Source of the DNA: a virus
DNA length: 39,557 nucleotides
Strand: one strand, 5' to 3'
IMG/VR virus record: IMGVR_UViG_3300003631_000007
Coordinates: 1 to 39,557 of that record
Shown: positions 1 to 39,557 of the stretch, piece by piece
How the letters are laid out: every line of letters begins with the position of its first letter
Position numbering within the stretch: the first letter of the stretch is position 1
The notes under the pieces: model-generated
Told to the model about the DNA's origin: nothing
Databases searched by the model: none
What the model saw: only the letters and a program-made list of their open reading frames with translations
Program-made: the position numbers and the translations under genes

Positions 1-99
1 GGATAGGTACTTCGACGGTTTCGTGGCCGAAGAAATAATCTCGAATAGCGCCGAGTCGAACCAAGCGTTTAGCGACTACCACACGGACCGTCTCGGATG
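1..99. repeat. Terminal direct repeat, left copy (circular contig overlap)
   Basis: Bases 1-99 are identical to 39459-39557. An exact 99-base overlap at both ends of a contig is the usual mark of a circular assembly closed at a k-mer of that length, so it is probably an assembly overlap and not a biological terminal repeat. The reading frame of the adhesin gene at the right end runs straight through it to a stop at 98-100. Confidence 0.95.
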
Positions 100-100
100 A
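1..100 (+). CDS. C-terminal end of LamG-like adhesin (continuation of 38800-39557)
   Basis: This is the 3' end of the gene that starts at 38800. Codons begin at base 2 in the same phase as at the right end, and the stop TGA is at 98-100. The encoded tail includes FDGFVAEEIISNSAE and FSDYHTDRLG, the typical last strands of phage concanavalin/LamG-like domains. It is complete (252 aa) only when the molecule is read as a circle. Confidence 0.85.
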   Translation, partial: DRYFDGFVAEEIISNSAESNQAFSDYHTDRLG

Positions 101-134
101 TTAACTCGGTGTCCAAGTATATCATATCATAATT

Positions 135-1382
135 ATGGCATTTGAAACAAACGGGTCGCTCACCACAGCGACAAAGACCGCTGACGGGACGGCGACCGAA
201 ATCACGACGGACGCCACCGTCCCGACAGACACGTCGATCTCGCTGACAGTCAAACAGGACGAGAGCGGTGGCACGACAGCCGACAACACGGAGACAATAA
301 GCGTCGCTGATGGGACGGCCACGACCTCGCTTTCGTCGTTCAATAACGTCACGGGGTCGAGTTGGTGGCTGACCATTGACCTCTCGACAACCGACGACAC
401 GGTTTCCCCGACATTTAACAGCGCGACGCTGACGGTTGAGCAAAGCGTCACGGTCGGGGCGTCGCCGGTCGAACTATCATTCGCGCCGCAGGACGCCTTT
501 ATCTCCGCGCAAACACTCGTCTCGGCTAATCCGGTCACACTCGGACTCAACACACCGACCCCGTTCGTCGCGGCCGAACTCCCGCCGCTTCAAGCTGACC
601 CGGTTGAGCTTAACTTCACAGTCTCAAACGCGCTCATCGCGCCGTTTCTCCTCACCGACGAGTGGCGGATTGGAGACGATATACTTCGCCCAACAACGCT
701 TGAAGCCACGCCGCAAACAACGCAATTGTCAATCTCAATCCCAAGCGATGAAATTGACACATGGCGAGACTATGATGAATCGGGCGACGTAACGACAAAT
801 AGCGGCTTTGGTGGTGGATTCAGAAGCTTCAGCCGCGACGGAAATGGATCTATTTCTGTCCGGCCAGCATTTAATCAACTCAACCCATTCCAACCGGAGT
901 TTGATTACCAAATCACAAGTTACAATGAAACCCAAGTCGCGCCAAACAGGTTTGAAGTAGATTTAATCCTTCAACGCGAGCAAAATAGGGACGATGCTTT
1001 TCCCACACTTTCACAAAGCGGCGAGTGGGTGTTTAATCTGTCACACGGTACAATTGGCTTGGCAAACGATAAAGTAAGCCAATTAGACCGGAGTGGCGAC
1101 GCAACAGGTGGGACAAATAGCCTTCAGTTGCGTGTTACAGGGGAACAAGCCGGTGCCTTACTCGACAGCCTTGGGTATCCCGGTGCGATAACAACGCGGA
1201 GTGTTCCAGACGGTGAGAATATTCGTGTTGATGAATTAGACGGTGAGCAATCCGTGACAGTTTCAAGCCCGAGTGATTCCGCACTCCCGGATGAGACATA
1301 TGCGGTGCCGGATTGGACACTCACATACGACACGCCCGGTGAAACGCCGTGGGTGTTTGATATAACACTCGCAGAACTGTAA
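135..1382 (+). CDS. Tail fibre/structural protein with three internal repeats
   Basis: A 415-aa beta-rich, Thr/Ser/Asp-rich protein without cysteine, following the adhesin. Residues about 107-128, 129-151 and 152-173 form three imperfect repeats of about 22 aa built on (A)xPVxLxF...A-x-I, as in SPVELSF, NPVTLGL and DPVELNF. The N-terminal half (bases 135 to about 640) is more G+C-rich and differently coded from the C-terminal half, so the gene looks chimeric. It sits at the distal end of the tail operon and probably forms part of the tail tip or fibre; no family is recognised. A 34-nt gap separates it from the adhesin, with an AT-rich stretch at 116-131. Confidence 0.75.
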   Translation: MAFETNGSLTTATKTADGTATEITTDATVPTDTSISLTVKQDESGGTTADNTETISVADGTATTSLSSFNNVTGSSWWLTIDLSTTDDTVSPTFNSATLTVEQSVTVGASPVELSFAPQDAFISAQTLVSANPVTLGLNTPTPFVAAELPPLQADPVELNFTVSNALIAPFLLTDEWRIGDDILRPTTLEATPQTTQLSISIPSDEIDTWRDYDESGDVTTNSGFGGGFRSFSRDGNGSISVRPAFNQLNPFQPEFDYQITSYNETQVAPNRFEVDLILQREQNRDDAFPTLSQSGEWVFNLSHGTIGLANDKVSQLDRSGDATGGTNSLQLRVTGEQAGALLDSLGYPGAITTRSVPDGENIRVDELDGEQSVTVSSPSDSALPDETYAVPDWTLTYDTPGETPWVFDITLAEL

Positions 1383-1384
1383 TC

Positions 1385-1891
1385 ATGTTACCTGAGATAT
1401 TCAACGACCCACGGTATTACGCCGTGTTGGTTGTCGTGATTGTCGCATTGATTCAATACCAGAGAACGCTTTCATGGGCTGAATACAAGCGGATTCATCG
1501 ATTTAAGCTCAAAGTATTACCAGTTATAGACCGCCATACGAATCTCTTTGTCGTCTCTCGAAAGGGTGGAGTTCACGATCCCGAGTTTGTCGGAGAGACG
1601 AGTAAGAGTATTGAAGAGTCGTTCAAGCACTTAGTCGAATCAGGTGGGAGCCCCCACCTAATCAATTCGCTCAAGCTGCGAGCAGTTGACGGTGGAAAAC
1701 AGTTCTCGCCGGCACAAGTCGTGTTTAGCCATTCAGACGGGTCACAAACGGAAGTATATCTATTCCCGTGCGACGATGGGACACACGCCTATGCCCATGT
1801 GGAACCCGGACCACAGACGCCGAAAGAACACTTAGAGGGCTGGCAGAAAGACGGTGACGTAAGAGGCGTTATCCCAGAGTCTCTGTTTTAA
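1385..1891 (+). CDS. Membrane-anchored hypothetical protein (168 aa)
   Basis: Begins two bases after the tail protein stop, so it is cotranscribed with it. Residues about 11-24 (YYAVLVVVIVALIQY) form one hydrophobic segment, followed by a soluble C-terminal domain of about 140 aa. I do not recognise the family. Position at the end of the late operon suggests a virion-associated or late membrane function, but this is inference. A T-rich tract follows the stop. Confidence 0.75.
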   Translation: MLPEIFNDPRYYAVLVVVIVALIQYQRTLSWAEYKRIHRFKLKVLPVIDRHTNLFVVSRKGGVHDPEFVGETSKSIEESFKHLVESGGSPHLINSLKLRAVDGGKQFSPAQVVFSHSDGSQTEVYLFPCDDGTHAYAHVEPGPQTPKEHLEGWQKDGDVRGVIPESLF

Positions 1892-1906
1892 TTTTCCCTG
1901 CTTTTC
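1886..1906 (+). terminator. T-rich putative terminator
   Basis: TTTTAATTTT followed by CTTTT directly overlaps and follows the stop codon of the 168-aa gene. Archaeal transcription commonly ends at T-tracts. The 103-nt gap to the next gene (1892-1994) shows nothing else that I can identify. Confidence 0.4.
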
Positions 1907-1994
1907 GTGGGGTCATTAGTGGCAACGCCGGCTTTAGTTTCACCGCGGACGGATGACGTTGAAGTGCCTCGCACCCGTGGATTAGGAACGCGCC

Positions 1995-2560
1995 ATGAAG
2001 CCAACCAGAAGGAAATTCGCAGCGATTGGTATTGGTACAATTCTCGGAACCGGCACGGTTGTAAGCATCGGCACAGACACAACCGCCGCGGAAGTCACAG
2101 GGAGTTTCACCCTCCCGGACGTTGAGAGAGACGTTCAAAATCCAGTTGATAGCGTTCGGATGGACGCAAGCGGATCTGTCTCATGGGATTCAGAAACCAA
2201 ACCAACAAGAGTAATCCTGAGGTTAGAAGTCGCCAAGAACAGCACCGACTATGAACAAGTTGAAGCCAAGACGTTTCTACCGGCCTTGAGCGGGTTCAAG
2301 AGCAATCTTTTGCGTTCACACAAGCCAACCTACTCGACCATTCGGAAATCGCTGCTGTGGATTTCTCGCCAACACAGACCGGCGAAACAAAGCAACTCGC
2401 CTTACACGCAAGATTGAAACTAACTGTTCAACATGATGGATCGGCCTTAGCCGAAGCGGAACTCCAAGAAACAACCCAAATTGAAGTAACAAAGACCCAA
2501 GGAAAAACAACCGTGGAAATGGGCGCTACGGGTGAAATAGAAATAGGTACGTCAGACTAA
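1995..2560 (+). CDS. Tat-exported protein, interrupted by an apparent frameshift near 2270
   Basis: The N-terminus has a twin-arginine signal (TRRKFAAIGIG, residues 4-14) followed by a hydrophobic stretch, the usual haloarchaeal export signal. The frame starting at 1995 runs to 2417, but after about residue 92 it becomes basic and unlike the rest. The -1 frame, open from 2264 to 2560, continues in acidic haloarchaeal style: VQEQSFAFTQANLLDHSE and DFSPTQTGETKQLALHARL, then a beta-rich end. Joining VEAK (frame 1) to DVSTG (frame 2) at about 2270 restores one protein of about 188 aa. A missing base or a real inactivating indel are the likeliest causes; no slippery heptamer is seen there. Confidence 0.7.
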
Positions 2561-2605
2561 AGACGACGGCAAAGAACATGAAATAGATCCATTGCGTTTC
2601 AGGGG

Positions 2606-2812
2606 TCATTTTTCGGCTTCCGGATCGACAATCATGAGACAATCGTTTTGTGTTGCCATCATAGCGACTCTAATCTCGGCTTCACACGCACCTATCTCCC
2701 GCACAAAGTCGTTTGTGAGCCGTCTTTTGTTTGGGAGTACGTAACCCCACGTGTGCCGTTCAAACTCTATGTCATGGCCGTCTAACCAGTATTCTAAGGC
2801 TTGTGTGTTCAT
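2606..2812 (-). CDS. Hypothetical protein (68 aa), last gene of minus-strand operon
   Basis: Small acidic protein starting MNTQALEYWLDG. Its start overlaps the stop of the upstream gene by 4 bp (2809-2812), which points to translational coupling. No domain recognised. It converges on the frameshifted Tat gene across a 45-nt gap. Confidence 0.7.
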   Translation of the reverse strand: MNTQALEYWLDGHDIEFERHTWGYVLPNKRRLTNDFVREIGACEAEIRVAMMATQNDCLMIVDPEAEK

Positions 2813-3198
2813 TCTAATGTCTCTTGAGATTCGTCATTTGCGGCCCGAAGCTCCTTGTACGCTTTCTCTAAGTGCTTACACACACCGCTTTCAGACGGTG
2901 CTTGTTCATCCAAATCAGCCGAGTGTTCGCTTCGCCAATTCCAGCACGTACACACCGGAAGGGAAATCTGGTCGGCTACAAGGTCCATTTCAGGGTGATC
3001 CTTCGGCTTATCGTAGGTCTTGATTTTCCCAACCAGATACTTCTTGTCGGGGTTGCTTTCAGACGCGATTGTATCAATATCCGCTATATCTTCCACGTTA
3101 AAGCCCATGCTCCGAAGGTAGCCCGCGTAGCCCGGCTCAAAGACTAACCCCTCAGACGTGTGTTCTTTGGTAATGTTCTCTTGTTCGGCTATAGTCAT
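2809..3198 (-). CDS. SWIM-type zinc-finger protein
   Basis: A 129-aa protein with the CxC-xn-CxH signature of SWIM zinc fingers: C83-T-C85 and C107-K-H109, separated by an acidic loop. The upstream part (residues 55-80) is a short beta-rich segment. SWIM domains bind DNA or proteins and are often found in small haloarchaeal virus proteins. It overlaps both neighbours by 4 bp within the minus-strand early operon next to a putative recombination protein. Confidence 0.7.
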   Translation of the reverse strand: MTIAEQENITKEHTSEGLVFEPGYAGYLRSMGFNVEDIADIDTIASESNPDKKYLVGKIKTYDKPKDHPEMDLVADQISLPVCTCWNWRSEHSADLDEQAPSESGVCKHLEKAYKELRAANDESQETLE

Positions 3199-3458
3199 AC
3201 TGTAAACTCCGTGAGTTGCTTGTGTTCTCTCCCGCGCCGGATCAACTGATATTCGCTATATGCTTTGTCAATACACTCGTCGCAAAGCCATGCGACTTCT
3301 GCCGGGTTCCAATCCTTGCCTTTCACGTATCGCTCTTCCCAATAGTCTTGATAGTTGTGCGGCTCTCCGCACTTATGGCAGTCTATATTCGGGTTGCGAT
3401 CAATCTCTCCGCGTCGTTCGTTTCGGATGTTGTGTGCCACGTCATCGTTGATGCTCAT
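3195..3458 (-). CDS. Small zinc-binding protein (87 aa)
   Basis: Contains two Cys pairs, CHKC (residues 27-30) and CDEC (59-62), spaced as in a zinc ribbon. Both ends overlap the neighbouring genes by 4 bp. Function unknown; probably a DNA- or protein-binding accessory of the early operon. Confidence 0.7.
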   Translation of the reverse strand: MSINDDVAHNIRNERRGEIDRNPNIDCHKCGEPHNYQDYWEERYVKGKDWNPAEVAWLCDECIDKAYSEYQLIRRGREHKQLTEFTV

Positions 3459-3994
3459 AGTTCACTCTCCGAAAGCGCGCCCGCGGCCGTTAGGTCCGAT
3501 ATGGCTCTGGACTTAGCTCTGGTATCGGCAAACCTAACAAATTCGTTGTCATCAACGCCACTCTCGGTTAGGTAGCCCTCTCCGTGAGCCTCCGCACACC
3601 GTCCGTCCGGCATTTCAGCCCGCGCATGAACAACCACACCTTTCGGATCGTCAAAGGTAGCAACCACTTCGCTGGTTGTCGAGATACCCAGCTCCGTTTG
3701 CATGTAGCGGAACCCCCGCTTTGAAATCGCGGGTGTCCCCTGAATCGTATTCACAAAGTCGTCATTAATCCCTCGGAGGTAACTAATCGGGTGACTGATT
3801 AGCTCTTGGCCGTTCGATTCGGTTGTGACCGTCTCTGCCGTCACGGGTTCGGCTTCTTTCGGGCCGCCGTCTGTCTGCGGGGTTTCGCTTTCGTATTCAA
3901 CCCCGCGTTCATCCAGCAAGTCGCACGTATCTTTGAACTCTTGCCTATCCGTGAACTCTTTTTCTTTGCCGTTGTATTTGATTGTGTATGTCAT
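3455..3994 (-). CDS. Putative single-strand annealing/recombination protein
   Basis: A 179-aa protein. The first 75 residues are charged and low-complexity; the rest (about 76-179) has the pattern of phage annealing and Rad52-like proteins: KRGFRYMQTELGI, then VVVHARAEMPDGRCAEAHGEG, then a basic helix RFADTRAKSRAISDLTAAG resembling the ETRAxxRAL helix of such proteins. The role, if correct, is annealing of single strands during viral recombination, which fits a genome with Hjc and MCM. The family match is by pattern only, and an unrelated nucleic-acid-binding role remains possible. Confidence 0.5.
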   Translation of the reverse strand: MTYTIKYNGKEKEFTDRQEFKDTCDLLDERGVEYESETPQTDGGPKEAEPVTAETVTTESNGQELISHPISYLRGINDDFVNTIQGTPAISKRGFRYMQTELGISTTSEVVATFDDPKGVVVHARAEMPDGRCAEAHGEGYLTESGVDDNEFVRFADTRAKSRAISDLTAAGALSESEL

Positions 3995-3998
3995 CGGT

Positions 3999-4133
3999 CT
4001 AAATGTCTAAGCCGCGCTCATAGTCCATATCCGGCGTTGCCCCACAGTCGCACTCGACGCCGTGGGTTGGGTCGTTACAATCATACTCCCGATCCGTTTC
4101 GGGCGGGTTCTTGGGTGTATCAGGGTCGCGCAT
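3999..4133 (-). CDS. Small zinc-binding protein (44 aa)
   Basis: Reads from ATG at 4133 down to TAG at 3999. Contains C19 plus a CDC motif, suggesting a minimal metal site. Sits two bases downstream of the 66-aa gene and four bases upstream of the annealing-like gene, in line with the operon. Confidence 0.6.
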   Translation of the reverse strand: MRDPDTPKNPPETDREYDCNDPTHGVECDCGATPDMDYERGLDI

Positions 4134-4135
4134 TG

Positions 4136-4336
4136 TTAGTGGGTTGTGTCAATCGTAACCGTCCCGGTACAACTTTCCTCATGGTTCTCGCCGCGGTATT
4201 CCGCCTTGCGTTCAGACGTAACGAACGCACACGACTTCCCGCACGAACAGGACCATACAAAGTCTTCGCCGTAGCTCACATGGTCCGGGTCGCCAATGGG
4301 TTCGTACTCTTTCGCGCTTTGGGTCTTTGTCGTCAT
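4136..4336 (-). CDS. Small zinc-binding protein (66 aa), first gene of minus operon
   Basis: Carries CSCGKSC near residues 30-36 and a later Cys/His (ENHEESC), a likely metal site. It is the promoter-proximal gene of the minus operon: a CTATAAGTGGG TATA element lies 25 nt upstream of its ATG. Function unknown. Confidence 0.65.
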   Translation of the reverse strand: MTTKTQSAKEYEPIGDPDHVSYGEDFVWSCSCGKSCAFVTSERKAEYRGENHEESCTGTVTIDTTH

Positions 4337-4361
4337 GACCTACTACACACTCTATTTGCTA

Positions 4362-4372
4362 CCCACTTATAG
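4362..4372 (-). promoter_or_regulatory. TATA-box promoter of the minus-strand early operon
   Basis: On the minus strand this reads CTATAAGTGGG, ending 25 nt before the ATG at 4336, ideal for a leaderless or near-leaderless archaeal transcript. The same element recurs on the plus strand at 10921. Confidence 0.6.
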
Positions 4373-4389
4373 TTAACGTATTGGAAACG

Positions 4390-4397
4390 CTTTAGTA
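4390..4397 (+). promoter_or_regulatory. TATA-like promoter of the plus-strand early region
   Basis: CTTTAGTA lies 25-32 nt before the ATG at 4422, the expected position for a leaderless archaeal transcript. With the minus-strand element at 4362-4372 it makes a compact divergent control region. Confidence 0.5.
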
Positions 4398-4421
4398 CCC
4401 ACGGTGTATACTCTAAGTCGG

Positions 4422-4553
4422 ATGGCAACGACCCATACCCGCGTGCCTGATAGTGTACGCGACAAGGCGAAGGACGTGAAAAGCGAATACGATTACCCCA
4501 GTATCGGTGAGGCTATCCGGCATATGTGCCAAGAAGGTGGTTACGATGTCTAA
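4422..4553 (+). CDS. Small RHH/antitoxin-like protein (43 aa)
   Basis: Begins MATTHTRVPDSVRDKAK and continues with YPSIGEAIRHM, a short strand followed by two helices, as in ribbon-helix-helix or VapB-type DNA-binding proteins. First gene of the long plus-strand operon, so it may repress the divergent promoters, but that is inference. Its end overlaps the HNH-AbrB gene by 8 bp. Confidence 0.6.
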   Translation: MATTHTRVPDSVRDKAKDVKSEYDYPSIGEAIRHMCQEGGYDV

Positions 4554-4971
4554 GATGGGATACCGTGAGAAGTGCCTATCGCAAAAGTTGAATCTCTGTA
4601 ATATATGTGGTGCCGATGAAGAGCTGTTAGTTCATCATATCGATGGGGATAGAGACAACAACGACTTGTCTAACCTTCTGCCGGTTTGTGTTGGTTGCCA
4701 CGGTAAGGTACACGCGCAAACAGACAAGGGTGAAAAGTGGGACAAGTACACTTCCAAGCTCCCGGAAAAATCATTGTTGAAGGGGAAAAACAGCACAAGC
4801 GGTAAAATCCTATCCATAGAAGGTGAGAAGGCGACTATTAGGACGGAAATGCGTGAGAACGGAAGGATTACTATACCGTCTAAGGTCCGCCAAGAGTTAG
4901 GTATTGAAGGCAAAACGGCCGACCTGAACGTTACCGTTGAAGTCCTTGAACGCCACGGTGAGACCGAATGA
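4546..4971 (+). CDS. HNH endonuclease fused to AbrB-like DNA-binding domain
   Basis: A 141-aa protein starting at the ATG within the previous stop region (an upstream in-frame GTG at 4507 is less likely). Residues 18-56 form an HNH nuclease: CNIC at 18-21, the HH pair at 30-31 and CVGC-H at 48-52. Residues about 98-137 match the SpoVT/AbrB swapped-hairpin fold, with RENGRITIPSKVRQELGI. The fusion suggests a sequence-targeted nicking or cleaving enzyme. It could be a homing-type or packaging-related endonuclease. Confidence 0.75.
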   Translation: MSKMGYREKCLSQKLNLCNICGADEELLVHHIDGDRDNNDLSNLLPVCVGCHGKVHAQTDKGEKWDKYTSKLPEKSLLKGKNSTSGKILSIEGEKATIRTEMRENGRITIPSKVRQELGIEGKTADLNVTVEVLERHGETE

Positions 4972-5174
4972 CTGTTCAAGACGCATTAGAAGCGATTGAC
5001 GCCCCCGAAGGTGTCAAGTTCAACTTCATTGAATCTACGCAAGAAGTTGAAGTTGTGATTAACGGCGAATACGGACAAGTCATTATGATTGAAGAGGTTG
5101 ACCCAATTCGAGAACAGCTTGAAAATGACGTTCCCGGCCCGCTGTTCGCAAAAGGCGGTGAGACCGATGAATAA
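4968..5174 (+). CDS. Hypothetical acidic protein (68 aa)
   Basis: Coupled to the HNH-AbrB gene by an ATGA overlap. Predicted alternating beta strands (VKFNFIES, VEVVING, QVIMIEEV). No cysteines and no family recognised. Confidence 0.65.
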   Translation: MTVQDALEAIDAPEGVKFNFIESTQEVEVVINGEYGQVIMIEEVDPIREQLENDVPGPLFAKGGETDE

Positions 5175-5328
5175 TGATATGATTGCGTGGTTGGGAGCGG
5201 TGTTTGCCACTTTGGCTATTTGGCTCCCTGATATACTCGCAATTCCATCGTTTCTAATGCCCGGACTGTCGGTAATAATAGCATATGCGGGCGGTATGTG
5301 GTTCGTCCATTACGCACAAAAGGAATAA
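5167..5328 (+). CDS. Two-helix membrane protein (53 aa)
   Basis: Start chosen at ATG 5167, which overlaps the preceding stop; the longer frame upstream lies inside the previous gene. Two hydrophobic segments (about residues 5-22 and 27-46) predict a small membrane protein. Function unknown. Confidence 0.65.
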   Translation: MNNDMIAWLGAVFATLAIWLPDILAIPSFLMPGLSVIIAYAGGMWFVHYAQKE

Positions 5329-5330
5329 CC

Positions 5331-5474
5331 ATGAGTGAAATCACGCATTACTGTAAGTCGGGTGAAACGGTCGAACTTGAACAGGGAAGGTACCTCCCGG
5401 ACGCACAAGAGTATCGAACCGAATGCGACCACTGCGGGCCGGTGTATCACAACGGGGCGTGTACCCATGAGTGA
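5331..5474 (+). CDS. Small zinc-binding protein (47 aa)
   Basis: Reads MSEITHYCKSGE and later CDHCGP with a further Cys near the end: a likely zinc ribbon with four cysteines (8, 32, 35, 44). Starts 2 nt after the previous stop and overlaps the next gene by 8 bp. Confidence 0.6.
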   Translation: MSEITHYCKSGETVELEQGRYLPDAQEYRTECDHCGPVYHNGACTHE

Positions 5475-5610
5475 GGTGTTATACCTCGGTGGGTCGTTGT
5501 ACCTTGCCGGGTTAGCCAGCGGGTTTCTGTTCGCCACGCTCAACTTGTGGTGGATGAACGTTGTTATGACTGTGATCGTCACGGCCACAATTTGGAGGCT
5601 CAAAGAATGA
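5467..5610 (+). CDS. Small membrane protein (47 aa)
   Basis: Starts at ATG 5467 inside the end of the previous gene. Two hydrophobic stretches (about residues 5-26 and 28-43) with little else; likely an integral membrane peptide. Function unknown. Confidence 0.6.
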   Translation: MSEVLYLGGSLYLAGLASGFLFATLNLWWMNVVMTVIVTATIWRLKE

Positions 5611-6014
5611 CGACTAAGAGAGAATACGACGACTACACAACCAGAACCGTTCTTGAAAACGCCGGCTGGCAAGTCGAAAAACAAGACGCCGTAAAGTTCA
5701 ACTCCGGCAGTGAAACCCTCCCCCATGCCAGTTTGAAGCTAATCACTTGTTGGTACCTAAAACAAGAGTGCGGCTACAGAGTTGATACCGAAGTTGAAAT
5801 GCCGCACGGCGACGTTGACGTATTAGCATGGGACGCGAACGACATTATTATTGTCGAGTGCGAAACGGCGCCAACAGACGAGGTTATATCGGACAAGATA
5901 GCGCGTTACGTGGATGGACAACCACCGAGAGAGTGTTGGGTCTTGAATCCGAATGAAATGCCTGAGAAGACGTTAGAAGCGTATGAGTGGGTGAGTGAGG
6001 AAATCGGACTATGA
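5607..6014 (+). CDS. Possible PD-(D/E)XK-like nuclease
   Basis: A 135-aa protein starting with the ATG that overlaps the previous stop. The core HGDVDVLA (D71) followed by IIVECET (E84, E86) has the Asp-then-ExE/K spacing of restriction-endonuclease-like folds, although the usual lysine is replaced by glutamate. It directly precedes Hjc, another nuclease of that fold, with a 4-bp overlap. The missing Lys could mean altered chemistry or a non-catalytic role; function is not established. Confidence 0.5.
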   Translation: MTTKREYDDYTTRTVLENAGWQVEKQDAVKFNSGSETLPHASLKLITCWYLKQECGYRVDTEVEMPHGDVDVLAWDANDIIIVECETAPTDEVISDKIARYVDGQPPRECWVLNPNEMPEKTLEAYEWVSEEIGL

Positions 6015-6379
6015 CCGGAAGCGATAGGGAGCGCGAATTAGCCCGGATACTCGACACACAGGGATACAAAGTTATCCGCGCGCCGAGTAGCGGGAGCGCA
6101 ACAACCAGAGCCTTACCCGATCTCTTTTTCGCCAAGAACGGTGAAAAGACCGCGATTGAACTCAAGTACACGGGCGAAGATCGGGCCTACTATACTAAAG
6201 AAGAGGTAGACGCGCTCAAAGAGTTCGCAGCCGCGTTCAACGCCTACACGCGGCTTGTGGCGCGGTTCAAACAAGATACAACGTGGTATAGCATTGACCC
6301 GCGAAAGGCCGGCCGAACCGAACAGGGCAACTATGTGGTCCATCGAGGCTTAGACGACTTAGAGGAAATCAATGACTAA
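6011..6379 (+). CDS. hjc: Archaeal-type Holliday junction resolvase Hjc
   Basis: A 122-aa protein of normal family length. Catalytic residues of the Hjc/endonuclease fold are all visible: E9 in RERELARIL, D37 in LPDLFF, and E50 and K52 in AIELKY, with the conserved APSSGS loop at residues 24-29. It cuts four-way junctions formed during replication or recombination, so it should resolve branched concatemers before packaging. Overlaps its neighbours by 4 and 8 bp in the early operon. Confidence 0.9.
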   Translation: MTGSDRERELARILDTQGYKVIRAPSSGSATTRALPDLFFAKNGEKTAIELKYTGEDRAYYTKEEVDALKEFAAAFNAYTRLVARFKQDTTWYSIDPRKAGRTEQGNYVVHRGLDDLEEIND

Positions 6380-6581
6380 GTACGTAAGCTCAAAAGGCGC
6401 GTGCCGGGTTCAAGCCTATCACGTCGATCCCGAGTGTGCGAACATCAAGGCCGAAGCTGTTGAGGCCACTGAGTCACAATTAGAGTTCCATGATTTAAAC
6501 CCATGCCGTAGGTGTGTCGAGAACTATGAGCATACGAATACAACGATTCAAGACCACAAGTTCAGTCACCTACACAAATGA
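6372..6581 (+). CDS. His/Cys mini-protein, copy 1 of tandem family
   Basis: A 69-aa protein with the pattern YHVDPEC (residues 16-22) followed about 20 residues later by CRRC (45-48). The two next genes carry the same H-x(3-5)-C ... CxxC module, so the three are probably tandem paralogues. The module likely binds one zinc. Function unknown. Confidence 0.65.
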   Translation: MTKYVSSKGACRVQAYHVDPECANIKAEAVEATESQLEFHDLNPCRRCVENYEHTNTTIQDHKFSHLHK

Positions 6582-6802
6582 CAGAGTACATCATCCGATC
6601 CACCCACGGAAAGAGCGTAAAGCGGTATCACACGGACCCGACGTGTGCGGCCGTCCAACAGATGAACGGCACCCGGACGGTCGGAGAGCGATACGTTAGT
6701 AATCAAGACGTATCAGAGTGTAAGCGGTGTGCTGGCAACGTTAACCATCCAGATACGAACCGCAAGAGTTTGCGAACACTTCTTGAACAGGGTGAACTAT
6801 GA
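6578..6802 (+). CDS. His/Cys mini-protein, copy 2 of tandem family
   Basis: A 74-aa protein with YHTDPTC (residues 17-23) and CKRC (48-51), closely matching the motif order and spacing of the preceding gene. Starts by a 4-bp overlap. Probably a zinc-binding paralogue; partner unknown. Confidence 0.65.
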   Translation: MTEYIIRSTHGKSVKRYHTDPTCAAVQQMNGTRTVGERYVSNQDVSECKRCAGNVNHPDTNRKSLRTLLEQGEL

Positions 6803-7107
6803 GCAAGTCCAAAATCCAACTCATCAAAGAAGAATGGGGCACGCTATACCTCAAGTCAGGGACGAAAGCGCATATCATGGATAGTTGCCGGTATGTAAAC
6901 GACTCTCACCGGAAGGTTAAAGCCGAGAACTCCCCCGAAAACCACATTGAAATCTGTAACTGGTGTGAAAACAAGTTTGATGAATGGCGGAAGGGGTTAG
7001 ACAAAGACCTGAAAATCCGGTGTGAGCGGTGCGGAACCCGAACGGATAACGCAACGTATTGTAACGATTGCCAGCTACACGTAGAGCGTGTGAGGGCGCG
7101 CAAATAA
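6799..7107 (+). CDS. His/Cys mini-protein, copy 3, with extra zinc ribbon
   Basis: A 102-aa protein. The N-terminal part has AHIMDSC and CNWC, the same H...C/CxxC module as the two upstream genes; the C-terminus adds a second ribbon, CERC (75-78) and CNDC (88-91). So this copy has two probable zinc sites. Overlaps both neighbours. Confidence 0.65.
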   Translation: MSKSKIQLIKEEWGTLYLKSGTKAHIMDSCRYVNDSHRKVKAENSPENHIEICNWCENKFDEWRKGLDKDLKIRCERCGTRTDNATYCNDCQLHVERVRARK

Positions 7108-7232
7108 TGCCGAACTGGTATGAGTGGGTGTGTGTCGAGTGTGGGGAAACAACCCGGAACACGGATAACGGATCTCGGAGTTTGAAGCCGTGTCTGAACT
7201 GCGAACAGGTTACGACCCACGAACGGGAATAG
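7107..7232 (+). CDS. Small zinc-ribbon protein (41 aa)
   Basis: Contains CVEC (9-12) and CLNC (29-32), a complete minimal zinc ribbon. Starts on the last base of the preceding stop. Its own stop overlaps the first base of the inverted repeat at 7232-7252, and no gene follows for 181 nt, so it closes this gene run. Confidence 0.65.
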   Translation: MPNWYEWVCVECGETTRNTDNGSRSLKPCLNCEQVTTHERE

Positions 7233-7252
7233 TGTTACAGGGGTTGTAACAC
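7232..7252. promoter_or_regulatory. Perfect inverted repeat, putative operator
   Basis: Eight-base arms GTGTTACA (7232-7239) and TGTAACAC (7245-7252) are exact reverse complements around a 5-nt spacer. It lies 13 nt upstream of the TATA box at 7266-7272, a position suited to a dimeric activator or repressor. A hairpin at the mRNA end of the upstream gene is the alternative. Confidence 0.6.
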
Positions 7253-7265
7253 CCGCAACCGGACA

Positions 7266-7272
7266 TTTATAT
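7266..7272 (+). promoter_or_regulatory. TATA box of the structured-RNA transcript
   Basis: TTTATAT is a near-consensus haloarchaeal TATA box. Initiation about 22-27 nt downstream of its centre would fall near 7292-7297, just before the first helix of the predicted RNA. Confidence 0.6.
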
Positions 7273-7297
7273 GCCCCCGCGTCCTTGTTGTCACTAA

Positions 7298-7393
7298 GCG
7301 ACAAGACGAACGCACCAAAAGGACCGCGGTGGCTCGTGTCTCCTTTTGGTTCCGTGCCGGTATAAGCCTACCGGACACGGGAGAGTCTGTCGC
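7298..7393 (+). ncRNA. Predicted three-way-junction RNA or structured 5' leader
   Basis: Three helices nest as a closed junction. P1 pairs GCGACA/GAC (7298-7303, 7305-7307; A7304 bulged) with GTC/TGTCGC (7385-7393). P2 is a perfect 10-bp helix, 7314-7323 with 7341-7350 (ACCAAAAGGA/TCCTTTTGGT). P3 pairs 7352-7362 with 7369-7380 (11 bp, A7375 bulged, 6-nt loop TAAGCC). A small fourth hairpin (7392-7396 with 7403-7407) lies just before the ATG at 7414. An alternative pairing, 7288-7292 with 7300-7304, would compete with P1. No plus-strand gene overlaps it. It may be a separate RNA or a cis-acting leader; I do not recognise a known class. Confidence 0.6.
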
Positions 7394-7413
7394 GTGAACA
7401 GCCACGCAAGACC

Positions 7414-7539
7414 ATGACAGAACGAATCTGTGGCGCACTTGGGTGCCACAACGACGCGGACGGCGTAACGCCTGATGGAAAGCACACGTGCCTGACGTGT
7501 GCCGACGCGAACGGCTGGAAGGTGGAGCTATATGAGTGA
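7414..7539 (+). CDS. Small zinc-finger protein (41 aa) downstream of structured leader
   Basis: Reads MTERICGALGCHND then CLTC: four cysteines (6, 11, 26, 29) with an intervening His, a likely zinc finger. First gene after the predicted RNA element, so its translation may be affected by that fold. Overlaps the next gene by 8 bp. Confidence 0.65.
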   Translation: MTERICGALGCHNDADGVTPDGKHTCLTCADANGWKVELYE

Positions 7540-7687
7540 CGACTGGACCGAACGTTGCCCCGGCTGTGGCAAGGATCATGCCGACTGGACCGATGAGGGA
7601 ACGGCTCGGAACAGCGACGGCCGCACCATGCTTGACCTGTGGCGCTGTGATCGCTGCGGCTACATGGCTGAGGGGGTTCGGCTATGA
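7532..7687 (+). CDS. Zinc-ribbon protein (51 aa)
   Basis: Start set at ATG 7532, overlapping the previous stop. CPGC (9-12) and CDRC (39-42) form a clear ribbon with an intervening acidic loop. Coupled by 4 bp to the GIY-YIG-like gene. Confidence 0.65.
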   Translation: MSDDWTERCPGCGKDHADWTDEGTARNSDGRTMLDLWRCDRCGYMAEGVRL

Positions 7688-8124
7688 GTGAACAGCAGAT
7701 ATACGTGGTTTCATACCACGATGTGACTACCAAACGTCATGTGCCCGAAAACGGCCCGCTAACGGTGAAAAACACGTTTGTGAGCGACTACGCCGATTAC
7801 CATAAGATTGGTATCGCGGAAGATCCGCAAACCCGTGTTTCAACGATGAGTTCAGCGACACCTAATGAACTACGCTTAGTCACAACCATTGAAGCTGATG
7901 ACGCAAAGACTGCCGAGAAACACCTACATAATATATTCAGGAGTAGGAACCACCACCGGGAGTGGTTCAAACTCACGGCAAAGGGGATCAATTCGCTTGA
8001 AGGGTTAGAACACGTTCAAGCAGAGAATCTTAAGACGTTAGCACATAAGAGACGGCGGTGTGATTGGGACCACGACAAAGGTCTATACGTCATGCTCATG
8101 GAAGAGCGAGGTGGTGACGAATGA
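7684..8124 (+). CDS. T5orf172/GIY-YIG-like nuclease domain protein
   Basis: A 146-aa protein whose residues about 38-97 fit the T5orf172/MUG113 branch of the GIY-YIG fold: YHKIGIAEDPQTRVSTM, then AEKHLHNIF, then REWFKL. The KIG strand, R51, H80/H82 and E93 occupy the usual active-site positions. Such proteins are common in viruses and may nick DNA; cleavage by this one is not shown. The C-terminal 45 residues are charged and unassigned. Confidence 0.7.
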   Translation: MSEQQIYVVSYHDVTTKRHVPENGPLTVKNTFVSDYADYHKIGIAEDPQTRVSTMSSATPNELRLVTTIEADDAKTAEKHLHNIFRSRNHHREWFKLTAKGINSLEGLEHVQAENLKTLAHKRRRCDWDHDKGLYVMLMEERGGDE

Positions 8125-8249
8125 CCCGGAACGGCGGAAATCACGGCGCTTACACCCCCGTACAGCAACAACAACAACAACAAACTAAAAATAATATTAT
8201 TGTATTATTGTTATTGGTGGGGGTTGTCGGAGGTGGTCGCGGTGAGTAA
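8121..8249 (+). CDS. Poly-Gln small membrane peptide (42 aa)
   Basis: Reads from ATG 8121 (4-bp overlap with the previous stop) to TAA 8249. A run of seven Gln encoded mostly by CAA repeats is followed by a hydrophobic stretch IIVLLLLVGVV. Coupling on both sides supports translation, but the CAA and ATT repeats are also what a low-complexity DNA element would give, so the gene call is tentative. Confidence 0.45.
   Translation: MTRNGGNHGAYTPVQQQQQQQTKNNIIVLLLLVGVVGGGRGE
8186..8216. other. Extreme AT-rich tract with palindrome upstream of the mcm operon
   Basis: This 31-nt tract is nearly all A/T and includes the perfect 12-bp palindrome AATAATATTATT (8190-8201). It follows a (CAA) repeat at 8165-8183. 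It stands out in an otherwise balanced sequence and could serve as an unwinding element or a promoter for the RHH-mcm pair. Both uses are inference. Confidence 0.4.
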
Positions 8250-8667
8250 GAACAACATTTCTGCGACGGTTGATGACGACGTGTATGAGTTTGTCCAACA
8301 GGACCATATCAACACGTCCGGGCTGGTGAACCAATGCCTCAAGCAGTACATGAACACGGGTGGCGACGTGTCCGCCGTGAGAGACTTGCGGATTCAACAG
8401 TTGATGGATGAAGCCGAAGAGTACGACACGCTCGCGGAAAAGAAGCGTGAACAGGCCGAAGAGCTTCAAGAAGCGTATGAGCGTGCGGAAGCCGAAGACA
8501 CCGAAGAGCGGCGGCAAGAAGTGATCGATAACGCCGAGAATATCCCCGCCGATCCGTCGCACCCGCACTTTGTCGAAGCGGAGGGTGTGGATATGACGCC
8601 CGAAGAGTTAGCGAAAGCCGCGGCCGAAGAGTACAACAAGGAATACGACCCTTACGATAACGCATGA
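8242..8667 (+). CDS. RHH-coiled-coil protein upstream of MCM
   Basis: A 141-aa protein with a GTG start at 8242 that overlaps the previous stop. Residues 4-35 look like a ribbon-helix-helix domain (NNISATVDDDVYEFVQ, then TSGLVNQCLKQYM). Residues 50-100 are a long charged helix, probably coiled coil (EEYDTLAEKKREQAEELQEA). The last 40 residues are acidic. It overlaps mcm by 4 bp, so it may act with the helicase, as an origin-binding or loading factor, or regulate the operon. Confidence 0.65.
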   Translation: MSKNNISATVDDDVYEFVQQDHINTSGLVNQCLKQYMNTGGDVSAVRDLRIQQLMDEAEEYDTLAEKKREQAEELQEAYERAEAEDTEERRQEVIDNAENIPADPSHPHFVEAEGVDMTPEELAKAAAEEYNKEYDPYDNA

Positions 8668-10673
8668 TTCCACGCAACACAACCATCAAACACGACATAA
8701 TCGGAGAGTTCGGGGAGTTCCTTAGCCGATACTATAGGGACGAAATCGCAACGGCGCTTCAAAACGGTGAGCGGAGTATCACTGTGGAATATAGCGATCT
8801 ATTCCAATTTGATAGCGACCTCGCACAAGATTATCTCGACAAGCCGGAGATTATGGTTCCACAGTTGGACCGGGCAACGACCGAGGTAGATATGCCGAAC
8901 CCGGACGCCGAAAGCGACCTCGCACGTATGACCGTCCGCGTTGCTGGTGTTGATGACGAAGACCTACCCGTGTCGGGTCTTCGGGACCACCATAGGGACC
9001 GCTATCTCGGCGTACGCGGACAAGTGAGCATGGCCACGCAAGTTCAGCCGCGGGTCGTTGAAGCCGTGTTCCGGTGCGAACGGTGTTCAACAAGCGACAG
9101 CGATTTCTACTTAGACCCGATCCCGCAAACCGGCGAAGAGCTTCAACTTCCGAGTGATTGTCCGGGTTGCGAGCGGCAGGGTCCGTTTACCCTTGATGAA
9201 TCCAAATCTACCATGGTCGACCACCAGATAGTTGAGTTGACCGACGAGCCGGGGGAGTCTTTCGGGGCAAACGCGAATAGCGTCCCGGTTCATCTATATC
9301 GTGACGCGGCGGGGAACGTTATGCCGGGCGATAGGGTCCGCGTTAATGGGCACGTCACGACCGACCTCGCACAGATCCGATCCCAGCAAAAGATACCCAC
9401 CCGCCGGCCGTGGAAGGTTGAAGGCCGTGCGGTCGACGCCGAACAAGTAGCCTTTTCGGAGGTTGAACCCGAGCATTTGGATGAAATCAAGCGTCTCTCC
9501 AAACAGGATGACCTTGTGAATCTGTTTGTAGATTCAATCGCACCGAATATCCTCACCGACGAGAGAGGCGACACGCACAAGCTCGCGTTAGTTCTTGCCT
9601 TGTTCGGGGCGGTCGACCGCGACGGCCGCAAGGGAGATATTAACGTCTTTCTGGTTGGCGAGAAAGGCACGGGGAAAAGTCAAATGCTTTCCCGAGTTGC
9701 GGACCTCGCACCGAAGAGCGTTGAAGCCTCCGGGAAGGGAGCGACCGCGGCCGGGCTTACAGCAACGGCGACACAATCCGACCATAGCGACGGGTGGATG
9801 CTTGATGCTGGTGCGTTAGTCTTAGCCTCTGGTGGATTAGCCGCGATTGACGAGTTCGACAAAATGTCTGATGGGGCGCGTAAGAGCATGCATGAAGCCA
9901 TGGAACAACAGCGGATTCCCGTGAACAAGGCCGGTATCAACACCGTTCTCCCGGCAAAGACGGCGATCCTCGCGGCCGCTAATCCGACCGGCGGGAGCTA
10001 CCACCGATACACACCCCTATACGACCAAATTAATCTTGAGGCTCCGCTTATCTCTCGGTTTGACCTTATCTTTGCGTTGACCGCGCTTGTCGACGCCGAG
10101 AGAGACGCGGAGATAGCCGCACACCAGATTTCCGCGGAGGATACGACCCAACCCATTGATGACCAACTCATAACCGAGTACGTGGCGTATGCGCGCCAGC
10201 ACGTCGACCCGAAGATCCCCGAAGGGAGCGACGTTGAACAGCGGTTGGTGGATTACTACGTTGACCTTCGGGAGAAAACGGAACAGGATGACGGAAGTTC
10301 TACCTTCGGCCCGCGGACGAACGACGCACTTCGACGCCTTGCCGAAGCGTCCGCGCGGATGCGATTAGACGACACGGTTCGGATGGAAGACGCCGAGCGA
10401 GCGATCCAACTTAAGCAGATGCACATCGGGGATACTGGTGTGACCGAAGAGGGTGAGATTGACGGCAACAAGATGAGCGGCTATGAAGACGGTGATTCAA
10501 TCCGCTCGCAAATCAAAGGTGCGTTACATGATACGGAGTGGCAATACCCGTCCGATATAGCTGGTGAAACGGGGATTGCCGAACCGAAGGTTCGTGACGT
10601 ATTAGAACGCGCTCGGGATGGGAAGATTACCCTGCCGGTTGAAGAGGCAAACGGGAAATGGAGGATTGACTAA
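8664..10673 (+). CDS. mcm: MCM replicative helicase
   Basis: A 669-aa archaeal-type MCM, the 3'-5' replicative DNA helicase. The N-terminal domain has a zinc site (C138, C141, C166, C169). The AAA+ core shows Walker A GEKGTGKS (332-339), Walker B AIDEFDKM (394-401), sensor-1 N440 in AAANPTGG and the arginine finger in SRFDLIF (R465). The C-terminal about 60 residues fit the usual winged helix. Length is close to cellular MCMs. It presumably assembles a ring at the viral origin and recruits host polymerase, since no viral polymerase is seen. Confidence 0.97.
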   Translation: MIPRNTTIKHDIIGEFGEFLSRYYRDEIATALQNGERSITVEYSDLFQFDSDLAQDYLDKPEIMVPQLDRATTEVDMPNPDAESDLARMTVRVAGVDDEDLPVSGLRDHHRDRYLGVRGQVSMATQVQPRVVEAVFRCERCSTSDSDFYLDPIPQTGEELQLPSDCPGCERQGPFTLDESKSTMVDHQIVELTDEPGESFGANANSVPVHLYRDAAGNVMPGDRVRVNGHVTTDLAQIRSQQKIPTRRPWKVEGRAVDAEQVAFSEVEPEHLDEIKRLSKQDDLVNLFVDSIAPNILTDERGDTHKLALVLALFGAVDRDGRKGDINVFLVGEKGTGKSQMLSRVADLAPKSVEASGKGATAAGLTATATQSDHSDGWMLDAGALVLASGGLAAIDEFDKMSDGARKSMHEAMEQQRIPVNKAGINTVLPAKTAILAAANPTGGSYHRYTPLYDQINLEAPLISRFDLIFALTALVDAERDAEIAAHQISAEDTTQPIDDQLITEYVAYARQHVDPKIPEGSDVEQRLVDYYVDLREKTEQDDGSSTFGPRTNDALRRLAEASARMRLDDTVRMEDAERAIQLKQMHIGDTGVTEEGEIDGNKMSGYEDGDSIRSQIKGALHDTEWQYPSDIAGETGIAEPKVRDVLERARDGKITLPVEEANGKWRID

Positions 10674-10912
10674 TGAGCGACCGCGCACCAAGAGGGCGGA
10701 AGGATAGCAACGCGGGCGAACAGACGCACAGAGCGGAAGCCAGACGGTTCTTAGGGACAAGTATGGCACAGGCCATGATTAGACGCTTAGGACAAGATGA
10801 AGAGCGTACCCGAGCGTGGATGGGCGTCGCCAATGATCTACACCAGAAGGGAGAACTCGGATCGGGAGTTGTCGAGAACATAGCCGAGAAAGTGAGCGAG
10901 GCACAAGAATAG
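10673..10912 (+). CDS. Hypothetical basic-acidic protein (79 aa) coupled to mcm
   Basis: Begins on the last base of the mcm stop. Basic N-terminus (RAPRGRK) followed by predicted helices (RAEARRFLGTSMAQAMIRRL). No cysteine and no family recognised. Coupling suggests a replication accessory, but there is no direct evidence. Confidence 0.65.
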   Translation: MSDRAPRGRKDSNAGEQTHRAEARRFLGTSMAQAMIRRLGQDEERTRAWMGVANDLHQKGELGSGVVENIAEKVSEAQE

Positions 10913-10920
10913 GCCCAAAT

Positions 10921-10931
10921 CTATAAGTGGG
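10921..10931 (+). promoter_or_regulatory. TATA element, upstream copy
   Basis: AAATCTATAAGTGGG follows the end of the mcm operon. It shares AATCTATAAGT with 10993-11003 and matches the minus-strand element at 4362-4372. Initiation near 10950 would give a leader of about 80 nt before the next ATG. Confidence 0.5.
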
Positions 10932-10994
10932 AACCGTTCGCATAGGCAAGCGTCATTGTTGTGTTGTGTGCGTCCTTCACGGGGCGTTTCGCTA

Positions 10995-11005
10995 ATCTAT
11001 AAGTA
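10995..11005 (+). promoter_or_regulatory. TATA element of the RHH gene at 11030
   Basis: CTATAAGTAG (within TAATCTATAAGTAGC) lies about 26-34 nt before the ATG at 11030, giving a leaderless transcript. Second copy of the AATCTATAAGT repeat, about 76 bp after the first. Confidence 0.6.
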
Positions 11006-11029
11006 GCAAGGTGTATACATATATCATGT

Positions 11030-11167
11030 ATGCCAAGCGAAACGGTGTACTTGCGTAGCGACCAAGATCTAACGATCCGCGAGAAGGTGAATAGTGGCGA
11101 CTTTGATAATTATTCCAAAGCGGTTCAGTACGCGGTTCAAAACACGTTCATGGGTGATTCGGAATGA
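11030..11167 (+). CDS. Small RHH-like protein (45 aa)
   Basis: Starts MPSETVYLRSDQDLTI, then DNYSKAVQYAVQNTF: a strand followed by two helices, typical of short ribbon-helix-helix proteins. An ATG at 11026 in another frame gives only ten codons and was not used. First gene after the double TATA region, so autoregulation is plausible. Confidence 0.6.
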   Translation: MPSETVYLRSDQDLTIREKVNSGDFDNYSKAVQYAVQNTFMGDSE

Positions 11168-11283
11168 TAGCCCAACTCGCCGCGGGGGTTGTGATTCTCG
11201 GGATCGGGTTCATACTCGGCTTCATGCTGGGGTATAGTAACGGCAAACTCGACGTGCTGAAAGGTGAGTCTAATGAGTCCTGA
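11164..11283 (+). CDS. Single-pass membrane peptide (39 aa)
   Basis: ATGA overlap with the RHH gene. Residues 4-23 (QLAAGVVILGIGFILGFMLG) form one clear transmembrane helix with two GxxxG-like spacings, followed by a short polar tail. Function unknown. Confidence 0.6.
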   Translation: MIAQLAAGVVILGIGFILGFMLGYSNGKLDVLKGESNES

Positions 11284-11536
11284 ACCCGGGCCTAAACCCG
11301 CACAACGGTTTGGCGGGCAAGCGATTAGTAGTAGAATCCGAATAGAAGATAGTCCGTTCACGGTACAAGTTCATGAGGCGTACCGCGGAGAGCTTTCGTT
11401 TATCCGCTTAGGCGACGAAAACACATTTCAAATCAGTTGTACCAGCGACGATGCCCGCGGAACGGCACGGGTAGAAATCTCCGATGAGGATCTTGAAGAG
11501 CTATATGAGCAAATTGGGGAAGTCTTAGACGAATGA
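11273..11536 (+). CDS. Hypothetical acidic protein (87 aa)
   Basis: Start chosen at ATG 11273, with an 11-bp overlap on the membrane peptide gene. Beta-rich centre with an acidic C-terminal helix (SDEDLEELYEQIGEVLDE). No family recognised. Confidence 0.65.
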   Translation: MSPEPGPKPAQRFGGQAISSRIRIEDSPFTVQVHEAYRGELSFIRLGDENTFQISCTSDDARGTARVEISDEDLEELYEQIGEVLDE

Positions 11537-11727
11537 CCCACGACAAACCACAGATTGACAGGTACGCACGCGCAACTGTTGAGACGAAACCAGAGTACGC
11601 AAAGCACCGAATCAAGAACTGCGACTCTCTCGACAGGCTTGAGGCGATCCAAGACGAAGAGGTGAAAGCCGGACCACGGCAAAACCGAATGGCGTGGATC
11701 AACCAAACGAAAGCCGAGTTGGACTAA
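11533..11727 (+). CDS. Hypothetical charged helical protein (64 aa)
   Basis: Coupled by a 4-bp overlap. Lys/Arg- and Glu-rich, predicted helical (KHRIKNCDSLDRLEAIQDEE). The NCDSLDRLEAI pattern is reminiscent of short bundle proteins, but no assignment is made. A T-rich tract follows its stop, closing the transcript. Confidence 0.6.
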   Translation: MTHDKPQIDRYARATVETKPEYAKHRIKNCDSLDRLEAIQDEEVKAGPRQNRMAWINQTKAELD

Positions 11728-11738
11728 TCTTTTCTTTC
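11728..11738 (+). terminator. T-rich putative terminator
   Basis: TCTTTTCTTTC immediately follows the stop at 11725-11727 and precedes a new promoter, as expected for an archaeal transcript end. Confidence 0.45.
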
Positions 11739-11767
11739 GCGTCTTGAGTTGTGTTGTGGATACATAG

Positions 11768-11775
11768 TTTTATTA
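11768..11775 (+). promoter_or_regulatory. TATA box of the gene at 11802
   Basis: TTTTATTA lies 27-34 nt before the ATG at 11802. The 74-nt gap holds this box and nothing else obvious. Confidence 0.6.
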
Positions 11776-11801
11776 CAAGGGCGGTGTATTGTTGAAGTGT
11801 G

Positions 11802-12140
11802 ATGACGGTGAAAGACCTACGCGAAGTTGACAACGGTGACGAATTGACGATCACAACCGAAAGCGGCGAAGAGTTCACGGCAATGGTTACGGGCCACGAA
11901 CACGACCCTTCGGACAACTACACAAAGGGGTACGTCCGGTGTAACTTTGAAGGCGGGTTGTGGGAACAAGTGAAAGACCGCGTTGATTCGGAGGTTCTTG
12001 ACCTTCGACAGACCTACGCTCGGAAGTCTGGTCGGCTTTCAGACACCGAACTGTACGGAACCGTTTGGCCCGAACCGGCTGAAACGTCAGAACCCGAGTA
12101 CGTGTCAATGGGTGAAGTTGAATCCGTTGAGGTAGTGTAA
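11802..12140 (+). CDS. Hypothetical acidic protein (112 aa)
   Basis: ATG at 11802 is preferred over the in-frame GTG just before it because of the TATA spacing. N-terminal strands (DELTITTESGEEFTAMVTGH) resemble a small beta-barrel; the rest is acidic. No family recognised. It starts a new transcript running to 13538. Confidence 0.65.
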   Translation: MTVKDLREVDNGDELTITTESGEEFTAMVTGHEHDPSDNYTKGYVRCNFEGGLWEQVKDRVDSEVLDLRQTYARKSGRLSDTELYGTVWPEPAETSEPEYVSMGEVESVEVV

Positions 12141-12256
12141 TGTACTGGAATCAATCGGATCTCAAAACCTGCGAGTGCGGTCGCACGTATAATCAAACCG
12201 TCACATACAACGGGTGCCCCAAGTGTTGGGTCCGGGAGCAATACGATAATGAGTGA
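12140..12256 (+). CDS. Small zinc-ribbon protein (38 aa)
   Basis: CECG (11-14) and CPKC (26-29) form a minimal zinc ribbon. Starts on the last base of the previous stop and overlaps the next gene by 8 bp. Confidence 0.6.
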   Translation: MYWNQSDLKTCECGRTYNQTVTYNGCPKCWVREQYDNE

Positions 12257-12527
12257 ATGTGAAGACGACTTTTGGGCCGAGGGTGGAGAGGTTTTACTTC
12301 ACAAGCGAACGCGGGAGTTGTGGCACGTCACACTCCGGCTGCGCGATGTTGATCACGACGCGCCCGAGTGGCCGCAATGGGCGCGTTACTACCGCCTTGA
12401 AGATGATAGTCACACGACCCAAGCGCATTGGAGCGAAGAAGACCTATCTGAGTGTTTCCAAAAGATTGGCGTCGTTGTTGATAAGAAACCAATACAAGCG
12501 GATGAACTCAGAGCGTGGTACGAATGA
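12249..12527 (+). CDS. Hypothetical Trp-rich acidic protein (92 aa)
   Basis: Six tryptophans and many acidic residues (FWAEGGEVLLHKRTRELWHV, then PEWPQWARYYRL). This frame is preferred to the equally long overlapping frame at 12253 because it is acidic and is coupled to its neighbours by 8- and 4-bp overlaps. Function unknown. Confidence 0.65.
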   Translation: MSECEDDFWAEGGEVLLHKRTRELWHVTLRLRDVDHDAPEWPQWARYYRLEDDSHTTQAHWSEEDLSECFQKIGVVVDKKPIQADELRAWYE

Positions 12528-12736
12528 CTGAATACCGCCCAACCAGCGCGGTGTGTGTGCTATACGCCGTGTATAAGAATGAGCCAATAACCGCGAGAGA
12601 AGTCGCAGAGCGATTAGACGCGGAGCAAGGGCATATGTCCGATGTGCTTAGAAGGCTGGCGCACACGGGCGTTGTGACGCGAGAGAAACGATTAGAACAG
12701 AAAGGGCAACCCTACGAATACACGGTGAAAGAATGA
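12524..12736 (+). CDS. Winged-helix transcriptional regulator (70 aa)
   Basis: A complete small winged HTH: helix 2/recognition region ITAREVAERLDAEQGHMSDV and wing TGVVTREKRLEQKGQPYEY. The MarR/ArsR-like arrangement with a beta wing ending in YEYTVKE is typical of haloarchaeal regulators. ATG 12524 is used, since the upstream GTG lies in the previous gene. It may control a viral promoter; the target is unknown. Confidence 0.75.
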   Translation: MTEYRPTSAVCVLYAVYKNEPITAREVAERLDAEQGHMSDVLRRLAHTGVVTREKRLEQKGQPYEYTVKE

Positions 12737-12942
12737 CTGACCTACCAGACGGCACGGACATGACAAACCCAGAGCATCGAGAGATAAATTGTAGTGCGTA
12801 CATCGGATCGGGTGGGAAGTTTATCGTAGCAGGCGCACAGAGCACCGATGAAACGATTACAAGCGATATGGTCATGGACCTAACCGACGCGGCAGAGCTA
12901 ACCGATGAAGCCTATACACGGGCCTTAGAGGGGAGTCTATGA
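12733..12942 (+). CDS. Hypothetical acidic protein (69 aa)
   Basis: ATGA-coupled to the regulator. Gly- and Thr-rich strand region (AYIGSGGKFIVAGAQ) and an acidic helix near the end. No family recognised. Confidence 0.6.
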   Translation: MTDLPDGTDMTNPEHREINCSAYIGSGGKFIVAGAQSTDETITSDMVMDLTDAAELTDEAYTRALEGSL

Positions 12943-13538
12943 AGATACTCCATGTGTTCGCTGATGAAGGCATAGAGAGTGAGGCCTTAGCCGCGTATGG
13001 GGACGTGACGCGGGTTGGATTAGACCCGAAGGACAATCCATATACGGATGAACTAATCGCTTGTGACGCCCGTGAGTTGGATTTAGAGCAGACGTTTGAC
13101 TTAGGCCTATTCCACCCGCCGTGTCAACGTTGGGCGGTCGGGAGTTACACAAGTGGCGATCCGAAAGAGCGGCATGAGAACCTAATCCCTGTCGCTCGGA
13201 GAGTGGCGCGTGAATACTGTGAAAACTGGATAATTGAAAACGTCCCACAAGCGCCACTACATCAACCCGTGACGCTCAACGGTGGGATGTTCGGGCTGCC
13301 GCTACACTATGAGCGGGCGTTTGAAACATCATATCACGTTGACCAACCCCGTGAACAGACGCGACTCTCGGGGCCGGGCGGCTTCGAGACACACCACGCA
13401 AACGGTGGGTTTCAAGGGTCTAAGCAACTCTGGAAAAGTGCGAAAGGCTACACGGGCGAGTATGACGCGAGGAGCTTGAAGCGTGAGGCAATCCCCCGAG
13501 CATACATTAATTACCTAATCCGACCGTTGTTAGACTAA
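12939..13538 (+). CDS. DNA cytosine-C5 methyltransferase-like protein
   Basis: A 199-aa protein with C5-methyltransferase signature motifs: a degenerate motif I (HVFADEGIESEAL), motif IV HPPCQRW with the nucleophile C62, and motif VI IIENVP (98-103). The family normally has 300 or more residues including a target-recognition domain; here the core is compact, so it may work with a partner, have relaxed specificity, or modify something else. A role in protection against host restriction is likely from family knowledge. It ends the 11802-13538 gene run. Confidence 0.75.
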   Translation: MKILHVFADEGIESEALAAYGDVTRVGLDPKDNPYTDELIACDARELDLEQTFDLGLFHPPCQRWAVGSYTSGDPKERHENLIPVARRVAREYCENWIIENVPQAPLHQPVTLNGGMFGLPLHYERAFETSYHVDQPREQTRLSGPGGFETHHANGGFQGSKQLWKSAKGYTGEYDARSLKREAIPRAYINYLIRPLLD

Positions 13539-13576
13539 CCGATACTCCTTTGAGACACGGGGAACATAGTAGGGGT

Positions 13577-13708
13577 ATGGCCGAGTCTCTAATCAACAAT
13601 CCAAACCAGCAAAAGTGCCTTGCGTGTAAGTCCTATGTTGCGGTGAGTCGATCCGGGCGATTCAAATGTGAAATGTGCGGGTATCAGGGGAGTCTGTTAC
13701 ATCCGTAG
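13577..13708 (+). CDS. Small zinc-ribbon protein (43 aa)
   Basis: CLAC (14-17) and CEMCG (31-35) form a complete zinc ribbon with the classical knuckle of transcription-factor-like ribbons. Stands alone, with gaps of 38 and 52 nt to its neighbours. Confidence 0.6.
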   Translation: MAESLINNPNQQKCLACKSYVAVSRSGRFKCEMCGYQGSLLHP

Positions 13709-13713
13709 TGGGT

Positions 13714-13751
13714 AATTGAACCACAATTATTAAGTCAATTGCTCTGTAATT
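13714..13751. promoter_or_regulatory. Four helically phased AATT elements (putative operator array)
   Basis: AATT cores occur at 13714, 13725, 13737 and 13748, that is every 11-12 bp, on one DNA face. They alternate as TAATTGA, ACAATTAT, TCAATTG and TAATTGTA, and overlap the TATA-like ATTATTAAG (13727-13735) of the RHH gene at 13761. Binding by a repeated RHH dimer, possibly the product of that gene, or intrinsic bending are possible meanings. Confidence 0.5.
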
Positions 13752-13760
13752 GTAGGTCGG

Positions 13761-14036
13761 ATGGTAACGACAATCACAGTCAGCGACGAGACGCTTGAAC
13801 GATTCAAGTCGCTCAAGTCAGAAACAGGCGACGGGGAAGCGATAGCAGAACTTTCCTCCGACCAGTTTCTGAATAGTCTCCTCGACGCATGGGAGGAAAA
13901 CGACAAGAGCATCTACGGAACGCCAACCGTAGAAGTCCCACAAGATATGAGAAAACAGTTAGACCGGATTGAAGCCGCGGCAAAAGAGGCAACACAAACC
14001 GCACAGGACACACAGCACACACTTGAGGGGCTTTAA
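13761..14036 (+). CDS. RHH DNA-binding protein with C-terminal helix (91 aa)
   Basis: Starts VTTITVSDETLERFKSLK, then SSDQFLNSLLDAWEEND: the strand-helix-helix pattern of haloarchaeal ribbon-helix-helix proteins. The C-terminal 35 residues form a charged helix with many Ala/Gln/Thr, likely for oligomerisation. The upstream region holds phased AATT sites suited to autoregulation. Confidence 0.7.
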   Translation: MVTTITVSDETLERFKSLKSETGDGEAIAELSSDQFLNSLLDAWEENDKSIYGTPTVEVPQDMRKQLDRIEAAAKEATQTAQDTQHTLEGL

Positions 14037-14314
14037 TGACACTCCGCGAAAACGCGACGTTGTACGTATACGCCCCGGATGAATCAACGTTAGTTCACGG
14101 TGTAACGGTCCATGAGGGCACACCTATCCCGCGAGAGGGTGAACTACTCAAAACAACGGATCACACCGAAGATACGCCCGCATCAATTGAGTTTACGCAT
14201 GATGAAATGCTGCGCGTGAAAGAAGTACAAACTGAGTATCGGCTTCAAGAGAATATTGGGAGAGGACAGTCATGGCACCAGTTCGTATACGTAAAAACGG
14301 AGAAACAAGAATGA
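14036..14314 (+). CDS. Hypothetical beta-rich protein (92 aa)
   Basis: Starts on the last base of the preceding stop. Strand-rich (TLYVYAPDESTLVHGVTV) with an acidic centre. No family recognised. Coupled by 4 bp to the next gene. Confidence 0.65.
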   Translation: MTLRENATLYVYAPDESTLVHGVTVHEGTPIPREGELLKTTDHTEDTPASIEFTHDEMLRVKEVQTEYRLQENIGRGQSWHQFVYVKTEKQE

Positions 14315-14622
14315 GTCTAAGCCGAATCGGAGAGGACGGGAATTGGTTTGACGTGAACCCCGGATACGTGTATGTTCAAAGTGGGAAGGTCTTTGAGCAT
14401 GAGTTTAACTGCGGAATCCGCTGCTTTGAGCATGAGTTTAACTGCGGAATCCGCGGCGTTGAACACTTTTGCGAGGTAGCCATGCGGGCCTTAGCACAGT
14501 CCGGGGAGTTAGACGACGAACAACTTGAAGCGTGTGAGAACGCGCTTAGAACGCGATTTGACTATGCTGTTATGGACCCGGACGTGAAACACTTGGTTGA
14601 ACAAATGGAGGATGCGACATGA
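14311..14622 (+). CDS. Hypothetical protein with in-frame tandem duplication (103 aa)
   Basis: Start set at ATG 14311, which overlaps the previous stop; the longer frame upstream lies in that gene. Residues 28-49 repeat FEHEFNCGIR twice (period 11 aa, 33 nt), placing extra His and Cys in the protein. The C-terminal half is helical and acidic. Function unknown. Confidence 0.65.
   Translation: MSLSRIGEDGNWFDVNPGYVYVQSGKVFEHEFNCGIRCFEHEFNCGIRGVEHFCEVAMRALAQSGELDDEQLEACENALRTRFDYAVMDPDVKHLVEQMEDAT
14391..14457 (+). repeat. 33-bp tandem direct repeat
   Basis: 31 identical bases at 14391-14421 recur at 14424-14454, giving a period of 33 bp and keeping frame. The identity indicates a recent duplication or a repeat kept by selection. 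Confidence 0.9.
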
Positions 14623-14714
14623 GTAACTATTACTGCCGAATCTGCGATAGAGAGATCCCCCACTATGGGAGTTATACAAGTCACATGACACTCGACCACG
14701 GGGTTGAGGTATGA
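14619..14714 (+). CDS. Minimal C2H2 zinc-finger protein (31 aa)
   Basis: The whole protein is a single finger: C6-x2-C9, then H22 and H27 (YYCRIC ... SHMTLDH). Coupled by 4-bp overlaps to both neighbours, which supports translation despite the small size. Single-finger viral proteins may bind DNA weakly or mediate protein contacts. Confidence 0.6.
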   Translation: MSNYYCRICDREIPHYGSYTSHMTLDHGVEV

Positions 14715-15313
14715 GGCCTGTTAGATTCCTCACCAATTACTGTGACTTTGACCTTGGGCCATACGTGCTTATGGCCGTGGCGAGAAAGACGCATAACGAC
14801 GACGTGACCAATAACAGCGAGCCTGTGTATCGTGAGGTGATTCACAACTACGACGACGCAGCACGGGCCTATGAGGATATTCGCGTGCGGTGTGAGCGAC
14901 GGCCGTACGAATGGCGTATCTATGTCACGGCTAATCCGCGAGACGTACAGACAGCGTACTTCAACTTTCGTGACCGGATGAACAAGTGGTCTAAACGGCT
15001 TGTGAATGGCGACAGTTCGGTTGAAGGGAAGTTGGGGAACGTTGCTGGAGAGTGGGTTAGTGAACTCCACCGACCACAATCAGCGGCTACGTCGTACTTT
15101 ACGTTTGACCTTGACGGCGTGACCGGCGACGACGTGGATGCGTTCGTTGATGCGCTCCCGCGGGAATGTGTCGCAACGCAAGAATCACCGAACGGCTACC
15201 ATGTTGTTACCGAACCGTTTGAATACCCCGAGTGGGATTCCCCAGTTGAATATGATAGTCTCGATACGGATGGACAAGTTCACGTCGCACAGATCAAATA
15301 CAATGACGAGTAA
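14711..15313 (+). CDS. Putative AEP primase-like protein
   Basis: A 200-aa protein. The C-terminal half has TFDLDG (residues 131-136) and, about 30 residues later, ESPNGYHVV with H164, which resembles the DxD and SxH motifs of archaeo-eukaryotic primase folds. The N-terminal 120 residues are unassigned and basic-aromatic. A primase would complement the virus MCM. The match is by motif order only; a non-catalytic AEP relative or an unrelated fold is possible. Confidence 0.4.
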   Translation: MRPVRFLTNYCDFDLGPYVLMAVARKTHNDDVTNNSEPVYREVIHNYDDAARAYEDIRVRCERRPYEWRIYVTANPRDVQTAYFNFRDRMNKWSKRLVNGDSSVEGKLGNVAGEWVSELHRPQSAATSYFTFDLDGVTGDDVDAFVDALPRECVATQESPNGYHVVTEPFEYPEWDSPVEYDSLDTDGQVHVAQIKYNDE

Positions 15314-15539
15314 CGTCCCCCGCGAGCCTGAACATTATTGGCCGAGTACCCACGCCAAGGATATGCGACGCGATAGGGGCGTTGAGTGGGATGAGGTATC
15401 AGACGTGATCAAAAATGGAACCGTCAAACCAAGCCATAAAGAGGGGTGCTGTTTGTTCATCGGGGAGGGAAGCCCACCGCCGTATTGTGTCGCACATATT
15501 GGAAGCGGGAAAGTGATCACAATCGGGTGGAGAAAATGA
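15303..15539 (+). CDS. DUF4258/BrnT-like small protein (78 aa)
   Basis: ATG 15303 overlaps the previous gene by 11 bp; the longer upstream frame is rejected. The order HAKDMRRDRGVEWDEVSDVI ... GTVKPSH ... KVITIGWRK follows the DUF4258/BrnT-type RNase toxin fold (RelE-like superfamily). No adjacent antitoxin is obvious. Could act on host or viral mRNA; a non-toxic relative is equally possible. Confidence 0.5.
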   Translation: MTSNVPREPEHYWPSTHAKDMRRDRGVEWDEVSDVIKNGTVKPSHKEGCCLFIGEGSPPPYCVAHIGSGKVITIGWRK

Positions 15540-15676
15540 GTGAGCTACTATGGAAAAAGGTGTATCGGTATGAGCATCCCGACGAGAATGAGATAGTCGA
15601 GTTACACCGGCATAGACTCACGGGGAGTACCAAACGGATTTGGAAAAAGGATTGGGCGGCTGAATACTGTGAGTGA
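15536..15676 (+). CDS. Hypothetical basic protein (46 aa)
   Basis: Start at ATG 15536, overlapping the previous stop. Lys/Arg-, His- and Trp-rich with strand-like patterns (LWKKVYRYEHPDENEIVEL). Likely nucleic-acid or protein contact, but no family recognised. Confidence 0.55.
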   Translation: MSELLWKKVYRYEHPDENEIVELHRHRLTGSTKRIWKKDWAAEYCE

Positions 15677-16064
15677 AAACATGAACCTACGCAACCTATG
15701 GCCGTTCAAGACGGCTGATGACTTAGAGAAAGCGGATAGAGAGACAACTACTCTTCACCAAGTCAAATGGGTCGAAGAGGTTGAAGAGGAATACAGGCTC
15801 ATCACGGAACGTATTGTGTGGTCCGGTGGGGCCGAGAAAGAGATTGAATATTGCGTTGATAACACAACCTACCCAGAACACCCATGCGATATTGACGGCT
15901 ATGAGATATTCCATATTGAAGAGCGGCCTGCCTACCGCGAAGAGATAGAGGAGAGAACCGTCACAAAGACACGGGAGAAAACAAAACGAACATGGATCGA
16001 CGGCGAGATTCCACCCGGTGTTGAGAAAACGGGCAAGACAAAGGAAATCAGCCACAAAGGATAA
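15669..16064 (+). CDS. Hypothetical charged protein (131 aa)
   Basis: GTG at 15669 overlaps the previous gene; ATG at 15681 is the alternative. Strongly charged, with Glu/Lys-rich strands (HQVKWVEEVEEEYRLITER) and a repetitive TVTKTREKTKRTW segment. No family recognised. Ends a run of coupled genes; a 72-nt gap with a hairpin follows. Confidence 0.65.
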   Translation: MSENMNLRNLWPFKTADDLEKADRETTTLHQVKWVEEVEEEYRLITERIVWSGGAEKEIEYCVDNTTYPEHPCDIDGYEIFHIEERPAYREEIEERTVTKTREKTKRTWIDGEIPPGVEKTGKTKEISHKG

Positions 16065-16096
16065 GGGCTTGCGGAAAGAAGGGGTAGTTAAGACCC

Positions 16097-16128
16097 GGCA
16101 CGCCGGCGCGTTCGCAGCGCGTTGTGCC
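16097..16128 (+). promoter_or_regulatory. Hairpin before the gene at 16137
   Basis: GGCAC and CGCG (16097-16101, 16107-16110) pair with CGCG and GTGCC (16118-16121, 16124-16128), leaving internal loops and a 7-nt apical loop. It lies just before the ATG at 16137. It may act on the transcript or mark a protein site. Confidence 0.4.
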
Positions 16129-16136
16129 GCGTAGTT
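16118..16136 (+). repeat. CGCGTTGTGC...GTAGTT element, copy 1
   Basis: CGCGTTGTGC, three bases, then GTAGTT, directly before the ATG at 16137. The same two blocks occur without the 3-nt spacer at 17410-17425 before terS. Confidence 0.5.
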
Positions 16137-16670
16137 ATGGCTATCGCCACACCACACTCAGACTTTGACTGTTCGTATTGTGGCGGAACAAGAAGCCCGG
16201 AGACAAGCGTTAAAGGCTCATTTTGTAGTATTGAGTGCTATTGGAAGCACAAAGGCGAGAACATCCACCGCCAGATAGATAACGATCACACCCGGTGTTC
16301 AAGCTGTTATGCCCGGCGGAAAACAGTAAGCGTCCCACCCGAGGAGTTTGTCCGGGATAAGAAGATTCGAAACGGGATACACTCGGCAGAGAGTATTGTC
16401 GGTTTCGAGTACCTTGAACCGCACATGGAGAGAGAACACGGCTTTACATACTGTAAGTGCGGGAATATTGACCACTACGCCGAGATTGATGAGTTGAGAG
16501 GCGTTGACCTTCAAGACGTACTGGTGAACCTCTGGAGCTTGCTTATAGAATACTATGAGCAAGACCAATTCGGGGACAATAGACCCGACAAAGAGATTCT
16601 GTTTGACACACTTAAGGAATCGGACCTTGATTGGCGACTTGCCTTAGGCCGTTCCGTCTATTCAGAGTAA
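16137..16670 (+). CDS. Multi-zinc-site protein (177 aa)
   Basis: ATG 16137 is preferred to an upstream TTG. Several metal sites are visible: CSYCGG (12-17), FCSIEC (29-34) with a following W-K-H, CSSC (54-57), and CKCG with a nearby His. The first half therefore looks like an FCS/treble-clef zinc region, the second half (about 115-177) is helical and acidic. Function unknown; DNA or protein binding is likely. Confidence 0.65.
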   Translation: MAIATPHSDFDCSYCGGTRSPETSVKGSFCSIECYWKHKGENIHRQIDNDHTRCSSCYARRKTVSVPPEEFVRDKKIRNGIHSAESIVGFEYLEPHMEREHGFTYCKCGNIDHYAEIDELRGVDLQDVLVNLWSLLIEYYEQDQFGDNRPDKEILFDTLKESDLDWRLALGRSVYSE

Positions 16671-16682
16671 ACACTAAATACC

Positions 16683-16784
16683 ATGTCTCACATTATCAAC
16701 CCGCAACGCACAGTAACAACCGGCCGGGATTTCCACCCGAACCGGCACCCACCGTGGATATGGGTGAAACGCCCGGGGTTTTAG
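16683..16784 (+). CDS. Short hypothetical protein (33 aa)
   Basis: ATG 16683 to TAG 16784. Pro/His/Trp-rich (RHPPWIWVKRPGF), basic, unlike the acidic neighbours. Not coupled to its neighbours, so the call is weak. Confidence 0.35.
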   Translation: MSHIINPQRTVTTGRDFHPNRHPPWIWVKRPGF

Positions 16785-16804
16785 TCCTCCCGCGGTGATT
16801 TGGT

Positions 16805-17080
16805 ATGTCACTATCGAGAAACCCGCATTGGCGCGGCAAAGTCAATCTCTGGTGTAATTTCCTCAACGGAACGTTTGAAATGGACCGCGCAACATATAGT
16901 TTAGTCGCCCGATCAATCCTCTCGTTTTTCATGCTAATATTGGTCTACACCGGGGATGTATCAGGCACGGTCGGGATCTTTGGCGCGACTGTTACCTCCG
17001 GGATTGACGTAGCTGCGTTTCTTGAGGCTGTAAAGGAGACACAAACCGATCAAACTGAACAAACGGTGTTTGACGAATGA
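16805..17080 (+). CDS. Membrane protein (91 aa)
   Basis: One clear transmembrane segment at about 33-49 (LVARSILSFFMLILVYT) and a weaker hydrophobic stretch at 53-72. A shorter form could start at ATG 16880 (M26). With the next membrane gene, which starts in a 4-bp overlap, it may form a membrane complex; a holin-like role is speculative. Confidence 0.6.
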   Translation: MSLSRNPHWRGKVNLWCNFLNGTFEMDRATYSLVARSILSFFMLILVYTGDVSGTVGIFGATVTSGIDVAAFLEAVKETQTDQTEQTVFDE

Positions 17081-17259
17081 AATGGGATACACTACTCAGG
17101 ATTACGGGCGTCTTGGCGTTGGTTGCTACCTACGGGATGTATCGCTTCACGGGCGGCGATATGAACATGACCGTCTTTCTCGGGATTGTGACGGCCATCC
17201 TACTGGTTGTTGCCCCTGAAGCCGTGGATTCCTTCCCGTGGGGTCCGAGTAAGAACTAA
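17077..17259 (+). CDS. Two-helix membrane protein (60 aa)
   Basis: Transmembrane helices at about 6-22 (LLRITGVLALVATYGMY) and 31-47 (MTVFLGIVTAILLVVAP). Coupled to the preceding membrane gene. Size and topology fit a small holin or accessory membrane protein, but lysis of haloarchaea is poorly known. Confidence 0.6.
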   Translation: MKWDTLLRITGVLALVATYGMYRFTGGDMNMTVFLGIVTAILLVVAPEAVDSFPWGPSKN

Positions 17260-17284
17260 GGCCCATGCCCGTGTTGTGTGGGGT

Positions 17285-17398
17285 ATGGTAGAACGCGAAT
17301 TTGCGACCTTCACTGTTGTATGCGACGGATGTGGTTCCGAGTGGGATAGCCAGCATGAATGGCTTAAAAATGATGAGTGTATGCCGGAGCGTTCTTAG
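17285..17398 (+). CDS. Small zinc-binding protein (37 aa)
   Basis: ATG 17285 is preferred over the longer upstream frame, which overlaps the membrane gene. Contains CDGCGSEW (13-20) and a later Cys (32), a probable partial zinc ribbon. Last small gene before terS. Confidence 0.5.
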   Translation: MVEREFATFTVVCDGCGSEWDSQHEWLKNDECMPERS

Positions 17399-17409
17399 AC
17401 CGCCCCAGT

Positions 17410-17425
17410 CGCGTTGTGCGTAGTT
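17410..17425 (+). repeat. CGCGTTGTGC-GTAGTT element, copy 2
   Basis: The 10-base block at 17410-17419 is identical to 16118-16127, and GTAGTT follows directly. Here it lies beside the TTTTAG TATA-like box (17424-17429), 27-32 nt before the terS ATG, so it could be a late-promoter element. Confidence 0.5.
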
Positions 17426-17455
17426 TTAGCGAAACATGGCCATAGGTACTAACAA

Positions 17456-18040
17456 ATGAACGAAGCCTCTGAGCGTCCGCCTGAGAAGGTTTGTGACGTG
17501 GATGACTGTAGTGCGTGGAAGAGTGGCGAGTATGATTTCTGCCATCATCATAAGGGACTCCAAGAGGGCCAAGCCGAAGAAGGCAACCAACGAGCGACGA
17601 AACACGGGTTGTATGCCCTCCCTGAACACCTGAAAGCGCACTTCACCGAGACACAACAGGATCGATACACCGCGTATTTCGAGGCGTTGTGTACCAGATA
17701 CAGCCGGATTCACGGGCAAGACCCGGATGAATTCGCCAAGGATCGACTCTCTCGGATTGCGATTGAGTGCGTCAAAGAGCGGATCGCGGATGAATGGCTG
17801 GCTGAACAAGCTGGCGACACGGGGAATTTACTGATTGAATCGTTTGTGTTGGACGTGGATGAACAGGGCAACCCCGTTGAAGTCGAGCAAGAGAACACGG
17901 TTTTGAAGGAATTAACGGCTTTGAAGCGTGAGACGCGGCTTACCTTGAAAGATATGGGGCTACTCCATTCGCCGGAGGATAAACAGGCACAGGCCACGGA
18001 AGACCTTGCCTCGCTTTGGGCTAATGAGTTGAGAGACTAA
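17456..18040 (+). CDS. terS: Terminase small subunit (TerS)
   Basis: A 194-aa protein. The N-terminus has a zinc-type site (C13, C18, C29 with H31/H32), followed by GNQRATKHGLYALPEH (43-58), the typical (N)xxALKHGLY motif of phage small terminases. The rest is helical and acidic, as expected for the oligomerisation region. It recognises the viral genome for packaging and hands it to TerL. A TTTTAG box lies about 30 nt upstream. TerL follows only after a minus-strand cassette, so the pair is split. Confidence 0.75.
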   Translation: MNEASERPPEKVCDVDDCSAWKSGEYDFCHHHKGLQEGQAEEGNQRATKHGLYALPEHLKAHFTETQQDRYTAYFEALCTRYSRIHGQDPDEFAKDRLSRIAIECVKERIADEWLAEQAGDTGNLLIESFVLDVDEQGNPVEVEQENTVLKELTALKRETRLTLKDMGLLHSPEDKQAQATEDLASLWANELRD

Positions 18041-18252
18041 CGGCTTGTATCCGCAAATTCAAGCAGTTCACCCTCCCACGGTGGATCATTGTCGTGGATG
18101 AACGAATAATACGTTCCGTGGCCGTAATCCCGGTCAAAACATATCCGCTGATACTCACGGCAATCAAGTGGCTGTCCGTCGCCTACAACGCCGCTAAGGC
18201 CCTTGTTGTATCCGTCACCACATACGGGGCACTTGGCTGGTAGGTCACTCAT
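18037..18252 (-). CDS. Zinc-binding protein (71 aa), minus cassette
   Basis: CPVCGDGY (8-15) plus two further cysteines (31, 38) suggest a zinc site. Last gene of the minus-strand cassette between terS and terL; its end overlaps the end of terS by 4 bp on the opposite strand, and its start overlaps the HNH gene by 4 bp. Confidence 0.65.
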   Translation of the reverse strand: MSDLPAKCPVCGDGYNKGLSGVVGDGQPLDCREYQRICFDRDYGHGTYYSFIHDNDPPWEGELLEFADTSR

Positions 18253-18920
18253 CGGAGTTCCTCCCGGACCTTCCGCGGCAGATTTGATTCTAAGGCCTTA
18301 ACCTCGGCACTACGGAACTTGTTAGGGCTGTACGACTCAACATCCTCAAAGTAGTCACTTGAATCCATAGCGTTGAACACTACGCTATCTTCTGCCGGCG
18401 AGACGGCGCGGATACTATCTTTAAGGGAATCTCCATAGCCCACCGTATGCGACCGTAGCGCGGCGTGAGTGTCGCACTCTTCATACGCCTCAACTGCCTT
18501 TTGCTTGTCCGTATAGACTTGTGACACGCCGTTTAGAGCGCCTTTGATTAGGACGTGAATCCTCATGGTGGGGGATTCGTCCCACACAAACGAGCGGTGT
18601 TCCTTCGACCGCTCTTCTTCGAGGTTGCGCTTGGTGTGTTCTAACTCTTGTTCAAGTTCTTCAATCCGTTCGGTTTGGTCCTTGTGCTGGCGCTTAATGC
18701 GACTTAGGGCGTCGGCTTGCGTCGTTTCAAGCGTGTTGTGACAGTCGCGGCATACCGTGATTAGGTTCTCGGGCTTATCGGCACCACCGTCCGCGTCTTT
18801 CACGATATGGTGTGCGTGTAGCCCGCGGTCGTTCTCATCAAGGTGTTCCTCATTGGTCATACCGCAAAAGCGGCACTTCCAATTGTCGCGGTCTTTCGCG
18901 GCTTCTTTGGCGTTAGTCAT
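18249..18920 (-). CDS. HNH endonuclease with coiled coil and C-terminal domain
   Basis: A 223-aa protein. Residues 16-61 form an HNH zinc nuclease: CRFC at 16-19, HAHHIV at 35-40 and CRDCH at 57-61, with the usual D-G-G and PENL spacing between. Residues about 68-108 are a coiled coil (RIEELEQELEHTKRNLEEE). The C-terminal 110 residues form an unassigned domain. HNH proteins often lie beside terminases and help cos/pac cleavage, but opposite orientation also fits a homing-type insertion. Confidence 0.8.
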   Translation of the reverse strand: MTNAKEAAKDRDNWKCRFCGMTNEEHLDENDRGLHAHHIVKDADGGADKPENLITVCRDCHNTLETTQADALSRIKRQHKDQTERIEELEQELEHTKRNLEEERSKEHRSFVWDESPTMRIHVLIKGALNGVSQVYTDKQKAVEAYEECDTHAALRSHTVGYGDSLKDSIRAVSPAEDSVVFNAMDSSDYFEDVESYSPNKFRSAEVKALESNLPRKVREELR

Positions 18921-19032
18921 CGATAATCAGGACCTTCACGTTCTGGTTAGCGTATTCACTCCCGAGGTATAGACGGCCTCGGTCATCGGTGCCCCGTTCG
19001 ACAAGTTCGGAAGGGTCAATTTCCACCTTCAC
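18913..19032 (-). CDS. AbrB-like small protein (39 aa)
   Basis: Starts at GTG 19032 and ends at TAA 18913, inside the HNH start. The sequence VEIDPSELVERG ... DDRGRLYLGSEYANQNVKV resembles the short haloarchaeal AbrB-family pattern (DDRGR-hydrophobic-GxEYAxxxV). A TATA element lies 23-31 nt before the GTG, fitting a leaderless start. It probably represses or guides its neighbour HNH gene; ATG starts are absent in this frame. Confidence 0.5.
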   Translation of the reverse strand: MKVEIDPSELVERGTDDRGRLYLGSEYANQNVKVLIIDD

Positions 19033-19054
19033 ACTACATAGTTTGCCCACGGCC

Positions 19055-19063
19055 ACTTAAACT
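19055..19063 (-). promoter_or_regulatory. TATA-like promoter of the minus cassette
   Basis: On the minus strand AGTTTAAGT, 23-31 nt before the GTG start at 19032. Divergent from the terL gene. Confidence 0.45.
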
Positions 19064-19113
19064 TTGTGTGCTATTGTGGGCAAAACCCCTTGCCGGAACC
19101 CACTACAACCAGC

Positions 19114-20493
19114 ATGAGTCAGACACAAGCGCCCGAATCAACAGAGGATCTAAAAAGCCTCTCCCGTCCCGAGCGGTTCAAGTGGGTCTTTGATTTTGAG
19201 TTATTTGACTATCAGCGTGAACTTGTTGAGTATGGCGCTAACAACGATATTGCGAAAGCCGCGGTGAAACCCGGTCGGCAGGTTGGGAAAACGCTTACAG
19301 GTGGCGCTATTGCCGCTGAAAGGGCCATCTCCGGCCATGACGTAATGATTCTCGGGCCGTTTGAAGATACCGTAAAGGAAATGATGGAAGCGGCCCGCAA
19401 CCATCTTGAGACGGCAGAGCAAACGCTTCAAGAGGCGGGCTTAGGGTTAGGAACGACGCAACGAAACAAGACGGATTGGCAATGGCACCACTCTGGAAGG
19501 CTTCGGGCGCGCACGGTTGGCACGGATGGCACGCAGATCCGTGGCAAGAATCCCGATATTGTCCTGATTGATGAAGCCGCCTATATCAAGGACGGCATTT
19601 TTCAAGAGGTAGTTGAGCCGTTTTTCAGTACGCACGACTCCTATGAGTATTATCTATTCTCGACCCCAGCGGGCAAGTCGGGATACTTCTATGAGAAAGT
19701 CACGCAAGACGAGAGTTTCTATTCCCCGCATTGGCCAAGTCGGATTTCCCCGTTGATTGATCCGGACTTCTTAGCCGAGAAACGGGAGGAACTTGATAGC
19801 CTAACATACGCTCAAGAGTACCAAGGGGAGTTTGTTGAAACTGAAGATTCCTACCTGCCGCATAGTATTGTTGACCCGTGTGTTAACCCGGACGCGGGCT
19901 TTTCACGCACGGAACCGCGTTGGTTAGGTGTTGACCCTGCCGAGCGCGGGAAAGATGAGATGGTGATTTACGACATTGGGGCGTCGGGATACACGCACAA
20001 CATTTGGAGTAAAGAGACTGTAACCGGCCCTGATTTTGTTGGCCTACTCACGGAGCTACACACGGAGCAGACGCTTCCCACGCCCGATGTAGGCCACGGC
20101 GACCCACCAAAGAACGGCTATGAGCAAATCATAGTTGAGTCAAATATGGCGGGCCTTGCGACGGACATTCTTGAGGCTGGCATTGGGAACGTGGTTACTC
20201 CCGTTAAGAGTACGACCAAATCCAAGGGGCCGATGTATAAGCGCCTCAAGAGGGACTTAGAGGCGGGCGAGATTACGCTTCCAAATTATCGGAAGTTGAT
20301 CAACCAGATAACCAGCCTCCAATATAGTTACACGGCAAATCAGAACCTCAAGCTTTCACACCCACCGAACGGGCATGACGACTATCCCGACGCGCTCATG
20401 TTGGCGAACGCGGGCCGGACGGGTGTGGCGGAAAACTACCGGACGGATATAGAAGGCAGCACAACCGGGCAGAACGTACCCCTAAGCTGGTAA
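19114..20493 (+). CDS. terL: Terminase large subunit (TerL)
   Basis: A 459-aa two-domain terminase. ATPase: Walker A PGRQVGKT (53-60), Walker B IVLIDE (149-154), and the coupling STPAG (184-188). Nuclease: D274 in LGVDPAERGKDEM, E342 in IIVESN, and D422 and D426 in the HDDYPDALM motif of RNase H-like terminases. ATG 19114 is used; an in-frame GTG at 19066 would add 16 residues and has a TACATAG box at suitable distance. It translocates DNA into the prohead and cuts it; this domain set is seen in headful packagers. Confidence 0.95.
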   Translation: MSQTQAPESTEDLKSLSRPERFKWVFDFELFDYQRELVEYGANNDIAKAAVKPGRQVGKTLTGGAIAAERAISGHDVMILGPFEDTVKEMMEAARNHLETAEQTLQEAGLGLGTTQRNKTDWQWHHSGRLRARTVGTDGTQIRGKNPDIVLIDEAAYIKDGIFQEVVEPFFSTHDSYEYYLFSTPAGKSGYFYEKVTQDESFYSPHWPSRISPLIDPDFLAEKREELDSLTYAQEYQGEFVETEDSYLPHSIVDPCVNPDAGFSRTEPRWLGVDPAERGKDEMVIYDIGASGYTHNIWSKETVTGPDFVGLLTELHTEQTLPTPDVGHGDPPKNGYEQIIVESNMAGLATDILEAGIGNVVTPVKSTTKSKGPMYKRLKRDLEAGEITLPNYRKLINQITSLQYSYTANQNLKLSHPPNGHDDYPDALMLANAGRTGVAENYRTDIEGSTTGQNVPLSW

Positions 20494-20497
20494 TCAT

Positions 20498-21727
20498 ATG
20501 ACAAACCCAACCGAAGAGTGGTCGGACGCATTTAGCGAGCAAGTAAGCAAAGGCACCCGCAACTTACTCGACTTACCCGCGTTTTACGACTTTAGTGAGG
20601 AACGATACCGCTTTATTGAAAACGGGAGTCGGATTCGAGATCCGCACGCCGATAGCACCCGGTTCACAGACCAAGACCAACAGTTCCTTATTGAGCCAAA
20701 CGCGGGCGATACGCTTGAGTTCAAGACGGCCGAAGCCCCGCGCTATATTGTTGGCAATGACGCGGACGTAAGTTGGAGCTTTCAGTTTCTCAGCGCGCTC
20801 CAAGACGCAAGCGACGTTTTCACCCTGTTTGTAGAAGACGCTTTTGAGATTGAATATGACGGCGCTGGAAATACCACCTTCCGAAGCCTTGAAAGCGGGG
20901 CTGAAAAGGTAAGCGAGCCTGTTGAAACACCAAATGGCTTAGAAAGTCCTTCGCGCCCCGAGATAGAATTTAATTGGTATGCTGTTGGCCGCGCAGAGGT
21001 TTCGATTGATTACACGCGACAGAGCCAACAGCGAACAACGAAACCCACCACAATCACCGTTGATGACGATTGGTTAAGTGACGATCCGACGGGGAGGGTC
21101 GGCTTCCGGCTTGATGTTTCTAACTCGGGCATTAGCCTTGAAGCGGGGAGCATCGGGTATATTGTCAAAACCGATACGATCCCGACCACCCGGCCAAAGC
21201 CGCACGTATTCAGTTCCACCGAATTGAATCAAATCGCGGCGTCAGGATATACGGTCTTGGGGGCACTACGGATTGACCCTGACCGCGATAACGTCTTTAC
21301 AAACGTTACCTCTGTTGATATAACTGCCGAGCAATCCGTTGACGTTGAAGTATTCTTGAAGGCCGTCCCAGAAGGAGAGACGGACGCCGATTTCTTAGAC
21401 CCGGATAACGACGGGACCGATGAAGGCCCGGCCTACCCGCGGAGTACAAGCCCACAAAACAGCATTATACAATGGACGCCGAACGTTTCGACGTTCCCAA
21501 CGCGCACCTATGCGGTTGATGGGACCACAATCCCAAACGGCCGAAACGTCGGCGCGGCAGCCGAGTCGTCAGCGGGTGTCGGTTCGGGTGTCACCAAAGC
21601 CGGGCGGTCGTTCCGCCGCAAGCGCCCGGTGTATAAAGACGACGTTGTGCTAATGATAGGCCACACACCCGATTCAAGCACCGCGGCAGACGTTGATGCG
21701 TTCGTTGAAACAGACCAAGAGTGGTAA
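20498..21727 (+). CDS. Virion structural protein (409 aa), unassigned
   Basis: Lies between terL and portal. Acidic and strand-rich, with an Asp-rich segment (DPDNDGTDEGP, about residues 302-312) and a basic patch (AGRSFRRKRPVYKDD) near the C-terminus. Helix content is low, suggesting beta domains such as a capsid-surface, turret or spike protein. I do not recognise the family. The 3-4 nt gaps to both neighbours place it in the head operon. Confidence 0.7.
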   Translation: MTNPTEEWSDAFSEQVSKGTRNLLDLPAFYDFSEERYRFIENGSRIRDPHADSTRFTDQDQQFLIEPNAGDTLEFKTAEAPRYIVGNDADVSWSFQFLSALQDASDVFTLFVEDAFEIEYDGAGNTTFRSLESGAEKVSEPVETPNGLESPSRPEIEFNWYAVGRAEVSIDYTRQSQQRTTKPTTITVDDDWLSDDPTGRVGFRLDVSNSGISLEAGSIGYIVKTDTIPTTRPKPHVFSSTELNQIAASGYTVLGALRIDPDRDNVFTNVTSVDITAEQSVDVEVFLKAVPEGETDADFLDPDNDGTDEGPAYPRSTSPQNSIIQWTPNVSTFPTRTYAVDGTTIPNGRNVGAAAESSAGVGSGVTKAGRSFRRKRPVYKDDVVLMIGHTPDSSTAADVDAFVETDQEW

Positions 21728-21730
21728 CTA

Positions 21731-24091
21731 ATGAGTAGTGAGAGTTTCACCTTCAACGGCAAGGAATACGACCCCGAAGTAGCGAATGCCGCAACCAGTA
21801 TCCTTCGGGAGCGTATGAGTGAGAACGCGAGGGGGATTAACCCAACCGCGAGCGGCGGGATTGGCGGTGCGGATGTTAGCTCTGACGCGACGATCACACG
21901 GTGGTTAGGCCAACAGTATAACGGCGACCGCGACGTTCACAAGGTCTTAGGCTACCCTGATTTAGACGACGAAACCGCGCTTGAGCGATACCGGGCGCGA
22001 TATGAGTATCAGGACGTAGCCAACCGGATTATTGACGTATTCCCCGAGGACACGTTCAAAGACCCGCCAAAGATCGTTGATGGGGGCGAGACTGATACTG
22101 AATTTGAGCGGGTTGCGAATACGTTCCTCCATTCCGAGGCGAATGCCTATTGTCGGCGCTTAGACCGCGCGCAACGGCTTGGAGAATACGGGGTAATGGT
22201 TGTGGGGGTTGCGGACGGGCAACCGCTTGAGGAACCCGTAAACGAATCTGCCGTCAATTCTGTTGACGACATTACCCACTTCAACATCTTCACGCAAGAG
22301 AACGTTGAAGAATGGGAGCTTGGGAAGGACACTAACGGCGAACATTCCGACCCGAGTAGTGAGCGATACAACAAACCCGTTACCTATCGCATTGACTTCG
22401 GGGATGTTGACGCTGATAATCAGGATGACGACTTCAAAGAAGTCCATTGGACAAGAGTCATCCACGCGGCAGAGGGCGCGCTTGAGACAGACTTGAAAGG
22501 AGAACCCGCGTTGAAGCCGATTATGTATCGGCTGATTGACCGCGAGAAAGTCGTCGGCGCGTCGGCTGAAATGTTTTGGAGCGGGGCCGACGAAAAGATA
22601 ATCGCCAACGTCAAAGAGGACTTTGCGCTGAAACAGTATGACGACACGGGCGAGCGTGAAAACTTCAAAGAGGATCTTCATGCCCTACTTCACGATATGC
22701 AGAAGTACATGGTTAGTACGGGCATGGACTATGAGGTAATCGGCGGGCAAGAGGTTGACCCGTCTGGGGTTGTTGACACCATTGATACGGCGATTGCGAC
22801 GGCTATCGGGATGCCGAAAAACAAACTCCGGGGGAACGAAACCGGAGAACGGGCAACCACCGAAGACCGAAACAATTGGTTTGATACAATCTCGACGCGG
22901 CAGACGAACTTTGCCGCGCCCCAGATTGTCCGCCCGTTGATTGATAGGCTGGTTGGGTTTGGTGTTCTCCCCGAGCCAAGCGAAGGTGATTATTCAGTTG
23001 ATTGGCCAAGCCTGTTTGAACAAGACGACAAAGAGGTAGCAGACACCCGGAGCGCCCGGAGTAGCGCGCTTCAAGCCTCTGGGTTGGCCATGACGCTAAG
23101 TAGTGAACAAAAGTTAGCCTATCTTGAAGAGGGGCCGGAAGGCGTGGATATGAGCGACACGCAAGAGGTGCCTGTTGACCCGGCAGGGGAAACGCCCGGC
23201 GAAAATGAAGCCTTCCATGACTTGTTTGAAAATGTGAGTCTCACGCCGCCGCAAGAGGTACAATCCCACGCGCAAGACGTACTGGATTGGCGAGAGGATC
23301 CGGACAAGAACGTTTCGGGCATGACGGATACGGGCTGGAATCGCGCGGAACAGTTGGCGAGTGGTGAAGCCCTCTCTCCGGGCGACGTTCAAGAAATCCA
23401 TGCGTGGTTTGCCCGCCACGGACCCGATGAGTATGAGTTGAACACCGAAGGCATGGACCCGTGGAAGGATAACGGGAGAGTTGCGATCAAAGGTTGGGGC
23501 GGCCCGCCTATGCGTGAGTGGATCGCAGGGAAGCGGGCGGCGCTTACCGAAGCGGGCGAGCTTGAACCAGTAACCAACGCCCGACGCTACGGAGAGGGTG
23601 ATACCGTGGACACACCGGACGGCGTTGGTGTGGTCATGGACGTACTCACCGAGACGGTTGAATCCGAGGATGACGTAATTGAAGCCTCGGAGGATAGTCC
23701 GACGTATCTGGTACTCACCGAATCCGAAAGCGACGGGTTGGGTAGGTTCAAGGCGTCGGAGCTTAACAGCACCGAGATTGAAACCGAACTTGAGAACCCA
23801 ACCGACGAGTTAGCCGCAAACGCAGAGCATAGCCGGTTTGATCAACTGGTTGCGTTGATTACGGGGAATCAAGATGGGTTCTTTGAGTGGCCCGAGAGTT
23901 GGGAAGAGTCGGACACCCCCGCGAGAGTAATCGCACTCAAGGCCTTCGCCGGTATGAATGGCAGCTTTGACGGATGCGTGCGTGAAATGCGTGGGAATAT
24001 CTCCCGGCCCGAGGCGTTTTGCGGCGACTTCATAGATCGGTTGGTTGGCAACCCGTATTGGAGGGGTGATAGCCCGCTCCCCGGAGCGTAA
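21731..24091 (+). CDS. Portal protein with additional C-terminal domains
   Basis: A 786-aa protein. Residues 1 to about 480 match the DUF1073-like portal group (RYRARYEYQDVANRIIDVFP, EDTFKDPPKI, RLGEYGVMVVGV, GNETGERATTEDRNNWFD). The C-terminus adds three segments: about 503-600, a phage module (PPQEVQSHAQDVLDWRED, GWNRAEQLASGEALSPGD, WKDNGRVAIKGWGGPP); about 619-690, a small barrel-like piece (GEGDTVDTPDGVGVVMDVL); and 715-786, ending FCGDFIDRLVGNPYWRGD. It forms the DNA-entry vertex; the extensions are unusually large for a portal. Confidence 0.85.
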   Translation: MSSESFTFNGKEYDPEVANAATSILRERMSENARGINPTASGGIGGADVSSDATITRWLGQQYNGDRDVHKVLGYPDLDDETALERYRARYEYQDVANRIIDVFPEDTFKDPPKIVDGGETDTEFERVANTFLHSEANAYCRRLDRAQRLGEYGVMVVGVADGQPLEEPVNESAVNSVDDITHFNIFTQENVEEWELGKDTNGEHSDPSSERYNKPVTYRIDFGDVDADNQDDDFKEVHWTRVIHAAEGALETDLKGEPALKPIMYRLIDREKVVGASAEMFWSGADEKIIANVKEDFALKQYDDTGERENFKEDLHALLHDMQKYMVSTGMDYEVIGGQEVDPSGVVDTIDTAIATAIGMPKNKLRGNETGERATTEDRNNWFDTISTRQTNFAAPQIVRPLIDRLVGFGVLPEPSEGDYSVDWPSLFEQDDKEVADTRSARSSALQASGLAMTLSSEQKLAYLEEGPEGVDMSDTQEVPVDPAGETPGENEAFHDLFENVSLTPPQEVQSHAQDVLDWREDPDKNVSGMTDTGWNRAEQLASGEALSPGDVQEIHAWFARHGPDEYELNTEGMDPWKDNGRVAIKGWGGPPMREWIAGKRAALTEAGELEPVTNARRYGEGDTVDTPDGVGVVMDVLTETVESEDDVIEASEDSPTYLVLTESESDGLGRFKASELNSTEIETELENPTDELAANAEHSRFDQLVALITGNQDGFFEWPESWEESDTPARVIALKAFAGMNGSFDGCVREMRGNISRPEAFCGDFIDRLVGNPYWRGDSPLPGA

Positions 24092-24201
24092 TGATACACA
24101 TAGCACACGAATACCCGTTTTGCGGGAGCGGGAGCATTGTGTACGGCCCTGAGTTTGTAGAGCCGTGTGAGTATTGCGGAGCGGACACCCTAACGCATTA
24201 A
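24091..24201 (+). CDS. Small zinc-binding protein (36 aa)
   Basis: Starts on the last base of the portal stop and ends on the first base of the next ATG. Contains FCGSG near residue 10 and CEYCGAD at 26-32. Perfect coupling on both sides supports it as a real gene. Confidence 0.6.
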   Translation: MIHIAHEYPFCGSGSIVYGPEFVEPCEYCGADTLTH

Positions 24202-25376
24202 TGGATACCGAAGCCCTTGCCGACAAGCCCGGAGCGCGCACAGTCCTTGCCGAACTACAGGACGGCCCCAAAGACAAAGTTGAGTTAGCAGAGGCGTTAG
24301 ACAAGTCCCCCAGTACGGCAAAGGACAAAATCGGCTTGCTCCGGGACGCGGGCATTGAGGTGAAATATAGCCGCGCCGAGAAATGCTATCACCTTGAAGA
24401 GAGTGTTACCCGAGGCGCGAGCGAGATCGCAACCGATGAAGTGGTCCCTGAACTCAAGGATGGGGTTGCGCTTTCAGACTTAGCGGAGCAGCTTTCAACG
24501 ACCGCCGGAGAACTCACGGACGTTTTCGACCGGCTTGAACAAAACGGCTACAATCTCGACACGAAAGAGAACGGGAGTGAAACCTACTATTTCCTCCCGG
24601 CAGAGGTAGACCGACGTTTTGCGATTGATGACGGCGACGGACATTACACGTTTGCCCTGATTTCAGACACGCACTTAGGATCGAAGGCGGAACACCTTGA
24701 AGAGCTAAATGAGTTCTATGATAGGTGCGTTGAGCGCGGCATAGACCGCGTGTTCCATTGTGGGGACATTTCTGACGGGTGGAAGGTACACCCCGGACAC
24801 CTGAACGAAATCAAGGATGAAGCCGCTGGTTGGGGCCGACTCAAAGAATACGTCATCGAGAACTATCCCCAACGCGACGGGATAACGACGTACTTCATTG
24901 AAGGCAACCACGACAACAAGTTTTACAACCGAAACAATATCCGGTTCGGTCGGTTGCTTGGGGATAGGCGCGAGGATCTTCAATACTGTGGGAACGCTCA
25001 GGCAACCTTTGTTCTCGACAGGGAGCATGATATTGACCTTGAGCTAATCCACCCGAGCGGCGGCAAGCCCTACACGACAGGGTATAGACTTCAAACCCTA
25101 TACCGAGAACGGAACGTAAACGAACGGCCGACTATCGCAGGCGTGGGGCACCTCCACGGCAGTATGTACGCCGAAACCGAGGGTGTGAAGGGGATGTATG
25201 CCGGTGCGTGGAAGGGAACCACAACCTACGGGAAGCGAAAGGGCCATGAAGCCAAGATCGGCGGGTGGATTATTGACATGGATATTAAAGACGGCGTTGT
25301 GACGAACTTTGTTCCCCAATGGCAGGGCTTTGAAGAGCGGGAGAGTGGCAACCGCTATGAACTTGAAGAGTTATGA
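24201..25376 (+). CDS. HTH-metallophosphoesterase fusion protein
   Basis: A 391-aa protein. Two N-terminal winged-helix-like units (about 10-70 and 77-135) precede a calcineurin-like phosphoesterase: D156-x-H158 in SDTHLG, GD at 188-189, GNHD at 235-238, H284 in LIHPSGG and GHLHG at 316-320. All metal ligands are present, so it should hydrolyse a phosphoester, possibly in DNA, RNA or a small nucleotide. It sits between portal and Mu F-like genes, where a packaging or DNA-end role is possible. The substrate is unknown. Confidence 0.85.
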   Translation: MDTEALADKPGARTVLAELQDGPKDKVELAEALDKSPSTAKDKIGLLRDAGIEVKYSRAEKCYHLEESVTRGASEIATDEVVPELKDGVALSDLAEQLSTTAGELTDVFDRLEQNGYNLDTKENGSETYYFLPAEVDRRFAIDDGDGHYTFALISDTHLGSKAEHLEELNEFYDRCVERGIDRVFHCGDISDGWKVHPGHLNEIKDEAAGWGRLKEYVIENYPQRDGITTYFIEGNHDNKFYNRNNIRFGRLLGDRREDLQYCGNAQATFVLDREHDIDLELIHPSGGKPYTTGYRLQTLYRERNVNERPTIAGVGHLHGSMYAETEGVKGMYAGAWKGTTTYGKRKGHEAKIGGWIIDMDIKDGVVTNFVPQWQGFEERESGNRYELEEL

Positions 25377-26317
25377 GTCATTCAGGCGCGTGCTACGCCG
25401 AGAATCTAAGCCTTAGAAACGATCCGACAAAGACCTTAGAGGTACGTCAAAACTTTCTCCAAGACATTCGGGGGCGATTTAGACGGTTAAGTGGTGTTAT
25501 CCGCAGAGCTATCGGCCCTGAAAATGACGTACTCAAGTTAAGCCAAAATATTGACGCCCCCGAAGCGTTTGACTTCCCAACCGACAGGGAAAAGATCCAA
25601 GCGTTTCAGGAATGGCTCAAAGAGACAATTGAAAATGAGGTGTTGGAACCAGCAAGCTTCACGGAACTCCGAGAGGGCAACCATTGGACAAACGACTATA
25701 TCCGAAGCGCCTACCTCATCGGTCGGAACGTGGCGATTGGGCGGTTGAAACAAGAGGGCGTATCTGTCGAGAACTTACCTAACAGCGAATTACTCCAAAC
25801 GCGAACGTCAATCAAGACACTCCGGGATCTATACAGTCGGACGTATGAGAACCTGCGTGATATTACGCAGGATATGGCGGGTGTAATCCGACAAGAACTA
25901 ACCGAAGGGTTTGCTCAAGGCGAGAACCCGACAAAAATGGCTCGCCGGATAACGAAGGAAGTCAAAGATATACAGCGGACCCGCGCGGAAACCTTAGCGA
26001 GAACGGAAACCATCAACGCTGCGACCCAAGCCACATTAGACGAATACGAGCGCGCGGGGGTTGACGGCGTGTCTCACGGTGAATGGAACGCAACGCAAGC
26101 CGGAGCGTGTCCGTTCTGTCGAAGACTTAGTGGTGAACAGTTCACAGTATCAGAGTTCCGCGCAAATCACGCCGTTCGTTTCCGCGGCCAAACATACCGT
26201 TTAGCCCCGCCAGCACACCCGAACGGCCGATGTGCTATCATGCCGACAATTGGGTTAGACCCGGATTCATTAGATCCGCTTAGTGAGCGCGTTCCGGGAG
26301 AGTTGTTGAGTGACTAA
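25373..26317 (+). CDS. Minor head protein, phage Mu F/SPP1 gp7-like
   Basis: A 314-aa protein. The C-terminal part is the Mu F domain: RAETLARTETINAATQA (205-221), GEWNAT (236-241), then CPFC (246-249) and HPNGRC (282-287), a Cys/His set probably binding metal. These proteins bind the portal and participate in head morphogenesis or DNA injection. It follows the portal region, the usual gene order. The N-terminal 150 residues are helical. Confidence 0.85.
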   Translation: MSHSGACYAENLSLRNDPTKTLEVRQNFLQDIRGRFRRLSGVIRRAIGPENDVLKLSQNIDAPEAFDFPTDREKIQAFQEWLKETIENEVLEPASFTELREGNHWTNDYIRSAYLIGRNVAIGRLKQEGVSVENLPNSELLQTRTSIKTLRDLYSRTYENLRDITQDMAGVIRQELTEGFAQGENPTKMARRITKEVKDIQRTRAETLARTETINAATQATLDEYERAGVDGVSHGEWNATQAGACPFCRRLSGEQFTVSEFRANHAVRFRGQTYRLAPPAHPNGRCAIMPTIGLDPDSLDPLSERVPGELLSD

Positions 26318-26365
26318 TCTACTGCCGATGACCGTCGCAAGACGCGAGGACCATGCTTACAATCA

Positions 26366-28333
26366 ATGTTCAATCAGGTAATCAACACCGATTCCGTCAG
26401 AACGGAAACCCTCGACGGAACGGACTATGCGGTCGCACCGATTACCTTGCTCAAGCCGATGAATCTAAACGTCCCATCTAACTGGGGCGTCAATGAGGCA
26501 TACTTACCCGCCGAGCAAGCGAAAGAATCCATCCCGAGTTGGAACGGAACGCCACTCACGCTAAACCACCCGAGCGCGTCAAACGGTGCGGGAACGACCG
26601 CAAATTCCCCCGAGATCCATGAGAAAAGCGTCTTAGGACGTGTCTTTAACGCCGAATGGAATGATGGGGCTGTTGACGCCGAAGCGTGGTTCAATAAGGA
26701 CAAAATCCGCGATATGGGCGGGACCGCGGAGCAAGCCCTTGAGAACGTGCTTAACGGAAAGGGCGTTGAAGTCTCGACAGGCTACCGGGCAAGCAAGCTT
26801 CCGAGCGGGGAGTACGATGGAAAGACCCGGAACGCCGTTCAGGGCAACTTGAAGCCGGACCATGTAGCCGTCCTACCCAGCTCTAAGGGGAAGTGTTCAA
26901 TTGAAGCCGGGTGTGGCGTCGGGCAACCAGTTGCGAATAGCCTGATTGTCACAAACGCCGAACACACCTACTCAGAGGGGGATGTTGTTGAGTGGGAGAG
27001 TTCGGGCGGGATGGCCATGGGGGTAGTGCGTGATACTATCTCCGAAGGCCAATATGATAGTGAGATTGACGGCGATCAAACTATCACCGCGCCGGCAGCC
27101 CTCATTGAAATCGTTGATGAGACGGATGAGGGGCTTGAACCCACCGGCACAATGGTTGGGCACAAAACCGATACCGATACCCTAAGCATGGTTCAAGACC
27201 CGCCGGAGGTTGTCGAGAACCAAGAAGTCCCGGATGAATACCGCTTTGATAACCCCGGCGAAGCCATGAGTAAGGCCCAAGAAATGGGGCTTTCTGCGAT
27301 TCACACGCATGGCGACGGTGAAGATACCGTGTTCATGCCGGGGGAGTCGCATGAGGCGCTGGTTGATGAACTCGACATGAGTGAGAACCAGCTGTCTGAA
27401 GCGCGAACCCCTACCTTTGACGGCACGGAAACCACCTCTTGGGCCGATGTAAGTAAAGACCTTGAGAGTTGGGCGACTGCGCTGGACGTTGACGCCGAAT
27501 CCGCGGCCGATATGTCGAGTGAGCAAAAACAGGCGGTTGCTAACCACACGCTGTTAGGCGACCCGGACGCGGATACGTGGCAAGAACTATCCTATTTCCC
27601 GGTCGTTAACCCCAACACGTCTAACCTCAACAGAGGCGCGCTTATGGCCGTGCTAAGCGGCCGGGGCGCACAAGCGGACATACCTTCTGATACACTCGAA
27701 AGCGCCCGCAGCGTGGCGCAGACGCTTCTTGAGGATGAGTTTGATGAGGATATGTCTGAAAACTCCACCCTCAAGAGCGTGTATAATGCGCTCAAGAGTG
27801 TGTTTGAACAGTCATCCGACGAGTCGGCGGAATCCGACGCGGGTAGCGCGGAACCCACGGACCCAACTCCGCGAGACAACACCATGAACGAACTTGAAAA
27901 CGAAACCATGATTCAGGAACTCGCGGACAATACGGACTTTGACCGCGAGAATCTTGAGGCATGGGACGGCACGGATTGCCTTGCGAACCTTTACGAAAAT
28001 CATATGAGCGACGACCCTACCGAGAACGACGACGGGCAGATTGTCTTTGACAGTCAGGAAGAGTTTGAGGCGGCTGTTGAAGATGTTGTGTCCAACCGAC
28101 AGGAGCAGAGTGAAAAGGAACGGCTTGCGTCCGAAATCGCGGCTAATTCCACCGAATACGAGGATTCGGAGGGTGTACTTGAGGACTTCCCGACGAAGGC
28201 GGCCCTCAACACCAAGAAAAAGGACGTGATTGGCGCGGAGCCGGACTTTAGTGCGGGTGTTGGCGCGAGCGCCCAGCCCGCGACGAATACCGAGGATGCG
28301 GACGATCTCAAGATGTTCGCAGGTGATGAATAA
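26366..28333 (+). CDS. Prohead protease-scaffold fusion (DUF2213-like)
   Basis: A 655-aa protein. Residues 1 to about 195 match DUF2213 prohead proteases (PSWNGTPLTLNHPS, then LKPDHVAVLPSSKGKCS). About 200-265 is a small barrel (GDVVEWESSGGMAMGVV), about 345-460 a conserved haloviral module (ARTPTFDGTETTSWADV, then FPVVNPNTSNLNRGALMAV). The rest is a Glu/Asp-rich scaffold-like tail. An internal in-frame ATG at 27884 (M507), after an ACACC context, could give a separate 149-aa scaffold, a known phage arrangement. It directs capsid assembly and maturation ahead of the decoration and capsid genes. Confidence 0.8.
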   Translation: MFNQVINTDSVRTETLDGTDYAVAPITLLKPMNLNVPSNWGVNEAYLPAEQAKESIPSWNGTPLTLNHPSASNGAGTTANSPEIHEKSVLGRVFNAEWNDGAVDAEAWFNKDKIRDMGGTAEQALENVLNGKGVEVSTGYRASKLPSGEYDGKTRNAVQGNLKPDHVAVLPSSKGKCSIEAGCGVGQPVANSLIVTNAEHTYSEGDVVEWESSGGMAMGVVRDTISEGQYDSEIDGDQTITAPAALIEIVDETDEGLEPTGTMVGHKTDTDTLSMVQDPPEVVENQEVPDEYRFDNPGEAMSKAQEMGLSAIHTHGDGEDTVFMPGESHEALVDELDMSENQLSEARTPTFDGTETTSWADVSKDLESWATALDVDAESAADMSSEQKQAVANHTLLGDPDADTWQELSYFPVVNPNTSNLNRGALMAVLSGRGAQADIPSDTLESARSVAQTLLEDEFDEDMSENSTLKSVYNALKSVFEQSSDESAESDAGSAEPTDPTPRDNTMNELENETMIQELADNTDFDRENLEAWDGTDCLANLYENHMSDDPTENDDGQIVFDSQEEFEAAVEDVVSNRQEQSEKERLASEIAANSTEYEDSEGVLEDFPTKAALNTKKKDVIGAEPDFSAGVGASAQPATNTEDADDLKMFAGDE

Positions 28334-28863
28334 TGGTGTCTGATAGCCCGAATACGATTCTCCTTGAGGGAGACGACGACAGTTATCAGCGGAGTAACGC
28401 GGAAGCGGACGGGACTGTTACCCCCGGCCAGCTTGTTGAAGTAACCGGCGTTGACACGTCCGCGGCGAACGACGTGGATCTTGTTCAGCGGTATTCTACC
28501 TCTGCCGAGAAAGCGTCGGTTCGGGTCGCACTTGAGCTTGCCAAGGTTGGCAAGACCATTGATGAGGACTATGCGGACGGCGATTACTTTGAGTACCGCG
28601 TGTTTGAACCCGGCGACGAGTTCTATGGCCTCGTCTTTGACGGGTCGAACGCCGCCGGGACGGGCGCGGACCTAAGCGCCAACGCGGACATTAGCCGGGG
28701 CGACCGGCTGGTTGTCTATGCGGGCGCTGGTGAGAACGGCAACCTTCGGAATCTCGATACCGGAAACGGAGATGCTGAAGGCGCGGCGCTTGTTGAGGCG
28801 CTTGAGAGTGTTGACAATTCGGCTGGGAGTACCCCGGCGCGGATTCGTGTGAAGGTGATTTAA
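28333..28863 (+). CDS. Capsid decoration-like protein
   Basis: A 176-aa acidic, beta-rich, cysteine-free protein directly before the major capsid gene, the usual place for a head decoration or stabilising protein. Segments PGQLVEVTGVD and RGDRLVVYAGAGENG suggest a small barrel. No TTA codon is seen in it, as in the capsid gene, in keeping with high expression. Assignment is mostly from position and composition. Confidence 0.65.
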   Translation: MVSDSPNTILLEGDDDSYQRSNAEADGTVTPGQLVEVTGVDTSAANDVDLVQRYSTSAEKASVRVALELAKVGKTIDEDYADGDYFEYRVFEPGDEFYGLVFDGSNAAGTGADLSANADISRGDRLVVYAGAGENGNLRNLDTGNGDAEGAALVEALESVDNSAGSTPARIRVKVI

Positions 28864-28864
28864 A

Positions 28865-29908
28865 ATGTCTGACGCAAACGTTACGAACGCGGAGAGTATG
28901 GATTACGGCGGTGCGGCGTGGGGTGCTGGTTGGGATTGGTTCAGCATGAACCAGAACCAGCGAAAGGCCTACGCCGCCAACGCTATGGCGTCGAACGCTT
29001 CGACGCTTGAGCGCGACGAGTATGAAACCCTTTCCGACCGGATTATTCAGACCTTCAAGCGTGCGCTTGTTGGTCTTGATGACCTTCAGGAACAGGGCCT
29101 CACCCGGAATATCAGCCTTGCCACGCAGGTGGACTTGTGGCAAACCATGTCCGAGGTAACGGAGGCTGATATTACGATGGACGGGGAGGATCAGGCCGAT
29201 AATGATCGGATTGAGTACACTACCGAGGGTGTTCCGGTCCCGATTATTCACAAGGACTTCCGTATCCCCCAGCGAGAGCTTGAAACCTCCCGCCGGATGA
29301 ACAACGACCTTCGGACGGACACGGCCGCGGAAGTCTCGCGTGCGGTCGCGGAAATGGCGAATCAGATGCTCTTTCAGGGGTGGAACCCCGGCGTGTCTAC
29401 CGAGCGGGGGGACACCTTTGAGGTGTATGGCTACACTTCTTCGGACGTTGCGGCCCCGGTAAGTGGGTCGGACTTCGGAACTGAAACGAACATCCGTGAC
29501 GCCTTTGTTGGCGCGATTGACAAGCTCACCGACGAGAATAATCAGGAACCGGCCGGCGACGGGTTCCTCACCTACATTAGTCAGACGCAGTATCGGCAGT
29601 TCCGGTCTGCGATTGACCCCGATGGGGATGGGAACCTCACCGTTCGGGAGCGCGTTGAGAACGAATTTGACATGGAACTCGGGCCGATTCAGTCGGTTCC
29701 TGATTACGTGCTTCCCGATGGGGAAATGGTCATGGTTAATCCGACCCCTGACGTTGTTGAACTTGCGCTTGCGGAAGATATGCAGACTATCGAGTGGTCG
29801 AGTGGGTCCGGCATGACCAACTTCTACAAGGTTATGTGGGCGGGCGCGCCGGAGATTAAGACCGACTCCAAGAACAACAAGGGCGTGGCGCACGTTACCG
29901 GAATCTAA
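28865..29908 (+). CDS. Major capsid protein, HK97-like
   Basis: A 347-aa protein in the head operon between decoration and connector genes, with the length and pattern of HK97-fold capsid proteins: an N-terminal helical arm, VPVPIIHKDFRIPQRELETS (the strand-then-helix signature), a long helix with AAEVSRAVAEMANQML, and C-terminal strands (DYVLPDGEMVMVNP). It forms the icosahedral shell. Codon use is strongly biased to CTT/CTC for Leu, without TTA. Confidence 0.88.
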   Translation: MSDANVTNAESMDYGGAAWGAGWDWFSMNQNQRKAYAANAMASNASTLERDEYETLSDRIIQTFKRALVGLDDLQEQGLTRNISLATQVDLWQTMSEVTEADITMDGEDQADNDRIEYTTEGVPVPIIHKDFRIPQRELETSRRMNNDLRTDTAAEVSRAVAEMANQMLFQGWNPGVSTERGDTFEVYGYTSSDVAAPVSGSDFGTETNIRDAFVGAIDKLTDENNQEPAGDGFLTYISQTQYRQFRSAIDPDGDGNLTVRERVENEFDMELGPIQSVPDYVLPDGEMVMVNPTPDVVELALAEDMQTIEWSSGSGMTNFYKVMWAGAPEIKTDSKNNKGVAHVTGI

Positions 29909-29909
29909 G

Positions 29910-30230
29910 ATGGCCTATGAATGGGTCGGCCCGGACGTGCTTACTCGGGTTGGGGGTGAACAGATTGAACCCGGAGACACGTTTGAGCCGACAGAATCCG
30001 AACTTTCGACGTTTGCCGACCGGATCGCAGAATCCGACGCCGAGAATGGAACCCACACGGCAGGCGACGACGAAAGTGAAAATGATGAATCGGAGTCCGA
30101 ACCAGATTCGGAACCCAACTACGCGGAGATGGACTATGCTGAACTACGGCAACTCGCCGTAGATGCTGACACCGACGAGATTAACGGCCGGAGTAGCGCC
30201 GGCGAGATTGTCAGTTACTTTGAGGGATAA
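29910..30230 (+). CDS. Acidic protein with SAP/HeH-like C-terminus (106 aa)
   Basis: The N-terminal 35 residues look like a short barrel (YEWVGPDVLTRVGGEQIEPGDTF). A very acidic Ser/Glu/Asp linker (about 45-72) follows, then a helix-extension-helix end (YAELRQLAVDADTDEINGRS). Such short proteins are common after capsid genes and are thought to join the connector region. Confidence 0.65.
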   Translation: MAYEWVGPDVLTRVGGEQIEPGDTFEPTESELSTFADRIAESDAENGTHTAGDDESENDESESEPDSEPNYAEMDYAELRQLAVDADTDEINGRSSAGEIVSYFEG

Positions 30231-30233
30231 CTA

Positions 30234-30602
30234 ATGGCCCGTGTTCAACCCGCCGATGTAAATGAGATTTTTGATACCGATCTAAGCGATAGCTCTCTCT
30301 CGGCGTGGATTGACGTGGCGACCGTTATTGTTGACGACATTGAAGGCGTAAACCCTGAAATCAAAGACAGTCGGCTTGAACAGATTGAAAAGCTCTTGAG
30401 CGCGGGCTATGCGGCGAATCAAGACCCGCGGATTAGTTCAACCAGCCGTGAAACGGCAAGCGTGAACTACCAGCGGGGGGAGGACTACCCCAACGACTAT
30501 ATCGCAAGTGCGGTTGCCTTAGATCCAACCGGGGTTGTGTCCGACCAATTCAAGCGAACCGCGACGTTAGACGTGCCGGATAGTCGTGGAATCCATGACT
30601 GA
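30234..30602 (+). CDS. Head-tail connector protein
   Basis: A 122-aa helical protein in the position of gp6/Ad1-like connectors. Features include a helix with ADVNEIFDTDLSDSSLSAWI, then KLLSAGYAANQDPRISS and a conserved FKRTATLDVPDSR end. Family assignment is from size, helix pattern and synteny. Confidence 0.65.
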   Translation: MARVQPADVNEIFDTDLSDSSLSAWIDVATVIVDDIEGVNPEIKDSRLEQIEKLLSAGYAANQDPRISSTSRETASVNYQRGEDYPNDYIASAVALDPTGVVSDQFKRTATLDVPDSRGIHD

Positions 30603-31008
30603 GTTTTCAATCGATATGGATTCTGCGAAAGTCCGGGCACAATTAGACAAACTCAAAGAACAATACGATGACGATCCGATATATGTCGTTAGTTCTAACG
30701 CAGAATATGCGATCTACTTGGAAACCGGCACTCGACATATGCCACCGTATCCATCGTTTGGCCCTGCGGTAAACGAACTTCGCGCCGATCCCGAAGCGTT
30801 CCTACTCAAGAACAGCGAACTTGATGGGTTAGGCGACATTGACTCAACAGAGGAATTAGTCAAAAACGTCGCGTTCGCACTTGAGAGTCAAATCAAGACG
30901 AACGTAACGGCCGCGGCCGGCGGGCGGTCCCCCGGCGTTGACCCGGACCACCCACAGGTACAAACTGGAAATCTCCGGGCGCGGATCTCGGCTAAACGGA
31001 TTAAGTGA
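30595..31008 (+). CDS. HK97 gp10-like neck/tail-completion protein
   Basis: A 137-aa protein; ATG 30595 overlaps the previous stop, and an earlier GTG at 30586 is less likely. It contains YAIYLETGTRHMPPYPSFGP, the signature of HK97 gp10-like proteins (xYAxYxExGT...PxPFxxPA). These proteins join the tail to the connector. Confidence 0.8.
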   Translation: MTEFSIDMDSAKVRAQLDKLKEQYDDDPIYVVSSNAEYAIYLETGTRHMPPYPSFGPAVNELRADPEAFLLKNSELDGLGDIDSTEELVKNVAFALESQIKTNVTAAAGGRSPGVDPDHPQVQTGNLRARISAKRIK

Positions 31009-31010
31009 TT

Positions 31011-31427
31011 ATGCCAAGTAAATGGGACCGGGTAAAAGATTCGTTTAGTAGGGCACACGCGGATCTGTTCACCGCCGACTATGAGGCTGAATTTATCAAC
31101 ACAAGTCTCGGCACTCGGGATAACGCAACCGACAGTTTCTCGGGGGAGACTGAAACCTCACTTGGCACGATTAAAGTCGAGATTGTGCCGCCCGCTATGG
31201 ACACGACGGTGCGAGAAACCGGGACTTCAATGTCATGGGATACCAGTATCAGGTTCCCAACCGAGGATAAGCCCGGTGAGTTGATCCCACTCGGGGATGA
31301 CAACCAGCAACCCACGGAGGTAATTATCCAAGACCCGGAGGATGACGGACCCGACGAGTTTGAGCTACACGGCCATTCCTATGAGAAAGGGAGCGGGATG
31401 CTCCGGTGTCGGTTAGTCGAGAAATAA
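31011..31427 (+). CDS. Head-closure/tail-completion-like protein (138 aa)
   Basis: ATG 31011 is chosen; an upstream GTG at 31005 is the alternative. Strand-rich with an acidic loop (DPEDDGPDEFELHGHSY) and C-terminal MLRCRLVEK. Position after the gp10-like gene suggests a neck component; no sequence family seen. A T-tract follows. Confidence 0.6.
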   Translation: MPSKWDRVKDSFSRAHADLFTADYEAEFINTSLGTRDNATDSFSGETETSLGTIKVEIVPPAMDTTVRETGTSMSWDTSIRFPTEDKPGELIPLGDDNQQPTEVIIQDPEDDGPDEFELHGHSYEKGSGMLRCRLVEK

Positions 31428-31428
31428 C

Positions 31429-31434
31429 TTTTTT
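31429..31434 (+). terminator. T-tract putative terminator
   Basis: TTTTTT right after the TAA at 31425-31427, before a new promoter. It would separate the head-neck and tail transcripts. Confidence 0.45.
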
Positions 31435-31445
31435 CGCGTGAATCC

Positions 31446-31456
31446 TCTTAAGTAGC
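31446..31456 (+). promoter_or_regulatory. TATA-like promoter of tail genes
   Basis: TCTTAAGTAGC lies 21-31 nt before the ATG at 31477 and resembles the CTATAAGTAGC element at 10995. A second AT-rich tract (TTTTTATAC, 31458-31466) is closer to the start than a TATA box usually is. Confidence 0.45.
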
Positions 31457-31476
31457 GTTTTTATACACCTATAAGT

Positions 31477-32013
31477 ATGCCAGCAAAACTAAGCCAACCA
31501 GTAGAGGACCAAATCCGAGAGTATTTGGTCCAAAATATCAGGCCCGCCGAAGTGGAGGGATATGATCCAACTCAAAGCGATACCACCGCCCAAGACTTCA
31601 TCCTTGTAACGTCAGACAATGATAACTACGGGGATTACTACCCGCTGATTTATATCTCCAACAACGCCGGGACAAGCGTCATCGGCGGCGGAGAGACGAA
31701 TATTAGCAGCGTTCAGGGCGATGGAAGCGGCAACAACCAGAACGCACAGTATAGCGTCACGCTCCAATGCCAAGCGGTTGAGAACGGCCCGTACCTCAAC
31801 AATGTTGAATACGACGAGTTGGCGTTTACGCTATACCAAGAGGTGAAATACCAACTGAATCAAGCAGATAAGAGCGACTTTGACGGGGTTAGTTATGTGG
31901 GTAATGCGACGCCCGCACCCGTTGAACGCTCTTCCGATGAACAGGACGGATCAACCGAGACGTGGGCGCAGTACTCAGGCACCGTGCCTGTCGGTGTGAT
32001 ATTTGAGCCATGA
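31477..32013 (+). CDS. Tail terminator/minor tail protein (178 aa)
   Basis: First gene of the tail transcript. The pattern LSQPVEDQIREYLVQNIRP, then IYISNNAGTSVIGGGE and YSVTLQCQAVENGPYLNNVE fits tail-terminator-type alpha/beta proteins. It lies just before the tail tube, with only a 55-aa gene between. Assignment rests on position and fold-like pattern. Confidence 0.6.
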   Translation: MPAKLSQPVEDQIREYLVQNIRPAEVEGYDPTQSDTTAQDFILVTSDNDNYGDYYPLIYISNNAGTSVIGGGETNISSVQGDGSGNNQNAQYSVTLQCQAVENGPYLNNVEYDELAFTLYQEVKYQLNQADKSDFDGVSYVGNATPAPVERSSDEQDGSTETWAQYSGTVPVGVIFEP

Positions 32014-32177
32014 CATGGGTTAAGTTCCATAATTCAGCCGTTCAGCGATACCATTCAGACGAGTATATGCCCGCTGACTATTGGATTGAACCAAGTTCCG
32101 AGGGCGTCGCGCAAGTAACCGAAGCCGTAGCCGAATCGCTTGTCGAGAATAACATAGCTGATTACCATAACAAATGA
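32010..32177 (+). CDS. Small conserved-type tail-region protein (55 aa)
   Basis: Starts MTWVKFHNSAVQRYHSDEYM. 4-bp overlaps with both neighbours. Acidic C-terminal helix (VTEAVAESLVENN). Function unknown; coupling to the tail tube suggests a tail accessory. Confidence 0.65.
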   Translation: MTWVKFHNSAVQRYHSDEYMPADYWIEPSSEGVAQVTEAVAESLVENNIADYHNK

Positions 32178-33409
32178 CGCAAGTCGAGAGCGCACTTCAA
32201 GACGCGAGAGTTGAGTACGTTGAAGAGACTACCGAAGGCACCCCGCCGACAGATCCGAGTTGGCAAGTCCTTACGGATTATCTAGACGAGTTCACCTTTA
32301 GCCCCGAAGCCGGGCGCGAGGGCATCGAAGTGGTCGGACAGGGTGATATTAAGGATATGTTCCGGGCGGCCGAAGAGCCGACCGCGACCACTTCATACTA
32401 CAAACAAGAAGGCTTTGTTGATAACGCGGGCGACCCGCTAAATCCGCCCGGAGAGGTCATGACGTATGACTATAGTTGCGACCTCCAAAGTTACACGTTC
32501 GTCTACCGGCGTGAGAACGATTGTGACGGTAACTTTGACTCTGGTTTCCGAGAGTATGTTGTTCTCCAAGGCGCGAAACCCACAGAGGTAACGGATCCGG
32601 GCGACCCGTCCGAAGCCTCTCCGATTCTTGAAGAGCTTAGTTGGGAAGTCGGCAAGGCCCGCGCGTATGTTATCCACCAGCCGGATAGCGGAACCACGAT
32701 TGATGTTGAGAATACCGGCACGGAAAGCGTTGATGTAACGATTGAAGATGAAGGCGCGGCGACGAGTGAGACGCTTACGGTGAGTGGCGGGTCTACTTCA
32801 ACCACGACTGACACGTACAGTAATGTTGACGTGATTTATGCGGAGAGTGACCACGATGGCGACATTATCGTAACGGACGGCTCCGGGACTGAAATCCTTG
32901 ATACGTTCCTCGCAGGGGGCGATACGGACGGCGTGGAAGGCGAGCAAGGTATCCCGCCGCTCGGGGCTGGCAGTCACGGTTCTGCTATCGGCACGGACCC
33001 GACTGATTATCAGTTCATCGGAGTTAGTCAGATTAACTTTGATGGGTCGAGTCTCTCCGACCGGATTCATAGCCTCGACCTTACGGTTAGTCTCGACACG
33101 TCGCGGGAGGCTGTTCAGGGCACCCGACGCACCGCTATTGATATTGGAATGCGGAGTGTTGAAGTTGAGGCTGATACCGCCGGCCCGTATGAGACGGCCG
33201 ACCGTATTCGCCAACAGTTCCATAACGTGAGTGGCGACTTTGTGTATTCCTTCCCTGATAATGACGTAACGATTCGCAACGCCGAGATTACGGACGCGCC
33301 GGATTACACGCGGAGTGCGGGCGACGCCAATTATATCCCAAGCACAACGTGGCAGGGCAAAACAGATAGTGACGCAAATGCGATTGATGTGACCTACACG
33401 GGGGCCTAA
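32174..33409 (+). CDS. Major tail tube protein with Ig-like insert
   Basis: A 411-aa protein between the terminator-like gene and the tail chaperone. The N-terminal part (ALQDARVEYVEETTEGTPP, LTDYLDEFTFSPEAG) has the typical entry of haloviral tail tube proteins. Residues about 172-250 (TTIDVENTGTESVDVTIED, TLTVSGGSTSTTTDTYSNVD) form an Ig-like Thr/Ser-rich insert, probably displayed on the tail surface. No TTA codon seen, in line with high expression. Confidence 0.75.
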   Translation: MTQVESALQDARVEYVEETTEGTPPTDPSWQVLTDYLDEFTFSPEAGREGIEVVGQGDIKDMFRAAEEPTATTSYYKQEGFVDNAGDPLNPPGEVMTYDYSCDLQSYTFVYRRENDCDGNFDSGFREYVVLQGAKPTEVTDPGDPSEASPILEELSWEVGKARAYVIHQPDSGTTIDVENTGTESVDVTIEDEGAATSETLTVSGGSTSTTTDTYSNVDVIYAESDHDGDIIVTDGSGTEILDTFLAGGDTDGVEGEQGIPPLGAGSHGSAIGTDPTDYQFIGVSQINFDGSSLSDRIHSLDLTVSLDTSREAVQGTRRTAIDIGMRSVEVEADTAGPYETADRIRQQFHNVSGDFVYSFPDNDVTIRNAEITDAPDYTRSAGDANYIPSTTWQGKTDSDANAIDVTYTGA

Positions 33410-33412
33410 TAG

Positions 33413-33844
33413 ATGGCTGATTACGGACAAGACCTTGTAGATCGGGGGCTTGAAATTCTCAAGGGATCGTGGGAATACAACGGCGAAGAAAAGGATCTCT
33501 TAGTTGAGGATATTTCTTATCCCGACTTCAAACTCGCCCAACAGTATGGCGTGCTTTCGGCGCGCTTTCAGAGCCTTGAAGATGAAGATTCCGATGACGT
33601 TGATGGGGACGAACTAGCCGAACAGGTTGAAAACCTCGGGGACTTTAGTTGGGAAGCCGCAGATGAGGATAAGGACTTTGTGGTAACGATGGTCGAAAAC
33701 AAATTGGTCAAACCGAATGCCGACCCCGAAACTCTCCCGACTTCTATGCTGCGGGCGCTTGTTGAAGGCATGATGGAAACGTGGCAAGAGTCGGATGATG
33801 TTGCCACGGCAAAAGAGGAAATGCCGCTTGAGGGAAATCGGTAA
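33413..33844 (+). CDS. Tail assembly chaperone, G-like frame
   Basis: A 143-aa acidic, helical protein immediately after the tail tube and before the tape measure, the position of lambda gpG. Its last codons contain the slippery heptamer GGGAAAT (33832-33838, read G GGA AAT), so a share of ribosomes should shift -1 into the 33838-34089 frame. The unshifted form ends at TAA 33842-33844. These chaperones coat the tape measure during tail assembly. Confidence 0.8.
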   Translation: MADYGQDLVDRGLEILKGSWEYNGEEKDLLVEDISYPDFKLAQQYGVLSARFQSLEDEDSDDVDGDELAEQVENLGDFSWEAADEDKDFVVTMVENKLVKPNADPETLPTSMLRALVEGMMETWQESDDVATAKEEMPLEGNR

Positions 33845-34089
33845 GCACGCCCCAACGGGCACGGCAATCCTTAACGAAAAAGACGTTAGTAAAGGATTGG
33901 GGGATTAACCCGTGGGAAATTGATAATCTCACGGCAAAGGATCTCCAAGATATTCGGCTCGCAGAACACACCGAGGCATACATCAAACAAGAACAGCGTG
34001 AGCGGCAGCGTGGCCGGTCTTCGGGGAGCATCAGCAAGAAGGAGTATGACACAAACAAAAGCCGACAGCAAGCGTTTGGAGGCGCATAA
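33838..34089 (+). CDS. Tail assembly chaperone, T-like extension by -1 frameshift
   Basis: This frame is open from 33832, just after a TGA at 33829-33831, to TAA at 34087-34089 and has no good start codon near its beginning. It encodes 83 aa (NPWEIDNLTAKDLQDIRL, EHTEAYIKQEQRERQRGR). Continuing from GGGAAAT gives a G-T fusion of about 225 aa, like lambda gpGT, whose slip site is GGGAAAG. It ends on the first base of the tape measure ATG. Confidence 0.8.
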   Translation, partial: SVSTPQRARQSLTKKTLVKDWGINPWEIDNLTAKDLQDIRLAEHTEAYIKQEQRERQRGRSSGSISKKEYDTNKSRQQAFGGA

Positions 34090-36314
34090 TGGCGACTATT
34101 GATGAACTAAGTGTAAAGGTATCAGCCAACACCGCGAGCTTCCAAGCTGGCGCGGAGGCTGTTGAATCCCAACTTGATGACCTCTCAAATGAGGCGATTC
34201 AAACAGCCGCGGCTATGTCGATTCTTTCCGACCGCTCGGAGCGTGCGGGGGATAACATTAGCCAAGTTGGGCGACAGTCCACAACGGCGGCCGTTCAGAT
34301 GGGCGTTTTACAGGCCGCCACGAGCGCGGCAAATACGTCGTTCTTAGGCATTAGTGCGACAACCTACGCCGCACTCATCCCGGCGCTTGTGGCGCTTACA
34401 GCGGCGTTGTTCCCCGTTGTTGGGGCACTCGGCGGGTTCATTGCGGTCGCCGGGGCGATTGGCGGAATCGGGTTAGTCGGCATCTTCGGCGCGATTTCTC
34501 AACAAGGGGAACGCTTACAGAGTATGTTTAGCGTGCTTGTTGAGAGTGTTCAAGATACCTTTGCCCCAGTCTTTACGGAAGCCGCGTCGGTTCTGTTAAC
34601 GCTCATGGGGTCGCTCACGCGCGTTGTCAATAACATGGACCCCGCACAAGACACAATCGAAGAGTTCGGGTCACTCTTCGCAGAATTAGGGGATATTATC
34701 ATCGATTCAATCCCTGCGTTTGTGGATCTTGCTGTTCAACTCACCGATGATTTTCTCCCGCCGTTTGTTGAATTTGCGGAAGATGTGTTGCCCGATGTAC
34801 CGGGTATGATTCGCGGGCTGGTTCAAGTCTTCCGCCGCATGATCCCGCGGTTTGCTCGGGCGGGTGAACTCCTTGCCGACTTTGTGCCGGCATTTACCGA
34901 ACTCGGGTTTACCGTGTTGAACGTCTTAGGGCCGGCACTTACCACCCTCACAGAGATTGGGATTGATGTGATTGAATGGTTTAATAGCCTTTCAGAAAGT
35001 GTCCAAAAGGCCGGTGCCGCGTTAAGCCTCATTGGGCCGTTTTTAGCCGTTATCGCCACAACGATGGGCGGGCCGCTTCTTGCGGCCGGGAGGGTGTTGC
35101 TCTCATCGGCATTAGTGCCGATTGTGAGTAGTCTTAGCACCTTCGCTAGCCTTCTCGCGCCGATTGTCGGTGGCCTCACCGCGATAGTAGGCGTCACGTT
35201 CAACGTGATCAGTGCGTTTATCCCCTTCACAGGCGTTGTCTCTTCGCTTATCGGCACGCTAACCGGGTTGCTCGGTAGTCTGGGTGGGGTTATTAGCACT
35301 ATCGGCACTATTGCCGCGCTTATCGGCACTGGTGGGATACTCTTTGTGGCTGTTGGGGCTGCTATTGGGTTGTTTGTCCGATTTGAAGATGAGATTCGAG
35401 CAGTCTTTGACCGTGTGCTACCGATTATTTCTGGCGCAATCAATGACGCGATGAATTGGCTCCAAACAACTGGAGCCGATCTCGCACACAAGGCAATGGA
35501 GAAACTCGGTTCTGTTATCCGAACGGCGTTGCTTGAAGTCAAACGCATGATTATGAACCCCGAGCAGTCTATCATAATCAACGCCGTGAAGGATATGGCA
35601 AATTGGATTATGAACAATGGACCGGGGTTGATGAAAAAGGCATGGGACACGATTGTTGACGTAACAATGGCGGCGTTCCAAGGCCTCTATGATGGACTTA
35701 TTGGCAACTCGCTCATTCCCGAGATGATTCGGGATATAAAAGATGCCTTCTTAGGCTTCGCCAATTGGGTAAAAACGACCTTTGCCGACACTATCAGCAA
35801 CGTATTCGGCGAAGTGGCCCAAGCTATTGGCGACGCATTTGGCACCTTTGAGTTGAATTGGCCCGATGAGTTCCAACAGATTATTGACTTCTTTGGCGGA
35901 AATGTCAAACAGGCGCTCAACTTTATTGAGGGCAAAATAGACATCGGCGGCGGTGGCGGCGACGATTCGGGCGGTGGTGGTTCGAGTGGCGGCGGCGACG
36001 ATGATGGTGGCGGCACGGGTGGGGGCGACGATCCACCGCCGCCGGGGATTGGCCCGCCGGGAGGTGGTGGTCGCGGCCCCGGTGCGCCAGTTGATCCGAC
36101 TGGCATTGGCGGAATCACGCCCGCAAACGCAATGGCGACCGATGAACAAGCTGTTGCGGATGGGTTTGATAACTCACAAGTCGCCCGGGAAATGCGTGAT
36201 AAGTTAGATCAAATCGATAACAGCGTTCGGGATGATGGAACCGTTCGTGTCCGTGAGCAGGACGTTGTACGGGGGTTAGAGCGGATGTTTGACCGACAAA
36301 ACGGGAGTCTCTAA
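34089..36314 (+). CDS. Tape measure protein
   Basis: A 741-aa protein following the chaperone: a helical N-terminus with heptad-like segments, long Ala/Gly/Ile-rich hydrophobic stretches (about 90-140 and 290-430), and Gln/Asp/Lys helices near 460-600. Near 618-680 is a Gly/Asp then Pro-rich linker. It sets tail length and guides DNA ejection; this size implies a tail of moderate length. A siphovirus form is inferred because no sheath is seen. Confidence 0.88.
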   Translation: MATIDELSVKVSANTASFQAGAEAVESQLDDLSNEAIQTAAAMSILSDRSERAGDNISQVGRQSTTAAVQMGVLQAATSAANTSFLGISATTYAALIPALVALTAALFPVVGALGGFIAVAGAIGGIGLVGIFGAISQQGERLQSMFSVLVESVQDTFAPVFTEAASVLLTLMGSLTRVVNNMDPAQDTIEEFGSLFAELGDIIIDSIPAFVDLAVQLTDDFLPPFVEFAEDVLPDVPGMIRGLVQVFRRMIPRFARAGELLADFVPAFTELGFTVLNVLGPALTTLTEIGIDVIEWFNSLSESVQKAGAALSLIGPFLAVIATTMGGPLLAAGRVLLSSALVPIVSSLSTFASLLAPIVGGLTAIVGVTFNVISAFIPFTGVVSSLIGTLTGLLGSLGGVISTIGTIAALIGTGGILFVAVGAAIGLFVRFEDEIRAVFDRVLPIISGAINDAMNWLQTTGADLAHKAMEKLGSVIRTALLEVKRMIMNPEQSIIINAVKDMANWIMNNGPGLMKKAWDTIVDVTMAAFQGLYDGLIGNSLIPEMIRDIKDAFLGFANWVKTTFADTISNVFGEVAQAIGDAFGTFELNWPDEFQQIIDFFGGNVKQALNFIEGKIDIGGGGGDDSGGGGSSGGGDDDGGGTGGGDDPPPPGIGPPGGGGRGPGAPVDPTGIGGITPANAMATDEQAVADGFDNSQVAREMRDKLDQIDNSVRDDGTVRVREQDVVRGLERMFDRQNGSL

Positions 36315-38333
36315 ATGTTCAGTCTCGACATTGAACACGACAACAGCACCGACACGCTTCGGATTCTCTCGCCCGACGAGTTGGGGGATGATAACGCCCC
36401 AAGCCTCCAAAGTCTTAGCACGACACGCAGGCTCACCAAACAACCCGAATGGCCGGATCGGGCGGAATGTATTGTCTATCAAGACGCTTGGGAAGAGGTT
36501 GAACAAGACCTTGATGAGACGGATGATAGGCTACTCATTCGTGAAGATGGAAACATTATATTCGGGGGTCGGCTTACGGACGCTGAAATCAACGGGACGA
36601 CCGTTTCGGTGATTATTAACTCCCCGAAACGCGACGCGATTGACGCCGAACCGAGCGGGGGGAATGACATTTACCCACCTCAAGAGGACAGTTCAATCGT
36701 TACCAATGAACTACTCCCGAGAGTAAACACGGTTGACGCTGGCACGATTGAAACAGTTGAAAGTGGGATTTCGTTTAGTGAATCTCATGCCAGCCCCGGT
36801 AAGTCGCTCAGCAAACTCGGGCGGGAAGCCGACGCTGAAATCCGATACCGCGCGACAGAGAACACATTTGAAGTTGATTATGTTAGCCGGCTTGGGGATG
36901 ACCGAACAGATGAGCTAATCGCGCCGGGGAGTGCCACAGTCGTTAGTGAGCCACGAATCCGCGAGAACACGACTGAAAACGTTACGCATGTGATTGTGTT
37001 GGGTGCGGGTGAAGGAACGGCACAGACGCGCGCAGAGGCGGTTGTAAGCGGTTTTGATCCGAACACCGACCGTCCGGTATATCGGCAGCGAAAAGACAAA
37101 GACATCCAGAGTCAAGACCGCGCAGAGTCATTAGCGCAAACGTTAGTCAATGAGTATGACGGCGAACCCGAGTATTTAGAGGTTGACTGTGAAGTGCCGG
37201 CGTCAGTAGCCCCGAAGATTGGAGATACGTTTACGGTTCAACTCCCGGAAAACGGCGTGGATTCGGAGTTGCGTGTTATTACCCGCGAGCGGCTTGTTGA
37301 TTCGGGAGGTGATAGATACCGACTTGTGTTATCCAACCGGCGACACACGGCAGACCTAAAGGGCGAGCAAAACCGGGTAGAACTTGAATCCCTGTCTGAA
37401 GGGAACGCGGGCCAATACTATGCCTTTGCCGATGGAGAAGGGTGGGACGCGCTTGATAGTAGCGAGCCGTATGAATTTAGTGTATATCGCCCACCGAACA
37501 CTATCGGTGAACTCCGAGCCGTGTTGCGCGTTGAATCCCGGCCGTATCGCCTTCGGGCGGCGCAGTCAGGGCACACGCATGACGTTGATATTGGCGTCAC
37601 GTCGGCGTCAAACGATGACTTTGAGGCGCTTGCTGCGTCACAGCAAAATACAACTGGCACGGCGCTTGATAACTTCAACACAATTGAAGACACCTTCTCC
37701 CCCGGAAGTGTTGACACGTCAGAGGTGTTAGTCGGTGCTTCACTCCGCGTTGATGCCGGAGGATCACGCTCGGATTCAAACCTTGAGTTCGGATGGCAAG
37801 TTTACTTCCAAAATCAAGACACGGGTTATGAACAGTTCCTCGGCAACTATCGCTTCACAATCAACACCGACGAAAACCCTGTTGGAAGTATTAACATAAT
37901 CAACCGCGAGGCGGATTTTGTCTTTGCCGTTGATCCAACAAACTGCCGGAATGAGACGCTTGAATTGCGGTTTGAGCCGTTCTTTATCGAAGACCCCGAT
38001 AATATCGCAAGTCAATGCTCCTTTAGTGTGTTCTCAAATTGGATTGCGGTCGGCCAACACACACATAATGTTAATGCGACGGAAACCACCTCCTCGACAG
38101 CCGCCGTTGAACCGGGGATTGTTGAGCAAACCAATGAAACAGTTTCCGGTGTTGATGTAACTGTCGCAGGGAATACCGTCACAACCAACTTAGACCACCC
38201 AATAGATGAGTCAATAGACCTTGAAGGCGTGTTAAGCGACGGGCGCAATGACATTGAAATAACCAGCGACACACTCGGAGAAATCCGAGCAACGCTTGAG
38301 TACGAAGCGATCAAAAACGCGGACTCACGATAA
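36315..38333 (+). CDS. Tail hub/baseplate protein with HxH motifs
   Basis: A 672-aa protein right after the tape measure. The N-terminal about 340 residues have the pattern of siphovirus tail-hub proteins (FSLDIEHDNSTDTLRI, LLIREDGNIIFGGRLTDAEI, ITRERLVDSGGDRYRLVLSN). The C-terminal part has two HTH triplets, GHTHDV (about 420) and QHTHNV (about 582), like the metal-binding HxH motifs of phage fibre tips, followed by collagen-free beta segments. It probably links the tail to receptor-binding parts. Confidence 0.75.
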   Translation: MFSLDIEHDNSTDTLRILSPDELGDDNAPSLQSLSTTRRLTKQPEWPDRAECIVYQDAWEEVEQDLDETDDRLLIREDGNIIFGGRLTDAEINGTTVSVIINSPKRDAIDAEPSGGNDIYPPQEDSSIVTNELLPRVNTVDAGTIETVESGISFSESHASPGKSLSKLGREADAEIRYRATENTFEVDYVSRLGDDRTDELIAPGSATVVSEPRIRENTTENVTHVIVLGAGEGTAQTRAEAVVSGFDPNTDRPVYRQRKDKDIQSQDRAESLAQTLVNEYDGEPEYLEVDCEVPASVAPKIGDTFTVQLPENGVDSELRVITRERLVDSGGDRYRLVLSNRRHTADLKGEQNRVELESLSEGNAGQYYAFADGEGWDALDSSEPYEFSVYRPPNTIGELRAVLRVESRPYRLRAAQSGHTHDVDIGVTSASNDDFEALAASQQNTTGTALDNFNTIEDTFSPGSVDTSEVLVGASLRVDAGGSRSDSNLEFGWQVYFQNQDTGYEQFLGNYRFTINTDENPVGSINIINREADFVFAVDPTNCRNETLELRFEPFFIEDPDNIASQCSFSVFSNWIAVGQHTHNVNATETTSSTAAVEPGIVEQTNETVSGVDVTVAGNTVTTNLDHPIDESIDLEGVLSDGRNDIEITSDTLGEIRATLEYEAIKNADSR

Positions 38334-38336
38334 CTA

Positions 38337-38798
38337 ATGCCACAAATCCCAAACCGAACTAAAACATTGACGTTCACCGGCAGTCTAGACCTCGCAAACG
38401 ACGACCTTCGCGTTGCGTTATACGACGACTCAACGGCGTTTAGTTTTGATCCTGATATTCATGACTTTGTAGGGGATGTGCTTGATGGTGGGACGACCGC
38501 CGCGGAACCTACGGACGCGAGCTATTCCCGGCAATCACTATCCGGGCAAACAGTTACAACCAACAACACAAATGATGAAACTGTATTTGACGCCGATGAC
38601 GTGACGTTTTCCTCGCTTTCAACGACCAACCAAATTCAGGGCTTGATTGTATTCCGGCAAGAAACCGACGACACCGACTCGTCAATTGTGTTCGTGATTG
38701 ACGACGCGGATCAGTCGGGGCTGCCGGTGGAGACGAACGGCACCGACTTCATCGTCGAGTGGTCGACTGACGGCGTGGTTCTCGGCAGCGAGGTGTGA
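38337..38798 (+). CDS. Minor tail/virion protein, widespread phage type
   Basis: A 153-aa beta-rich protein with the pattern TLTFTGSLDLANDDLRVALY, ASYSRQSLSGQTVTTNN, FDADDVTFSSLSTTNQIQG, FIVEWSTDGVV. The same arrangement occurs in many phage virion proteins near tail fibres. Base composition changes inside its last 35 codons (from about 38690), marking the start of a more G+C-rich segment. Confidence 0.75.
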   Translation: MPQIPNRTKTLTFTGSLDLANDDLRVALYDDSTAFSFDPDIHDFVGDVLDGGTTAAEPTDASYSRQSLSGQTVTTNNTNDETVFDADDVTFSSLSTTNQIQGLIVFRQETDDTDSSIVFVIDDADQSGLPVETNGTDFIVEWSTDGVVLGSEV

Positions 38799-38799
38799 C

Positions 38800-39557
38800 A
38801 TGACGGATCTCGGCTGGTCGACGAATACGGACTGGACGACCGCGCAGGCAACGACGAACATCGACATTAACTCGGGGACGTTCGAGCTGGCGGATGCAAT
38901 ACCCGACAGCGTCGGGATGTTTCAAGACCCCCAGTATCGGTTCTGGGCTGGCTCTATATCGGCCAGCGATGGGGATTCTCCCGTTTGGTTCCCGGAGGTA
39001 TTGGCAATCCTGCCTGACGCATCTGCGGTCGGCGCGCCCATCTACCGAGCAAATAAAAACGGGGTTAGCGACACCGTTGAATACGATGGCGTGGACGATG
39101 GCCACGACTGGGATGGGGAAGACGGGAGCGTTAGTGGAGACACTTGGTCGATTGCGGCACTCGTCTGGGTGCGGTCCGGGTCGTCAGCCAATTCTGGAGT
39201 GTTCTCGTGGGGGACGACCAACGACGCAGTTTTCTCCATCAACGATGGAAACGCGCTAACCGTCCAAATCATTGACATTAAAGACCCCGGAACCTATGGA
39301 AGCATCCCACAGGGACAATTTGCTACTGTCGGGGTGAGTTTCAGCAACGGCGATTACAACTTCTATATTGACGGTTCGAACGTTGGGGGCGAGAGTACAG
39401 GAACACCTGACAGTATCGACGCGGGGAATATCGGGGTTGGGTATCAACGACCACAATCGGATAGGTACTTCGACGGTTTCGTGGCCGAAGAAATAATCTC
39501 GAATAGCGCCGAGTCGAACCAAGCGTTTAGCGACTACCACACGGACCGTCTCGGATG
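38800..39557 (+). CDS. LamG/concanavalin-like adhesin (start; ends at base 100 on the circle)
   Basis: ATG 38800 follows the previous stop by one base. The frame stays open to the window end and, through the 99-bp overlap, stops at 98-100: 252 aa. Motifs of LamG-like sugar-binding domains are visible: VEYDGVDDGHDW, SIAALVWVRSGS, the Gly-rich turn YNFYIDGSNVGG and the end FDGFVAEEIISNS. It is likely a receptor-binding tail fibre. Base composition is more G+C-rich than the upstream tail genes, as if exchanged between viruses. Confidence 0.85.
   Translation, partial: MTDLGWSTNTDWTTAQATTNIDINSGTFELADAIPDSVGMFQDPQYRFWAGSISASDGDSPVWFPEVLAILPDASAVGAPIYRANKNGVSDTVEYDGVDDGHDWDGEDGSVSGDTWSIAALVWVRSGSSANSGVFSWGTTNDAVFSINDGNALTVQIIDIKDPGTYGSIPQGQFATVGVSFSNGDYNFYIDGSNVGGESTGTPDSIDAGNIGVGYQRPQSDRYFDGFVAEEIISNSAESNQAFSDYHTDRLG
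39459..39557. repeat. Terminal direct repeat, right copy
   Basis: Identical to bases 1-99; see the left copy. Removing one copy gives a 39,458-bp circle in which all genes at the join are intact. Confidence 0.95.

Follow-up and report, generated by a model that had tools for sequence, protein, structure and literature searches.

The DNA analysed here is a viral stretch of 39,557 nt (IMG/VR record IMGVR_UViG_3300003631_000007, positions 1 to 39,557; hereafter the window), in which positions 7296-7413 most plausibly form a structured 5' leader, about 118 nt long, on the mRNA of an early/replication operon. Comparative sequence evidence proves that its RNA fold is conserved. The same comparisons showed that the fold occupies a 5'-terminal place relative to a TATA box, that an ATG lies nearby, and that it recurs across virus families before different first genes. 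As a full explanation, we give the structured leader somewhat better than even chances.

Fold and covariation of the element

Two hairpins enclosed by a closing stem, P1, make up a closed three-way junction (Table 1). Base-by-base reading confirmed all three helices exactly as a preliminary description had placed them, together with the TATA box it had named just upstream. The description had also held such nesting to be very unlikely by chance in 96 nt. The fold of 7288-7413 reaches -51.5 kcal/mol (z -3.84), and none of 200 dinucleotide shuffles folded as well. Positions 7291-7394 are among the strongest local folds on the + strand of the window (z about -5.2); similar z values are reached by several further stretches that overlap or adjoin coding sequence, so that folding energy alone is no proof of an element.

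Table 1. Positions of the leader, its promoter and following genes in the window, and of three diverged leaders
Feature	Position	Strand	Remarks
8-bp inverted repeat GTGTTACA-ggggt-TGTAACAC	7232..7252	.	just upstream of promoter; same sequence before BLv36 leader
TATA box TTTATAT of leader promoter	7266..7272	+	sequence reading
Predicted transcription start	7296	+	first T of TATA box + 30, from the usual archaeal TATA spacing
Closing stem P1, 5' strand	7298..7307	+	one bulged A; 9 pairs with 7385-7393
Junction strand GAACGC	7308..7313	+	GWWCGC in class A, BLv36, HFTV1, HSTV-1
Hairpin 1, lower stem	7314-7323 ACCAAAAGGA / 7341-7350 TCCTTTTGGT	+	perfect pairing, invariant
Hairpin 1, apical stem	7326-7328/7335-7337	+	loop GUGGCU; hairpin 1 spans 7314..7350
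Hairpin 2	7352..7380 (7352-7362/7369-7380)	+	bulge A7375, CCGG...CCGG core, UAAG-type loop
Closing stem P1, 3' strand	7385..7393	+	base-by-base reading, covariation
Spacer to start codon	7394..7413	+	without Shine-Dalgarno-like motif or T-run
First ORF, 41-aa CxxC (zinc-ribbon-like) protein	7414..7539	+	same protein behind HRTV-29 and BLv36 leaders
MCM replicative helicase gene	8664..10673	+	Pfam MCM, E 1.1e-71; in operon behind leader
BLv36 leader	10849-10942		replication operon; folds as 5'-terminal three-way junction
HFTV1 leader	29275-29372		replication operon; folds as 5'-terminal three-way junction
HSTV-1 leader	25515-25605		replication operon; folds as 5'-terminal three-way junction

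Three other records carry the element at about 73-82% blastn identity. HRTV-29 (Haloferuviridae) and HRTV-28 (Suolaviridae), both isolated viruses, were found by blastn of annotated phages, and IMG/VR contig 3300007668_000010 by scanning for the conserved block. The match between the window and HRTV-29 runs on into the 41-aa CxxC protein, which is 95% identical. In HRTV-28 it spans 7295-7392, the RNA alone, with unmatched flanks and a different downstream gene.

These four sequences formed the covariation alignment, in which 29 base pairs were counted; the diverged leaders were left out because they share too little sequence. Pairing was intact in 98.3% of the pair cells of this four-sequence alignment, none of 500 shuffles was as good, and sliding the partners by 1-3 columns as a control lowered pairing to about 40%. 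The preliminary description had named a lack of compensatory base changes in related haloviruses as evidence against the fold; such changes were found in seven of the 29 pairs (two in the closing stem, one in the apical stem of hairpin 1 and four in hairpin 2). All cells of the nine P1 pairs are paired, and in the apical stem of hairpin 1 a C-G pair becomes U-A with pairing maintained. Eight lower pairs of hairpin 1 are invariant and therefore silent on covariation. Furthermore, four cells on the + strand are G-U and none is A-C, which indicates that the element works as + strand RNA, and non-triplet indels of 1-2 nt in hairpin 1 argue against a coding explanation.

This strand asymmetry also bears on whether the conserved entity is a DNA element, such as a replication origin or a cruciform, as its location in the MCM/replication region of several viruses might suggest. 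We consider this highly improbable: the G-U pairs occur on one strand only, the TATA spacing is fixed, and the element is present before operons without an annotated MCM gene (HRTV-28, HRTV-4) and in a contig without an MCM match (IMG/VR 3300022777_000021, contig G005).

Diverged leaders in other haloviruses

Nine leaders were assembled in all. Five of them are diverged and came to light on inspection of one chosen place, the gap that precedes the replication/early operon. For those of BLv36, HFTV1 and HSTV-1, the junction appeared at equal or lower energy in 4, 0 and 2 per 1000 shuffles, respectively; among control segments upstream of ATGs, 157 of 2793 (5.6%) formed a three-way junction at all. 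BLv36 and HFTV1 have the junction strand GWWCGC and a CCGG..CCGG hairpin. The leader is the sole strict match to the motif GWWCGC..CCGG..CCGG on the + strand of BLv36 and the sole match on both strands of HFTV1, where it is also the most structured (z -4.64) of 13 promoter-sized gaps. For the HSTV-1 leader, the shared features are GAACGC and the block CCGCGGU..CGUGUCU. HRTV-4 and contig G005, whose membership is tentative, represent a third and looser variant, which heads an early operon and carries AAGCAGAAAGCGAC at its 5' end. Neither folds cleanly into a simple three-way junction; the best fold of HRTV-4 is not a plain junction, and a branched fold lies 3 kcal/mol above it.

The covariance model alone did not find BLv36, HFTV1 or HRTV-4, and it scored HSTV-1 at 16.5 bits, which is background level. 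Chance-like matches elsewhere scored 17.1 and 18.4 bits, so the HSTV-1 score alone proves nothing; the position, the fold and the shared CCGCGGU..CGUGUCU block are what argue for its membership. Weak model matches in ChaoS9 (48157-48255, inside an annotated gene) and in L202 (7793-7886) were taken as chance.

No such leader was seen in HATV-3, BJ1, Humcor1 or HJTV-4, all of which have MCM, and model R1 detected none in HF2, HCTV-1, HCTV-2, HCTV-5, HHTV-1, HHTV-2 or HATV-2. Short chance matches were all that the plasmid collection gave, and a scan of genome contigs with the 5' block gave nine bacterial matches, likewise taken as chance. The MCM-based contig collection yielded distant viral contigs only, and the RNA was in none of the seven scanned. 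A search for second copies within the same genomes returned only short sub-threshold matches. As a separate observation, a long gap that folds strongly precedes the replication operon in Humcor1 (L290 960-1121) and BJ1 (L291 939-1153), beside an integrase gene (attP in Humcor1). The two gaps have GCGATAGCGA in common and are a different element.

Promoter spacing, start codon and downstream genes

Every one of the nine leaders has a TTTA box that begins 28-32 nt ahead of the closing stem's first base (32219 to 32189 in contig G005). Eight leaders were measured from predicted start to ATG and gave 99-118 nt. In leaders with a defined closing stem, the stem is followed 7-20 nt later by an ATG that opens the next gene. 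No T5 run or U-run terminator was found before the ATG, and a Shine-Dalgarno-like motif is absent from seven of eight spacers, the exception being GGAG in BLv36. The fixed TATA spacing, the close ATG and the lack of a T-run together mark the element as an mRNA 5' leader. Because it reaches the ATG at 7414 without a terminator, its length comes to about 118 nt. As a side observation, HRTV-29_gp14 is annotated from within the closing stem (L282 3671), whereas conservation places its start at the ATG at 3689. Another lies upstream of the leader TATA box in the window, where GTGTTACAggggtTGTAACAC at 7232-7252 is a perfect 8-bp inverted repeat, found in BLv36 too; it is a possible regulator site.

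The same features bear on another option entertained in the preliminary description, a free-standing small RNA or decoy. Its length would be about 100 nt, with processing or termination near 7393. The compact fold would suit such a molecule, as would HRTV-28, in which the conserved unit is the RNA alone. We nevertheless regard it as very unlikely, there being no T-run or other termination signal and the ATG of the next gene lying so close behind the defined closing stem. The sequences are thus best read as an mRNA leader in preference to a free small RNA.

A leader could also sense a ligand or protein, as a riboswitch or through autoregulation by an operon product, and so hide or expose the start codon. 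Alternative hairpins that pair the P1 3' strand with the start region are consistent with this idea; in BLv36 one extends over 8 bp around the AUG (p about 0.02), and a GGUC/GACC alternative exists in HRTV-29 and IMG/VR contig 3300007668_000010. Across eight leaders, however, the alternative pairing, though significant in some, is mostly at chance, seven of the eight have no Shine-Dalgarno-like site to hide, and the first gene varies between viruses, which argues against simple autoregulation. Riboswitch-type leaders resemble the element in being a conserved fold directly upstream of an ORF, but the element has neither an expression platform (U-run) nor a common metabolic gene downstream, and a sensing leader seems to us rather unlikely. 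The two-state switch suggested in the preliminary description was not borne out. Its competing pairing, 7288-7292/7300-7304, is present at the DNA level. However, 7288-7292 is not conserved and precedes the predicted start at about 7296, which places it outside the predicted transcript. Taken over the whole set, pairing between the P1 3' strand and the start region does not exceed chance. What survives of its riboswitch-like leader is a structured leader in the loose sense, with the first ATG close and no terminator in every relative.

The genes behind the leader also vary in kind. HRTV-28 has a differently annotated first gene. The operon holds MCM in the window, HRTV-29, BLv36, HFTV1 and HSTV-1; MCM is not annotated in the HRTV-28 and HRTV-4 operons, and contig G005 has no match to it, so the common denominator is the early/replication operon and not the helicase. 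The HFTV1 leader stands before gp52-gp60, which RNA-seq defined as an early DNA-metabolism unit with a peak 60 min after infection (PMC12542753).

Several further features of the neighbourhood were observed. A small, unannotated CxxC-type ORF lies directly behind the HSTV-1 leader (25615-25764). The window has a GIY-YIG/T5orf172 family nuclease gene near the leader (7684-8124), and GIY-YIG genes are near the leader in HRTV-28 and HRTV-29 too; these neighbours could explain movement of the RNA between viruses. The interval from the GIY-YIG gene to the ORF that precedes MCM holds an A+T-rich island at 8155-8220, with CAACAACAACAA and inverted repeats that are imperfect. A comparable A+T-rich stretch exists in BLv36. 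The island in the window is a possible replication origin.

Relation to known RNAs and proposed role

Rfam 15 gave no match in the window at the gathering threshold, and at E<=10 the window and the leaders matched only microRNA models at chance level, in keeping with the earlier statement that the class was not recognised. The sequence AGACGAAC may resemble haloarchaeal CRISPR repeats, and a CRISPR-repeat mimic was considered; this sequence is not kept in the diverged members.

The closest known halovirus RNA is the hammerhead of HF1/HF2 (HHphage, RF02276; HF2 NC_003345 10292-10359), which, like the leader, folds into three stems where an early polycistronic transcript begins. This type II hammerhead lies about 12-13 nt upstream of the helicase gene that heads the transcript, and the mRNA 5' end was mapped within 3 nt of its cleavage site (PMC3088659). 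Following this precedent, the leader could cleave itself, either as a new ribozyme or as a type II hammerhead that has diverged strongly, and would then trim the operon mRNA at the junction or between the two hairpins. The stem order is that of a hammerhead, the first junction strand begins with GAA, and hairpin 1 is closed by an A-U pair, like A15.1-U16.1 in hammerhead stem III. However, neither the window nor six other leaders gave a hammerhead match at E<=10. The HF2 hammerhead, as positive control, was recovered at 41 bits (E 2.1e-7); HF2 itself is unmatched by the leader's covariance model. The CUGANGA strand is absent: the strand before P1 reads GAGA/GAGC in the four close members, and the others have no CUGANGA. 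The first junction strand is GAACGC in class A and HSTV-1, but BLv36 (GUUCGC) and HFTV1 (GUACGC) have no GAA. Membership in RF02276 was rejected on the missing model match and the missing core CUGANGA. The leader also differs from the HF1/HF2 RNA in its longer closing stem and in a first gene that is not a helicase. We judge a ribozyme quite unlikely, and a functional analogy to the HF1/HF2 hammerhead possible.

A second precedent is put of phage HK022, which consists of two stem-loops acting on bacterial RNA polymerase. Like the leader, it is structured, occupies the first bases transcribed from an early viral operon and is independent of which gene follows; the leader, in contrast, is archaeal and a closed three-way junction, and antitermination by it is putative. 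As a cis-acting antiterminator or elongation-modifying RNA, the nascent leader would bind RNA polymerase or an elongation factor. Its location at the very start of the early operon, in one copy per genome, and its conserved unpaired bases accord with such a role. Against this, a limited literature search turned up no such archaeal RNA, and neither terminators within the operon nor a second copy at another early promoter were found. This role is unlikely, if worth keeping in mind.

For the structured leader itself, which we favour, post-transcriptional control of the early/replication operon is most likely. Transcription would start at about 7296, such that the first transcript bases form the P1 5' strand, and the three-way junction would close co-transcriptionally, ahead of synthesis of the first ORF, before the mRNA runs on into the genes for the 41-aa zinc protein and MCM. 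Acting after transcription start, the leader would most likely shield the 5' end from 5'-3' decay and present the nearby start codon to the ribosome independently of Shine-Dalgarno pairing. Both proposals fit the layout of a stem that closes right at the 5' end, then a short spacer, then an AUG. Additionally, a viral or host factor may dock at the conserved junction and loop bases and thereby tune early expression.

In Haloferax volcanii, 72% of coding transcripts have no leader, structured leaders were considered atypical (PMC4983044), and Shine-Dalgarno pairing is not used (PMC3986360). The leader resembles haloarchaeal leadered mRNAs without Shine-Dalgarno motifs (PMC3986360, PMC4983044) in having no such motif before the AUG in seven of eight cases, and differs from typical H. 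volcanii transcripts in being long, highly structured and conserved between viruses.

Several unrelated haloarchaeal viruses thus start an early/replication mRNA with the same kind of fold, one that is absent from Rfam and unexpected where mRNAs are mostly leaderless, and the leader is probably a control element. We can imagine, with clearly less than even confidence, that it represents a new class of archaeal viral leader acting in cis on host gene expression, either the first archaeal antiterminator or elongation-control RNA or an internal-entry-like translation element, exchanged as a module between virus families. HFTV1 in Haloferax gibbonsii, a genetically tractable system for which RNA-seq exists, carries a diverged member, and the leader provides a testable handle on Shine-Dalgarno-free leadered translation or on early viral gene control.
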